From assembly GCF_021134715.1 (NCBI RefSeq), contig NC_060024.1, forward strand, positions 2,480,001 through 2,544,000: a DNA stretch of 64,000 nt, read 5' to 3'. Shown in pieces: positions 1-64,000 of the stretch (the first letter of the stretch is position 1; every line of letters begins with the position of its first letter). The stretch is from Daphnia pulex (taxonomy: Eukaryota > Arthropoda > Branchiopoda > Diplostraca > Daphniidae). The notes under the pieces are model-generated. The model made no database searches and was not told where the DNA came from. It worked only from the letters and a program-made list of their open reading frames with translations. The position numbers were made by a program, and so were the translations under genes.

Positions 1-217
1 GACGACCCTGTTTTGCTTTATCGAAGTGTGTGTTTCTCATGTTAGTTTTAGACCCACTAGGGGCACCATCGGAGTAGTTAATCTAGAATAGTGTAGACCG
101 ATGGTGTGATTCACTGTCCCGTACTTTTCCAGTGTCGACGGCCAGCGTCTCAGTGATTTACATTGTGGCGTCACATTCAGTAAGTGTATTAACTGCCATT
201 TGAATTTGCCCGTGACA
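1..217 (+). repeat. 5' LTR of Gypsy element family A (left end cut by window)
   Basis: Bases 10-217 align without gaps to 5225-5432, the 3' part of the downstream LTR, and end in the same CGTGACA. The first nine bases do not match that LTR, so either the window edge or a small rearrangement lies there. The LTR should drive transcription of the plus-strand gag-pol that follows. Mismatches between the two LTR copies are few but more than zero, so the insertion is not brand new. Confidence 0.9.
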
Positions 218-218
218 A

Positions 219-234
219 TGGTGGAGATGCAGGG
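219..234 (+). other. Primer binding site, tRNA-Ala type
   Basis: One base after the LTR end, TGGTGGAGATGCAGGG matches the reverse complement of the CCA-tailed 3' end of an animal tRNA-Ala at 15 of 16 bases. The tRNA sequence is recalled from general knowledge. In an LTR retrotransposon this is where the tRNA primes minus-strand DNA synthesis. Confidence 0.7.
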
Positions 235-1134
235 TAATGGCTGCACTTGCTGTTTGTGAACAATTTTGCGTCTGAAAAAACTCGAGGCGTCCTTTGATCA
301 ACGTTGATGATTCATCGCGCCATTTATTGTTCGTCTTTCTGCACAACACTCCTGCTTCTTAATTTCCGGTCACGTATCGTTGCTATTTGTGTTGAGAGCA
401 ATTAATCAGTCTGTTTTTAATTTTAGATTTTGCCCAAAATTTGTGGAAAAATTTGAAAATTCGAGGTGACCGTTGACCAACGTTGTTAAACGTTACGACG
501 TTTGTTATTCGTCATTCGATGCACTCATCTTATTCTTATTTTTTCGGGTTTTGTATCGTTTCAGTTTTATTAATTGAGAAAGTTAATTTGTCGCTGTTCA
601 ATTACTTCTAGGTTGGATGGGAAAAATTTTGTTCTTAACCCAAAAAAAAACGTTGATACCCTGACGCTGGAGTGGCGCTGCCGTCAATCGTATGATCAAC
701 GTTCTGCCCGTCCCTTTGAAAACTGAGGTTGATGATGCGTTGCGACAGGATTCTTTGATTTCCTATTTTGCTTTTGAGGACCATCTATTAATTTTATTTT
801 TATTTTTATTTAGAAATTAAAGATTCCGCTCTTTGGGTCTTATCGTTGGATGAATTATTGGATGGATTTCGCCGAATTTTAAACCCTTGCTATTGAACGA
901 TAGACAGACCCGAATTTCGGTGAGTTGCGTCCCCTTACCAAACAACCTTATTTTGCAGGAGAGAGGCTTGACTCCGACTTGAATCAAGTAACTTGATACC
1001 ACTGTAACACTCAGCAGTCAAAGTGTTGGTCCCATAATTGGGGTTCCTTTCCCTACGTTCCTCCCTGTTCAGAGTGTGTTGGGTGGGAATCGGTGTGGGC
1101 GTATAGAGTAATTCAGGGCCCTTGGCAACACAAA
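235..1134 (+). other. Untranslated leader of Gypsy element A
   Basis: No convincing coding region. The stretch between primer site and gag contains imperfect repeats around the motif CAACGTT, near 299, 478, 650 and 694. Segments starting near 281 and 459 look like diverged copies of one another. This is long for a leader, but it lies in the expected place. Confidence 0.5.
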
Positions 1135-2235
1135 ATGGCGGATAGGCAGCAAAGAGAAGAACAGGTGGGTGGGGAACAGCATGGGCAGGATACAGATGAC
1201 AGACGCCTGGCGCGACGTGCACTCCACCCCGGACTCGCTGGGTTAAATGATGAAGCAATTCAGGCGGCCCCTTTAGTCCACGTCGGGAATTTTAAAGAGA
1301 GGGACCCTCCGATCTTCCGTGGGTTGCCGCACGAAGACGTGATGGAGTGGAGCTATCAATTCCAAAGAGTGTCGGCGTTTAATCAATGGGGGTCCGACCA
1401 ACAGCTTCAACACATTGAGTTTAGCCTAGAGGGGGTGGCGGCGAGGTGGTTTTCGGGATTGCGGCCCCGCCCGGAAAGTATTAATGGGTTAATGGAAGTA
1501 CTACAGGCGGCCTTTCGGCACCATAACTATGCCCTAGAATTAGAATCCCAACTGCGTTCAAGGAAAATGGGGGCTGACGAGCCAGTCATGTCGTACTGCT
1601 ACGAAATAATCTACTTATGCTCGAAAGTAGATCCGGCCATGACGGAAGAACGCAAGGTCCAGTTCATCTTCCAGAATATGGAGCCAACCCTCATGCAGAA
1701 GGTCTTTCCCCAAATGGATCAGATGGATACCATTGAACTGTTCCGAAGGCTTCAAGCACATAGCCAGGCCGCCCTGATCGCCGGACGATCTATCCCGATA
1801 AACCAGATTATCCTAACTCCCCCTGCGGGCATTAAGGCGGATATTGAGAAGCTCGTCCGGGAGGAGGTGTCCAAGAGTCTAGATCCGATCGTTCGGAAAT
1901 TGGAGGAAGCGACGCGTTCCTTGGGTACCGCTGGAGGATCGCGAGATGGTTGGAGAGCGCAAACAGCAGGGAGGGGGCGGAACCCGTCGTCACGGCAGTA
2001 AGATCGGCAAAACAAAAGGACGGTGGACGGGCGACCCATATGCAATACGTGTGGGAAACCAGGCCATATGGCTCGAAGTTGCCCCTAAGAGAATTGTTGC
2101 TATAATTGTGGGGAGCAAGGACATTTCTCGTGCCAATGTCCGAATGTCAAATCAGAAGGTGGATTCAAAAGTAAACAGAAGCCGACAGATTCCGCTAAGA
2201 AAACGTCCGATCCTCCCGCCGGGCAGTCAAACTAG
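1135..2235 (+). pseudogene. Gypsy family A gag (capsid plus two zinc knuckles), broken
   Basis: From the ATG at 1135 the frame is open for 288 codons and encodes a capsid-like domain with a retrotransposon-gag core (GVAARWFSGL near 1432-1461). A TAA at 1999-2001 stops it. The same frame continues to a TAG at 2233-2235 and encodes two CCHC zinc knuckles (C-x2-C-x4-H-x4-C) at about 2041-2082 and 2095-2136, separated by a second TAA at 2086-2088. The nucleic-acid-binding tail is therefore cut off by two stops. An upstream GTG start at 1093 is unlikely, because the ATG has a better context (CAAAATGG). Confidence 0.85.
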
Positions 2236-4503
2236 AACCGGTGGTAAGGGGGAAGCGTACTACCGTCGTCTTTAATTTTCCCCACACTAATTCCCGTCAT
2301 CTCATTCTTAAGGAGGTTGATTGTCAAGGGCGGATTGCGAAGGCAGTAATCGATACGGGGTCGGGAATTTCGTTGGTTTCGCCGACGTTCTGCCGGATAT
2401 TGGGAATTCAACGTTATAGAGAATGGGAAGGACGGCGGTTGTTGCTCGCTAATGGGAATCCCTTAGTACCAGAAGGATCGGTCAAGCTTAGAATCTATGT
2501 TGAAGGGCGGTTGGTTTGGGTAACAGCGGCAGTGAGTGGGATGAACGGATTCGATCTCCTGTTGGGAAATGATGCATTGTCGCAGTTGGGATGTTTCTCG
2601 GTGCAGTACGATAAAGCTGGCGTGGGATCGTTCTCGACAACCACCACGAATGAGGATGTTTCTCGGGAAAGGGCGGGTTATATCGTGAATCATGAAACTG
2701 TAAGCATTCCGGCGTTCTCCATGGTGTACGCAAACACCGTCGTACCACAATTGGGTGGGCGAAATCCGGGACACCTGGTGGAACCATCGCCGAAAGTTAT
2801 GACGGACAAAGGGGTCTCGATTGGGCGATTCCTCCTACCCTCACGCGTAGCCAGCGGAACATTTCGTTTCCCCTTGACAAACTTCTCTTCGTCCACTCAA
2901 TTTATCCCAGCGGGAATGGTCGTCGGGAAAATCCTCCCTATAGAACAAGTCGTGGAAGATGTCCCTGTCGGTAGTTCCAGCCCACCCAGTGCCGAAATGC
3001 CGTTACCATTCGCGAGCCGGATCAATAAGGATTTAGGAAACGAGGATAGAGAAAAAACCATCGCGTTATTGGGTAAATACTTGCGTTGTTTCGCGGCGTC
3101 GCCTCATGAGCTCGGGTGCTCGAACTTAGTCCAGCACAAAATAGACACTGGTAATCATCCGGCACTTCATCAACCCCCCTATGCGAGTGCGTGGCGAGAG
3201 CGTGAGCTAATCGACGATCAAACCCAGAAGATGCAGAAGGATAATGTAGTGGTACCCTTCAATAGCCCATTGGCGTCGCAGGTGGTACTAGTCAAGAAAG
3301 AAGATGGGGAATGGCGTTTCTGTGTTGACTATCGCCGATTGAACGCTATCACGACGAAAGATGTTTACCCCCTCCCAAGAATCGAGGGCGCTCTAAGCCG
3401 GATGGAAGGATCGCGGTATTTCACCATCCTAGACATGCAGGCAAGTTGGGCAGATTGGCAAGTTGGGGTTGACGAACAGGATCGGGCAAAAACTGCTTTT
3501 ATCACTGCGGATGGACTATACGAGTTCAAGGTGATGCCTTTCGGGTTGACGAATGCGCCAGCCACCTTTCAAAGAATGATGGACGTAGTGTTAGCTGGGC
3601 TCAAATGGAACACCTGCCTCGTGTACTTAGACGATATCGTCGTCTTCGCTCCCACAGTTACGCAGCATCTAGAAAGGCTGGAGTCGGTCCTCCAACGTAT
3701 CGAGCGGGCGGGATTAAAATTGAATCTGTCCAAGTGTTCCTTCCTGGAACAATCCCTCAAAGTCCTGGGGTTCATTGTTAGTAGCGAAGGGCTCTCCCCT
3801 GATCCGGAAAAGATCACCGCCCTACATGATTTCCCTACCCCGCGGAACGTGAAAGAGGTGCAGAGCTTCCTTGGTCTCTGCTCCTACTATCGGAAATTCG
3901 TCCCTGGGTTCGCCGTACTCGCCCGATCACTCTCCAATCTGACAAAGAAAAATCAACGTTTCCTTTGGGGGGATGAACAACATGGTAGTTTTGAGGCTCT
4001 GAAAACCATCCTGACCTCTCCACCCATTTTAGCCCACCCACGATACGACCTCCCAATGGAAATTCATTGTGACGCTAGTCATTACGGGGTAGGAACTGTC
4101 CTTGTGCAGCAGCACGATGGGAAGGAGCGTGTCCTCGCGTATGCCAGTTGACTGCTGAGCAAACCGGAAATCAACTATTTGGTATCGGAGAAGGAATGCT
4201 TTGCTCTTGTCTGGTCTATTAAGAAGTTTAGGACGTTCATATGGGGGCAGAAAGTAAAGGTGGTAACGGACCACCATTCTCTGTGTTGGTTGCTGAAGAA
4301 TCGGGATCTATCGGGACGGCTTGCGCGATGGAGCCTTCAGCTCCAAGACTTCGAGATCGAAATTTTTCATAGAAGTGGGCGGCTCCATACCGATGCGGTC
4401 TGTCACGGGCTCCCGTAGGCACTCCTGAAGAAGAAGAAGAGATTCCGTTGCTAGCTAGTTTCCCTGCGGCCTCACCTGAGAGAAAGGATATCGCGTGGGA
4501 ACA
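2199..4503 (+). pseudogene. Gypsy family A pol: protease, reverse transcriptase, RNase H; integrase missing
   Basis: Pol lies in the -1 frame relative to gag and is open from 2199, overlapping the gag frame by 37 bases, so the intact family probably used -1 frameshifting. I see no classic slippery heptamer. Domains in order are aspartic protease (DTGSGIS near 2355-2375), reverse transcriptase (CVDYRRLN near 3322, YLDDIVVF near 3628) and RNase H (IHCDASHYG near 4062). An in-frame TGA at 4149-4151 cuts RNase H, and a TAG at 4416-4418 follows. The frame then runs on to about 4503, where homology to the second family A copy at 33,683 stops. No integrase exists in this copy, so it cannot move by itself. 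Confidence 0.9.
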
Positions 4504-5018
4504 TTGAGGGACCAGCTAGGAGAGCATTACCTACGCTCTCGACGGACCCTGAGATCCCCGGATCGCCTTGACTTGTGATTGTATCCTGCTTATTTCCTTG
4601 TGTTCGTTGTGCCTATCCCATAGTATTTGTTTTGCCACTTGATTTTTTTCCCTGCTGACCGTGTTGTGAAGAGAGTGAAGAGGCGTGCCTTCACGAAAGT
4701 GGAGAGGAGTGCCTTCACTGAGTCTTGGCGAGTGAAGAGGAGTGCATTCGCTCTGGAAGCTGTGGTCTTCAAAGCGAAGAGGTGTGCCTTCACTGAGTAT
4801 ACATGAGCGTGACTGAAAGAGTTTCAGTGTGTGTTGAAGAGTACAATTAGACTGCCCATAGTGTAAGACTTAGAATAGTGATGATGACTAAAAATAAGTT
4901 TATTATAGAGACCTAGAAATGTGATGCTAACTAAGGAATGGTTTACAGTAGTTAATGGTGCTGGTGTTTATGTTGTTTATTCCAATGATCGGGACGATCA
5001 TTCTTCGTGGGGGAGAGA
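4504..5018 (+). other. Non-coding internal end of Gypsy A with imperfect repeats and polypurine tract
   Basis: No pol homology is visible after about 4503. Between 4668 and 4797 an 18-base-like unit (gaagaggNgtgccttcac) occurs about four times, interspersed with its partial complement. The last 12 bases, 5007-5018 (GTGGGGGAGAGA), form the polypurine tract immediately before the 3' LTR, the expected plus-strand primer. Confidence 0.65.
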
Positions 5019-5432
5019 TGTCACGTTCAGTCCGTTTTCGTGTGGTCTATCATTTTTTATTTCTTCCATTGTGTCTGCCAGGTGGCCGCTAGATGGTGTT
5101 GGTTTCTTGGCTGCCTAAACCGGGTTCGTCTTTCTTTCTCTTCAGAGTTTCGCCTGCTGTTGTCCGGTCCGGTCGCAAGCTAACTTGCTCTGCTCTTTTC
5201 TGTGCGTGTGTCTTCTGTGTGTGTGTTTTGCTTTATCGAAGTGTGTGTTTCTCATGTTAGTTTTAGACCAACTAGGGGCACCTTCGGAGTAGTTAATCTA
5301 GAATAGTGTAGACCGATGGTGTGATTCACTGTCCCGTACTGTGCCAATGTCGACGGTCATCGTCTCAGTGATTTACATTGTGGCGTCACATTCAGCAAGT
5401 GTATTAACTGCCATTTGAATTTGCCCGTGACA
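5019..5432 (+). repeat. 3' LTR of Gypsy element family A
   Basis: A 414-base LTR starts TGTCACG and ends CGTGACA, a seven-base terminal inverted repeat. It is preceded by a polypurine tract and matches 10-217 over its last 208 bases. A diverged copy of the same LTR ends at 35,687. Confidence 0.92.
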
Positions 5433-5913
5433 ATATGCACAGGAGACGATGAATATTCTATAATTATAGAATAAGTTAGGTAATTTCCGTAAGAGTTTCT
5501 GGCACAATATTTGTCCAAAAATAAACGTGAAACAAAAATAAACGATATAGCTACTAGACAAGAACACAGTAACTGTACCAAAATAACGAAATAAGCAGTA
5601 TAATTACAAGGCGTATTCAATGACTTAGCTTCGGCATTGGAACGCACTAATTTTTGCAGACTTCACACATCGCTATGAAGTAACGAAGATTTTGCAACTA
5701 AATGAAAAATTGCGTTGCATGAATGTTATGCAAAAACAATGTAGTAAATATTATAATTACGAGATGAATTTGACGAAAGGACCACAGCATTAGAAGACGA
5801 ACGTTTATCAGAACTGGAGGAACCTCTCTTACTAGTAGAAGCAGCAGCAACGACTAAACGAAATGACAATAAGACATGGTTTATAGGTTTGTTTAAAGTT
5901 CAAAATAAATTAC
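5433..5913. other. AT-rich stretch, no gene recognised
   Basis: Host or older repeat sequence flanking the Gypsy element on its 3' side. No long ORF, repeat boundary or splice-bordered exon could be supported here. Confidence 0.4.
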
Positions 5914-6465
5914 CTTTTTTCAGTTGACGTTGAAGCTTTGTTGGATTGTTTAGAACCCAACAAGACTCTAGGAGGTATTGGAAGCTTAGTAGAAATGGCC
6001 TTACTTTTGGCAGAGTTTGTATGGGAGGCTTTCTTAATCGTCTTTCCTTTGCTGGGTGCTGATTTTTAGTTTGGCTGAGAGACTCTTCCTCGCTTTCTAT
6101 TTCTGTTGTTGATTGTCCAGGCAAACTTTGTTTCTTCCTTTTAGGAACTCGTTTCCCTCTGCCTGAGTTGTCTTGATTTAGAATGGGCAGGCCAGTTTCA
6201 ACACGGGGGAGACTTGTTCTTGCTTCTTCATACGTGTTTAAAAAGGAAGCAATATTGTTACATTAAACATACCAAATGAAGTAGTAACGCAAATTACCAA
6301 AAGTTCCAATTATTCGGAAATCCTCGAATCTCTGCCATGTTTCCTCATCAGGTTGAACGCCACACTTCACAATTTGGATTTTTTGTGCAGATGAATAACT
6401 ATCATCCGGTAAATAAAGAATGTCTTCCTGTATCAAGTTTTCTGCCACTACGTAAAGCCAGTTAC
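5914..6465 (-). pseudogene. Two exons resembling the N-terminal part of a DUF4806-type protein
   Basis: Reading the minus strand, an exon at about 6465-6298 is bordered by AG and GTAATT. It encodes a segment with NWLYVVAENL and ETWQRFEDFRIIGTF. A second exon at about 6229-5914 starts EARTSLPRVE, has a basic GRGKRVPKRKK stretch and ends at GTAATT. The pattern of a short WP-like domain, then YEEAR, then a KR-rich linker is recalled from invertebrate DUF4806 proteins. The DUF4806 domain itself was not found, so this is probably a fragment. It lies opposite in strand to the transposase-like pseudogene that follows. Confidence 0.4.
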
Positions 6466-6986
6466 CTATTAAAGGTAATATTTTGGGAACTTAAACAACT
6501 AGATGAGACATATCGTACAGTTTATCTCGAGAAGAAAGGCTTAAGCAAGCGTACAAGTCAAACACGTTTTAAAAAATAGCCATCTTGTCTTGCGTTTTGC
6601 TGAGTTCCCCTTGCTGGGTGTTGCCATTTAAAATTTAATTATTTTCATAAAGAATTTTATTATTTATAATTATGTGATGAAATAATAAGGAAATTATAAT
6701 TTTGTTTTCGTAATTTTACAATTATAACAGGAAATGACTATTTAAAAGAAACATTATTTGTAAATCTTTGTTCGATCAATATACATCGATTTATAAATCG
6801 ATTTCAAATATCTATGCGCGTCTGCTATTCGAACCACGCTACTCAGTAATTCACTGTGTACAAGCAAAGTTAGCCAGAAAGCAAATTCCAGGTTCCTAAG
6901 GATTTGTTTTTTTTTGCCACTGTCAAGTGACTGAATTATCTATTCACGAGGCTTTCTCTGTTCATAGTAGTGTCACAGGAGTAGCA
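6466..6986. other. AT-rich intergenic stretch
   Basis: No exon or repeat recognised. An A/T-rich section at 6625-6800 separates the minus-strand DUF4806-like exons from the plus-strand transposase-like pseudogene and could contain promoters of either. Confidence 0.4.
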
Positions 6987-8252
6987 ATGTCAGCTAAGCG
7001 AAAGACAAAGTTTTTTGTCGGGCGTAGACAAAGAGCTCGTAGGATCAGGAAAAATATTGATCAAGAAATTGCAATGTATGATAACAGGGAAAATATTCCC
7101 GATCAATTGAACGTAACGTCTGATGAAGACGAGGGAAGTATTTCTGATCCTGAATTGAATGTAACATCCGTTGAAGATGGGGGAAATACTTTACCAATTG
7201 ATTCCGTTAATTTCATGGGAATGATCCGTGATGATCATAACGTGGCAAGAGGGGAATATTTTGACGATCGATCAAGTAGATCACATTCTAGTGATGAAGA
7301 TGTTCTTTGTGATGTGTCTACGGTCGATAACGACAGCATTTGGGATCTCGATCCAGATGAGGAAGTTAGCGAGGTACTACATAACTTAGATACTGATGAA
7401 CGAGAAGATGTAAATGATTGGGATTTGGAGCTTGAATGTCTTGATGAGGAACTAAGTGTGATAGAACGGCAGGAAATTTTTAGAAAAAGGATTGCTCATT
7501 GAGCTGTGGAGTCCAATATCTCCAGAGATAGTGTTAACAATTTTTCTGCGGTCTTTCGTACCGACCCAAATCTGTCTTTTCTCCCGAAGAGCTACAAAAC
7601 TTTTTTAGGTGCACCGCGTAAAGTAAACACAGTTGAAGTGAGTCCAGGACGGTATTTTGAATTTAATCTACTTGATGGTATAATAGCCTCTTTAGACCAA
7701 TGAAATGCTTCTGTTCAATCATACGAAGCTGGCGTAAAACTTTTAGTTGGATGTGATGGAATGCCGGCCAGTAAAAGCACCAATAGCCAATTTTGGGCCA
7801 ATTCTTGGCCTCCTAAAATTGGAAGGTGCTCAGCCGTTTGAAATCGGCATTTATCATGGTCAATCGAAGTCTGATGATGCCAATAGTTATCTTAACCACT
7901 TTCACATCGAGATTGCTTGCTTAATTGAAAATGGAAAACAGCAATTGCCAACGACATTGATCCCATTCATTACCAATTAAATGGCAATGAAATAAGGCAA
8001 CATCTTTTTAACTGTTTCGTTAATCAGGAAATGACAATCTTTCCTTGTGAAAAGCGAAGAAGCACTAGCCACATTCCGTCAAGAAATATACCAGTTTTCT
8101 GCTATTTTCGAAGGATTAATTTCGAGAAAGGTGGGAAAGATTGGGATCTTTTCGAGTGTGTCAAGTGTAAAGAATGGTTTCATCGAATGTATGTCGAAGA
8201 GTACCCAGCGAAGCCAAAAAAATTTACATTGTACTGCACATCTTGCAAATAA
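6987..8252 (+). pseudogene. Transposase-like pseudogene (invertebrate family with a KSxxxxFW-type motif)
   Basis: The first ORF (ATG 6987 to TGA 7502, 171 aa) begins with a basic region (KRKTKFFVGRRQRARRIRK) and is then strongly acidic. The next frame, 7506-7703, holds LPKSYKTFLGAPRKVNTVEV. At 7740-7800 a frame with CDGMPASKSTNSQFW appears and shifts into the frame of 7800-7980 (PFEIGIYHGQSKSDDANSYL). A terminal piece at 8031-8252 has a Cys-rich WDLFECVKCKEWFH motif like a zinc finger. I recall this order from a widespread family of transposon-derived proteins of unclear class. At least two frameshifts and one stop break it. Confidence 0.5.
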
Positions 8253-9569
8253 TAATTGCTTACCTTCGTTCATCTTCATGGTTAATAAAGAACATTACAT
8301 TTAAAAAAAAAACTAGTTCCGACTGACTGTGTGGTCTTCGTTTTTTTAAATATAAATATGTTAAAAAAAGGAAATATATTGTTACTTTGTATATAAAATC
8401 GATAATTTTGTGATCGGCAATAGGTCTTCATATTTAGAATTTTTCTAAATATAACTATATTAAATATAGGATTCATATTTTATGTTATATACAAACTAAA
8501 AATATGTTATGATCTTCATTTTTCATTCAGTAATAATGTCTATCCATGCATGTAATTCGATGGTCGAAAACAGAAAAACCTATGGCTATAACAACTGTCA
8601 AATACAACACGATAACATCAACACTGGCATACTATCTTACAAACCAACATTATTCACCAGCACGAATAAACCAAGAAAATCTTTTTATATCACAGGGTGA
8701 TGAAAAAAAGGCACCTGCAACATCAAACACATGACAAGTAAGTGTGGGAATTATAAGTATCAGACAAAGACTTGTTGTCTTACCAAATCCAAAAATGAAT
8801 CAGCACGATAACATTCCCATCTGTGTAATGGCTTTGTAGGTTGTTTGGAACGATATATGGGCTCACTTAAAACAACAAACATTTGAATAACTTTTAAAAT
8901 TCTAAGTAGTCTAAATCTTACAAACCTTCAACATCAGGATATATATTATGTCAAAGTTTGTCTTGGTGTGGATGCTGCATGGATTTCGTTTCTTTTCAGA
9001 ATTGTATTAAGTAATTATCTGCTTAAAATAAAACAACATTTAAACGGGTTCCCTACAATACATCCATTAAATAATAAAATAGGAATTAAGATAAATTTAA
9101 AAATGTTATAAATGGCAAGAATACAGAACTGAGCTACGAAAACAAAACAGAATAAGAAATGAAAACACATGATATACATGGACCGTGTAGAAAACACTGT
9201 GTTAAGCCCCTCCCGTTACAAAGCGGAGCAGACGAAATACACGGGTATAGTACACGATTTACCCGCCACTCGCCACACCCACACGATGTACACCGACCCG
9301 TAATTTTACCCAGAAAAGTTAACTCACCGAAATGTCAAAATATTTTCTCAGTCAATCTTTAAAAAAAAGGGATAAAAAAAAAGAAAGAAATTCGAAGCAA
9401 ACGCACTCATTTGGAAGTTGTAACATAGTATTTAGTATTCAGGATAGGTTAACTCAAATGCAACTTTAGAGTTTCAAAAATAATGAAAAGAAGTAGTTTG
9501 CAAAGACGCGATGGTGTAAGAATACATACAGAAGATTAGTAGTTCCGCAAATTTCGCATCATTCCTAAC
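8253..9569. other. AT-rich intergenic stretch, nothing recognised
   Basis: Very AT-rich, especially 8330-8510. Short ORFs are low-complexity. A slightly GC-richer segment at 9180-9320 has no recognisable product or repeat partner in the window. Confidence 0.4.
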
Positions 9570-10620
9570 TTTCATTATCGACTGTCCGCGTCTTTTTTTG
9601 TCTTTTGAAGGAGGGAAGAACTAACTTGTGAGATACATTGAAGACAAACGTCAATAAATAATTAATTAATTAATGTTACCAAACAAATTTTAAGATACCT
9701 ACTCAATTTTTTCACTGGAATCACTCGACTGTCGTCTTCGTCATTTTTTGAAGATGCTGGGATGAACCAACTTGTGCCTCCAACTGCGTTATCTGATATG
9801 AAAAAAAGTATTTTATTTCGTTGGTAGGAAGTAGATACCCACACACCTTTTCCTTCTTTGTAAATTTACTGGTAGAGGTAGGATTCTAATAGTAGTTTTA
9901 CCTGACTGTGAAAGTATGTAAGCAGAGGAAGTGTGAAAAGTGAAAACTGTATCCAAAGGAGCGACGAGTAGACGTGTATCTTTTAAAGTACTCGTTTCAA
10001 CTTCTTCTTTCCCTTCATCAGCTTGAAAATGTCCAGGGGGTGTACATCCAATAGACTACATTGAAAATATTAAACATAAATAAATAATCTATTAATGTAA
10101 CCAAACAGATCTTAGGATAACTACTCAATTTCTTCCCCGGAATCAGTTGACTGTCTGCATCATTTATTGAAGGCGGGATGAACTAACTTGTGCCTCCAAC
10201 TGTGTTATCTAAATATGACAAACATATTTTATTTTTATGGTAGAAACCCACACACCTTTTCCTTCACTGCCCATTTTCTAGATAGTAGTAGGACTCTAAT
10301 AGTAATTTTATCTTACACAATGTGAAAGTATGTAATAAGAGGAAGTTTGAAAAGTGAAAACTGGATCCAAGGAGCAAGGAGTGAAGATGTGTATCCTTAT
10401 GAGCACATCAAGTTATCTTTTTCGATTCTTCTTCTCTTTTCATTAGCTTGAACATGTACAGAGGGTGTACACCAAGAGACTACATTGAAAATAATCATAA
10501 ATAAATCATGAATTAAAATGTAACTAGCAATCAAATTTTAAGATACCTACTCAATTTTTTTCCTGGAATCATGATGCATCATGTGCATTAGTGTCTGGCT
10601 GCAGTCAGACGTCGTATAAG
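9570..10620 (-). repeat. Degenerate tandem repeat, period about 420 bp, with exon-like core
   Basis: Three clear copies start near 9671, 10,091 and 10,513, and a shortened copy lies at 9570-9660. Each carries the strings TACTCAATTT and CTTGTGCCTCCAACT, then GAAAGTATGTAA and finally GACTACATTGAAAA. On the minus strand the conserved core of the first copy (9702-9792) looks like a short exon: it is preceded by AG, followed by GTATCT, and open in one frame (WFIPASSKNDEDDSR). Later copies lose the frame. The sequence suggests serial duplication of a small exon and its intron. No protein family is recognised. Confidence 0.6.
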
Positions 10621-11575
10621 CTAAAATGTTCACATAATATGTCCAAATTAATACTAAATAAAGAATATTGAGATTCCAAATAAAAAACTTTTCGGATGTG
10701 AAAAGCTCATAAAATTTCAAATACAAAATCAGCGTTTGTTTCTCTCTTTGAGCAAATTTCGCAATTTTATCTATGAACAAAAATAAGAAAAAGTTTCTTT
10801 AAAAAGGTAAAGGTTTATTTTGAAAAAAAAAATATCCTTGGAAGCAAGCACAACTCGAGAAGGCTTAAAAAGAGATGATAATAAAAATATCAAATCTGTC
10901 ATTGACCAATTCAATTAACTTCATTTTTCAAAAAGTCATTGAAATTCGGATCTTCTTCTTCGGACTTCGGAGCACCTGCAACCAGACATCATTCGTAGGG
11001 AATACAAAATGGGCATTGAGAGACAAAACAAAGTAATTTTGCGGGAATTATAGATTCCTTCAACCCCTTAATAGTTAATGAATTGGGAAATTACCGAACT
11101 AAAAATCATTCGGTATCGTCAAGCTTGGATGGAAACACCTTTTAGTGTGGTCTTCCCTTCCTCAATTCAGCCATCAACCTTTAAGTATAGTTTGGTTTTA
11201 ATTATTTACTTGTTCTGTTTGTTTGTTTGTCAATTTTTGTTTAACTTTTGGAGGCGTTGGGCAGTTAAAAAATTTATCGTAAATGAATTTATTTGAAATG
11301 TTTATTTTATTTTTTTAATTTCAGCTAACCCCCTCCCTCCCTCACCTAAATTTGAGTAAGTTTAGTTACGTCTTTTTTCTTGTGGAAAGGCCGGACACTA
11401 ATTATAAGATTTTTTTAACAGCCTCTCCCAATGGCATGTGTGGCTGCTCTCCCAATGGCACGACAACTCAATCTCCAAAACGGACCTCATATTGGTGATA
11501 CTCCTCCTTCCCCCCCCTCTGATAGAAGTCCAGGATCTTCACCCGCAGGAGATAGAGGTACCATATATAATATAT
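10621..11575. other. Intergenic stretch, nothing recognised
   Basis: AT-rich with short low-complexity ORFs only. The stretch just before the minisatellite ORF, 11,400-11,575, is more mixed in composition. Confidence 0.4.
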
Positions 11576-11875
11576 ATGCCTATGTATAATCACTTTCTCA
11601 TGAGTATACCACTTTGTGACGTACATCAGGAAAATCCAGAAGGGATGAAAGAATGGATGAAGAGGCTGCGCAACATGGAGGAGTGGCTGCGCAACATGGA
11701 GGAGGGGCAGCGCAACATGGAGGAGTGGCTGCGCAACATGGAGGAGTGGCTACGCAACATGGAGGAGTGGCTGCGCAACATGGAGGAGTGGCTGCGCAAC
11801 GTGGAGGAGCGGTCCCGGGGCGTGGACGTGCGGCTCCGCAACGTGGACAAGCAGCAAGGGACCCATTCCCGTTGA
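11576..11875 (+). CDS. Hypothetical 99-residue protein with LRNMEEW heptads
   Basis: From ATG 11,576 the frame is open for 99 codons. Residues 31 to 93 are nine seven-residue units of the type LRNMEEW, encoded by a 21-bp tandem repeat at 11,666-11,854. Leucine and methionine fall at positions 1 and 4 of each unit, as in a coiled coil. I do not recognise a family. The same DNA is also open in a second frame (11,653-12,021), so either ORF may be an accident of a 21-bp minisatellite without stop codons. Whether it is transcribed cannot be seen. Confidence 0.3.
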   Translation: MPMYNHFLMSIPLCDVHQENPEGMKEWMKRLRNMEEWLRNMEEGQRNMEEWLRNMEEWLRNMEEWLRNMEEWLRNVEERSRGVDVRLRNVDKQQGTHSR

Positions 11876-12021
11876 TACGCGACCTCCTAAGAAGGCCACT
11901 GCTACTCCAACCTAATGAAGAAGATGGGGAAGATGAGGAAGATGGGGAAGATGAAGAAGATGGGGAAGATGAAGAAGATGAAGAAGATGGGGAAGATGGA
12001 GAAGATGAACGAAATCATTGA
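11653..12021 (+). CDS. Hypothetical 122-residue overlapping ORF: AAQHGGV repeats plus acidic tail
   Basis: A true ATG at 11,653 opens a frame one base off from the heptad ORF. It encodes about seven AAQHGGV-type units, a short arginine-rich and leucine-rich link (LIRDLLRRPLLL) and a long Glu/Asp tail from a second tandem repeat at 11,917-12,010. It outlasts the other frame and ends at TGA 12,019-12,021. Composition bias makes chance openness likely. If either frame is real, this one has the better start codon. Confidence 0.3.
   Translation: MDEEAAQHGGVAAQHGGGAAQHGGVAAQHGGVATQHGGVAAQHGGVAAQRGGAVPGRGRAAPQRGQAARDPFPLIRDLLRRPLLLQPNEEDGEDEEDGEDEEDGEDEEDEEDGEDGEDERNH
11666..12010 (+). repeat. 21-bp minisatellite followed by GAAGATGGG-type tandem repeat
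   Basis: Nine units of a 21-bp repeat (consensus CTGCGCAACATGGAGGAGTG plus G) run from 11,666 to 11,854, with decay at the right end. A second tandem repeat of GAAGATGGG/GAAGATGAA units lies at 11,917-12,010. Both keep a period divisible by three, so all frames remain open. Confidence 0.85.
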
Positions 12022-12056
12022 AAAACATTGAGATGATTTAAATTCAATTCATCATT

Positions 12057-12336
12057 CAAAATGTTGGTGTAAAAAAGGACAAGGTTAGCGATAAGAAAGT
12101 TCGATGGAGGGCAAGTCATAAAAAGAGGGTGTGAACAATTAGGGTTTTAGCGAAACAAGGTGCGAATAATCCAGTTCCGGGGGTTCGCAGTCAAGATTCA
12201 GTCATCTGGCCTTGCCAGATGTGAAGAATGGTAAACCGATACAATTTATTCATTTGGGCACATTACAACTTAAATTTAAATGCAGTAAATATTAACGTCC
12301 ATTCTTCACGACGCTTGCGGTCGATGGATACTTACA
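12057..12336 (-). repeat. Truncated LTR, family D
   Basis: The reverse strand begins TGTAAG at 12,336 and is clearly homologous to the first ~280 bases of the LTRs at 19,056 (minus) and 61,911 (plus). Shared strings are GGTCGATGGAT, CTGGCCTTGCCAGATGTGAA and GTTAGCGATAAGAAAGTTC. The remaining ~600 bases are missing. It abuts the coding exon to its right with no polypurine tract, so it looks like an insertion into that gene. Confidence 0.8.
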
Positions 12337-12779
12337 CTAGTAAGTCACCAACAGCAGAAAGACGCCTAACCTGAACCACCTGTTGATCCGCTAGCGATTG
12401 AGACAGAAGGGACTGTACTTGAGCTTGAATTTCTCTCATCAACAGCGATTCGTGGGATAGCCGGATAGGGGAACAATAAGATCCAACACAATATGATCCT
12501 TGGTTCGAAGTCGAACATTTCCTGTTAACGTGTTCGAGTCTAGACAGTAACTCCAATTCTTTCTTATGAATCTCTCGTCCCGTTCCCTGATGTAAATATT
12601 CCTGGTACCCATACGGGTCGGAACATCTGCTGGAAGTCCAGTGACCTGTAAACACCATAACCATTTAATTAAAGTTAATATTGAAATGCAAATGTTGCTT
12701 ACCTGACCTTACCTACTGGTGGTGGTGAAGAGAGAGCTGAGAGAAGAGTTGAATTTGAGTTAAGGCGAGCAATCGCCAT
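12337..12779 (-). pseudogene. Two-exon uncharacterised gene truncated by the family D LTR
   Basis: On the minus strand ATG 12,779 starts exon 1 (12,779-12,713; N-terminus MAIARLNSNSTLLSALSS), ending at GTAAGG. The intron is 67 bases and ends TTTACAG. Exon 2 runs from 12,645 and its frame continues over about 103 codons (SDPYGYQEYLHQ, then SLLMREIQAQVQSLLSQSLA) until the LTR, whose first bases TGTAAG supply a TAA stop and could also act as a splice donor. The product is about 125 residues with a Cys-rich middle and a helical, Gln/Leu-rich end. I recognise no family. Exon borders and phase fit exactly, so I regard the model as real up to the insertion. Confidence 0.5.
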
Positions 12780-13415
12780 GCAGTCTACATCCAACAGGAA
12801 GGTGGTACCTTCCCCGCTTACAACGAATCAAAATTCGTGTAAATATTTTCACGACACCATGATCGAGGAAGTAAATGGCGAACGAACTGGAAAGTCTTCC
12901 AACATGACCACTTGTATCATTGTCAACTTCCAGGATTACCTAAAAAAGCCATATTTCCCATGGTCTACAGATCCGTTGAATTATTGTCTTTCAGAAAAAA
13001 GTTCCGGAAGTATCCGCCCTTTACTGATGTGGTCAAAAACAATTTTGTATTCCCGCTACTTCCGTTCCATCGGAGAAGCTTTTCTCTGCCGCTGGTGATC
13101 TTATTTTGGATCAAAGAAGCAGGCTAAGTACTTATCATGTTGATATGTTGTTGTTTCTTAATAAAAATGCCTGCAGCCAAAAACTTACCAACAAGTCTTC
13201 TGGGTTAAAATCTCTTTGGGGGATGGGAAAATTTAAAAAAAAAACTGTTTCTGGTTCTTTAGCCTTCTCACAACATCTCCTATTGAACACCTTCTCCCTC
13301 CTCCACCTTTTATCACGCTCACCAATGCTTTCACGCTATTCAGATAATTTGCGATGTTTTGCGAGAATTTCGTAAGTAATGCGTTTTCTGTTTGGTTCAA
13401 AATGTCATTTATTAT
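12780..13415. other. Intergenic stretch, probable 5' flank of the minus-strand gene
   Basis: Plus-strand ORFs here have no recognisable product. The region lies upstream of ATG 12,779 on the minus strand and may hold its promoter, but no clear TATA box was found. Confidence 0.35.
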
Positions 13416-13754
13416 TGTTGGGTATTAGACTATTAGATTCGTACCATCGACAAAAAGAGTGAAAATATAGTGCTTTACCACTAAACCAATACAAATTTCA
13501 AATTACTTTGTCCACAAACCGACTTAACCACCGGTATCTGACACAATCGATACTGATACGTCTGTATATCACAGATAACGATATCTATATATCTAAAGTC
13601 TGACCCTGACAATATATCACCATCTCTACTTAAGTTTTAGTTACATAATACACACGAGGCTGTAGAGACAAATCAGCACGTATATTCAGAAGTAGAGCAC
13701 AGAACATAGTAACTATACATGTGTCAGAGCTACCAGTCGATTAGAGACGTATTA
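13416..13754 (-). repeat. Possible terminal repeat of the Copia element
   Basis: TGTTGGGTATTAGAC at 13,416 is a typical Copia LTR terminus, and the sequence is placed correctly for the 3' LTR of the minus-strand Copia element. The inner border and the partner LTR were not found, so the exact extent is open. Confidence 0.35.
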
Positions 13755-14307
13755 TTTCTCAAGTTCAGACAGATCTGTTGAAAACAGCGCCACCACCTCA
13801 ATCGGGTTCAGCAACGTATCGGTGTCTTATTTCAATACCTGGTCTCATCGGTATGATTTTGATTAACCTGATTGATAAATAAATAAAAGAAAAATGAAAT
13901 ACGATTTGATATCCGAAACCTGGTCTGTAAACAAAGAGGGTTTACCTTTCAGGAGGAATAAATACGAGTAGTATCCTGGTCTGGAAAAATAGTCGTTCAT
14001 ACGCAGCCGTACATAATATATAATAGAGACATTTCTCAAGTTCAGACAGATCTGTTGACAACAGCGCCACCACCTCAATCGGGTTCAGCAACGTATCGGT
14101 GTCTTATTTCAATACCTGGTCTCATCGGTATGATTTTGATTAACCTGATTGATAAATAAAGAAAAGAAAAATGAAATACGGTTTGATATCCGAAACCTGG
14201 TCTGGAAACAAAGAGGGTTTACCTTTCAGGAGGAATAAATGCGAGTAGTATCCTGGTCTGGAAAAATAGTCGTTCATACGCAGCCGTACATAATATATAA
14301 TAGAGAA
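13755..14307 (-). repeat. 277-bp direct duplication at the 3' end of the Copia element
   Basis: Bases 13,755-14,030 and 14,032-14,307 are near-identical direct repeats with a constant offset of 277 and only scattered mismatches. Each copy includes TACCTTTCAGGAGGAATAAA and ends ATATATAATAGAGA. They lie just 3' of the Copia RNase H, so the unit is probably its 3' non-coding region, duplicated by slippage or unequal exchange. Confidence 0.88.
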
Positions 14308-16040
14308 AAAAAACTATTCATACAAACTTTTCTATCAAGTCTTTTTGTTTTGTTTCCCAACACCTGTCTCAGCATCTCAAACCTCTTTCTTACCAGGGGT
14401 TTTGTGAAGATGACATCTATTTGGTTCTCGGTCTTCACGGTCGTCATGATGAGGTTCTTTAACTCCTGTTGGTCCCTGAAGAAGAAATATTTCATTGCAA
14501 TGTGATTGGTTCTCTTATGCTTCTCGAGATCCTCGATTATGCTCCTCGCGCAGCTACTATCGCACAGGACAGGAACAGTTCTCACGATTATCCTTAACTC
14601 GGCAAAGGTAGCCCTGAACCAGATCACGTCTCTTGAGAACTCAATGTCGCGTAGAACTCCGATTCAGCAGTGGAGAGCGCAATTTCTCTCTGTTGCTTGC
14701 TTCCCCATGATACCGGTTCTCCGTGTAATGACACGCACATTCCTGTAGTGGATTTTCTCTTGGTCCAATCGGCAGTGAGGTCCGTGTCAGAGTAAGCCTG
14801 AAGAGAGGTCTTAGCATTCATCTTTTCTCCGCCATAAGTTATCCCGTAGTGGATCGTACCAGCAAGAAATGCAAAAACTTGCTTCAATGCTTCCCAGTGA
14901 CCCTCTTCCTGGATTAGAGACGAAATGTGCCACCTTTGTCACAGCAAGAGTTATATCTGGTCGCGTCATCCCAATGAGACACATGAGTGATCCGACTGCT
15001 TCTCTTACTGGAATCTTATCCATTTTACGTCTTTCTTCCTCTGTCTTCGGTGACATCGATACATTCACTCGATTATTTGGACTTGATGGGGTTGCAACTG
15101 GGTAACACTCTCCCATTTTGTATCTTGTCTGCAGGCGGTGGATGAAATCGGGTTGCTTGATTGATAAGGTCCATTTCTTTCTGTCACGCGTGATACCTAG
15201 CCCAACGAATCTTGTTGGTGGTATAGATCGATTCTTGAAATGTTGGCTGAGAACACCCAAGATCTCATTCAGTACTTGTGCCCTATTGCTGCAGACCAGC
15301 CCATCATCGACGTAGATAATGAGAATCGTGTGTTCTCCGTCCGGTCTGACCCTATAGTAGACACACAAGTCGTGCTTGGATCTCAAAGCTAAAATCGATG
15401 AGGAACTTCTTAAACTCCACATCCCACCGGTTTGCAGCTTCTTTCAGTCAATTGGCTTTTGTAATTGGCAGACCATCTCCTCCTTTCCAGGTATCAGAAA
15501 CCTTCCGGCTGCTGCATATAAATCGGTTCCTCCAGTTGGCCGTATAGAAAAGCCATCTTTATATCCAGCTGTATCATCTCCAATTCAAATTCAGCTACTT
15601 AGGCCAGGATGAGACGAATTGTGAGTGCTTGGGATGTGACGAGTGGCGCTTGACAACAGGTGGGTATGTGGCGAAGTAATCGAAGCCATAACGCTGGCCG
15701 TATCGATATGCAACGAGTCTTGCTTTATAACTTGGATCCACTCCTCTGTGTCCAGGTTTGTAGTCTAAAACCCATTTGCATTTGATGGCTTTTTGTCTTT
15801 TGGGTAGAGATACAATCCGTAAGGGTTTTGTTCTTCATTATTGAGTCGTACTCGTCCTGGATAGCTGGAATCCAATAGTGTGACTCACTGCATAATACTG
15901 CATCTTTGTAGCTTACTGGAATGTAAGGTTCTAGCAAAAGTATGCTGACAGGCTGATAGGTATTTTATGGATCGTGATCGTGCAGTGTGAGGTTCATTGC
16001 AGCCATTGCAATATCAAACTCTTCATCTATAGGTGATGCT
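14308..16040 (-). pseudogene. Copia pol: reverse transcriptase and RNase H, broken
   Basis: Minus-strand frames run 15,937-15,725 (start of the RT_2-type domain), then 15,620-15,422 (LDIKMAFLYGQLEEPIYMQQ), 15,422-14,811 (YVDDGLVCSN with the YVDD catalytic site; VGSLMCLIGMTRPDI), 14,887-14,624 (YSDTDLTADWTKRKSTTG; STAESEFYA of RNase H) and 14,627-14,308 (the C-terminal RNase H segment, HIAMKYFF). At least three frameshifts or stops separate them. Gag, protease and integrase are absent, so the element is truncated at its 5' side near 16,040. Confidence 0.88.
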
Positions 16041-16259
16041 ATTCCAGGAGTCCAGTCAGATGAGGTTGATGTGGCTTCTTCAAGCGGCTCTTTATAAATG
16101 GATGAACTCATCTTACTCCTCTCCGAAAACAGCTACTAATGCTTCAACAGCAACATTCATCCGTTTATCACGTTTGAGTAGAATAATTGCAATTAACTCT
16201 TCGACCAAGAAATTAGCATTTTGACATTTCTTGCCTAAACGAACTTGATCAAATATACC

Positions 16260-16690
16260 AATTGGTAACGATTTATTCATACGTTTAAGTTAATCAATTG
16301 CGAGAAAACATCCCTGCAAAAATAGAATATAAGGATACGTATCTGAACGACAACACGAATTGAAGGTAAAAATACATTTTTTATGTGCTCCATTGTGACA
16401 AGATTTTCGAGGACAAATGCCATTAACAGTTTTACTTTGCTTTTTTCTCTTGTTTCGGTTATGGAACTGACAGCTTGTATCAGTAATTCATGGACCATTT
16501 GGTGATGAAGAGACGGTTCATTTAGTGATTGTATGTGAAGAATTTCGACTTCAAGATTTCCAGAGGAATAGTAGTCAGAAAGAAGCGTCAGTACTTTACG
16601 TTCAAATGACTGTATACATTCGTACTACCCATTGTATCTAAAACTTGAATAAAGGAATCCTTCGATTGATTCTCCTTAAAATATAATACA
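16260..16690 (-). pseudogene. Fragment resembling an MA3 domain (PDCD4/eIF4G type)
   Basis: The minus strand from about 16,630 encodes FERKVLTLLSDYYSSGNLEV, then LNEPSLHHQMVHELLIQAV and KVKLLMAFVLENLVTMEHI, and reaches a possible GTATTT donor near 16,380. The order 'L-x-x-Y, SG-x-x-E, L-x-x-P-x-x-H-H-x-x-V' fits MA3 helices as I recall them from PDCD4, an eIF4A inhibitor. Only part of one domain is present and the flanks carry stops. It sits directly 5' of the Copia element, which may have broken it. Confidence 0.35.
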
Positions 16691-16739
16691 AAAATATTTG
16701 TAAATTTAGACTACTATAAAAAGTAATACCAGTAGGTAT

Positions 16740-17770
16740 GCTCACAGTCAATTTTCAGGATGAAAAATCTCCAATGCAATCAGACATGGAGTAGTCTCCA
16801 ATTGATGTGGATCAACCATTTGGAGTTGGATCGAAGTGGATTTCCATTGGCAGGTCGCCATCCCATACAAGACAACAATGGTATAGTTCCCAATCTTGAG
16901 TTACGCGTGAATTTGAATGCTTACGGTAAATTGTGAGTCTTCAAAACTATGATGGAGGTCCGTGATTGGATATACTTCGAATGAGATGTCAAAAGACCAG
17001 CATTTGAATGTGACGTCTAATTTATGTATACAAAAATTTTTACAATTGATACCAAAATATGATACAAAGTAAAAGAATACTATGCTTACAGTCAAATTTT
17101 ATAATTCCAAATCTCCAGTACAATCAGTCGTAGAATAGCCGATAGATGTTTATCTACCATTGATGTCCTCAGGTGGATTGAAGTGAATGGCAATCGATGT
17201 CATTGTCCAAAACATGATAAAAATGGCATTACCGATTGTTGGATTGTACGTGAATTTGAATGCTTACGGTAATTTGTGAGGATTCAACAATGACGACCAA
17301 GGTCCGTGGAGTGTGAATAAAAAATTTTCGAATGAGTTGTCAAATGACCATCATTAAAATATCTGAATCTGTCGTCGTCGTGTCGTCGTGTCGTGTCGTC
17401 TGTCGTCGAATTAACCAAATAGAAAGCAATGTTTAGCTATTTTTTCCAAAACAAAATTGAAAGTAAAGAAATGCTGTGTTTACAGTCAAATTTGACAACT
17501 TCAAATCTCCAGTACAATCAGTCGTGGGATAATCTCTAATACCTGTAAATCTACCATTGATGGCCACTGGTGGATGGAAGGGAATATCCATTGGCAGGTC
17601 ACGATCTTATACAAGACAGAAATGGTGTTGTAAATCCAATTTTTGAATAACATGTGAATTTGATAGCTTACCGTAAGTAGTGAGGAACCAACTTTACAGT
17701 GAAGGTCTGTGGAATCAATACGTAGGTGATTTGAAAGATACGTTAAACGACCGTCAGTTGAATTTGAATC
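16740..17770 (-). repeat. Three tandem exon-like segments, period 350-390 bp
   Basis: Copies at about 16,745-17,090, 17,092-17,480 and 17,483-17,770 share AAATCTCCA(A/G)T(A/G)CAATCAG, a run matching ATCCATTGGCAGGTC in two of them, and the minus-strand splice-like motif CCGTAAGC. On the minus strand each has an open segment ending at this motif, for example RLTYLSNHLRIDSTDLHCKV at about 17,750-17,695. They look like duplicated exons of a decayed gene. I do not recognise the domain. A (GTC)n microsatellite lies between copies at 17,368-17,410. Confidence 0.55.
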
Positions 17771-17849
17771 TGATTTTTTTTTAAATAAACATAATACCAC
17801 GGTCTACCAGGAGAGATAGCCAAACGCCCTATCCCTTTCGTCAGCCAGA

Positions 17850-18088
17850 ATAATCAAGGGACTTAGAAGCTTCCCTAATTTGCCGCTTGGATCACGGGAG
17901 TAGCTTGGCCACCAGCTGTTGTGTGTTGCACAGTCTTCCTCTCTCCCCCCCTTCTTCTATGTATTCGGGGAATCCCACCCTAAGCCGCCAGCGGCAATTG
18001 GCGGCAATGGCAGCATTAAAGAGTTGTGACCAAGCTACGCCCACGATCCAAGCGGCAAATTAGGGAACCTTCTAAGTCCCTTGATTAT
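17850..18088. mobile_element. MITE with about 58-bp terminal inverted repeats
   Basis: ATAATCAAGGGACTTAGAAG at 17,850 is matched in inverted orientation by the sequence ending at 18,088, and the match extends for about 58 bases with four mismatches (17,850-17,908 against 18,030-18,088). There is no ORF inside, as expected for a non-autonomous DNA transposon. The family D solo LTR begins at the very next base. Confidence 0.82.
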
Positions 18089-19056
18089 TGTAAAACTCCT
18101 CCCGTCGCCGATCTGTTGCCCGAAAGGATTGACGGGTGTCAATACTTTCGGCCGACAGGTACAAGGTCTGGGTACGGAATCCACACTCGATGTAAGCTGT
18201 TATGGGAGATACAGTATTGTTGAGACTTACGGTTGATATATGCTAAAAGGAGGGGGTAATGGCGTCGATGAGGGGGAGGTGGCGCTCTAGTAGGCGGCGG
18301 CGGCAGCTGGTACTAGAAGTGGTCGGTCGTGATCTGGCGGCGGCGGCTGGTACTAGAAGAGGGTGAAGTGATCTGGCGGAATGCGGCCGTGGCTGGAAGA
18401 GACGGCGGCAGCGTGACTCGACGATCCGGCGACGCGGTGTAAGACGGATGAGACGGCGGCGGGGCTTGATGTGGCGGGAGACGGAAGACGAAGCGTGCAC
18501 TACAGCCTAGACCTGCGTTGACGGCACGAAAGACACTACGCAAAACAAGTCGTGTTGATGGGGCTAAAAGTTTATTAACTCACTACAGGGAAAATCACAA
18601 ATACAAAAATAAAGGGCGACACAACAACCCGCACAGTACGCGTATCAGAAATGGACTGGCGCATCGGCCAAAACGACCAGCTATTTATTTCAAGTTGCAA
18701 GGTCGGGTGTTTTTAATCACCGCTGAGGGAATTGATGTTCTACGTGCTACACAAATTTTTATCAAAGTTCATAGAAGGTCAAAATGTTGGTGTACTATGG
18801 GCAAGGTTAGCGATAAGAAAGTTCAACGGAGGGCAAGTCATAAAAAAGAGGGTGTGAACAATTAGGGTTTGAGTGAAGCAAGGTGTGAATACTCCGATCC
18901 CATGGGGTCGGAGTCAACAAGCAGTCATCTGGCCTTGCCAGATGTGAAAGAAGGTCAAACGGATATATTTTTTTTCATTTAGAAATACAACTTAACTTTA
19001 ACTGCAGTAACATTGCTATTCGGTCTCACGGCGTTCGCGGTCGATGGATCCTTACA
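18089..19056 (-). repeat. Solo LTR, family D, with TTAT target duplication
   Basis: On the minus strand it starts TGTAAGGATCC at 19,056 and ends near ACA at 18,089. TTAT flanks both ends (18,085-18,088 and 19,057-19,060), a four-base target duplication. It aligns with the LTR at 61,911-62,761 through its length, with an expanded GGC-rich section at 18,270-18,500. There is no internal region, so it is a product of LTR-LTR recombination. Confidence 0.82.
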
Positions 19057-19060
19057 TTAT

Positions 19061-21639
19061 TATGCTGCCATGGCGTTTGGCTACCTCTCCTAGTAGACCA
19101 TGATAATACTATAGCCTAAGTATAATAGCGATTAGCCTGCCCTTCCGTCACGTCTTTGTTACACGAGTCATTGAGTCCTGCTGTGTTAAGAGCGTCTCAA
19201 AAGTTTCCTAAACAGCTAGTTCGACCTTCTTTAAAGTTTGTTGTGAAATCAAGACTCGAGCAATTTCACAGCCTTTTGAGAAGACTAAGTCTCACTATTG
19301 TGAACACTTAGAATCAGTGCGATTTCCAGATTTTCAGTAAGATAAAAAAATCTGACTTTTCTTAAATATGTTGGATTGGCTTCACTTGGTAACTATTCAA
19401 AATTTTATAATAAATAGAATGATTCAATGATTTGTACTGACAATTCAATTTTTTTATTCAGGACAGAAATTGGTTCTTTTTTGGCCATGTAAATGCAAAA
19501 GGTATATTCAGAATAAGTTTTTTTTTAAGATCTTAAAGGGATGTCTTAAGTTTACCAAATGATGTCATTAAGATTACTAAAAAAAGTGTTCAAGCGAACC
19601 CGGAAGACATCTTGAAGGTTCCTTAGTCCTTGTTCACTTGTTTTGTTCCTTATCCCGTTATGCCCTTGCTTGAGTCTTTCGACCTCCCGGCTCTTTGGCT
19701 ACCTGATGGACTGGACTGCAATGCAAAAAGCATTCCATAATCATGCAAGTACTACGCTGACCGAAAACTAATTATTGAAACAAAGACTATTGTCAAGTTT
19801 CCTCAATATTCTATACGTGATTTCACCATAATGATTGTGATAATGATTATTACTTCTTTATCCTACAATTAATCTTGAAGACTTACTAACCTATCCCCAA
19901 GTTTTGGGGGCTGAGCTGTTCAGTAAACATTTTTACCCAACGAGTAAACCTGGAATGGAAATTGAAGGCCGTTTAAAATCTTAGAGAAAAAAATTTGCCG
20001 TTTTGTTAAAACGTTTGTATCAAGTGAAATGTAATAATTTTTTATGCTTTGTTTAGTCTTATTCGAAATCTAGCATAAGGGTGGAAAACTAAACAGAAAA
20101 TCCCGGTTTATAGTGGGAGGAATGTGGAAGTGAGTTGATTCTTAATGGAGCCCGTGACGTTCGGCCAGCAAATCCTTCAGGGACTACGATTATACTCAAG
20201 TTCGCCGGATAATTAAAACACCATCAAACAACAGAGATTTTTGAACAATAATAAGATTCACATAAAGAAACTTAACTTAATTCTATATACTCAATTATAC
20301 CTGAACAGTTGACAGAAACGAAGTCATCAGTGTCGTGGCCACAGCTGATGTATCCAATAACGAGATAAGTGAAATAACAGAAGGTAACAGTCAAATTGTC
20401 ATTCTTAATGAGAAAGATGATTTGATTCTCCCAACTATTCTCATTACGCAGATCTGGAAATAATCACAGCCCATCGACGGAAACTTCAGACAAATATAAA
20501 AATTAATGCAAAAGACGATTGATGAGATGATTTTTTTGTGAATGACATCAATATTTAAATATTTTCTGTTGGTGATAGATAGTGAAAAATCCATGGCGTA
20601 AGCTGATGATTCTATTCTCTTGGCTTTAACGCGTCCAGATTATACATTTTGAATGTTGGACATCATGAATTATGACGATATACTCTGACGATATACCAAT
20701 CGTCAGAGTTAGCTTGAGATCGAAGTGCAATTTTCTTCGGATGATTACAGTAAAGGTACCGCAAAAATTATTGTAAAGATTGTGTTTGTGCTTGAAGGTG
20801 GTATTTGCAGGTTTCAATGCTGGATATGGCGAAGCGTTTGACGTTGCTTTTGCCGTGCTCACTACCTCACCTTGTTCCAAAAGAAAGAAGAGGAGGACGA
20901 CAGATGTCGAAAGACATAGACGCCTTCCTATCGACAGATCGTCACATAAAACCAAAATGCAAAACCTCCTGAAAAATATGGCGGCAAATTATAGAGAAAG
21001 CAACAACGTTGGAACACCCCAAAATGACAAAACAAATGAGAAAAAAAATACTTTAGAATTATAAAGACTTTAGAATTACACCAAATTACTTTTAGGTCTA
21101 TCTATATCTAAATTAGAATGGTTGATGAAACTACCTTACGTTACCTTGAATTTTCACCCTTAAATCGCCATGTTATCGTTACTAACCTTTTTTATTTTCC
21201 AAATTATTGCCTGGTTTTGTTTGTTCACCATATTTATTACTTAATTGATAATCCTTCGCATATGTTCAAATTTTTAAGCTTTTGTTAAACTTGTCTCTCA
21301 TTAATACAATTGACCAACATTTTTTAAGTTTATTATTGAGTCGGAAAATTGGCAACAGCAGAAATACGAATAGAAATTTGATGGCAGTTTAAAATAGGTC
21401 CTTATATCGTTCATAATGCCGATGCTAAGTTCCGTATACATTTTCCGTTTTAAAACCAACTTGCACCTAGTTTTATTTAAGTTTGGTCCAATCCATTTGG
21501 ATCCGTTTCAAAACTTCATTTGAGAATGTTTGATATGGGAGAGCATCAATCAATCGTTGACTGGTATTTGACGTCAAGCCCAGAAATGAAGAAGTTCCGA
21601 AACGCTAAGAGGCCCGCCTAGTCACCCTTGGCTGTTCTC
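19061..21639. other. Intergenic stretch without recognised genes
   Basis: Mostly AT-rich. A 50-codon open stretch on the plus strand at 20,307-20,461 (VVATADVSNNEISEITEG) has no start codon and might be an isolated exon. The ORF at 20,780-21,064 is unremarkable and basic near its middle. No repeat partner in the window was seen. Confidence 0.35.
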
Positions 21640-22017
21640 AACAACCGGTAATTGATTTTTATCAAACCTTCATCTCAGTAGTCAAGCTGTCAACAATTCG
21701 TTTCATCCTTATCCCACGGTATTTATACATGGTAGACTGGATGAAGACATATATTTGTCAACCAGAAGGGTATGTTGTCCAAGACCGTCAGATATATGTT
21801 TTCCGAATGATGAAAAGCCTTTATGGGCTGAAACAAATACCAAGGGCTTGGAACATTGAATGAACGAGGCAATTATTGAATATGGTCTCACTCGCTTAGA
21901 AGAAGACCAATGCGTTTACTATCGTGTTGAGGAAGAAAATTGGATCGTAGCTACTTTCTTTGTCAACGATAGTCTCATCTGTGGTACTAAGAGTGTGAGT
22001 CACGATTTTTTAAAGAA
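21640..22017 (+). pseudogene. Copia reverse transcriptase fragment, first half
   Basis: Plus-strand frames encode YICQPEGYVVQDRQIYVFRM and SLYGLKQIPRAWN, then, after a TGA near 21,861 and a frame change, YGLTRLEEDQCVYYRVEEEN. These are the conserved Copia RT blocks preceding the catalytic site. The equivalent of YVDD reads FVNDS, so the active site is lost. Homology ends inside an inverted-repeat element at about 22,017. The matching second half lies at 27,480-28,260. Confidence 0.85.
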
Positions 22018-22297
22018 ATTAGTACTCTTTCCCTACCCACCCTCAAAATTGATTTCGAGAAGAATTCCACTTCTGAGAGTCGTGCACTGCTGCCAGCCTG
22101 CCGGGTCTACGGAATTACTTACTCTCCCACACGTTTTTTTTGAAACAAAGGGGTTTAGTATGAACTGGGGGGAGATTAAGCAATTCCGTAGACCCGGCAG
22201 CAGTGCATGGGTCTCATAAACGGAGATCTGAACGAAATCAATTTTGAGGGTGGGTAAAGAAAGAATTCTAATTGCTTTAAAAAATCGTGACTCACAG
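21992..22297. mobile_element. Foldback (long inverted repeat) element
   Basis: The arms 21,992-22,130 and 22,170-22,297 are inverted copies. The outer part GAGTCACGATTTTTTAAAG pairs with CTTTAAAAAATCGTGACTC, the middle holds CCACCCTCAAAATTGATTTC and the inner part CCGGGTCTACGGAATT. The spacer is about 40 bases. The outermost ~25 bases of the left arm also read as Copia coding sequence, so the exact border is uncertain. Confidence 0.75.
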
Positions 22298-22399
22298 GTG
22301 CCATAGAAAAAACGCAGATCTTTTTTTTAAGACCATTTGCGTTTCTCTAGCATTTCCCAGTGAGTCACAATTTGAACGTAAAGTAAGCCCATTTACATA

Positions 22400-22622
22400 T
22401 GGGCCTCTCTACTGTCCGGACACTTTTGCCTCGGACAAAAACCTAATCTTCCCATTATTTTTAAATTCAACAAAAAATTTACGTTGTTTCTGGCACCCGA
22501 GAGAACCTACGAAAAAATTCTCATTCAAATCGAATGAAAATTTGACCACTTTTTGGCCTTGCGAAAACTGCGGTTTCCCATAAGGTTCTCTCGGGTGTCC
22601 GGACACTTTAGGTGCCCACTGT
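22400..22622. mobile_element. MITE-like segment with GTGTCCGGACAC palindromes
   Basis: TGTCCGGACAC occurs at about 22,417 and again at about 22,592, near both ends of a short segment that ends CCACTGTA. The right end (CATAAGGTTCTCTCGGG) resembles a segment at 37,084-37,100, so this is a dispersed repeat. Exact ends and target duplication were not resolved. Confidence 0.4.
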
Positions 22623-22997
22623 ATGTCTGTAGTTGTAATTCGAAATGGGTGACTCTACAAAGTAAGAATGAAAAAAAAGGATTGCATTTTCAATCAATGT
22701 ATTAATTTGTTTTATGGTTTTTAAGGGGTGTTAGATAGGGCACAACGTTCTGTTTTCTGTTTTTTTTTCAAATCATTAATTATCATTTTAAATCTTATTT
22801 AGCAACGTTTCATACCACTCACAGTGAGCACTCTAGGAGCGTGTCTAAAGTCGTCTGGATTGTTTGGATGTGTATTTTTTGCATACTTGCCAGATAGAAA
22901 CAACATTACCAAATGTAACAGGGGACCAGTGATGCCAGCAAAATATTGTGCGATAAACAAGACTAAGAGTAGAGTCTGCTTAAAGTAGGTATTCTAA

Positions 22998-24266
22998 TGA
23001 AATGGCGAACAATCACGCTGATATTTTGGCTCAGTTTCTTTTAGCCGATGACGATATAGAAATAGTTGTTCTTGCATTTTGTTATTGGCGGTCAATTAAT
23101 TCCCATTGGAATTTGTGGCTTTTACGAAAACGACTCACTTTACAGCGAATTTTTTTAGGGAAAGACGCATTGGGGTAGTCAATTATCTAATAAATGTCAT
23201 ACCAATGTACCATACTGTTCAATTCAATCAACATTTCAGGACGTCTCGATCCACATTTGAGGATTGTGACGAACTAGTGTAATTGAATTATTTAAGTTTC
23301 TCCTTAAATCTGCTCATATGTAGGATCTCGTGATAGAAATTGGTGCGCGCGGAGAAGATGTGGAAAATGTAGGATACAATAACGATTTGCCTTTGTGAAC
23401 AGAACTTCTGATAACGTTATGGTGACTTGCCAATCAAGAAACGTTTCGACAGGTTGCCAACCGTTTTGGTACCACTCGCGGTAACATTCCACCCTACATT
23501 ATGGAATATTTGTTTTAACAGAATGTGATTTTGCTATTTCTATGTTTAATATGTGGGTTCAGGTAATGCACATTACATATGTATCTCAACTTGCAGAATG
23601 CTATCCGATAGGGCGGAGGAACATACGTTGGCCGAGCTAATACAGTCTTGAAGAAACGGCGTCACAATTTGAATTTCCAGGGATAATTGGTAAACATTCA
23701 TTTGTGCAAAAACTTTCATTCCACTAATATTTTATAACAATTTATTTTTATATGATATTTAGATGGTACGGAAATCCAGATAAAGAACCAATAAAGCATC
23801 TAGCAGCTTACACGAACAGGAAATCAGTTACGTCGGTAAAGCTTTAAGGAGTGTGCGATTCCAGCCTGAAATTTATGGATATTAGATGTGGGTGGCCATC
23901 AGGTTCTATGCAGGATTCTCGTATATTACCCTGAGTCGTGTAATAGAGGAGAAGTTAAGGGACACCAATTACCATCTTCTAGGTGATTCTGCTTATAGAT
24001 TAGGAATAATACGTCTTATAACCCTACCGCAACAACGGGCATTTAACCCCGGTAACAATGTTCAATACGAAGTTTATTCAGTTTTAACCATTTTTTTATT
24101 GTTTAAGGCTCAGAGATATTTTAATTCACGACACAGTAGACAAAGATGTTTAATTGAAAGGTCATTTGGGTTACTAAAAGGAAATAGGTGGAAGTTGAAA
24201 TATTTGGATATTACAAACTTGGACTGCAAATTTACACAAATTTACACTGCAAATTCATTCGAGTAA
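22998..24266 (+). pseudogene. HARBI1-like (DDE_Tnp_4) transposase, broken
   Basis: Candidate N-terminus at 22,998 (MANNHADILAQFLLADDD), then, after several stops, ANQETFRQVANRFGTTRGN near 23,430-23,485. Further on come FMDIRCGWPSGSMQDSRIL near 23,873-23,930, LLGDSAY near 23,970 and CLIERSFGLLKGNRWKL near 24,150-24,200. These are the conserved blocks of Harbinger DDE nucleases in order. Multiple in-frame stops and frameshifts, for example a TGA near 23,424, inactivate it. Introns may explain some breaks but not all. Confidence 0.75.
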
Positions 24267-24559
24267 GAAAAAAAGAAGTGTCGACTATACTTTTGGTTAT
24301 TTTGATCAAAGACAAAATGACTTGAACAAAATGGTTGTTGTCGCGATCTGAGAGAAAACGATAACCAGAAGCTTTAAATAGAATTCAGCGATACTTAAGT
24401 GTATATTTTCATGACGACACATTTTACATGATAACGCCGTTACAGTTACACAAGGATCTATTAATTTTCCCCGCTTGGTTTTTGGTCTTTCACCCCAGTT
24501 GACACATCAGCTTTACCTTCTCATCTCCTTGAGCTTGAATTCCTTTGAGAACGTCTAAG

Positions 24560-25640
24560 AATCTGTTACTTACTGATGACCGCTCGGCCTCCGCAATCAT
24601 CATCTGAATAGTTTCTCCATTTGAAATCCTTTTTTCTTTTTGGAGCAGGAGGCTCATATTCATCGTCTATTTCACCAGCGACTTCATGATGGTCCTAGAA
24701 AATACAAAAAAATTTTAAGTCCTATTTTCCATGAAATTTACCAATAAATCTTACTGCTCGTCTTGGAATAAAGTCAAATCCAGCAGCTTCAATTTCTGCA
24801 ATGTTTTGTGGATTAACGGCCACGTCGTGGCGCAGAAGTTCATCCATAGTATCATAGTAAGGCCACGATGGAGGTCCTCCTCTTCTTTTTTTGCCATTTC
24901 TTTTCTTAATGTTCTTTTACTGTGCTTTCATGTTTTTAAATTTTATTTCGCAAATGTTACCAGTCAATCCAGCGTGTCCCTTACTTTCCATGTAACTGGT
25001 GATCTAAAACCAATCATAATCATAACAAATTATCCATGGTAATATTGTTGGAAAGCAATAAAGAGGACAACTGAATTTGAAAGAATAGATCGGCGAAGCC
25101 CGCTTGCTTTCAAAAAAGTTTCGGTTTAATTACAAAATAACAAAAAAAACCGCAACCGCTTAGAATTCTTACTACTTACATAGACTTGCGAGGTCTAAAT
25201 CGTGGAATTTAAAGTGAGCCCTTCCAATAACGTTCATTCAAATACAAAACATCCGTACCTTTGTCCAGATCGTCTTTTTTTCTGCCTGCCTGACATCATT
25301 TTTCTTGAAACTTTTTATATGCGTCCAGTAGAAGTTTAGATTTCTCAACATTGAAACGGAAATCCTATTCTTCTGACTCCTCCAAATCATCATTATCACC
25401 ATTATCTTCATCATTGTCCCTGCCACCTCCGACTGTAAGGCAAAATAAATTGTATATTACAAACAAAAATAAAACAATAGCAAATAAACGCACCCTCTTG
25501 TTCGACCTCATGTGGGTTAGCATTTGGGTAATCAGTTTCAGCTCCATCGAAGTTGTCAAGGACACGAAATAACAAGTCTTCGTAATCATCATCGTTGTCC
25601 AAGATAAAAAGTTTGTTTTCCATTCTCGCTGCATAATTTA
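24560..25640 (-). pseudogene. Harbinger-associated Myb/SANT-like DNA-binding protein, broken
   Basis: Minus-strand pieces in order are MENKLFILDNDDDYEDLLFR (from about 25,622), FRFNVEKSKLLLDAYKKFQE (about 25,365-25,295), GLTGNICEIKFKNMKAQ (about 24,975-24,920), GPPSWPYYDTMDELLRHDV (about 24,885-24,830) and EYEPPAPKRKKDFKWRN (about 24,660-24,610). This matches the order of a Myb/SANT-like domain, lysine linker and W-x-x-Y-x-x-M-D block in the second gene of Harbinger elements. In-frame stops occur in at least two pieces. Confidence 0.6.
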
Positions 25641-26039
25641 CTTGACTGGCTGAAATCGTTTGGGTGGGTTTGGACCACAGAACAGATTGTTTTTCTTCCA
25701 CCACGAGGTTGTGCCTCGTCCACCACTGGTTGTGCCTCGTCCACAACGGGTTGTGACTCGTCCACCACGGGTTTCTTTGTTTATGGCTCCACATCCACCT
25801 CGCCTTCCACGAGTTAACTGACTACATGTGCCACGGCTACCACGATTTGGTAGAATTCTTGAATTTTGTCCTCCACGAGCATGCTGGTTCGTGCCACAAG
25901 CATCTTGTACGGCACAGACGGAAAAATTCCTGCCTTTACTCTACCCTCTACCAGCAACAGTTAAAGTAGTCGACGCTCGTAAATTAGGTTGGTCCATTTC
26001 GATTCCAATCGCACCTATGATAATTTTCATTTCAAGTAA

Positions 26040-26760
26040 TATGTATCACTGAGTGTACTGATTGAGAGATTGTATTTACCACATTGTCGAGAAACTTGAG
26101 ATGACGATGGTTCCATTTCTTTACTCCATCCTAAATGAGATGTTCCATGAGATGGTAAATTTCTTGGTGCATATGCAAGCTTTTGGCCTTTGCCAATTTC
26201 AATTAAACCTACAAATGTGGAATTTTTAAACTGTCGTACATATAAAGATGCATCAACGTATTCAAACTTACAAGGTTTCTGAGCAACTTGAATTATTGAT
26301 GGACCAATTCCTTTACTCATCTCTTTTCAAGTTTAGTTTATTCAACACGTGTGAAAGTTGCTGGCCCCAACAGGTTTTGCTTACACCCAAAAATATAAAA
26401 AAAAGGGAATAACTTGAATTGTTGTGTTTAATTGATTTCTTCTTACAAGACTAAGCAACTTGAGATGTCGTTGGACCAAATATCTTCACTCGATGGGGCA
26501 GACTTCTTTTATATCTTCTCTCTAGCTTGTTCGAAAAACACTTTGGCAAATTCTTTGTCTACACGCATAAAAATTAATGTTTAGTTACTCAAATAACAAA
26601 AAAAATCACAATTATAATTACCAGCAAGAATTTGTTTTTGCACTTCCTCTGTTATTTGAATATTGTGCTTCTTCCCTTGAACGGGAATTTGTACTACAGC
26701 ATGTTTAAAATCATTCATTCTCACTTCGAATCGCTTTTGAAAGCATGTGGCAGCTGGGAA
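26040..26760 (-). pseudogene. Unrecognised exon series inside the Harbinger element
   Basis: On the minus strand 26,745-26,625 encodes FKHAVVQIPVQGKKHNIQIT, ending at GTAATT. Further segments near 26,500, 26,310 and 26,110 contain similar stretches (SKGIGPSIIQVAQKP; SKEMEPSSSQVSRQC) spaced about 200 bases apart, as if one small exon had been multiplied. They may be the 5' part of the Myb-like gene or a captured host fragment. Confidence 0.35.
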
Positions 26761-27046
26761 AAAAAGAACAAAACCAAATCATAAAAAACCTCCTTTAAAG
26801 CAAGAAGAAAAGATTACCTTTTTCTCAGTATGTAAGTCATTTTTAGAACCACTTCCCTGTTTTTCATCAACAGAAAATAGCAGCGATTCCAAGTTTTTTA
26901 AAGTAATTGGGTACAGAATTCTCTTAGCCAACCAATATAAAGTGTTTCACGCAAGCTATCTAAATAATCCGTAAAAACCACAGCATCCAAAAAATCCAAA
27001 GACGACTTTAGACACGCTCTAGAGCTATCACTTAACGAACCCAAGT

Positions 27047-27421
27047 GTACCCTACTAAAAAGTTGCCAGATTTCGGGAATTGGACGTAAGGACCAGCATT
27101 GCCAGTTCTAAGAAACGACGTTTTGGTGAAAGTGCCGAAAAATTATGTTTCCATGACGACAGTCGTCTGCTGTGTGATGCTTGAAGCATGGTTTGAAATA
27201 TTATTTTCATCCTGCTAAATGATTTTAAAATGCCCGTTAAGTATTAAGTTCCAACGAGCTCGTTTTCTAAAGGAATTCTTAGTTTTCTTGAGAATAATGT
27301 TTCATATATTTGGAACCAAATCAAAACTACTACGTTTACTGCTGTTTTTTTCTAGAACTTGCAATGCTGGTTTTTAGGTCCAGTTCCCGAAATCTGGCAA
27401 CTTTTTAGAAAGGGTACACTG
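27047..27421. mobile_element. MITE with about 70-bp terminal inverted repeats
   Basis: AGTGTACCCT at 27,047 and AGGGTACACT ending at 27,421 bound a 375-base element. Both ends carry AAAAAGTTGCCAGATTTCGG followed by similar inner sequence, so the inverted match spans about 70 bases. No ORF is present. It lies twelve bases right of the Harbinger end and left of the second Copia half. Confidence 0.88.
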
Positions 27422-27479
27422 GTGTCTCCATTCTTATAACTAGTGATGTTTCTCCTTCATCTTTTCCTCCATGGAGGAA

Positions 27480-28260
27480 TGAATTAGCGTGTCAACTCCA
27501 GCCGAACCAGGCTTGAAACTCTCCCAGAATCTGTCACCAAAAAACAACAAAGAAAAAGAGGAGATGAAACAAACCCAATAAAAAGAGGTAGTAGCTTCAC
27601 TTCTCTACATATTCACCACAACGAGACCCGACATACCATATGCAGAGAGCCAAGTAGCAAAATTTAATTACAATCCAGGAGTCCAGCATTGGAAAACAGT
27701 AAAAAGGATTTTCCGCTACCTAGGTGGGACAAGGAAGTACGACATTTTATTTTCCTAAAACGGCTGTGATGAAAAAAAGAGTATAAAAGGATATACATTT
27801 GCTGATCATGCTGAAGATCTGGATGACAGGACATCCACATCAGGATGCGTGTTCATCTGCCATGGGGGATCATTCTCTTGGTTTAGTCGAAAACAAAACT
27901 TTAAGTTTCTCTCCACAACAGAAGCAGAGTTTTTAGCTGGTGGAGAAGCAGCGAAAGAAGCCCCATGCATCAGAGAGTTTCTAAGAGAGATTAACAGAGG
28001 AGGGATAAAAGCTAACCCGCTTTTTGAACCAGCGTAGCAGGCCATCTGCGTAGCAAACAATTCGGAGCTACACAGGAAGATATGTGAAGCATGATGAACT
28101 CAAATATATTTTTGTCCAACAGGCAAAAAAGACCTGAGTAATTGATGATCGCTATGTTGACTCAAGAAATCAAGTGGCAGACATATTTACGAACTACCTA
28201 CCCCAAGTTTCCAATTCCTCAGACAGAAACTAGGAGTGATGGATCGGTGGATGGATGAAG
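27480..28260 (+). pseudogene. Copia RNase H fragment, second half of the split element
   Basis: The plus strand encodes VSTPAEPGLKLSQN, then a piece of the TRPDI block with frame changes, HWKTVKRIFRYLGGT, and YTFADHAEDLDDRTSTSGCV with KFLSTTEAEFLAGGEAAKE. These are the Copia blocks between RT and the end of RNase H. Together with 21,640-22,017 they form one Copia pol interrupted by about 5.4 kb. A stretch of about 80 codons between the halves is not found, so some sequence was also lost. Confidence 0.82.
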
Positions 28261-28336
28261 AAGGAGTGGTGAATGCACTGATCTCAATTCTGATGAATAA
28301 TTACTATATTTTATTGTATGTTCTGCAATTTTAGCC

Positions 28337-28656
28337 TGTTGGGAAGTGTAAACGCAAAAATTATTTGTACGTTTTCCAGTCTCTTAAAATCATAATCTAA
28401 ATTGGTGTGGAAAAATGCCTCAAGAGACAAATCAAAGAATCAATTTAGAGAAGAAATCAGAGAAGGTGTTAGAGTAGGAAAACTGAACTAACATGACAAC
28501 GCTTTTTCTCTCTTCCTCTCTTGTCTGCTAAAATAAGAACGACTGGCGGCCAGTCTCTCAGTCTAAAGTTGTGTGCGTGTTTTCAGGTGATCCTGTCTCT
28601 GTAAGTATTTTCATGGTTACTCAATTAAATACAAATACGTACGATATCTTCTAACA
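28337..28656 (+). repeat. Probable 3' LTR of the split Copia element
   Basis: The segment starts TGTTGGGAAGTG and ends TTCTAACA, the usual Copia-type termini (TGTTG...CAACA-like). It lies directly downstream of the RNase H remnant. Inside is an ACTGGCGGCCAGTCTCTCAG section that could be a transcription start region. The 5' partner was not found. Confidence 0.5.
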
Positions 28657-29549
28657 CATAACTGTAGCTGCATACAGAAGGATTTTTCAACAAAATGTAT
28701 CTTTGGAATGATCCACAAATGATCCACAACATCACATATTATTTTTTTTTGTTTTCTGTTTTCCGGTTTCGAATAGTGGCTATCGAGCGAATGCTTAGAA
28801 ATCTGATCTTATGAAAAGTTCAGGAAGAACCGCCGTTTCAAATTTTGTGTACATCCAAAGAACGAAGTTAGTAGACATCCACACGAACAAGGTAATACAG
28901 TGTTCGTGTGAATAACTTATGGGATTTCATTTTTTTAATTTAAAGAACCCACAATAGTAACTAAAAAACAGTAAAAATCAAATCGTTACTCATCAGTAAG
29001 CATCAACAAGGAACGCTGACAAGAAAAACTAATAAATATAGATGAACTAGAATTAGAGAGTGAGAGTGTGTCCTAGAGACTTGCACATGTATAGTGATTG
29101 CCGCGAGCCCCAATTAAACTAAAATCTTTAAAGTTTGGTAAGAATCGAGATAAATTATTCTTGTAAATAGTTAAAATGTGAGTGTTTACAAAAATTTGCT
29201 AACACTAAACTAATTTCGTGACTAATGTGTTTTAATGTCAATGTCTTGTGAACAACAATAATTTATTTCTTAAATGGTTTTTCATGTCTGATGTCACACA
29301 TCGTCAGTCTTTTTCCATGACTGATACATAGAGTTTATTTCATGTGGGCATGACCAAGATCTATTGAAAAATTACAAAAGATCTGAGAATACGATAAAAA
29401 ATAGAAGTAAAATAAAGAGATGCAGTAAATACACAAGAACACATACACGCTTTAATTACACATATATATACACATATTATACTGAATTGTTAATACATTA
29501 CATTGTGAAAGAGTTCTGTAGCAACCTTTATGCGGACAGTTCCAGACCT
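28657..29549. other. Intergenic stretch, nothing recognised
   Basis: AT-rich, with short low-complexity ORFs and an ACAC/TATA-rich patch at 29,435-29,480. No repeat partner or exon was found. Confidence 0.4.
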
Positions 29550-31330
29550 TCATAGAGTTCGGCTGCACGCAGGTGGTTTGCTCACCACCCTCATCGTACC
29601 CCGGATGACTAAAAGGTGACTCCTTCTCCTGAACCGTCGCCACGAATTAGGCCGGATGCTGAGGGAGTTGGACACTGCATTGTTAAAAGGCATCCAGGAA
29701 CCCAAAGTGCCGATCACTACCGGAAGCGTGGGGCCAAGATGTCCATATTTGGGAAATTTACGGTCGAATCCAACTTTTAGGGATTTTGGGGCATCAAACG
29801 GGATCGTCAAGTCGATGATGACCTGAGGTGTTGACAATATCCGGGCGGAGGGTTGTATCTGGAAACACCTGGTTGACACGTACCGTGAGTTCTTCCGTAA
29901 TTGTGTAATGGCGGCGGCCAATTTCTGGCAGGTCGACTCGACAATGGGTGATCACATGCGATGTGGTTTCTGAGTCCGCCTTGCACCAGCTGTATCTCTT
30001 GTCAGGAGCAGAAATTCCAGGTATACCGAGTAGAGGTAGGATTAGTTGGCTGCGATGAAGCAGCTTGCATTATTCAAAGTTGAGTTGAGTGCGTGATGAT
30101 TTCAGTCTGGCGATATCGCTCGATGAATCCAGAAGGGGAGTTCTTGCTACTCTTCCTTTGGTTGAGGCATTGGAGAATTTGGTAGTCCAGTGGCGTCTTA
30201 TTACCGTCCTGAATCCGCGGATAGCCTTTGTCTACAGGCAGGATACGTCGTCAGCGATCACTTTCGACAGAGAACTATCACTGGATACATCAATCTTTAC
30301 ATGTAGACGTCTGGCTGCTTTCTGCGTGTGAGTCCAGGTGTTCAGACCACACCTGTTGACCCGATTGTCATACAGAACCCCTTGTGTTAAGCCAGGCAGG
30401 AATTTGGAAAGGGGGAGCGGACCATACGTGGCTTGGTCAAGACCCCTGGGCTCTGGCCAAGAGGCGGACGACTTGGTCTTTGCTGTCCAGCAGTGAACGG
30501 ATCTGGCAACCGTTCACACATCGGCGTCTTTTTTCAGCTGTGAAGCGCAAAGTCGACCAGCCAGGTGATCCACAAACAAGAAAGCCGTGTGAGTAGTTTG
30601 CGGGACGTATGAAACCTGGCGGAGAAATTCCACGCATCGTGTGTTGAGCTCGTCGAGGAAGCCCCGCTGAATTCTTCCGGATGCTACGTGATGCGAGAGA
30701 GATGGCAGGAGGTGCGCGCGGAAGACCTCCAACTTCTGCAAAGGAGCAAGCAAGGAGTCAGCAACCTTGATTAGCTTCTCTTAGAGGTATGTGGCCGGTC
30801 TAAAGGTGAACTTGATGCCCATGGAGACGCCAAGATAGTTCTCGTATCCTAATCAGACCATCAATGGTGGATTGGAGGCTGATTGGGTTAGAGTCAGCCA
30901 CAGAGATGTCGTAAGAATAGGCAGTGGATTTGAGGCGGGTATTGAAGAAATGAAACTCAGCGTTAGATTTTGCCTTAGCATGGCGGACTAGAGGGTCCGT
31001 GGCGAGATTGAAGATGACAGAACTTAGTCCGTCACCTTGACGCACTTCGGACGTCGGTTTAACTGTCACAAGCTCCTGGTCGACAATGAATCGGAACTCA
31101 TTGTCCTGGTAGATTTCATTTAGGATGCTCCTTAAGGCCGGAGGGACTGGAAGACTGCAGAAGAGCTGATTGAGGTAGTCGTGTGGTAATGAGGCGAAAG
31201 CATTGTCTTGGTCCAGCCAGCAGATGGTTGAGCTTCTTTTCTGAGTCCCGGCCTCCAATGGGTTTGATTTCATTTTACCTCTCTGGATCTCTGGGTCCCA
31301 TGTCTTCTTAGTTTGAATTCTTTTCAATTA
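29550..31330 (-). pseudogene. R2-like non-LTR retrotransposon: reverse transcriptase and restriction-like endonuclease
   Basis: The minus strand encodes RT blocks LDQDNAFASLPHDYL (about 31,218-31,174), VRQGDGLSSVIFNLATDPL (about 31,063-31,007) and AYSYDISVADSN (about 30,925-30,890). The last holds YSYD in place of the usual YADD, so the catalytic site looks mutated. Downstream come a thumb-like region (30,753-30,514), a CCHC-type CKADSETTSHVITHC (about 29,995-29,950), TLRPDIV and DLTIPFDAPKSL. The CCHC plus RPD-x-D-x-K arrangement is that of site-specific LINEs with a restriction-like endonuclease. Frameshifts break it and the 5' part is missing. Confidence 0.75.
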
Positions 31331-32053
31331 AAGTGTGTGTCAAGGCTGTCGAAGTCATTTCACGTCCACTCAGAAGCAGTCACCGCCATGACACGTCATT
31401 TCTGTTGAACTCCAATGTACGGGGGTCAAAACTCGAGCACGAATGAAAGCTATTGAAAATAAAATTGATTTTGGGTCAATGTTGGAACGACACTTGTGTG
31501 TGCACAACCGTTTTTGTGTCGCTATTCCATCCCTGTCAAGCTCCGAATGGTGAATGACTGGATGACTGGGAACCAATCCTCGTGCTGTGGGATTAAGTCT
31601 CCTTCTCTCTTAACTATACAACCCACTAGCTGTTGAGGGGTAGACGTAGGAAAGAACGGGAAGAAATAAAGAGAGCAGCAAAAGTGTGGAGGGATTTTTT
31701 GGACTTGAGCCAGTCCCAGTCTAGCTCCCGAAAAACTCCGCTCGTCAACAGCCAATCAGAGCCGAGCTATAGACACGTAGCCACACAACTCACACCCACA
31801 CATATATAGCCAGCGAACGCACACACACACAGATATTTACTGGACCGGGTCCCGCATATATTCACACTCGTCAACAACACTTCCTAAATTTAAAAAAAAA
31901 TGCAAGGCGAAAATGTGTTTTTCTTTTTTTTAATGGTTGTAAATCCGCCGCATATAATCAAAATGGATAGTGGGTCCATGGTGCAATAACGTTCGTGACA
32001 GAAGAATATTTTCTACATGATATACAAACCGCCAACTATTTTTTAAATGGCAA
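31331..32053. other. Intergenic stretch with CA-rich patch
   Basis: A mixed-composition region. 31,770-31,835 is rich in CACACA and TATATA. Short ORFs have no recognisable product. It separates two minus-strand transposon remnants. Confidence 0.4.
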
Positions 32054-33320
32054 TTAACATGAGCAACGCGTTTCGCATGTGTTGTGGTATTCTTCATACC
32101 GCATACTCCAATATCTCATAGGTGGACCAATTTCCCTGATGATAGCTGGATAATGTACCATGCGATGGAATTTGTTTATTTGATTTACACTGGGAAATAG
32201 CTGATTAAAAAAAATAAATATTTGACGAATATGTTCTTCGAGAACAATTGTGTTTTCTAGAGCAATAGTTGGTGAGAATACGATAATCATGATCCTATTT
32301 AAAATTAGAATAAATTCGAAAAATTGATCATCAATATCTATTAAATCACCAAGGAGTAACGGTAGCATTGATATCAAGCACCAATTCTGTGAAGCACGCT
32401 GCTTCGTGTTGTAATTTTTCTCTTCACGAAGTAATGAATCAGTGAATCTTGGTGAAGGCTTATTTTTCATATCATTATATAAGAGCTCTATGCAAATCTT
32501 TTCAAGCGCCTGTTTGATTCCTTGGCAGAATTTTTTTACTTGTTATTTGACGCGAAATGACGGAGGACTAGCATGACTATGAACGAAACAATTCCCTCCA
32601 AAAAATCATGCATGCAGTAAAGAATTTGGTTATCAACCGAATAAAAATAAATGCTACGATTGAATTGACAGCTAACCTTTACTCCTGTTGAAGGAATATA
32701 TTCCCCATTAGTTAAATTCGAATGTTGGACGTGCTCCTCATAGTTTCCCCTGGTTCTCATACTTAAATCACTAATTCTTGAAATTTCTCTTATCTCATCT
32801 CTATGTATGAGACAAAGTCGGCAAAACTTATTTGAGGAAGGCCCAGCAAAACCAAATGGTTCGTGCATGTCTTTGGTGTCACCATAAATAGAAGAGATTG
32901 TTCCATGTACACGAAAACCTGGCATATCAGGAATTTCTAACAACATCCCTTGGTCTGACTCCAACAGTGACATTTCTGTGAAAATGTTGTCTGCAATAAA
33001 TTAAAATTGGAACTCTTGAGGTCTTTTCTGTGCCTTACTACAACGGGATGTATGTTTACAAGACGCAAATTTTCTACTGGTGGGAGATTTTCTATCCGAT
33101 AACAGAACATACCAAGTTCGTGTTTTTTTTGTTTTACTTCAAAATGGGTTTGTCACCTCAGTTCCATCAAAAAAAATTTAAATCTAATTGCAAACGGAAA
33201 TCGTTTGAAAATCTCACTGGTTTTGAAATTATTTGTATCTCTATGACTCTACATGAAGCAATTACAGCTTCGAACTTCTCCGTAAAATTTCTTTCGAAAA
33301 TCGGCATTGCCAAACAATAA
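32054..33320 (-). pseudogene. Second transposase-like gene (MHDFLEG family), degenerate
   Basis: On the minus strand, about 33,125-32,985 encodes ELGMFCYRIENLPPVENLRL. The ORF 32,973-32,536 holds FGFAGPSSNKFCRLCLIHRD, SMRTRGNYEEHVQHSN and MHDFLEGIV. After a gap, 32,470-32,054 holds PRFTDSLLREEKNY and NKFHRMVHYPAIIREIGPP with MRYEEYHNTCETR. This order (CRLC-type cysteines, then MHDxLEG, then HYP-x-x-I-x-x-x-GP with MR-x-E) is recalled from a broad animal family of transposon-derived proteins. It is not the same family as the one at 6987-8252. Frame breaks and a missing N-terminus make it a pseudogene. Confidence 0.55.
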
Positions 33321-33379
33321 ACTCAACGTACTTCTCAATAGACTTCTCTTTCTCTTAATAATGGATTCGCCTTGACAAT

Positions 33380-33570
33380 TGATTCGCACTACACTCTCGC
33401 TTTTTTTCTCCTACTTTCTTCCTACTTTTTATGGTAGAGGCGGAAAAGTAGGAAAAAAATAGGGATTTCATTCTACTTTGAAATAGTAGGAGAAAAGTAG
33501 ATGATCTACCATTCATCTACCTTTTGGTAGGCATTCCATTATGGTAGACAAAAGTAGGAATTTTCTTGGA
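33380..33570. repeat. Low-complexity CTACTTTT / AAAAGTAG palindromic region
   Basis: The strings CCTACTTT, AAAGTAGG, GGTAGA and CTACC recur about a dozen times in both orientations over 190 bases, forming several overlapping inverted repeats. No clear unit border or target duplication is visible. Confidence 0.55.
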
Positions 33571-33682
33571 CTTGTAAAAATTTCCGAAAATTTCTAAGAT
33601 GGACTATGGAGTGGGATGAAGATTAATTGAAGATTTTTGCCATCAGGATTTCATGAATTCATATATTGTTTATAATGTTAGT

Positions 33683-35425
33683 GTTCCGCTGCTAGCTACT
33701 TTCCAAGTGGCCACGCCTGAGAGAGTGGATATCGCGTTGGAGAACCGTGGTGGGAAAAGATTATTAGTGGGCTGAAAGAAAAAAATCCGACCCCTCGCAT
33801 TCAAAAGTTGATTCACCCCTATGAACTGAGGAATGGCGTTCTCTTCCGGCATCGGGTTCACTGGGGACGATTCTCCTATGAGCTCTGCCTCCCTTTCCCC
33901 TATGTTGAGCAGGTCCTCCTGGCCTGCCATAGCGACGTAACTTCCGGGCATTTCGGGTTGACAAAGACAATGTATAAAATCCAGCAGCGCTATTTCTGGT
34001 CCAAAATACGGCGGCAAATTGTCCGTTTCGTACTCTCTCGCGTTGATTTTCAATCAAAAAAACGACCCCGGGAAACTCCAGCCGGCCTAATGCATCCTAT
34101 ACGGGTAAATCAGCCTTTCGAAAAGGTTGAATTTACTTGATTGGCCCCTTCCCTATCACAAATGCGGGGAATCGGTATGCGATCGTCGCTGTAGTTTATC
34201 TGACCAAATGGGCTATCACCAAGGCCGCCCCTAAAGCTTCCACCAAATAAATCGTCGACTGCTTTGTTCGAAATGTCGCCCTCCAACTTTCCTACCGAGG
34301 AAAGTGTTTGTCCGCCTCATTCGCAGAGGAACTATACAAAGCTTTGCAGACCAATCATCTGGTCACCGCCGCGTATCATCCTCAATGCAACGGGTTGGTC
34401 GAACGGTATAACCACACATTCGTGGAAATGCTTTCGATGTACGTCAATTCGTACCATAACGATTGGGATGGGCTCGTAGATTCCGTCACCTTCGCGTACA
34501 ACATGAGTCGCCAAGAGCAGTGTTCCAAACGTCAGCAAAATAAATTGACGTTAAAAAAACGTCAAACTCAAACGTCACCGGAATATCTCACGTAAAAAGT
34601 CAACGTTAAAACGTCAAACGTCAGAAAAAAACCTTACGTCAAAAGTCATGATTTAAGTCACTAGATCGTCAAATTCCCATTTTGCATTACTTTTTTTTCG
34701 ATTGAAATTTTTTCAATATACTACGCGAAAGAAAATTTGGGGAAAAAAACTAAACTGACAGTAGCTAACAGATCAGATCGTCAGCTGTTGTTACAGAAAA
34801 TTAGCAGAAAAAAATTACAAGGCTCTTATAATTTTTATTGACTTTGACGGCAAATTGTCGTTTTTACGCTTCTGAAACTTCAAACGTCAACATCAAAGTC
34901 AGTGATTTTGGGGGGCTACGTCAAAAGTCACCAACACGTCAAAATGTGCAAAAAATGACTTAAGTAAAAAAATGACGTTCATTTCACTGGGCCAAGAGTC
35001 AACGGGCGTCAGCCCATTCTACCTATTTTACGGGCGGAAGGCCGCGTTGCCTGTCGATGTCGCTCTGGGAAATAACCCCGAAATGAACAATGGCGATTAT
35101 TGCGCACGCGTTCGTCAGCTCACGTCGGGCCTCCCAACCATTCGAGATGAGGTAAAGAGGCGCTTGGCTCTAACTCAGACTAAACAAAAGTTGCGGTATG
35201 ATCATCGGAGGCGCTCGGCCAACTTCGCCGTGGGAAATCTTGTGCTCGTTTACCGCCCCATCCGGAAGAAAGGACGATCGATCAAATTCCTCCATCTTTA
35301 TTTTGGCCCATAAAATTTTGCGTCGAGTAAGCGATCTCAACTACATCGTCGAACCTCTGTGTGGACAACGAAAGAAACAAGATTGTGTCCACGTGTCCCA
35401 TCTCAAGCCTTTTAGGCTCGACGCT
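33683..35425 (+). pseudogene. Gypsy family A copy 2: integrase half of pol
   Basis: Starts with sequence homologous to 4442-4500 of copy 1 (GAGAGNNNGATATCGCGT). It then encodes the integrase zinc-binding region (GHFGLTKTMYKIQQRYFW; both usual cysteines are replaced), the core (NRYAIVAVVYLTKWA, with the first catalytic Asp region altered; YHPQCNGLVERYNHT with the Glu) and a C-terminal region (FYGRKAALPVDVALGNN; VHVSHLKPF). Stops or frame changes occur near 34,138, 34,248 and 35,312. A DNA transposon at 34,518 splits the core. Gag, protease, RT and RNase H are missing. Confidence 0.85.
34518..34990. mobile_element. hAT-like MITE in the integrase, rich in ACGTCA
   Basis: It begins CAGTG and ends CACTG(G), with inverted CAGTG...AACGTCA ends. 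GCCAAGAG is duplicated on both sides (34,510-34,517 and 34,991-34,998), an eight-base target duplication as in hAT elements; the flanking base leaves open nine. The integrase reading frame resumes right after it. The 473-base interior holds about eleven ACGTCA or TGACGT motifs and no ORF. Confidence 0.88.
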
Positions 35426-35439
35426 TCGAGTCTTTTTCT

Positions 35440-35687
35440 CTGTTCTTTTTCTGTGTGTGTTCATTCTCTGTGTGTATGTGCTTCGCTCTATTACAGTGTG
35501 TGTTGCATATGTTAGTTTAAACCCTCTAGGGGAACCATCGGAGTAGTTAGTTTAGAATAGTGAACACCGATGGTGTGATTCACTGTCCCGTACTGTGCCA
35601 GTGTTGACGGCCAGCGTCTCAGTGATTTACATTGTAGTGTCGCATTCAGCAAGTGTATTAATTGTCATTGTGAATTCGACCGTGACA
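35440..35687 (+). repeat. Partial 3' LTR of Gypsy family A copy 2
   Basis: The sequence is homologous to about the last 245 bases of the LTR at 5019-5432 and ends in the same CGTGACA. The first ~165 bases of the LTR and the polypurine tract are missing and the integrase tail joins directly to it, which indicates a deletion across the LTR start. Confidence 0.85.
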
Positions 35688-36322
35688 ATATTTTCTTTCC
35701 GTCAGGCCCGATGTCTGTGGTACACAGAATCCGGTATTGACATCTGTTATCCTGTTCTTCGTCAGGCTACTTTATATCCAATAAAATGTTGAAATTGCAG
35801 TCGGAGAATCGCTTGTCGATTCGTGATGTTAGATGGCAAATTGAATAGTCGGCACGAATTAAGAAATGCATGCTTCATTATGAGGCGCATCATCTTTTAA
35901 GGACTCAGATGATTCGTTCGTATTTAACGATGTTTTAACCTTATAAGCGTAATTGCCGGGAAAGCATGTATTACCAAAATCAATATGAAACTTTATAGCA
36001 GCATTTGATGTCGACTCATGAGAGACGTCGTTCAGGTCCCTATTATCAACGTTGCGGCAATATTGTGAATTTTGTTTTATTTTCTTAAATTTATGTTTCC
36101 GTGATTTCATTTAATTTTTTTTTCTTTCTTTGTGTTTTTATTATACTTTATTTTTCTGTCTGTTTTTTGTTATTACTTCTTGGATGAGATGAGGTTTAAA
36201 GCTGCGGGTTGGGATGATCCGGCAGCACGCTGTCCGATTGGTAAGCTCAGGCAGCTCTCTCGGTATGCTAGCAGGCTTCGAGTTATGTTGTTCCTCTCCC
36301 ATAGGTAAACTTCATACAAATC
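35688..36322. other. Intergenic stretch with one unrecognised minus-strand ORF
   Basis: The minus ORF 36,110-35,859 (83 aa, HESTSNAAIKFHIDFGNTCF) has no recognised homology and could be part of an exon. The rest is AT-rich. Confidence 0.3.
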
Positions 36323-36641
36323 ACGCTTGTACCAAGTGAGATTGCAAAACACAACTCGTGAATAGGCCGCGTTTAGAAGGTTTATGTGAAGTTGGTATTC
36401 TCTTTAATTATTGATGATGTATACAATTGTGGGTGCTCCTCCTAGGAGGTCTAGGCGCTGATAACTACATGGAATTGGGGTTCTATAGGTAGGCTAAAGA
36501 GTCGTTAATTAAGATCTCTTTATCGTATCCGGTAGATACTAGGTACATGTAAGTATTTGTCTTGCGGTCGACTGAGTCGTAGAGGGGAAGCGTTGAATTT
36601 CACGACGAGTTGTGTTTTGCAATCACGCTTGGTACAAGCGT
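36323..36641. mobile_element. MITE with about 40-bp terminal inverted repeats
   Basis: CGCTTGTACCAAG with GATTGCAAAACACAACTCGT at the left end is matched in inverted orientation by ACGAGTTGTGTTTTGCAATC with CTTGGTACAAGCG at the right end (about 36,600-36,641). The 240-base interior has no ORF. The target duplication was not resolved. Confidence 0.78.
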
Positions 36642-37335
36642 AATCCGATATTTACCCCTAAAACAAAAATAAAACAAAGGAGAAATCGTGAAAACACCGT
36701 GGGATGGGATAGAAGGGGGGGGGGGAGGGATAAAACAATAAATTCCATTTTCAATCCGAAATTCATCTCATTAAACAAGTTTGAAAAATTCAAAAATGAC
36801 GCAAGTTGTAGAGCTAACGACGCTCTTTTTTTCAACTTTTCGCGTCGTTCTAGGTCATTTGGTTCCCTATTTATAGACCGGTAAAGTAGCCGGATTTTGA
36901 TAAGCTCCTCCCACGTGTTCCTAAACTTTTACATCCATTTATAAATGCCCTGCCCTTAACAATAAAAATCTGAAAAAAAATTCAGGTATTAGTCAACCTC
37001 CATGGCTACTTCTAAAAAAACATGTCGATGTCCCTCGTCAAAAATTTGATTTTTGGGAACGCCACGAAAATCGCCATTTTACATAAGGTTCTCTCGCGCG
37101 TTCCCAAACTTCGGGTAGCTACTATATACTGTAATAAACTCTCGTATTCTGTGGTGAATTGAGTCCAGCGTCGATGTTTTCTATCCGGAACAGCTGCGAG
37201 TGGCGAGGCTTCCTGAGTTGCGTGTGCTGAAAATTTCCCATAGAATATTGCACGGTCGTCCGTGTTGTGGAAGGCGGCAGCTTTATCGGTGTTTGTTTGT
37301 ACGTTGCCGTTGTAGTGCTATTCAGCACTACTATC
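36642..37335. other. Non-coding stretch with G-run and MITE-like end
   Basis: A run of twelve G lies near 36,714-36,726. The section 37,035-37,130 (CATAAGGTTCTCTCG) resembles 22,560-22,620, so part of this is a dispersed repeat. ORFs on both strands at 37,122-37,480 overlap each other and are not convincing. Confidence 0.4.
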
Positions 37336-37336
37336 C

Positions 37337-37373
37337 AGCTGATGATGTGGTGCTTCCACCACATCATCCAGCT
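37337..37373. repeat. Perfect 12-bp hairpin, CTTC loop
   Basis: GATGATGTGGTG (37,341-37,352) and CACCACATCATC (37,357-37,368) pair perfectly around the four-base loop CTTC. AGCT on both sides extends the stem past one bulged C. No function is assigned. Confidence 0.85.
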
Positions 37374-37838
37374 AAACTGCAAGATGATGATTGGCCATTG
37401 TCAACGGGGTATTTATATAAGATTAGATCGTCAACGAGTTTATTTCGTTTTTCGTTTTGCAATGTTTCTTCGGAATGATAATGGGTAAGAGAGGAGATGG
37501 AAGTTGGAGAAGTTGAAGTTGGAGGACTATCAGCGCTTCTTGTTCGTTTAACTGGTGGTAAGGGTGGATAAATGCCAGGTTAAGGAACAGTTACACAACT
37601 TACGATTAACAGGGTAAACACTGTTGCTAAATAGATCAGACAAGGAACTGAAAGGTAAACCAATTGCCTACAGAGAAAGATAAAGAAAAACAATTATGAA
37701 ACTTAATACAAGCTTGAAAGGAAAGAATGGGAGAATTATTAGAAATAGAATTAAGAGTAGCAAGCCGGGAGAAGAAGAATCGGATGAAGATTAAACGGAA
37801 AAGAAAATGACGAAGAAGATGGAGAAGAAGACGAAGAT
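37374..37838. other. Non-coding stretch
   Basis: No recognised feature; increasingly A-rich toward the lysine-rich ORF that follows. Confidence 0.4.
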
Positions 37839-38960
37839 GTGAGAAATGACGACGAAATCAGTAATCAAGATAACGAAGAAATAACGGATTTGAATAAAAA
37901 GAGACAGAGCGATGTCGCAGGTCAAGAGACAGAAACTTTCACAAATGGCAATAATACTCTCGTAGAAAGAGAAAGGCCAAGCCAAGACCAGGTCAAGAAA
38001 AAATTAATAAAAACCGCGGAAATTGGAACCCAACCGTATGACGCCCAACACGAATCAGATCAAAAAAACAAAGCTGAACTCAACAAGGAAGAGAAAAGGT
38101 CAAAAAGAGAGAAACGCCGTCCTGATAAGTTCAAAGACTTCTTGATGGACGAGAAAACTTTCTACTTTTTATACAAACAACGCTTCGAAAAGAGGCGTCC
38201 CCCCTAGAAAAAAAACAACTATGTAAAGGACCTGAAACAATTAAAAAGCCAGTCACAATTTTTTTGCAACTATCCCAATACAAAACAACTCTCAAATGGC
38301 TAACAGCAAACTCACAAAGTGAGTGGTTTTCATCGAAGGACCGAGAAAAGAAGACAACTTCCGTATTTGACAGATTGAAAGAAGAGCTTTCTACTCCTTC
38401 CTAAACCAAGAAGCAGAAGAAGACTACGAAGAAGAAGAAGAACGTAACTTTTTCATCTGCGACCGTTGCCACTTCTGGGAAGCGCGCGCCAGCGACTTCT
38501 CGGGAGTTGCACCGATCACTTGGATCATCCAGTACGCGACAGAATGGACGGCTCACAAGGATGCCGGCCTTACAAAGTTCGACGGGAGCCTTTTCTTTCC
38601 CGACGGCAGCGTGAATATTCCCAAATTTAAAGAGTTGAAGGCCCAGTCGTACCGTCTTCGAACTTTTGGGAATCGAGAGATAACAATAGAAATCCCAATG
38701 GAGTTTCGGATGAAGCCTGTCGACAACCTTCCATCTGGGAGTTTTACGAAAAATATCTAATGGCGGCGGAAAATTTTCATCCGACCTGGGAAGAGCCATA
38801 AAGTGGCCCTGAGCCGCCAAGAACCAGAGGGCAGGAGAACAACACCACAAGACTCCGCGACCGATAAAATTGAGAAACGGCCAAGGAACTATTCAACCAG
38901 ATCATAGATGTTGACCCGCTACATCGTAGAACTCCGTCACCACTTCCACAACTATACAAG
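37839..38960 (+). pseudogene. Gypsy family C gag-like region, copy 1
   Basis: The first ORF (37,839-38,207) is lysine- and glutamate-rich (EEKRSKREKRRPDKFKDF). After an open but frame-shifted stretch comes ICDRCHFWEARASDFSG and FDGSLFFPDGSVN at about 38,440-38,625, homologous residue by residue to copy 2 at 40,700-40,960. Near 38,805-38,955 is ALSRQEP-like sequence and the IDVDPLHRRTPSPLP motif shared by copies 2 and 3. A CxxC pair suggests metal binding. Several frame breaks are present. The role as gag is inferred from its position upstream of protease in copy 2. Confidence 0.6.
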
Positions 38961-40639
38961 AAAGTGATGCAGGAGAACCGGAGACGAAGCGGCTACGTGT
39001 AGCTGACACAAACGATTCCGTCTTGGAGGGAAGCAACGCCTGCCAAGCACTTCCGGCACGGCAAATGAGGAGGCATAAAAACAACCTGGTGTGTTTTTTT
39101 AAACCCCTCTACAAGCTACCAAACGTATTTTATTCTCCTCTATAACACTTATTTAAAAAAATTTAAAAAAAAATAAAAAGAGAAAACGTATGACGCGTTC
39201 GGAAGAAAAAAATTATTTTTTATTTTAAATTTCTCTATTATCTCATTGCTTACAGACCAGACTCTACTTTTCATCTTATGTCCCTTTCACTCAACTGTAT
39301 TCATCAGACGTATTGTCGATTATCCAGCCCTCGGTGTAACAATGCGGTAAATACAAGTCGTTAGTAGCATCTTCTTTTATATTTTAATTCTTATGCTAGT
39401 AATTTACGCCATCACGCAGCGTAAGTTATTACAATACCGTTGCAGCAGTTCGAGCTGCTCTAGTGCGAGGGCTGGGAAGTCCAATACTGATGGGCGCAAT
39501 CCGTTTTTACTTGCTGTCAGGATGACACGAGGAGCCGGGCAGCGAAGCCAATTGGTCCGAGGGTGCTTGTCCGGAGGGTGCAGCGGGTCTTGGTACCAGC
39601 GGCCAGACGGATGGGGCTACCGCCATCACTCTGCCGTTGGGTTGAATAACAGAGGTTGGTGAAGGAAACGAGATCGGCGGAGTTTCTGGAAGGTCTGAGT
39701 GGTACACGTTATTTTCCGGCCGGGGTAAAGGCCATAAGACAGCACGGCCAACCACTAGTGGTGGGTTGGGGCTGAATTCGTCGTGGGTGAAGTCAGTTGG
39801 TAGGAGACAGCTGCCTCGACCAGCCATGATGACAAAAATGGAATGAATGACAAGGTATAGCGACAAATGGGAAATAATTTTTTTTTGTTGAAATGGTTTG
39901 TGTTTTCAACTGATTTTTTTTGTGTGGGCGGAGCCCTGTAAACACTTTTTTTTCTAGTGGGCTTGAATACCCGAGACTACAGGAAAAGAGAAAAATTGTT
40001 TTTTCTTCTAGGGTTTGCTTTTGCTCAGATTTTTTTATTTTTGTATTTAACGTTTGTGGGCAACCCAGTTGTTAATTGTGTTGAAGCATTTTATGCTAAG
40101 ATAAGCGAGGAAAAATAATACAAAAATGACGGCAAACATAAGAAAATATTCGCCATTGTCGCGAACTGGAGCCTAGACCGACTTAACTTCCACCAGCATG
40201 TAACGTGACAACGTGAATTAATAATAAAAAGCAGAAAGTTACCTAGACATAAGATCCGTTCATGATATTTTAGTGAGTTGAACATTTTTTAGTAGGTCAA
40301 AAATTTGTTAGTAGCTACTGCTACGTTTGTGCTGAACCATTTCAGTATGATACATTCCCTTACGGTTAGTATGGAGAAACACCTGCAATGAATGCCATAT
40401 ATTAAGTGGTCAAAACTGTTTAAGTAGGGGGTGGGGGTTGGTAATAAAAGCAGAAAAGAATTTTTAGTGGTTCAGTTTATTCTAAGTAATCTGAACACCG
40501 GATAGGGTCGCCAAATAGAATTAATAATGCGAATACAAAAATGGTAGAAGAATTAAGAAGTAGTTTCAATCAATTTTTTAGTAAGGGTTTTTTAGTAAGC
40601 TGGTAACCGTTTTACCGTTTAGCAGTTACATGAAAGTAG
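38961..40639. other. Stretch between family C gag copies
   Basis: Mostly AT-rich and without repeats shared inside the window. A minus-strand ORF with a true ATG at 39,827 (106 aa to 39,507; MAGRGSCLLPTDFTHDE, then proline-rich) is the only longer open frame. It has no recognised homology and could be a retroelement fragment or a chance ORF. Confidence 0.35.
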
Positions 40640-41360
40640 GATAGCGCCACAGTAAATTCACAAAGTGCGTGATTTCTATCGAAGGGCATAGCAAAGAGGA
40701 CAACTTCCGTATACAAAAAATAGGAAGACGAGTTTTCTACTCCTTCCAAAACCGGGAGGACGAAGAAGAACGTAACATCTGTATCTGTAACCGCTGTCAC
40801 TTCGTCGAAGCGGAGAGGACGCGTGCCAGTGACTTCTCTGGCATTACACCAATCACCTGGTTGGTGCAAGGGGTGGCGGATTTAATGAAGAGAAGGGACG
40901 CCAAGAAAACCGAATTTCTCGGTTCATTGTTCTTCAAGGACGGAACAGTGAACATGTAGTGGTACAGGGAGGCCCGATAACAGGGCAGCAAAGAAAGGGA
41001 CATATCAGGACAGGCGGGTACTTGTTGGAGATTCCAGAAGAGCTTTCAGCAGAGGACTGCAAGAAACCGTATATTCAGGAGTTCTACAGAAGACATATAC
41101 TGGCATCTAACATCACCATCCAGCCGGTAAAAAGCCACGAGGAAGCACTGGCTCGCCAAAACCCGAACCAGAAGGATGGACTGGACAAACCATTCAACTG
41201 GTCCAAAAACTAAAAAAGTGCCATTTATTGGTCATTTGGACACCGCCCAAAAGTTATTCAACAAAATTCTAGACGTGGATCCACTTAAGCGCAGGACTCC
41301 CGTACCACCTCCACCCATCCAAAAGAATAAGAAAAACCAGAGCCGAATCGGCCACGGATA
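40640..41360 (+). pseudogene. Gypsy family C gag-like region, copy 2
   Basis: Encodes VFYSFQNREDEEERNICICN, then ASDFSGITPITWLVQG and FLGSLFFKDGTVNM (40,669-40,959). After frame changes come TGGYLLEIPEELSAEDCKKP (about 41,010-41,070) and LFNKILDVDPLKRRTPVPPP (about 41,245-41,330). It is homologous to copy 1 and lies about 270 bases upstream of the protease, the expected gag position. A TAG at 40,957-40,959 and further frame breaks inactivate it. Confidence 0.65.
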
Positions 41361-41599
41361 GCTCATGCCGACGATTCTGTCTTGGAGGAGAGCAACTCCC
41401 GCCCCAGCACTTCCGGCACTATACCTCCGAATATGGAGGAATGACAATTCTTCTCTGTTTTTTTTTTTCCTTCTCTCCTCTTTTTCCCAGGAAACAAGAG
41501 ACCACTAATTGTAACGTTGGGTAAAAAGGTAGGCCTTGTCCGAAGACCCAACAGACTGTTAATCAAGTAAAAGAAATTAGAAAAAACAAAGTACCTCAA

Positions 41600-44345
41600 C
41601 TTAAAATTCAAGTTTGGATAATAAAATTTAGCGGCCTTTTAGACAGTGGCGCCGGAATAAGTTTAATTAATACTGATGTATTTAATAGGGGAAAAAACGA
41701 AATCAAATATTATAACGCTGAAGCCCCGGTCGATTTATACGGTGTAGAGATCACCAGATTGACTACAAGGGGATTAATAACCTCGAAACCTCAGTTTTAG
41801 GCGATAAATTCTGCAGGACTTTATCGTCGTCAATAGAATAAGCGAGGAATGTATCTTAGGTTTTGACGCTTTATATGAGCATAAATTTTTTATTGATGGA
41901 AGCGAGAGAAAAATTTACAGGGTCAAGAAGACAACTTTACCCGACTCTGCGCTATTATGGTAGGAAAGAAGATCACGATTAAGCCTTTTTGTGCCACTGT
42001 CGTTGAATCGGAAGGGAATGGGGCACAGCTTCCTCCCAATCTTGCGTTTTATTTAAATAGAGGGCCAGGACTCAACAGCGGATTACGTTTAGATCCTTTT
42101 ATCAGTAATGGAGATGGAGGAGCAGTTTTTTCAATAGCCATAGTAAACGAGACTAATAAACCAATAGCCTTGCCTAAATACGAATTGATTGGAACTTTAG
42201 ACTTCAGCAGAGTTGAAAGAGAAAATATTAATTCTTGTACCGAGGACGAGGAACCAAGCGTCCGGTTAGATTTTAAAAACAACTTGCCACAAGAAATAGC
42301 AGAAATAGACAGAGAAAATATAACTAAATTTTTAGAAAGTAGAAGAAAAATGTTTGCAACCAAAACAGAAGAATTATAGGAAAAACAGGACTAGTCAAAC
42401 ACCACATTAACACGGAAGGACAAGGACCCATTCGATTACGACCCTATCGAATACATCAGAATAACAAGAGCAAATTAGAAAGTATTTTACAAGAATTATT
42501 AGTTAACAAATTAATCAGACCGTCCGTGTCCCCATGGGCGGCAACCGTAGTGCTCGTTAAAAAGAAAAGCGGGGGAATAAGTCTCTGCATGGATTATAGA
42601 CAATTAAATAGTATAGCAAAGAATGACTCGTTTCCTTTACCTCGAATCGACGACGTTTTAGATTTGCTTCACGGCAAAAGTATTTCACAACTCTGGATTT
42701 AGCGTCAGGTTATTGGCAAATTGAAATGTGTAAAGAATCGGCTAGAGCCGTAGCAGCAAGCAAGGTCATTAACCGAAAAAAGTCGACGACCTCCGTTACC
42801 CTCGATTCTTCGAGGTCAATCTAACGGTTTTAGGCCGGAAAAGTCACTTTATTTGGAAAAACCCAAGCTTGACCTCCAAGCGAGGTTGACTAAAATACCA
42901 CGGCGTCCCCCCCACAACTGACAGATGAGAAAGGCATTAAATAGAAAAGTAAAGTGGGGACGCGAGTAGTAGAGTTTGAGCGATTGAAGTGGAAGCTACA
43001 GCGAATAGTGGAGAGACCGAGTGACGCGTTTGACCAGACCTTCCCGTGACGCGCTGTATGACAAGAACTTCCCCCGACGCCTTGCTTGACCAGACCTTTG
43101 GTAGACGCCGCCATTACTGTATTCCCCTGATTGTCTAGGATGAACGTATCACAAGGGTAAATAAATAATTTCTCGATTCATTTATTCTTCATTTTTACTT
43201 CATTTATTCTTCATGCTGGTGAATCACCCTTACCAAGTGATCCATCACAATAGCTCAAAAGAAAAAACAGCGTTTATAGTTGACAACAATTTATACGAAT
43301 GAGATCGACTATCTTTTGGGCTGACTAACGCACCAGGAACCTTTCAACGCTTGATGAACTATTTACTACGTTCAGTCATCCGAAATATATGCTTATTTTA
43401 CCTAGATGATATAATCGTTTTCTCAAAAACAAAGGAAGAACATTTTATTAATTTAGAGCACATTCTCGACCTGTTAAAAGAAGCTGATTTTAAACTCGGC
43501 CTTTCAAAATGCAAATTCATGTCCGAATCTGTCCAATATTTAGGCCATGTGATTTCAGCAAAAGGAATCACTCCTGAACCAGAGAAAATGTAACAATTTA
43601 AAAACTACAAACGTCCGACAACAATTGTAGAAATCCAATCATTTTTAGGGCTTGCATCTTACTACAGGCGTTTCATTAAAAGTTTTGCGGATATTGCTCA
43701 TCCATTGATTGAGCTCACAAAGAAAAAGAAAGATGAACAAAATAAATTAGTTAAGAAAATGGATAAAGAGGAAGAAGAGGGAAACAAAGCTTTCGAATGG
43801 GGAGAGGCTGAACAGAAAGCTTTTGAAACCCTCCGCGATTGTCTCATTACGCCGCCAATTGTCTCTTTCCCAGATTGCGAAAAAGAGTTTTTAATCTTTA
43901 CGGATGCTAGTAATTATGGTATCGGAGCTGTACTGAGCCAGATACAAAATGAAGAAGAAGTCGTTATTGCATACTCAAGTAGACACTTGAATGCAGCGGA
44001 GAAAAACTACTCCGCTATCGAGCGAGATGCCCTCGCTATAGTAAATGGGGTAAAAAGATATCGTCACTACCTACAGGACGAAAAATTTGAAATCATAAGC
44101 GACCATCGACAACTCCAATGGCTCGTGGCACACAAAGATGAAAAAAGTAGACTGGGAAGATGGGCGATCGAGCTCTCTGCAGTCAAGTATAAAATTCGCT
44201 ACAAACCGGGGAAGGAACACGCTAACGCTGACTTCCTCTCCCGCATTCGAGTCGTTACCACTGAGGAACGAACGGGGTTTACAGATAATATTATTGAAGA
44301 ACAGAAGAAAGACGAACTATGCTCAAAAAAATTCTTTATCTGGAC
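41600..44345 (+). pseudogene. Gypsy family C pol: protease, reverse transcriptase, RNase H
   Basis: The aspartic protease motif is LLDSGAGISLI near 41,635-41,670. A linker ORF (41,957-42,379) follows, then RT (SPWAATVVLVKKKSGGISLC near 42,520-42,590; LCMDYRQLNS). A foreign stretch breaks RT at about 42,755. RT resumes at 43,250 (LSFGLTNAPGTFQRLMN; FYLDDIIVFSK), then a TAA at 43,591. The last frame, 43,705-44,345, is a well-preserved RNase H (FTDASNYGIGAVLSQ; YRHYLQDEKFEIISDHRQLQ; HANADFLSRIR). No integrase follows; the frame runs directly into a gag-like fragment. Confidence 0.88.
42755..43250. mobile_element. About 0.5-kb insertion inside family C reverse transcriptase
   Basis: Between the GYWQIEMCKESA-coding region and the KTAFIVDNN-coding region lies about 495 bases with no RT homology. 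It contains AAATAAATAA and repeated GACCAGACCTT / GTGACGCG strings, and its right end reads CCATCACA. It could be a solo LTR or a MITE, but no clear target duplication was seen. Confidence 0.5.
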
Positions 44346-44530
44346 TAATTGTAATCCTACCATAAAGTGGCCCTGAGCCGCCAAGAACCCCGAGTACAGG
44401 AGAACCACACTACAAAACTCCGGGACCCATTGGACCATGCCATCAAGTGGGAAAATTGGGCTACGGCGAAAGAAATATTTGACCAGATCCTAGATGTTGA
44501 CCCCCTACATCGTAGATCTCCATCACCACA
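44346..44530 (+). pseudogene. Gypsy family C gag C-terminal fragment, copy 3, joined to RNase H
   Basis: ATAAAGTGGCCCTGAGCCGC at about 44,360 is nearly identical to 38,799-38,818 of gag copy 1, and the following 160 bases match to the motif AKEIFDQILDVDPLHRRSPS. In this copy the segment follows pol RNase H directly, so gag and pol are in the wrong order: a rearrangement, or the start of a second element. Confidence 0.7.
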
Positions 44531-44573
44531 TTTGTTTATCATTTCTTCCTCACGCTTTGTTTTCCGTTTTCAG

Positions 44574-44703
44574 CTTACCGCTGCGCTGACTATCCTTGTC
44601 GCCCGATTGTGTTGCAATCCGGTTGATCCTGAGCTGATGGTGTTACTAAGCAATGCTGGTCTCCTTTTGAATGTTGAAGGGCTTTTGACGCCCTATCGTA
44701 CAG
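44574..44703 (+). other. Orphan exon, perhaps from an INPP4-like gene
   Basis: A pyrimidine-rich acceptor (TTTTCCGTTTTCAG) and a good donor (CAG|GTAATT) bound 130 bases open in one frame, encoding LTAALTILVARLCCNPVDPE, then LLSNAGLLLNVEGLLTPY. The LLS-x-x-GLL-x-x-EGLL pattern recalls inositol polyphosphate 4-phosphatases, but this is from memory and weak. No partner exons were found nearby. It directly follows a gag fragment. Confidence 0.3.
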
Positions 44704-44990
44704 GTAATTAATAGTCCTTAAAAAATATAACTGTCGACTTTCAGAGTTATTCTATCAAGGCAATAGGTCCTGCGAATTGTGATAAGTAAGACAAAATTGA
44801 CACTATTAAGAGTATTTGGAAGACAGAAGGGTGTATAACAAAGAATTAAAAAAATTTGTGTAGTTCAAAATTTGACCGCTAGATGGCGGTGGCGTTTTTT
44901 TTTTTTTTTTTCATGTCGTAAACGGCGCGCCATATCGCGTCCTTAAATGCAACTGCCTGCGATCGGAAACTGACCATCTATTTAAAGGAA

Positions 44991-45584
44991 TTCAACCAGG
45001 CATGGTGTATTAGTATGGTGGGGGAACTTATGGTTGGAATCGGCTATCTCGGCTGAAGCCAGTGGTCGCACCTGATCAGCGCTGCCTGGTGGACAATTGG
45101 GTGAACTATGAGCTATAAACGGTCTGAAAATTTTCTAAGTCCGATTGCACATTGCTTGTGTACTTATAAAGCTATAAAATCGTAAAAATAGAGTCAAAAA
45201 CAGCAATTAAGTATTATTTCTCAAGCTTTAATTATTTTAAAATTAATAGAAAAAAATATGAAAAAAAGTAAGTGATGAATATGGGAATCGAACGTTATCC
45301 CTTTCGAGTCGCAGACCGGGACTCTAGCAATTGTGACACCCAACTTTTGTCAAATATCGTAAATTTTAAAAAGATATACTATTTTTCAGACGAATTTACA
45401 AAAGAAATTAGTATCTTGGTTCATAGAGGGCACCAAAGAAGTGCGACCAGCCCTGCAATTGGCTGTTAAGAATTTCGACTTTTGCACTAAGCTCCGCCTC
45501 TTGTGCGGGAACTGGCTTCATTCGAGATAGCCGATTCCAACCAAAGTTCCCCCACCATACTAATACACCATGAACCAGGTCAAC
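44991..45584. mobile_element. MITE with 80-90-bp terminal inverted repeats
   Basis: CATGGTGTATTAGTATGGTG at 45,001 is matched in inverted orientation at about 45,553-45,572, and the match continues inward through GGTTGGAATCGGCTATCTC. Weaker inner inverted matches extend further, near 45,085 and 45,430. The interior is AT-rich and contains the tRNA-like sequence listed separately. Confidence 0.82.
45276..45347 (-). tRNA. tRNA-like sequence (SINE or tRNA pseudogene)
   Basis: The minus strand carries a good B box (GTTCGATTCCC) and an A-box-like TGTCACAATTGCTAGAG 40 bases upstream, with a GAGTC/GACTC stem between them. The anticodon loop has nine rather than seven bases and the T stem does not pair well, so it is not a functional tRNA. 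It lies inside the MITE at 44,991-45,584. Confidence 0.35.
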
Positions 45585-45596
45585 TAAGTTTATTTC

Positions 45597-45660
45597 CGCC
45601 ATGGGAATTGATATTCTACGTGTACCAAATATATTGAAAGTTCTAGGAAGGTCATAAATG
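45597..45660. repeat. Small diverged fragment of LTR family D
   Basis: GGGAATTGATATTCTACGTG and GAAAGTTCTAGGAAGGTCA correspond to 18,728-18,780 inside the family D solo LTR. Only about 60 bases are recognisable. Confidence 0.45.
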
Positions 45661-46740
45661 TAGCATACAAAAAGGGAGGTCAAGCAATACTTAGGAAATA
45701 ACGGAAAATAAAGTTCAAACGAGGGTAAAGCCGGGTAAAGCCACAATAGCAGTTGATAAATTTCTCGTATTACTTATATTTGCATCGATTTGCATCAACC
45801 ATTCAAGTTGTATTGTTTTTATTTACTTCGCGCATTAATTACTGTATTAATCTATTCTTATAGAAACCCTGCATTATCTTTACATGGTGAATGTTTCATT
45901 AAAACAAGATTGGGAATAAAATAGAAAGTTGAGCAATGGCGCCATGGTAGGAAACTAACTCATGCATGAATGCCAAGATAGCGAAGCATGTCCGGCGTCT
46001 ATTAACTTCATGTAAATGTTGTCAAACTTTTTCTACCTTCATTGCTAATGCTGTTCGCAATGTTCTAGAAAGTCACAGTTAATATAAAAGTGAAGGTCCG
46101 TTTCTTTTGGTAATTTTTTATGGGATGTGAATTCAGAATAAATAAACCAAGTGACAGAATGCGTTTGATTATTATGTATTTAGAAGTTGACAGATGACGC
46201 TGACATAAATACCCACAACTTAAATCATTAATAAGCCATTGGGAAGTATGGGAACTATCTAGAAAGGAAAAATATGTAAAATCAAACAGGGGATTATATT
46301 AAATAAGTTATTTTTCTATCGTCATTTTCTACTGATAGCTATGTTAACTTCAATTTTCATGTCTCCTATATGGCGTGGTATCATCTGCATATCAGAGGTC
46401 TCAAAGAAGATGGGTAGAACAGCTTAAACCGAGGCAGCATTTTATTTATCACTCATAGGGAGGATTTGGTTTCGTCAACTAAGATGGAATCTCCATTTTT
46501 ATTTATTAAATTTAACCGTCAAATCCACCATTTCTATGTGATAAAGATGAGATGTTTTACGATTGGGGGCAGTCGATAATTACACAATCAATTGAATATG
46601 TCCTTAGTACTGTTTTGGTTTAGAAGTTATTGTGTTATATAACACGGAGAGAACAGGTATGAAAGAAAAACACAATCAATTCTCGGTAATTAATTTTTTT
46701 TTTAAATGGGTCGAGAATCACAATGACGATAATCAAGATT
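45661..46740. other. Intergenic stretch, nothing recognised
   Basis: AT-rich, no long ORF. Probably the 3' flank of the minus-strand genes to the right. Confidence 0.4.
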
Positions 46741-46874
46741 AGTTTTCATCCGACTCTATACATGGCACAGAGTCCAAAGGATCTTGCAATTCAACGGCGG
46801 TCGTGTTCTCCGAGTCTTCATTGTCCCACTGCGTCGGTTCCGTTATTTCCATCGCCTTGTTCCGCAAGGCTTTC
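46739..46874 (-). other. Terminal exon of an unidentified gene
   Basis: On the minus strand a strong acceptor (TTATTCTATTTGCAG) precedes KALRNKAMEITEPTQWDNED, an acidic tail (CIESDEN) and a TAA at 46,739-46,741. It might be an alternative last exon of the FKBP4-like gene just upstream on this strand, since no other gene on this strand lies closer, or it may belong to a lost gene. Confidence 0.4.
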
Positions 46875-47137
46875 TGCAAATAGAATAAATAAAACAAAAC
46901 CCAGTTAGTTGCGGCCCTTAACACAAAAATGGCAGACAAATTATATTCTGTTAGTATAATTGTTCCGTGTAAAGCTATATGGATTCGCATTCGACGGGAG
47001 GGTGGGTGTTTTCATTACACAATCGAAATCGGCAGAAAAGAGTCGCGAAAACATTTACGAAGATCGTTGGATGACTCATGTGATGACTCTGTTGGTGTTT
47101 TTGTCGACTCCGCATTTTGTTGGTCCGAAGAGCTTTA

Positions 47138-49002
47138 GTCATTATCTTCTTCACCCTCATCTCCATTCAAATTTAGCGGCTTCCCGTTGACTGACACGAT
47201 GTTGGGTTTCCTGCCACCGTAACGCTTGAAGAAATCTGCTTGGTTCTTCCTACGTTCGGCCTTCAACTGTTCCACAGCTTCTTGTTTATCTCGTTCGATT
47301 TGAGCCAGATCAACGTCCAGCTGGCAGATGGACACCTTTCGTCGACTCGTCCCACCAACCGTATAAAGCCATTTGCCTCCATTCTTTTCGCTTACCTGTC
47401 GATCGTTTTCGGCCATCTTGTTGAAAATGCTAGAGTACAATTTCTTGTCCTTTTCGCGTTGCTCGCGAATCTTGGCGTTGCAGATCACCACTTGATTGGC
47501 GGCCGCCTTGTTGTTCGAATCAAATTGGAGAATCGCCTCGAAGTGTTTCTTGGCTTCATCCGGCACGTGAATGCCCAAAAGTGCCTACGAATGGAGAGAC
47601 AAAATCTGTGAGTAAAAAATCCAAACTAATTGCTGGTCAACTTGTACGGATACTTGGCCTATGATGCGGAATAATCCCTTTTCATTTTTCGGGCGGTCCA
47701 TCTCAAGCGCCTTGTGGCAATGATCACGAGTTGCACAGAAATAATTTAACTTTAAACAGCACATGGCCTGATTGAGGCATGCTGCCAGCATGAGCTGTTC
47801 TTGCTCCTTAGCTTTCTCGTCTTTAAGAGCTGAAATAGAAACGAAAAGTTTTATTTTTTTACAAAATGAAATTACTTACTTTTTTCAAACTCGAGGAGGG
47901 TGACAATCTTGGAAGTAGGCCTACTGTTTGTTAGCCAGAGCGTATTTGGCAGTTTTAAAATGATTGATTTCTTTTCCTTTGCAGAGTTTAGCCTTCTCCA
48001 GCTTTTTCTTCGGCGTCCATCCTCCAGCTCTCTTTGGCCTTTTCAAAGCTCTTGAGTTCAACCTCGTATTCGGGGTTGACGTTGGGTAAAACACCTTGTT
48101 TCTCGTTACCGGCAGAGCCGAAACCGTATGCAGGTGTCAACTTAAGCAAGCTCCTATCTTACTTCTTGAATTTCAACAGAGCCTATTCATCACCGTCGGG
48201 AATGTTCGTTGAATGAATGAATGTTCTAAATCTTCTCCAAGGTAGAAGCTTAACTCAGGTTGATCAAATACCGTGTCTCCGCGTGTCGACCGACCAGTGA
48301 AACTAGAACAATTAAAAGGGAGAAAAAGGAAACTATTGTTTAATTTTCACTTTAAATACTTCAGCCAACAAGGAAGCATACCTTCAGCAACAAGCACCTT
48401 TTCATTATAGGATTTGAATAACTTTTAGGTTTGATTTATAATCCCTCCATCACTTGCTTTGGGGAGATCTTCTATCTTCCAACCTGAAGACAAATATGAA
48501 TTACAGAATTTTGTATAAAAATGAGCAGTGTGGATCCAACCATACTTCAAACATCAGCAATGTGGCATTTAAGAGGAATTTTTAGGTGGACTTCCATTTT
48601 CACCGTAAGCATAATTGGATTAACAAGACAAGACTGCACACTTCAATGGTATTTACTCCAGTAGGGTCTTGCATGTCTTTTTTACACTACCTGTAGAGAA
48701 TTATATTTAAGAATGTCAATATAAAAAACAACCACATTCATCACATTCCATTAAAAGTACCTTTGCTTGAATTTGAATTTCTCCCCTCTGTCCTGACTGG
48801 AATCAAGCTTCATGCGCCATTCGTCAAAAAGCTTGTGTGGACTAGCTGGACTGAGCTGCTCCTTGCCAGTTCCCACCTGTTTGATTTCTTTTGAAACACC
48901 ACCTTCTTTTGTTGGGAGTGAGATCAACAGCTGCTTGGGCAAATGTGTAGGGTTAAGGCTCTGTCTTCGTAGAACTTGAACAATGGGTTGACCAACTTTC
49001 AT
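47138..49002 (-). pseudogene. Fkbp59: FKBP4/FKBP59-like immunophilin, FKBP part decayed, TPR part open
   Basis: FKBP4 proteins are HSP90 co-chaperones with two peptidyl-prolyl isomerase domains and a TPR domain. On the minus strand, 49,002-48,772 encodes the start of FKBP domain 1 (GGVSKEIKQVGTGKEQ; LDSSQDRGEKFKF). Near 48,600 is YGENGSPPK, and 48,490-48,400 holds EDLPKASDGGIINQT. At 48,300-47,880 lies FKBP domain 2 (VFDQPELSFYLGEDLEH; PAYGFGSAGNEKQG; YEVELKSFEKAKES), with in-frame TAG and TAA stops. TPR exons at 47,830-47,640 (NQAMCCLKLNYF; CHKALEMDRPKNEKGLFR) and 47,578-47,138 (HFEAILQFDSNNKAAANQV; REKDKKLYSSIFNKM) are open. The FKBP part cannot give a full-length protein, but a TPR-only product remains possible. 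Confidence 0.78.
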
Positions 49003-49850
49003 GCTGCTTTGTTGATTGGCTGTTATGGATTGTTTTCATTTAGTTGGTTTCATCACAGAATTTCATTTGAAAATGCTTATTGGTTTAAAAGTTTTCGATT
49101 AGTATCATAATTCATAAGACTTACTTGGATTAGGACCCCAGGTGATCGATGACGTTCGATCTTCGATGAGCAGGCCCGGGCCTGAGTGAGTGAGTGTCAA
49201 AACGTCAAAAATTGGGCCCAAACTGTCAAAACGTGACGGCAACACATTGACCAGCATTGAAAATGACAATCAGATCCTAGCAGACAGTCAGTCACAGAAC
49301 AGTGAGCTAGATATACATAATAAATCTGCGTAAAAGCAATCTGACCATTCTGACGCAAAAAACTAGTTATGGCTTTCATCCGCTTGGTTCACTGGTAATG
49401 TCGTACCCCGTTTGAGCTTCATTTTCATTTTGAGGACGAATTTGAACCTTGATTATTGCACACGTTATTAGTTCATTAGTTCATTACGACATCCGTGTTG
49501 AATAGTACGGCCATCTTCAGGCCATCTTCATCGGTAATTTATTACTATAGGAATCCAACGTTTCTATCTGATAGTAGTCCTACCACACTTATTGGGTTTT
49601 CATATTCTTCCTCGATTTTGTTTTGAGTCGAATATTTGTCTGTCCGTTCTAATACAAAATCAAAGGGAATCTTGCTCAGGAGGCCCTTTTTTTAAAGAAC
49701 TAAGTGGATCTGATTTTTTCAAGTTTGCCGAACTTTCGTTCGTTTTTCGAAATTGTCGGGGGCCGATATCCGGGCCATTAATATGGCATCAAGTTACTTT
49801 TTTAAAATATAATTGAACGCCATCAGCATATAGCGGTGAAGATGAATCTG
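49003..49850. other. Intergenic region between divergent genes
   Basis: It separates the minus-strand FKBP4-like gene from the plus-strand TATA promoter at 49,851. No ORF or repeat recognised. AAAACGT strings at 49,198-49,230 are the only local repetition. Confidence 0.4.
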
Positions 49851-49857
49851 TATAAAA
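49851..49857 (+). promoter_or_regulatory. TATA box of small secreted-peptide gene
   Basis: TATAAAA lies about 36 bases upstream of an initiator-like ATCAATC and 80 bases before ATG 49,931. The spacing and the following AGAC are shared with the promoter at 52,985. Confidence 0.65.
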
Positions 49858-49930
49858 GACAAGGGCAAACCTTCCATCGGCAGCATCAATCACTTGAGCT
49901 ACTCAGCAAGTTCTATAAGAATCAGCAGTC

Positions 49931-50123
49931 ATGAAAATTATGGTAAAACCCAAATAATTCTTTTCATATGATAACTATTTCAGAAATTTAATTTTGTTTC
50001 TGCTTTTTGTCTCTCTGCCCAGCAAAATCCGATCAGATCGCGCGCACTAGCGTGTTGATGGTGGCCTTTGCCGAAGCCGTTGAAGAAACTGGACAAATCG
50101 ACGTCGATTTGGACGGTCCACAG
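49931..50123 (+). pseudogene. Small secreted-peptide gene, probably decayed
   Basis: A 12-base coding exon (ATG 49,931 to 49,942; MKIM) is followed by GTAAAA. An 80-base intron ends CTCTCTGCCCAG, and an exon at 50,023-50,123 ends at GTATAT. This mirrors the Gly/His-rich gene at 53,090 (12-base first exon, MKVV). In the spliced frame a TGA follows after about eleven codons. One base off, the exon is open and encodes VLMVAFAEAVEETGQIDVDL, similar in style to a signal peptide end plus acidic propeptide. I infer a frameshifted relative. A 5' splice variant or sequence error could rescue it. No later exon was identified. Confidence 0.45.
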
Positions 50124-50349
50124 GTATATGTCGCCCTCCTTATCTCTCCCCCAAACAGCCAAAAGAGAAGACCTACATAGGAAAAGTGTTCGAGATATAT
50201 GTATCGTATCCTGTTCCTCTTTTCCTCTATACATTCTTATCCTACACGACCAGAGATTTATTCTCTCGCTCTCGCAGTGCTTTTGTAGCGATTTTTTCCT
50301 ACTTCTTATTTTCTATAAGATGAAAGCCAGAGGAGAAATTATAGAATGA

Positions 50350-50640
50350 AAACTCGAGAAATTGATGTAATGGGACAACGCCAGCCTTAAGCGTCGTTAA
50401 CATCATTAATAAACCTCTTAGCGCATCTCCTCTGCCGAGTTAGTTATAAAGGTTTCATTAATGCCGTTCAAAAATAAAAAATAAGGTTTTGTCGTTCAGG
50501 GTTCGTCATCTCTCATACCGGTCTATTAAAGCAGTAGCCAACACTCGAGTACTGCGGCGTACAAGATTGTCCCACGTCTTACAATGATAATCGATCTGAC
50601 TTGCCGAATTTATCTCATATTTTTTTAATGATATGCCGCG
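50350..50640. other. Intergenic, nothing recognised
   Basis: No feature supported between the decayed peptide gene and the TTAG-rich repeat. Confidence 0.4.
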
Positions 50641-50644
50641 CATA

Positions 50645-50795
50645 TCAGTTGTTAGTGTTAGAGTGTTAGTTAGTTATTCAGTTATTGTTAGTATTAGTTG
50701 TTGATAGTTAGGGTTAGTTATTAGAAGCTAGTATTAGTCGTTTAGAGTTAGGGTTAAGTAGTTAGGGTTAAGTTGTTAGGGTTAGTACATACATA
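50645..50795 (+). repeat. Degenerate GTTAGGGTTA / GTTAGT repeat
   Basis: About 150 bases of short units GTTAGGG, GTTAGT and GTTATT, including several TTAGGGTTA and TAGGGTTAAGT runs. It resembles interstitial telomere-like sequence but is irregular; arthropod telomeres are typically TTAGG. Confidence 0.7.
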
Positions 50796-50841
50796 GTTAT
50801 ATTATACAGGGCGATATGAGGGACAACAATGGGGGGCAATG

Positions 50842-50915
50842 TGGCGGAAGTGGGAATCGAACACGGGACAATTTCATATAACGCTAGATGCTATATCCAT
50901 TATACCATGGCCGAA
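50842..50915 (-). tRNA. tRNA-like sequence (pseudogene or SINE head)
   Basis: The minus strand contains an A box (GGTATAATGGATATAGC) and a B box (GTTCGATTCCC) at the right spacing, and starts GGCCATGG. The T stem and anticodon stem contain mismatches, so it is probably not a functional tRNA. Confidence 0.45.
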
Positions 50916-51005
50916 TATCCGATCCTTACTATTTCCGGAAGTTGATCATATCCTAAAACAGTATTGGCTGATAATATATAACAATATTTCTTAATTGTTG
51001 TGTTA

Positions 51006-51076
51006 TCCAGTAGCGCAGTGGTATGGGCTTGAATTGACACGCCGGCGTTCAAGGTTCAAACACCATTCGCACCATT
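51006..51076 (+). tRNA. Second tRNA-like sequence, opposite strand
   Basis: The plus strand has an excellent A box (TAGCGCAGTGGTA) and a B box (GGTTCAAAC) 33 bases later. The T stem is poor. It lies about 90 bases from the minus-strand tRNA-like sequence. Confidence 0.4.
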
Positions 51077-51860
51077 CAATTGGCTAAATGTTTCTTGTTT
51101 TCGTATTTCGATAAGGATGAGGATAAGGAAGGTCTAATAAAAAAAAATAAGAAACGAAAGTAAATACAGATATGAATTTATTATCAACAAAACCTCAACG
51201 TCATCCTAGCAGGTCATATTCTTTTTATCATTTTTTTTTTTTTTTTAATTATTAAACTAGCCCTTCCTTGTTACCGCGGTTACCGCAGCGAAGGTAGCTG
51301 ATTTCCTACTGTCAATTTTATTTTTAATTTTTCCTTTCGATTTTTAAAGATGGCTTATGGCTAATAGATTCGCTAATAATATTCGCTAATAATATTCGCT
51401 AATGCCGCGAATTGCCATGGCGGGGGACACAGAAGAGGACCGACCCAGAAGAGAAAAAGAGGAAATATAAATTGAGTGTGGCATCCAAATGCTCGTTTGG
51501 GTTCAATAAAACGATTTTGACACTATATATGGTGTTGGTGATACGAATCTGGTTGTTTGAGTATTTTTATTTCACCAACAGGTTTAAAGAAATTTGATTT
51601 GCATTTAAAAAATGTCGCTTATATAGTCGTAGAGACATGCAGAAACAGAAAAAATCTTCTAAAATTAAAGGAAATATATAGGCATAATAATTCTGAAATT
51701 TCTGAAGCCTTATAAGTTGTTGTAGTTCAAGTGGCCGAATGCGCAGTTTTCGTATATGTATATCATATGTACTGTATATCATCATACGCAATAAAACAAG
51801 TTCCTATAATTAAAATGAGAACATTGCTTTAATTGAAATTCTGGTTTCTTTTATGGGCAG
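51077..51860. other. AT-rich stretch, possible intron
   Basis: Poly-T at 51,229-51,246 and three TTCGCTAATAATA repeats near 51,369-51,400. No gene recognised. It could be intron upstream of the exon at 51,861. Confidence 0.35.
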
Positions 51861-52008
51861 GGAATTTCCAGAAATTCTAGAAATTGCTGATTTAGAAAGG
51901 TTGCGCAATGAAATCACCAGCACTGGATTTTCCCATAAAATTACAAAAAGGGTGGACATTATAGATGCAAAAACCTTCATTATCTTGTTTGATAGTGAAT
52001 TGTTGAAT
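51861..52008 (+). other. Orphan internal exon, unidentified protein
   Basis: Between a good acceptor (TTTTATGGGCAG) and a consensus donor (AAT|GTAAGT) lies a 148-base exon open in one frame (phase 2 in, 0 out). It encodes EFPEILEIADLERLRNEITS, then a KITKRVDI stretch and TFIILFDSELLN. Codon content looks protein-like and there is no stop in this frame. I do not recognise the family and found no adjoining exon, so the host gene is either lost or has very long introns. Confidence 0.45.
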
Positions 52009-52984
52009 GTAAGTTAAGTTGCAAAATTAAAAGAAGAAAAATAAATCACTGTTATTGACAACAACAATGTTGCAATTTGGAAGCCCCATCTGTTCAGCTG
52101 AGGCCAGCATGCAGCAAAGATTGCGATGTTGTAGATTATGAATTAGACTGAATCGGCGTTAAACATTTCATTCATGATTTCTGCATGTTCCGTTTGTCCG
52201 TGATTCATTTAAGTAAAATTATAGCGTGATTGTCGACACTAAAGAGAGCCTCTGACGTTGAGCTCCGCCCTCGGCGGCCCTCGGATACTTTATTTGCGGA
52301 ACTCGTTTCGTGCTGTGAAATAACGAATAAGCTGCAACTTAAGGCGGATCGAATTCGACTGATTTGATCATTTTCACCATTATTTTTGTTGTCTTTATTT
52401 TGGCCTGGCCAGTATTTCTAGTTCGAGGGTTTTTTCCGTGTTGCGCAACCGTATATAGAAACGATGGCATGGGCTCCCCAAATCGCAATAAACTGAAAAA
52501 GAGTTTTTGAAAAACTATAATTAAACATGTTTAAATAAAGAAAATGTATAGAATGGACTTGTAAGTTGGAGGTTGAAAGAATCAATGAGTTCATATGCGT
52601 GTCCCCGCCCGAGTATGACATGCAGCGACGCGAAAATATGACTGCTGGAAAAAACGGGGAAAACCCTGGAAAACCTGGTGAAAGCGCTGTTGTTTAAAAG
52701 CCTTGTATATACTAGCTCAGCTAGAGACCTCATAGTCAACGATTTCATGTTCCAGAACGAGTCGGGCTCCACACGCGCAAAAAATTTGCATACCCACCGA
52801 TCAATCCGGATTGAGGGGGATGCACCTCTTCTTCTTTTGCCTTTCTTATTTTCTCCCCATCAAACCATCACCTTGTTTCCTTCGACTTTCTAAATGACTT
52901 TTTTGCAGCTCTTGCTGACTTCTTGCACTTGCTGCAGGGATGGAACATAATACTCGGCATGCACGGAGGGCGTGGCTAATTTGG
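52009..52984. other. Intergenic, upstream of the Gly/His-rich gene
   Basis: No gene recognised. The last ~150 bases (52,840-52,984) lead into the TATA promoter. Confidence 0.4.
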
Positions 52985-52991
52985 TATAAAA
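52985..52991 (+). promoter_or_regulatory. TATA box of Gly/His-rich precursor gene
   Basis: TATAAAA lies 35 bases upstream of an initiator-like GCAGTCTC (A at 53,020), which gives a 5' UTR of about 70 bases before ATG 53,090. Confidence 0.75.
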
Positions 52992-53089
52992 GACGCGGAA
53001 CAACAGACCCAACACCAGCAGTCTCATCATCGCAACATTCACAGCAACATAAGAAGATCATCAGCATAACAGCTGAAAACCGAGCAATC

Positions 53090-53900
53090 ATGAAAGTCGT
53101 GGTAAGCTTTTGATTATGACTTTTGAAAGAGAGCAGCAGCAGCCAATTAACATTTGAACGGTTCTAATTATTATGTGATGGCTTCAGAACTCATATAGTT
53201 TGAAATTTTGGTTATTGACAATTTTTATTTTCTCTCTTTGAATCAACAGATTATATTAGCGTGCTGGACAGCGCTGGCCGCCGCCCAAATCTTAAGGCCA
53301 ATTGTCGCCGATTTAGATGCGGCCGCAGATCATCATGAGAGCCACGGCGGAGGCCATGGAGGTCACCATGGCGGAAGCAGTCACCACGGCGGAGGCGGTC
53401 ACCACGGCGGAGGCGGAGGCGGTCACCACGGCGGAGGCAGCAGTCACCACGGCGGAGGTAGTAACCACGGCGGAGGCGGACATTACGGAGGCGGGGAATA
53501 TGGACGCAAACGCCGCTCTATTGAAGAAATCCAAGCAGCAATCGCCGTTGCGGAATCCGTCGTCGATGCCTCTGCAGATTTAGACGTGGCCGCAGATCAT
53601 CATGGGACAAACGGCGGAGGCCATGGAGGTCATCATGGCGGAAGCAGTCACCACAGCGGAGGTGGTCACTACGGCGGAAGCAGTCACTACGGCGGAGGCG
53701 GTCACCACGGCGGAGGTGGTCATAACGGTGGCGGACATTACGGTGGCGGTGATTGGGGACGCAAGCGCCGCTCTATTGAAGAAATCCAAGCAGCAGCAAT
53801 CGCCGTTCCGGAATCCGTCGTCGATGACTCTGCCGATTTAGATGTGGCCGCACAACATGACGAGGGCTACGGTTTTTCGGGCTTCAGAACGTTATGGTGA
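53090..53900 (+). CDS. Gly/His-rich secreted precursor with two GRKRR processing sites
   Basis: Two exons: 53,090-53,101 (MKVV) and 53,250-53,900, with a 148-base GT-AG intron, giving 220 residues. Residues 1-17 form a signal peptide (IILACWTALAAAQ). Two modules follow. Each has an acidic leader (DLDAAAD; DLDVAAD), a tract of 55-60 residues made of GG, HH, SSHH and GHY units, and GRKRR (residues 89-93 and 174-178). After each GRKRR comes SIEEIQAA, an Ala/Val-rich acidic spacer. RKRR is a furin-type cleavage site, and a Gly before basic residues is the classical amidation signal, so peptides ending EY-amide and DW-amide are predicted. The modules arose by internal duplication. Possible roles, all inferred, are a histidine-rich antimicrobial or metal-binding peptide or a cuticle component. 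The promoter is TATA-driven. Confidence 0.85.
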
Positions 53901-55929
53901 TCCAAGTTCCAATAAGGCGGAGGAGGTGTTCAGCAGGGAACGGTTGCCAGCCAGTTATCCGGAAATCCTAACGTATACGGTCCTAATTTTGGGGGATTTT
54001 TGCCTTGATCATTTTTAGATTCTTAATGTTCGATGACGTTTGTTGTTCATCTCAAAACCCATAACATCTACCCAAATTCTGTTGTTGGTATACAGGGATA
54101 TACCTATACCTATAAGACCTTTATGATCGGTTTATGACGTGTTGCATTCCTACGATATGCGCTTCTTATTGACTCAATACAATTTGACGAAACTCTCAAA
54201 AACTTTTGCCTTTTTTAATATAGAACTTGTGGTGGTTAATTAATATTTCATAGCTACTGATAGCTATATGAGTTTAACGGAGTTTAACTGCTATAAATCT
54301 ATTAAAGTTGAGTTTGTGCTAGGCCTACCTAATATAGGCCCACTGACAAGAGACACGGAAAGGGCTTATATAGTGGCGTCTATCAGTGAGTCGCCATTCG
54401 TCTTTCATGTATTTTTCTTAAACTCAATAAAAAATAACCGAAACTAAGTTAATAGTTGTACCAGTGCATACGCAGCGATTACACCCAGATTGAATGCAAG
54501 CTGTCGTACAGAACTGAATGATTTCCACAGAAAGCCATAGGCTGAACGCCGTTGCCAACAATTTCGATATTAGAACGGAGCTGGGACTGTGTTGTAGTAA
54601 CTTATATTGTCGCATGTCGGATTGGAACCCAGTATGTAAACGGCCATTCGACAGCGTCGTCAACGCACTACCATATTAGCTACTGCGGTGTTTAATATTT
54701 GACGATAAGAGGTTCAAATAATTTTTATCACGCCCACAATAATTTCTAGCGCTATCAATTAAGTCGTCCGTTATTGAGCTGTACCCGCGCGGCAATATAA
54801 CCATCCCACCAATATTCATGGCATTTTTAACGGCTTTTGAATAGTACCAAATTATCCACGCCAGATGGACGGAGAATTTCTATCGTGTTGGACTCCATCC
54901 AGTCGTCAGCAAAAAAGATTCCGTGAAACTTTACAGACGGTTGGCCATCTCTTGCGATGAAGCATCAGCTTTGTCAAGGGAAGATGGCGAGGCTGATTTG
55001 GCTATCCAGCATATATTTCTGTACAAAATTACCAGCGGCTTTATAACCCCTTTGTGACGAGGCCACAGCTATAGTGACTCCAATATCAGCTACACCTGGT
55101 CCTCCCTTCAAAGAAAATTAGTAGCTAGGGAAGAAAAGAGAAAATATTGAAAGTTAAAGCTTACACAGCCATTTCAATCATTGCTGTCCAAAATGCAAAC
55201 ATCTTCATCTTTCAAATTCCCGCCGATAAGCAATAAATGTTGCGCAATAGCGACAGCTGGTAAAACGAGACGAAATACAATGAAAAAAGCATGACCTTAC
55301 ACTCCACTAAAACATCTACGAGCACTGAATTGAAACTAGTGATTTCCGATATTCAAGTATTATATGGCACCGAAGACAGGTATAACGATAAGGCATAAGA
55401 TTACAATTAGTCGCCACCTATACATCTCACTATACTGACTCTAACGTAACCAAAGTAATTAAATTCAGGGTGAGACCTCGAGTACCTGGGAGCTTGGGCG
55501 GACGCAACCCTCGACTTTTACCTCAACCCCTTACGAACGCAAATCAAGTGCAAACTAACGGAAAACGAAATAAAAGAAGAAATTCTTAATTTCTGATTAT
55601 TTCCATCTGTGCAGAAGGTTACGTTTCTTTCCCTCCATTCAGTTTCTGTGCGGGTTTGATTCCTGTGAGGCGGATTTTATTGCGCCGGATGGGACTGACG
55701 CGAGTCTTTCGGAGGGAAAATGTAGCTATTTGATGAATCAACGAACTTACACGACACTATATCACCAAACATACGAGTGCATCAAAGGAGGTGTAGTGAC
55801 AAATGTTCAGTTATCAAGATATTACATAAGACTGTATTATAGTGCCAGCAGAGTATTTGGCTATTTTATACTTTAAGCAAAATTGAATTCTATGTCGTAT
55901 AAATTAGCAAATGTATATAAAATCGTCCG
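53901..55929. other. 3' flank of the Gly/His gene and intergenic region
   Basis: A possible polyadenylation signal AATAAA lies near 54,427. On the minus strand about 55,110-54,850 has an open but unrecognised stretch (GGPGVADIGVTIAVASSQRG) bordered by pyrimidine-rich sequence and AG, possibly an exon remnant. On the plus strand 55,668-55,875 is open without ATG (CSYLMNQRTYTTLYHQTYEC). Neither is supported well enough for a gene call. Confidence 0.35.
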
Positions 55930-57745
55930 TTAGCCGATTGAACTTGATGGCCACTGAACACCAGGGGTCCCTGGCGTTCCGGGAATTCCTGGTACTCCGA
56001 CTATAGAATATAATGAAAACATAAACTCGTCGTCAATTTTATTAATTAAACACTAAAGCATATAGTTTGAAAATATTTATTTTACCTGGCCCGCTAACGC
56101 CAGTGGCACCTGATAATCCAGCTACTCCGCTAGGCCCGGCTGCTCCTACCGATCCATCTTGATCATCTTGGCCATACGTTCCGGGCCTTCCATCTTGGCC
56201 GTCTTTTCCAGGAGGACCTATAAGAAATAAAGGATAATCATGGTGAATTAATTATGTAGGCGAGCAATTTACCCTTAATTAAAAAAAAATTTAAAATAAT
56301 AAAACCCATTTTATGTACCAGGTGGACCCGGAGCTCCGTCTTGACCATCTTTCCCGTCAACTCCATCCTTCCCATTTTGTCCGGCAGTTCCTGGTTGACC
56401 TTTCAAGAAAACAAATATCGGTGTCATTTAATAAATATAGTTTTGGAGTATTATTATAAACCTGGTGCGCCGGGTGGTCCAGCTGATCCATCTCTTCCGT
56501 CTTTTGCATTCTGTCCTGGTGTACCGGAAGGCCCTTTGAAATGCAGTTAATTAATACAATTTTTCCTAATCAGGCATTTTTCGTTTCTATTTTGACAATT
56601 AAATTTAAAATTTGTTGACAAACTCGCCGTACCAGCAGCGCTAGGAGTCCCATCCTTCCCGTTCGTTCCATCGGAACCATCCTTTCCGTCGCTCCCTATT
56701 TTGAAATTACATTTAACGCATTTTGGTTAAGTGGAATAAAAATGTAACAGTTTAAACTTGACGGACCTTGTGGGCCTTGCGACCCTTGAACTCCTTGAGC
56801 ACCAGGTATTCCGGGAGGACCTTGAGGGCCCGGTGAGCCGTTCATACCATTTTGCCCCGGAGGACCTAAGTGCATACAACCAGTTAACAAAAATTCTCGC
56901 GCGAAATTTAAAAGAAAACCTGCGAAACAATTTAACATACCCATAAGGCCTTGGGGTCCGGGCTGACCAATTGCTCCGGGGATTCCGTCTCTACCATCCT
57001 TCCCATCGACACCGTTAATTCCATGAATACCATTGACACCGTCTTTTCCTACACACCAAAGAATCGCAGGAATAAAAGAATAAAAAGAATTATGATTTAA
57101 TATCAGTAGCGACAGATAATAGTACCAGCTGGTCCAGGAGGTCCGACGAGTTCATACAACCACGGAGGTGGCAGTTTGTCTTTACCCTTTTTCCCTGAAA
57201 AGAAATCGTAAGGATTGGCTGTTCGGGAACGCACATCTATACGAAAAATCACGCCAGTCTTTGCACATGAGTACACACAAGCACGCTATTTAATGTAATA
57301 TAAAAAAAATTAACTTACTTTGTTCTGGCATCTGTTGTTCCTGATTTCGGTTATTTCCACTTCTTTGGCGATTAATTTTCGTCACCTTCGGAATGGCAAC
57401 GAGTCCCATCCTGGCCAGAGATGTTAACCTACGCTCGACATGGCCAGCTAATAACTCGTATCTTCTGTACACATCCCTTAATCTGTCACTCGATTGGTAA
57501 TTAATCCAGCGGCGGAAAGCCGAATAATCTTGGACAAACGGCCAAGGTGGAAGTAGAGATGGCGGATAAGACGCTAACAGGAATTCACCGACGTTAACCT
57601 GAAGCAACCGCTGTTGCAAATCTCGTTTCGACGCTGGTTTCAGGATAACTGGAACCGACTTGTACCAATTGAATTCGTCGTCGGTCATATTGAACTGCGG
57701 CCGACGCATTGATGTTTGCATTTGAGACTGCGTCATCCACACCAT
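55930..57745 (-). CDS. Collagen-like protein, 9 coding exons, 373 residues
   Basis: Minus-strand exons are 57,745-57,319, 57,194-57,126, 57,048-56,941, 56,865-56,767, 56,695-56,633, 56,533-56,462, 56,399-56,319, 56,217-56,086 and 56,000-55,930. All join in phase 1, seven of the eight within a Gly codon, for 1,122 coding bases. The N-terminal ~142 residues are non-collagenous (FNWYKSVPVILKPASKRDLQ; DVYRRYELLAGHVERRL), then comes RKKGKDK, then Gly-X-Y repeats with short breaks, many as GKDG. The end is GVQWPSSSIG with no NC1-type domain, so it is not a fibrillar or type IV chain. An upstream ATG at 57,843 (MKTS, 12 bases, donor GTAATA) would be one base out of frame. In the frame that fits, the exon start reads CCFFAMVW, which would complete a signal peptide. 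The start is therefore uncertain. Confidence 0.82.
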
Positions 57746-57845
57746 GGCGAAAAAGCAACACCTGTAACAAAAAAGCGAAAGATTAAATTTTGTGTGAAAC
57801 ATTATTATTGAGCTTTCATTAAAAATATTACCGATGTTTTCATGA

Positions 57846-58561
57846 CGATTTACGTTTTATTCCACTAAAAAGGCACTAAATACACCACTGAAAAATGCAT
57901 ACGTCCTGTTGACTGTGTGTGATTGACCATTAGAAAGGAATCATGTATACTGTGTTATTCGGGAAACAAATGCAGGGATAGCATGGCGGATGCATTAGGA
58001 ATGCGTGTGACAGGATCTTTAGAGACGCACAGACGCTTGCCTTCCAGTTAAACATTCCAAATAAGAATAGAAAATAACAAAATAGGAACACGTTCGTTTA
58101 GAAAAAAAAAACTCAATCACCCTGACAGTTAACACATCACTCGTTTGACTTGACAAGTTGTCTGTTTGACCTTGATGCCCTTTTGAACGTCATCCCATAT
58201 CAGATGCCGAGGAGCTTCCACCATAATTTAACCAGTGGCAGATAAATGTCAAATTAGAAGAGAGAAGCTTCTGTACCGTTCTGTACGATCGAATATAGAC
58301 GAGGATGAACAAACTCTGAGAAACGTGACAACTCAAAAGGACACATGCCATATTCAAACGAGCAAGAATTTAAACGTAAAAGTCTCTTTCTATAAGTTAG
58401 TTAAACAATTTATTATTATACCTATGTCCTTTTAGTCTCTACCGGCGGTACTCGATCTGCACTGGACTAATCATAATTAACGTCGGATAAAATTGTAATT
58501 AACGACGGATAAATAATTACGTCACGCGTAAAATATAATTTGTTGGCCATCAAATTTAATG
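57846..58561. other. Intergenic, promoter side of the collagen gene
   Basis: No gene supported. The collagen-like gene starts leftward here, and the SLC66A3 gene ends at the right border. Confidence 0.4.
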
Positions 58562-59432
58562 TCACTCGATTTTCTCGTCTTTCTTCGACGGCCGTCTCAG
58601 TTTCAACGCCAAAGTTATCACGGCCAAATTAAGAATCAAACTAACTGAATAGTTGGCCAACAGCGGAGCGTCGAAACCGCGATCCAAAGTAATAAAAATT
58701 CGCACTGAGGAAAAAGCAAAATAAAAGCCTAAATTCTATTCAGACTGAGAGAAGTGTAACGACGCTTACTGACGCACGTGTAGACGGCGATTGACCAAGT
58801 CAAAACACTGACAGACTCCGATTTTTGAGAGACGTGCATAGTTCGAATTTGGACCAGTCTACTCGCCGCAGATAACGGCGTGCAGAGGCTCTATAATATT
58901 CAATCTTTGAATTAATCATCTAATCTCTCGACAAAAAAACGACAAAACAAATATTTCACCATCAACGTGACTAGCAGAGCGCAAGGAAACATGCCTGTGG
59001 ACAAGGCGTAGACGACGGCTGAATAAACTCCAAATGCGGCCAACCATTTCGGACCGATTCGTCGACTGTAATGGAGTAAAAGGGCCAACAGAAGGAGAAC
59101 CTGCCCGACAAGAATCGGATACTCCAAATAGGACGAAAGTGCGTAACCGCTGAATACATTGTAGCAGAGCCCAATAGTAAACCTATGATGGCCGAGTCAA
59201 ACGTGTACGTGTACGAATAGAATTAAAATACTTACGAAGTCAATTCAAGTAGAGTGCCGGATAGACTCAGTCCAGTCGTGCTTTTGCTGTTCACCAGACT
59301 AACGATCTGTGGCACCTTTAAAACGACACATAAAACAGTTTTTGAAATGTTGGAAAAAACGAGTGATAATAAATACAAATCAGCAATATCTGTCAACGAC
59401 GTGATGGCCTGAAAGCTGTTGGCCGACTGACT
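58562..59432 (-). CDS. SLC66A3: SLC66A3 (PQLC3)-like PQ-loop membrane protein, 5' end incomplete
   Basis: Exons on the minus strand are 59,432-59,236, 59,182-58,960, 58,890-58,770 and 58,704-58,562 (TGA). All phases fit, giving about 227 codons; the human protein has about 200. The first PQ-loop is VLKVPQIVSLVNSKSTTGLS. The next exon gives YLEYPILVGQVLLLLALLLH, a family hallmark next to TM segments. The second repeat has CTPLSAASRLVQIRTMH and VSVLTWSIAVYTCVM, and the end is charged (KLRRPSKKDEKIE). PQ-loop proteins are multi-span carriers or regulators of internal membranes; the substrate for this member is not established. No ATG was found in the first listed exon before its upstream TGA (59,435-59,433), so a further 5' exon is likely. 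Confidence 0.85.
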
Positions 59433-59435
59433 TCA

Positions 59436-59930
59436 AAAATATACTTTGATACTTCGTTTGGCTGTTTAATCAAGGTTATTTCAAGTTCAGTATTTTAATT
59501 TGGATATTCCAAGGATATCAAATCACTTATCGCGGGATTTCTAGTGACATACCTACTCCATTTAAGCATTTAACTACATCAAAGAGTGCAGACAAAATAG
59601 TTTTGACGCGTTACAATGTTGGACTTTGACTACCAAAAGAGAAGTTATCAAATTTTTAGATTGTTTTATGACATCATCTTAATTCTAAATTGTTTATTCC
59701 ACTTTGAATGCCTTTGTCTGAAAAACGTTTGTATGCAAGTTCCAGCAAGTTCCTTCTTCCTTCAGCTATTTCGCGCAATATTCCCTTGTGAGTTCTAACC
59801 CCCCCCCCCATTTTCTACCCCCTCCTTCTCCCATCATGCTCGAGAAGAGGGGCGAGGGCACAGTCAGTATTTGTCTTTCTCTGTGATAGGAAGTGTTCGA
59901 ATCAATTTAAGTTTTCCACATTAAAAAAAA
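59436..59930. promoter_or_regulatory. Region between divergent genes SLC66A3 and MATH-BTB
   Basis: About 500 bases with no long ORF. It should contain promoters for both genes and perhaps the missing 5' exon of SLC66A3. A poly-C run at 59,802-59,810 and a CT-rich patch at 59,815-59,830 precede the MATH-BTB start. No TATA box is evident. Confidence 0.4.
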
Positions 59931-61091
59931 ATGAGTGCCAGTCAAGAATCAAATAACGAAGCTGTTGGTGCCGCTACGTCACAGACTGATCAGCAGGCCG
60001 AAAACACGTTACCTGATGGTTTTTTCCGTCTGATTGCAAGCAACTGGTGCCATTCCATGTCTCAGTTGGTCAAAGTGGATTTCGAGTGGACCATTCACCA
60101 TGTTCTGCGCTACGAGTTGAATCGACAAGGAGTTGTAATATCGGAGCCATTCTCAGCTCAAGAAATTCCAAATTGCAAATGGATGTTGCAAGCTCATTTC
60201 GCCTCCAATCAACAATCGGGTGTGGTCGTCAAGCTCTCTTCGGCCACTCCCGCCGGTGCCAGTTTATCCCGAATTCTAATCCCAGTTCGAGTCAAATTTG
60301 CAATCGTCAACAAAATGCGCGAGAAAGTCTCGCAGAAGGAACTGAATTTGCCGAGAGGCACTGAATTGCCTTGCACTCTAAACACTTTTAATCTGTTTGA
60401 TGTGTCCAACAACAGACAGGAGGATTTGCTGATTGACAACGCCCATCTGGCCATCTACTGCGAAATCGAAACTTGGGTGACCAAGGCGGCGCTAACGGGC
60501 CGGACGGAGAACTTTCGCGATCAGCCCCTATTCAACGACGACGAGTTGATCCAACATCTAGGCGGATTGCATCAAACCATGAAATTCAGTGACGTCACTT
60601 TCACCAATCGCGGCTGCAAGTTTGAGGCCCACAAGGCCATTATATCTGCCAGAAGTCCCGTCTTCGCCGCCATGTTCGATCACGAAACCGCTGAGAACTT
60701 ATCTCACCAAGTGAAAATCAACGACGTGGACCCGGAAGTGTTTCAAGAATTGCTCCGTTTCGTCTACACGGGCCGGATACCTGCCATCAAAATGAAGACG
60801 CTGACGACTGGACTCTTGGCGGCTGCCGGGAAATATCTTCTCGGGAGTCTGATGACGGCGTGCGAAAAGTATTTGGTCAACGAAATCTCGGCAGATAATT
60901 GCATCGAGTTCCTCATTCTTGCCGATGGCCATTGCGCAGATTATTTGAAGCGGAACGCGCTGAACTTTCTTCGCAGTTTCCCGAACGAGGTGATGGCCAC
61001 AGATGGATGGAGCACGGCGAAACGGGATCACTCCACTTGGCTGTGTAGCATCCAGCAAGCTGCTTTCACTACGACCCGTCCTTCTACCTAA
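59931..61091 (+). CDS. MATH-BTB (SPOP-like) protein, intact single exon
   Basis: 386 residues from ATG 59,931 (AAAAATGAG context). Residues 30-185 form a MATH-like domain (VDFEWTIHHVLRYE near 49-62; LAIYCEIETW near 173-182), and residues 217-318 form a BTB/POZ domain (FSDVTFTNRGCKFEAHKAII; FVYTGRIPAIKMKTL). A BACK-like helix follows (NCIEFLILADGHCADYLKRN; W-containing C-terminus). SPOP-type proteins are CUL3 ubiquitin-ligase adaptors: MATH binds substrate and BTB binds CUL3. MATH-BTB genes are strongly multiplied in some invertebrates, so this may be a lineage-specific copy, and its lack of introns fits a retrocopy origin. No nuclear-localisation run is obvious. Confidence 0.92.
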   Translation: MSASQESNNEAVGAATSQTDQQAENTLPDGFFRLIASNWCHSMSQLVKVDFEWTIHHVLRYELNRQGVVISEPFSAQEIPNCKWMLQAHFASNQQSGVVVKLSSATPAGASLSRILIPVRVKFAIVNKMREKVSQKELNLPRGTELPCTLNTFNLFDVSNNRQEDLLIDNAHLAIYCEIETWVTKAALTGRTENFRDQPLFNDDELIQHLGGLHQTMKFSDVTFTNRGCKFEAHKAIISARSPVFAAMFDHETAENLSHQVKINDVDPEVFQELLRFVYTGRIPAIKMKTLTTGLLAAAGKYLLGSLMTACEKYLVNEISADNCIEFLILADGHCADYLKRNALNFLRSFPNEVMATDGWSTAKRDHSTWLCSIQQAAFTTTRPST

Positions 61092-61910
61092 GTTTATTCA
61101 AAGAAAAATTTTTTGATTTTCTCTTGATAGGTTGTTCGGAAAGTTGAATTTTCTTTTGAGATTATGCAATCGGGAATTTAAATTAATGTTGTTCTTCTAT
61201 TGTACCTTGGTATATTGGAATGAGGATTCATCGAGAAATACAAAGGTTTCTTTTTCTAAACTACACTCTAATATTCTAGCTGTGCCAAGTTATTTCTTGG
61301 ACTTTATGTCCATTATTTTAATTGAGAATTAAGTATAACTAACGCGGTGATAAAAAAGCGACACAAATTAAATAGAATTTGGTGTTTATAATCAATTGAA
61401 AAGCTTGTCGTTGCATTGGTTAAACGAGATTGGAACCGTTTCACGAAATTGGAATTTGCTGTTTATTGCGACTATTATATAACATTTGCTTTTTAGAGTC
61501 GCAAGGAAAATAAAATTTCTTCCATGTTAGAAGCATCAGCTCGATCAGGCATTCCAAATGTTATATTTTCTGAGATTACCAAATCGCAATGCGCACTTGA
61601 TGGTTGACATGCACGAGTCATTCAACCGAATAATACTGGCCTTGTGAAATCTTTCATTATTCATTGGTGATGAGAATTAAATGGTGCTCTTTGTGAGGTA
61701 GTTAAATTATGAATACAAATTACGATACATACTTCGACAATAAATTTTCTGATCGTTTAATGAATACATTTTTATTATGTGCGTTAAAAGTTTTGCTTGC
61801 TAGAAGAAATTTGAACTCATGTTCAGATAGCATAATGTTAGGCTGTTGGTCACCATAACCACTCGCTTGTTTTATATAATGAAGTAAACACTCATTTGAA
61901 AAAAAACTAC
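61092..61910. other. 3' flank of the MATH-BTB gene, AT-rich
   Basis: No gene recognised. AT-rich up to the start of the family D LTR. Confidence 0.4.
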
Positions 61911-62761
61911 TGTAAGGATCCATCGACCGCAAGTGTCGCGAAGATTGAACGTTAATATTTACTGCATTTAAATTTAAGTTGTAGTGTGTCTAAATAAATA
62001 AATTGTATCAGTTTGCCCTTCTTCACAACTGAATCTTTACGCCGTTCCCCTGGGACCGAAGTATTCACACCTTGTTTCGCTCAAACCCTAATTGTTCATA
62101 CCCTCTTTTTATGACTTGCCCTCCGTTGAACTTTCTTATCGCTAACCTTGTCCATTGTACACCAACATTTTGACCTTCCATGAACTTTGATAAAAAAGTA
62201 TGAAGCACACAGAATATCAATTCCCTCGGCTGTGATTAAAAACATCCGACCTTGCGATTTTAAATAAATAGCTGGTCGTTTTGGCCGATGATCCAGTCCC
62301 TTTTCGATACGCGTACTGCACGGGTGGCTGTAGCGCTCGTCACTCAAATAGTTTTGTGTTTGTGATTGTACCAATAGTGAAAAAAAAACTTTTAGTGTTA
62401 AGGGGAACCGTGCCGTGCATTCCGCTTCCGCTATCACAGATCCAGATTGTAGTGAACGCTTCGCCTTCATAATCCAGTCCCGACCATCACTTCACCCAGT
62501 CCCGACCGCCGCTTCACTCTCATCTGGCGCCAACCATAACCACCACCACCCGCTAGATCGCCCCTTTCACCGCCCCATCTTGACTTCGCCGCCCATCTGT
62601 CGCAACATGTACCGGCATTAAGTTCCGAAATGGTTTACCTCCTATAATAGCTAACATTACATGAAGCCTTCGAACCCAAACCTCATACCTGCCGGCCGAA
62701 AGTATTGATCACGTGGTCAAGCCTTTCGGACCGCTGGTCGGGAGACGGGAGAAGTCTTTCA
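61911..62761 (+). repeat. 5' LTR, family D retrotransposon, copy facing right
   Basis: Starts TGTAAGGATCC, ends TCTTTCA, 851 bases, and is homologous to the solo LTR at 18,089-19,056 (inverted) and the fragment at 12,057-12,336. An ORF on its minus strand (62,470-62,096) is also open in the solo LTR. A primer site follows two bases after the end. Confidence 0.8.
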
Positions 62762-62763
62762 TA

Positions 62764-62774
62764 TGGTGGCAGCG
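62764..62774 (+). other. Primer binding site, tRNA-Leu type
   Basis: TGGTGGCAGCG matches, over 11 bases, the complement of the CCA-tailed end of an animal tRNA-Leu (acceptor strand CGCTGCC plus A), as I recall it. It lies two bases after the LTR, which supports the LTR border and the direction of the element. Confidence 0.65.
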
Positions 62775-62871
62775 AACCAGCTCCCCCCCCCCCCTCCCAA
62801 ATTGTACTGGTCGGATCCATCGACCCATGGGACAGCCGGCGCTACCGAGGCAAACATCTCTATAGTTTTTA

Positions 62872-63039
62872 CATGAATCCCCCACCCTCTATTGGAACCA
62901 ACCCGCCATTTTTTAAAACTATCTTAATCATTCAAAAGTTCCTGTTTACGAAAGTACTCCGAGGGCGCCACTGGCACATGCACCATCCACCTACTAGAAA
63001 TAAAAAAAGAGTTTGAAAATCAATAACTTGGTCACTCTA
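62872..63039 (+). pseudogene. Start of family D gag-like ORF, truncated
   Basis: After a leader with a C-rich run, ATG 62,872 opens MNPPPSIGTNPPFFKTILI. The same N-terminus (NPPPSIG) is encoded on the minus strand at 63,297, where the ORF is longer. This copy loses similarity after about 30 codons. Confidence 0.5.
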
Positions 63040-63297
63040 ACTGGGAGGCATTGGGCGCCAGGCTTGAAGGCGTTCTAATTCCGGTTGGAAGCTGTAGAAC
63101 GATTGGATTTTGTGTAGCTTCTTCAGGAACTGAATCAGAGTCTGGGTGTTCTCTAGAAATGTCTTCTGAAATGTGTCGAATGATTCGTGAAGGAAATCGA
63201 ACATGAACTCGATTGGATGAAGTAAGAACTCCGAAAAATCCGGTAAGGTTTTAAAAAAAGAGGGCGGGTTGTTTCCAATAGAGGGTGGAGGATTCAC
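63037..63297 (-). pseudogene. Family D gag-like ORF of the opposing copy, fragment
   Basis: 86 codons from 63,297 on the minus strand (the initiator codon reads GTG here): NPPPSIGNNPPSFFKTLP, then helical, Phe- and Leu-rich sequence (FLKKLHKIQSFYSF). It is placed like a gag start, directly downstream of an inverted primer site and LTR. I recognise no domain. Confidence 0.45.
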
Positions 63298-63383
63298 GTT
63301 AACTGAAAACTATAAGAGATGTTTGCCTCGGTAGCGGGGATCGATGGATCCGACCACTACAATTCGGGGGGGGGAAACTGGTT

Positions 63384-63394
63384 CGCTGCCACCA
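63384..63394 (-). other. Primer binding site of the opposing family D copy
   Basis: CGCTGCCACCA is the exact inverted form of the site at 62,764-62,774 and lies two bases from the LTR end at 63,397. Confidence 0.65.
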
Positions 63395-63396
63395 TA

Positions 63397-64000
63397 TGAA
63401 AGACTTCTCTCGTCTCCTGACCTGCAATCCGAAAGGCTTGACTGCTTGATCAATACTTTCGGCCGGCAGGTATGAGTTCTGGGTTCAAAGGCTTCTTGTG
63501 ATGTTAGCTATTATAGGAGGTACAATGATTCAGGACTTACTGTCAGTACATGTTACGACAGAGGGCAGGTGGAGTTTAGATGGGGCGGTGAAAGTGGCGA
63601 TCTAGCGGGCCGTGGTGGTTATGGTTGGCGCCAGATGAGAGGGAAGCGGCGGTCGGGACTGGGTGAAGTGGCGGTCGTTCGGACATACGGAGGTTCACGT
63701 ATGTCCGAAAAAACTTTGGTAATTTTACACAACCTATGTATAACCTATTTAATACAACGGTAAAAGAAGAAGTAATAACCTGACAGATTGTGACAAGTGA
63801 GACATTAGAGAAAGATTGGACTGCACAGTGAAATTCTACGACGGGTGAGACAGAAGGACTGAACTGAAGATTGTATTTTTGTGATGGGTTTTATACCTGT
63901 CAAAACAGGGTCAAACGTGGTCATCGACAGTAGGTTAGCGTAGGTCATAAAAAGAAGGGGGGGAATTACTTGTATCGAGGCCAACGATAGGGCAATAAAC
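63397..64000 (-). repeat. 5' LTR of the opposing family D copy, cut by window end
   Basis: Bases 63,397-63,690 are the inverted equivalent of about 62,480-62,761. Further right the match weakens, but GTTAGCGTAGGTCATAAAAA near 63,930 still resembles the LTR body. The LTR start lies beyond the window. Confidence 0.7.
63678..63709. repeat. Perfect 12-bp hairpin in the family D LTR
   Basis: TTCGGACATACG and CGTATGTCCGAA pair perfectly around an eight-base loop. The similar region of the other family D LTR lacks this stem, so it may be a small inserted element. Confidence 0.75.

Follow-up and report, generated by a model that had tools for sequence, protein, structure and literature searches.

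A candidate family of multi-peptide precursors in Daphnia with Gly/His-rich modules and a possible role in host defence

Introduction

Holotricin 3 and tenecin 3 are Gly/His-rich, single-unit secreted peptides that are not known to have furin-Gly modules, and shepherins I and II are both released from one precursor. The shepherins, as described, are GGH-repeat peptides from the plant Capsella; they are the nearest in composition to the Daphnia tracts reported here, and differ in their plant origin and in their lengths of 28 and 38 aa. According to the available text, zinc boosted the activity of shepherin I and an amidated analogue against some Candida strains (PMC10698721). The beetle peptides holotricin 3 and tenecin 3 are listed among the Gly-rich arthropod antimicrobial peptides in a report on armadillidin H/Q of the isopod crustacean Armadillidium vulgare, which is 47% Gly and active on bacteria and filamentous fungi (PMC5031766). 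What that report describes suggests that native armadillidin is amidated; the synthetic peptide was made without C-terminal amidation (PMC5031766). Amidation is also described for acanthoscurrin of a spider and serrulin of a scorpion, Gly-rich haemocyte peptides that carry a C-terminal amide (PMC6784228), and the nlp-29 cluster of Caenorhabditis elegans is described as consisting of genes, duplicating in clusters, for antimicrobial peptides that are rich in Gly and Tyr and belong to the neuropeptide-like group (PMC2453101).

Here we describe a Daphnia pulex gene that resembles these systems in part. Like the tracts of its product, armadillidin comes from a crustacean and has a repeated Gly-rich motif with His in most units; it differs in its size (53 aa), in the Arg of its repeat and in being inactive on Candida in that study (PMC5031766). 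Acanthoscurrin and serrulin differ in that the amidated residue is Lys, and the serrulin sequence given in the source is without His tracts (PMC6784228). The nlp-29 cluster, compared by description, is a nematode family, and acidic-spacer modules are not among the features described in the available part of its report (PMC2453101).

Results and Discussion

Gene Model

The window (the whole 64,000-nucleotide stretch of D. pulex DNA analysed) contains at 53090-53900 on the plus strand a two-exon gene, read from the sequence, with a product of 220 aa. The protein comprises a signal-like start (judged by eye), spacer 1, tract 1, GRKRR, spacer 2, tract 2, GRKRR, spacer 3 and a tail. The features are as follows.

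52985..52991, plus strand: TATAAAA box, 105 bp 5' of the ATG; both near copies on the same chromosome (C8) have it at the aligned position
53090..53101, plus strand: exon 1, ATGAAAGTCGTG (MKVV), start of the predicted signal peptide; the same type of 12-base exon followed by GT occurs at 12 other family loci
53102..53249, plus strand: intron, GT...AG, 148 bp; the equivalent join reproduces database protein P0010 at locus L052
53250..53900, plus strand: exon 2, remaining reading frame and TGA stop
53328..53501, plus strand: Gly/His tract 1, 58 aa (residues 31-88), ending ...GGGEY
53502..53516, plus strand: site 1, GRKRR, possible amide-donor Gly and furin-type site
53517..53594, plus strand: acidic spacer 2, SIEEIQ...ADLDVAA, 26 aa, net charge -6
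53595..53756, plus strand: Gly/His tract 2, 54 aa (residues 120-173), ending ...GGGDW
53757..53771, plus strand: site 2, GRKRR, possible amide-donor Gly and furin-type site
53772..53852, plus strand: acidic spacer 3, SIEEIQ...ADLDVAA, 27 aa, net charge -7
53853..53897, plus strand: C-terminal tail QHDEGYGFSGFRTLW, 15 residues, without a cut site; missing from both C8 copies

All the elements recognized in the initial annotation, namely the signal peptide (by eye), two homologous Gly/His tracts, two GRKRR motifs and SIEEIQAA spacers, are in place. Spacer 1 is short and has a net charge of -1. Tract 1 is 52% Gly and 28% His (16 His), and tract 2 is 50% Gly and 24% His (13 His); both are devoid of Lys and Arg, with a net charge of -2 to -3 when His is left out. 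The protein shares with Gly-rich antimicrobial peptides a high Gly content and secretion, the latter judged by eye; its tracts lack the cationic character at neutral pH that is typical of such peptides and would be strongly positive solely in acid or with bound metal. A search of PDB sequences with the window protein returned weak matches alone, the best being ribosomal protein L15 (E 0.014).

Elsewhere in the window, a short open frame on the minus strand (56696-56944) encodes collagen-like Gly-Pro repeats (GPPGQNGMNGSPGPQGPPG...) and could be one exon of a collagen-like gene. A tRNA-like stretch near 50840-50915 was discarded, as it was not called by ARAGORN.

Related Loci in the D. pulex Genome

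Searches of the genome (133.2 Mb in 13 contigs) with the spacers and proteins of relatives as queries identified at least 16 loci of this design, 10 of which look intact on reading. On its sequence, the window gene is one member of a Daphnia family and no stand-alone oddity. The loci are listed below.

C8: window gene, L013 and L014, intact-looking
C6, 2.22 and 2.36 Mb: L024 and L025, intact-looking
C2, 9.63-9.64 Mb: L049a and L049b, intact-looking
C1, 7924 kb: L052, intact-looking
C6, 3.49 and 3.60 Mb: L053 and L054, intact-looking
Broken or truncated (six): window sibling at 49931, C2:9622, C2:9640, C6:26.8 kb, C1:7897 and C1:7921 kb
49931..50123 of the window, plus strand: the truncated sibling, about 3 kb upstream of the window gene, with first exon ATGAAAATTATG and GT, and a TATA box 80 bp upstream

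Exon 2 of the truncated sibling starts like P0005 (VEETGQIDVDLDG) and then runs into unrelated sequence. The short first exon and its splice join recur across the family, and the window gene too has a 12-base MK.. exon with a GT intron that interrupts the signal peptide; the spliced product of L052 equals P0010 letter for letter, and P0002 and P0011 start like it. A TATAAA or TATATA-type box precedes 11 of the 13 located first exons, the corresponding place reading CATAAATA in L024 and, by eye, TATAAATA in L050. The first-exon pattern gave 32 matches against 6 in the control, with 12 at family loci, and the family may be larger than this; among three matches that were fetched, C6:26834 is a broken member and C8:8563420 and C8:9989851 are non-members. 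A degenerate DNA pattern for Gly, a basic run and acidic codons matched 57 times against 42 in the control and was therefore dropped.

Other observations concern individual loci. Three close matches of the short MK.. first-exon pattern lie at C8:8557904-8563436, and the one that was read is a non-member. A short family fragment adjoins L024 (C6:2217646). At L051 (C1:7897484-7897855), where a first exon was not found, the tract and GRKRR continue directly from upstream degenerate repeats; L051 is a family member cut by another repeat.

The closest relatives of the window gene are L013 and L014, near copies about 2.6 and 2.9 Mb away that are 97% and 95-96% identical to it over the matched parts. 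In the alignment, each copy retains the two GRKRR sites and spacers 1 and 2, apart from a single A-to-V replacement in spacer 1; the tracts of one of the two differ by a deletion of 63 bases and an insertion of 15. Most of spacer 3, along with the tail, has been lost from both copies through a common deletion, and the stub beyond their last site has no net charge. In a recount made for one pair, the window gene and the nearer copy L013 differ across 184 shared codons by five silent and three replacing changes (8/552 bases, 1.4%), compared with 5/144 bases in the intron and 50/578 aligned bases in the 600-bp 5' flank. These differences are weak but consistent evidence that the coding frame is conserved. 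Misaligned repeat codons and the tail contribute to the whole-gene pN/pS values, which are 0.26-0.35 for the C8 copies and 0.42 for L024/L025. The comparison proposed in the initial annotation, of sites and spacers against tracts, came out as expected at the level of sequence: the former are kept and the latter vary in length and composition. Duplicates, a unit number that varies (two here, one in P0001 and P0022) and the 6 of 16 loci that are broken or truncated fit birth-and-death turnover.

Relatives in Other Daphnia and in Databases

Relatives were also found in D. pulicaria, D. carinata and D. sinensis. Full-length protein-database searches scored 7995 candidates, so that counts of relatives are lower bounds, and returned relatives, none of them identical to the window product. 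A tract-masked profile of nine members retrieved at least 24 proteins at E ≤ 0.1 from these candidates. The six organism-named matches all belong to Daphnia (D. carinata, D. pulex twice, D. pulicaria twice and D. sinensis), and many of the remaining ones come from metagenome contigs. A search with a single spacer returned P0001 alone, which, like P0022, is a one-tract version on a short contig, with WGRKRRSIEEIQ and without a precomputed Pfam domain. The L054 protein retrieved itself, C6:3486 and weak, unrelated-looking matches, and had no match in a PDB sequence search.

Database names of the relatives diverge and include holotricin-3-like (D. carinata; a match of names), glycine-rich cell wall structural protein (D. 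pulex) and RNA helicase. The last refers to P0012, a family member carrying a DEAD-box RNA helicase name. Its database model looks wrong, as does that of P0021, in which a Ras-like GTPase is fused to a family member. A weak match that falls outside the Daphnia-named set, P0029 ("merc", E 0.02), repeats the layout with a signal-like start, Gly/Tyr tracts, acidic spacers of the PEAEA type, and RGKR and YGKR sites; we treat it as a lead, which may reflect kinship or convergence. No description of the precursor family was found in titles and abstract starts of the open-licence PMC literature on Daphnia peptides, and this Daphnia family of multi-module Gly/His/Tyr precursors is apparently undescribed.

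Module Grammar and Cleavage Sites

Family members are built of up to seven modules, each comprising an acidic spacer, a tract, Gly with a basic site, and Ser, an arrangement also found in the window gene. The basic site takes at least seven forms (GRKRR, RGRR, RKGR, RYGR, RGGR, HGKR and RGKR), and R-x-x-R fits 66 and RX[KR]R 55 of the 70 junctions scored. Gly precedes the final basic run at 68 of these 70 junctions from 38 proteins (48/50 without near-identical sites), the exceptions being P0003 (HGQR) and P0028 (WRHRR), whereas Gly comes before 82 of the 400 remaining basic runs of these proteins (66/329 omitting runs five or fewer residues before a junction). The scored junctions are 73 script matches minus a false one in each of L024, L025 and P0021; at least four sites missed by the script all have the Gly when read (GRKRR of P0002, the third of P0008 and the first of P0023 and P0024), and the scoring omitted P0006 and P0007 (weak matches), P0010 (equal to L052) and P0029. 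Shared descent partly inflates the Gly count. Amidation would nevertheless account for it better than descent alone, because the distance from Gly to the cut varies and yet trimming would expose Gly in 68 of 70 cases. The furin and amidation reading offered initially thus gains at the sequence level from a Gly that persists at family sites while the site form changes.

The specific products predicted earlier fare less evenly. A Tyr-amide and a Trp-amide fit the window gene, but many relatives would end in a predicted Arg-, Lys- or His-amide; the residue before Gly varies among members (W, Y, R, K or H), and the conserved C-terminal motif expected of neuropeptides is missing. For the release of bare (G/H)n peptides, the window gene offers no basic site between spacer and tract, so that the default products would have an acidic head and a Gly/His tail. 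At the spacer-tract border, D[LQ]xxxE or a variant recurs in the family, the window gene having DLDAAAD, DLDVAAD and DLDVAAQ, without the usual E. Several members on C6 and C2 have an RR pair just inside the tract, absent from the window gene, which could be a second cut site.

The parsed spacers are acidic and the tracts of other D. pulex clades carry charges of +3 to +6; the parsable tracts of P0002 and P0003 are nearer neutral than those of other relatives. L054 (C6:3599076-3599873) has six basic 10-mers between acidic spacers, five reading HGHKK[YF]KGRK and one HRHKGYKGRK, with five of its seven spacers being 13 residues long at a charge of -4 to -5, and a Gly/Tyr/His-rich end. Judged from its translation, this is a multi-copy peptide layout, the clearest case in the family, and it makes L054 the family's best candidate for peptidomics. 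Apidaecin precursors of bees are laid out similarly, with short peptides in tandem, basic cuts and acidic spacers, but are proline-rich.

Proposed Processing and Role

Our preferred reading, held with about even confidence, is that these genes form a multi-peptide precursor family of Daphnia that probably serves in host defence. Processing of the precursor appears likely from the module layout and amidation somewhat likely; the defence role itself is evenly poised. If expressed, the window gene would yield a secreted polyprotein from which the signal peptide is removed first, after which a furin-like convertase would cut after RKRR, a carboxypeptidase would trim the basic residues, and a peptidylglycine monooxygenase (PHM/PAM) would convert the exposed Gly to a C-terminal amide. 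The predicted output is two long Gly/His-rich products, a Tyr-amide and a Trp-amide, and an acidic C-terminal piece. At the sequence level the gene has the marks of an amidated-peptide precursor, namely Gly before the basic site and a signal by eye, and processing-enzyme families have matches in the genome. These are matches to PF03712 (the monooxygenase C-terminal domain, common to PHM and relatives) and PF01483 (the convertase P domain), which single out neither PHM nor furin. The acidic spacer would maintain the solubility of the precursor and also, in most of the D. pulex relatives, offset the basic peptide; it would either stay as the head of the product or be removed by some protease at the conserved D[LQ]xxxE border.

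The role we envisage is antifungal or antibacterial, possibly dependent on zinc or pH via the 13-16 His of each tract. Defence is favoured because of the precursor grammar, the diversity of payloads, duplication and loss, and the likeness to known Gly-rich defence peptides; the non-cationic tracts of the window gene, unlike those of its basic D. pulex relatives, count against it. NF-kB-like motifs, first spotted by eye and then counted, are not used as support: they lie upstream of 3 of 10 non-redundant members, and all four motif forms are somewhat commoner there than in the window background (2 versus 0.75, 2 versus 0.25, 5 versus 1.5 and 5 versus 2.4), but the counts overlap and stem from three places. 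L013 is without the NF-kB-like site of its sister copies.

Alternative Explanations

The cut Gly/His/Tyr-rich pieces might instead belong to a structural secreted protein and assemble into cuticle, mandible, gut lining or the resting-egg case; furin cuts would trigger assembly, and His would bind zinc or copper or form cross-links. The low-complexity Gly/His/Tyr composition accords with this, as does the cell-wall name of the D. pulex relative. So does the lack of a confident fold in a single-sequence model, of a kind that is often poor anyway (mean pLDDT 46; in exon 2, no residue at 90 or above and 15 of 216 at 70-90). The GRP profile (PF07172) matches four of nine members scanned, with P0002 alone just above the cut-off (31 vs. 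30) and the window protein not listed at E ≤ 1. However, the RR domain (chitin_bind_4) or another chitin-binding domain was missing from all nine, and a matrix protein needs neither a conserved Gly at the site nor the basic 10-mers of L054 nor matched acidic spacers, so we regard a structural function as rather unlikely. The initial annotation had named homologues lacking GRKRR, or with one tract embedded in an RR cuticle protein, as evidence against a cleaved precursor; the one-tract relatives P0001 and P0022 keep WGRKRRSIEEIQ, and the RR domain was seen in none of the nine members.

A further reading accepts cleavage but leaves the product non-amidated with its spacer attached, as an acidic-head, Gly/His-tail chain in which the site Gly is a by-product of composition or descent. 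Consistent with it, Gly is common in the tracts and the spacer-tract border of the window gene has no basic site; the contrast between junctions and other basic runs, obtained with low-Gly members and several site forms included, makes it improbable. Peptides that signal through a receptor, in the manner of neuropeptides or hormones, would likewise come from a multi-copy precursor with a signal-like start, a repeated peptide, Gly with a basic site, and acidic spacers. Yet, L054 apart, most of the peptides are long, variable and of low complexity, the would-be amidated residue varies (Y, W, R, K or H), which is unusual for a receptor ligand, and the family shows duplication and loss; signalling is therefore very improbable. 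Slighter still is the chance that the gene is a recently duplicated, unexpressed copy without present function: the database search gave relatives and no protein identical to its product, spacer 3 and the tail are lost in two near copies and 6 of 16 loci are broken or truncated, but its frame, splice sites and TATA box are intact, tract indels are in-frame and changes lean silent.

Implications for Daphnia Immunity

An immune-gene survey of D. pulex published in 2009 failed, according to its available text, to find antimicrobial peptides (PMC2685406). Under the host-defence reading of the precursor family, we tentatively suggest, as a possibility that leans towards the doubtful, that one constant frame of acidic spacers and processing sites with widely differing payloads (Gly/His, Gly/Tyr/Arg and Lys-rich 10-mers) supplies these missing peptides in amidated form, the window gene being a His-only version switched by pH or zinc. 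The family was found by its module grammar rather than by homology to insect peptides and so provides antimicrobial candidates that are directly testable. A single precursor frame with swapped payloads would also be useful for studying the evolution of peptide arsenals.
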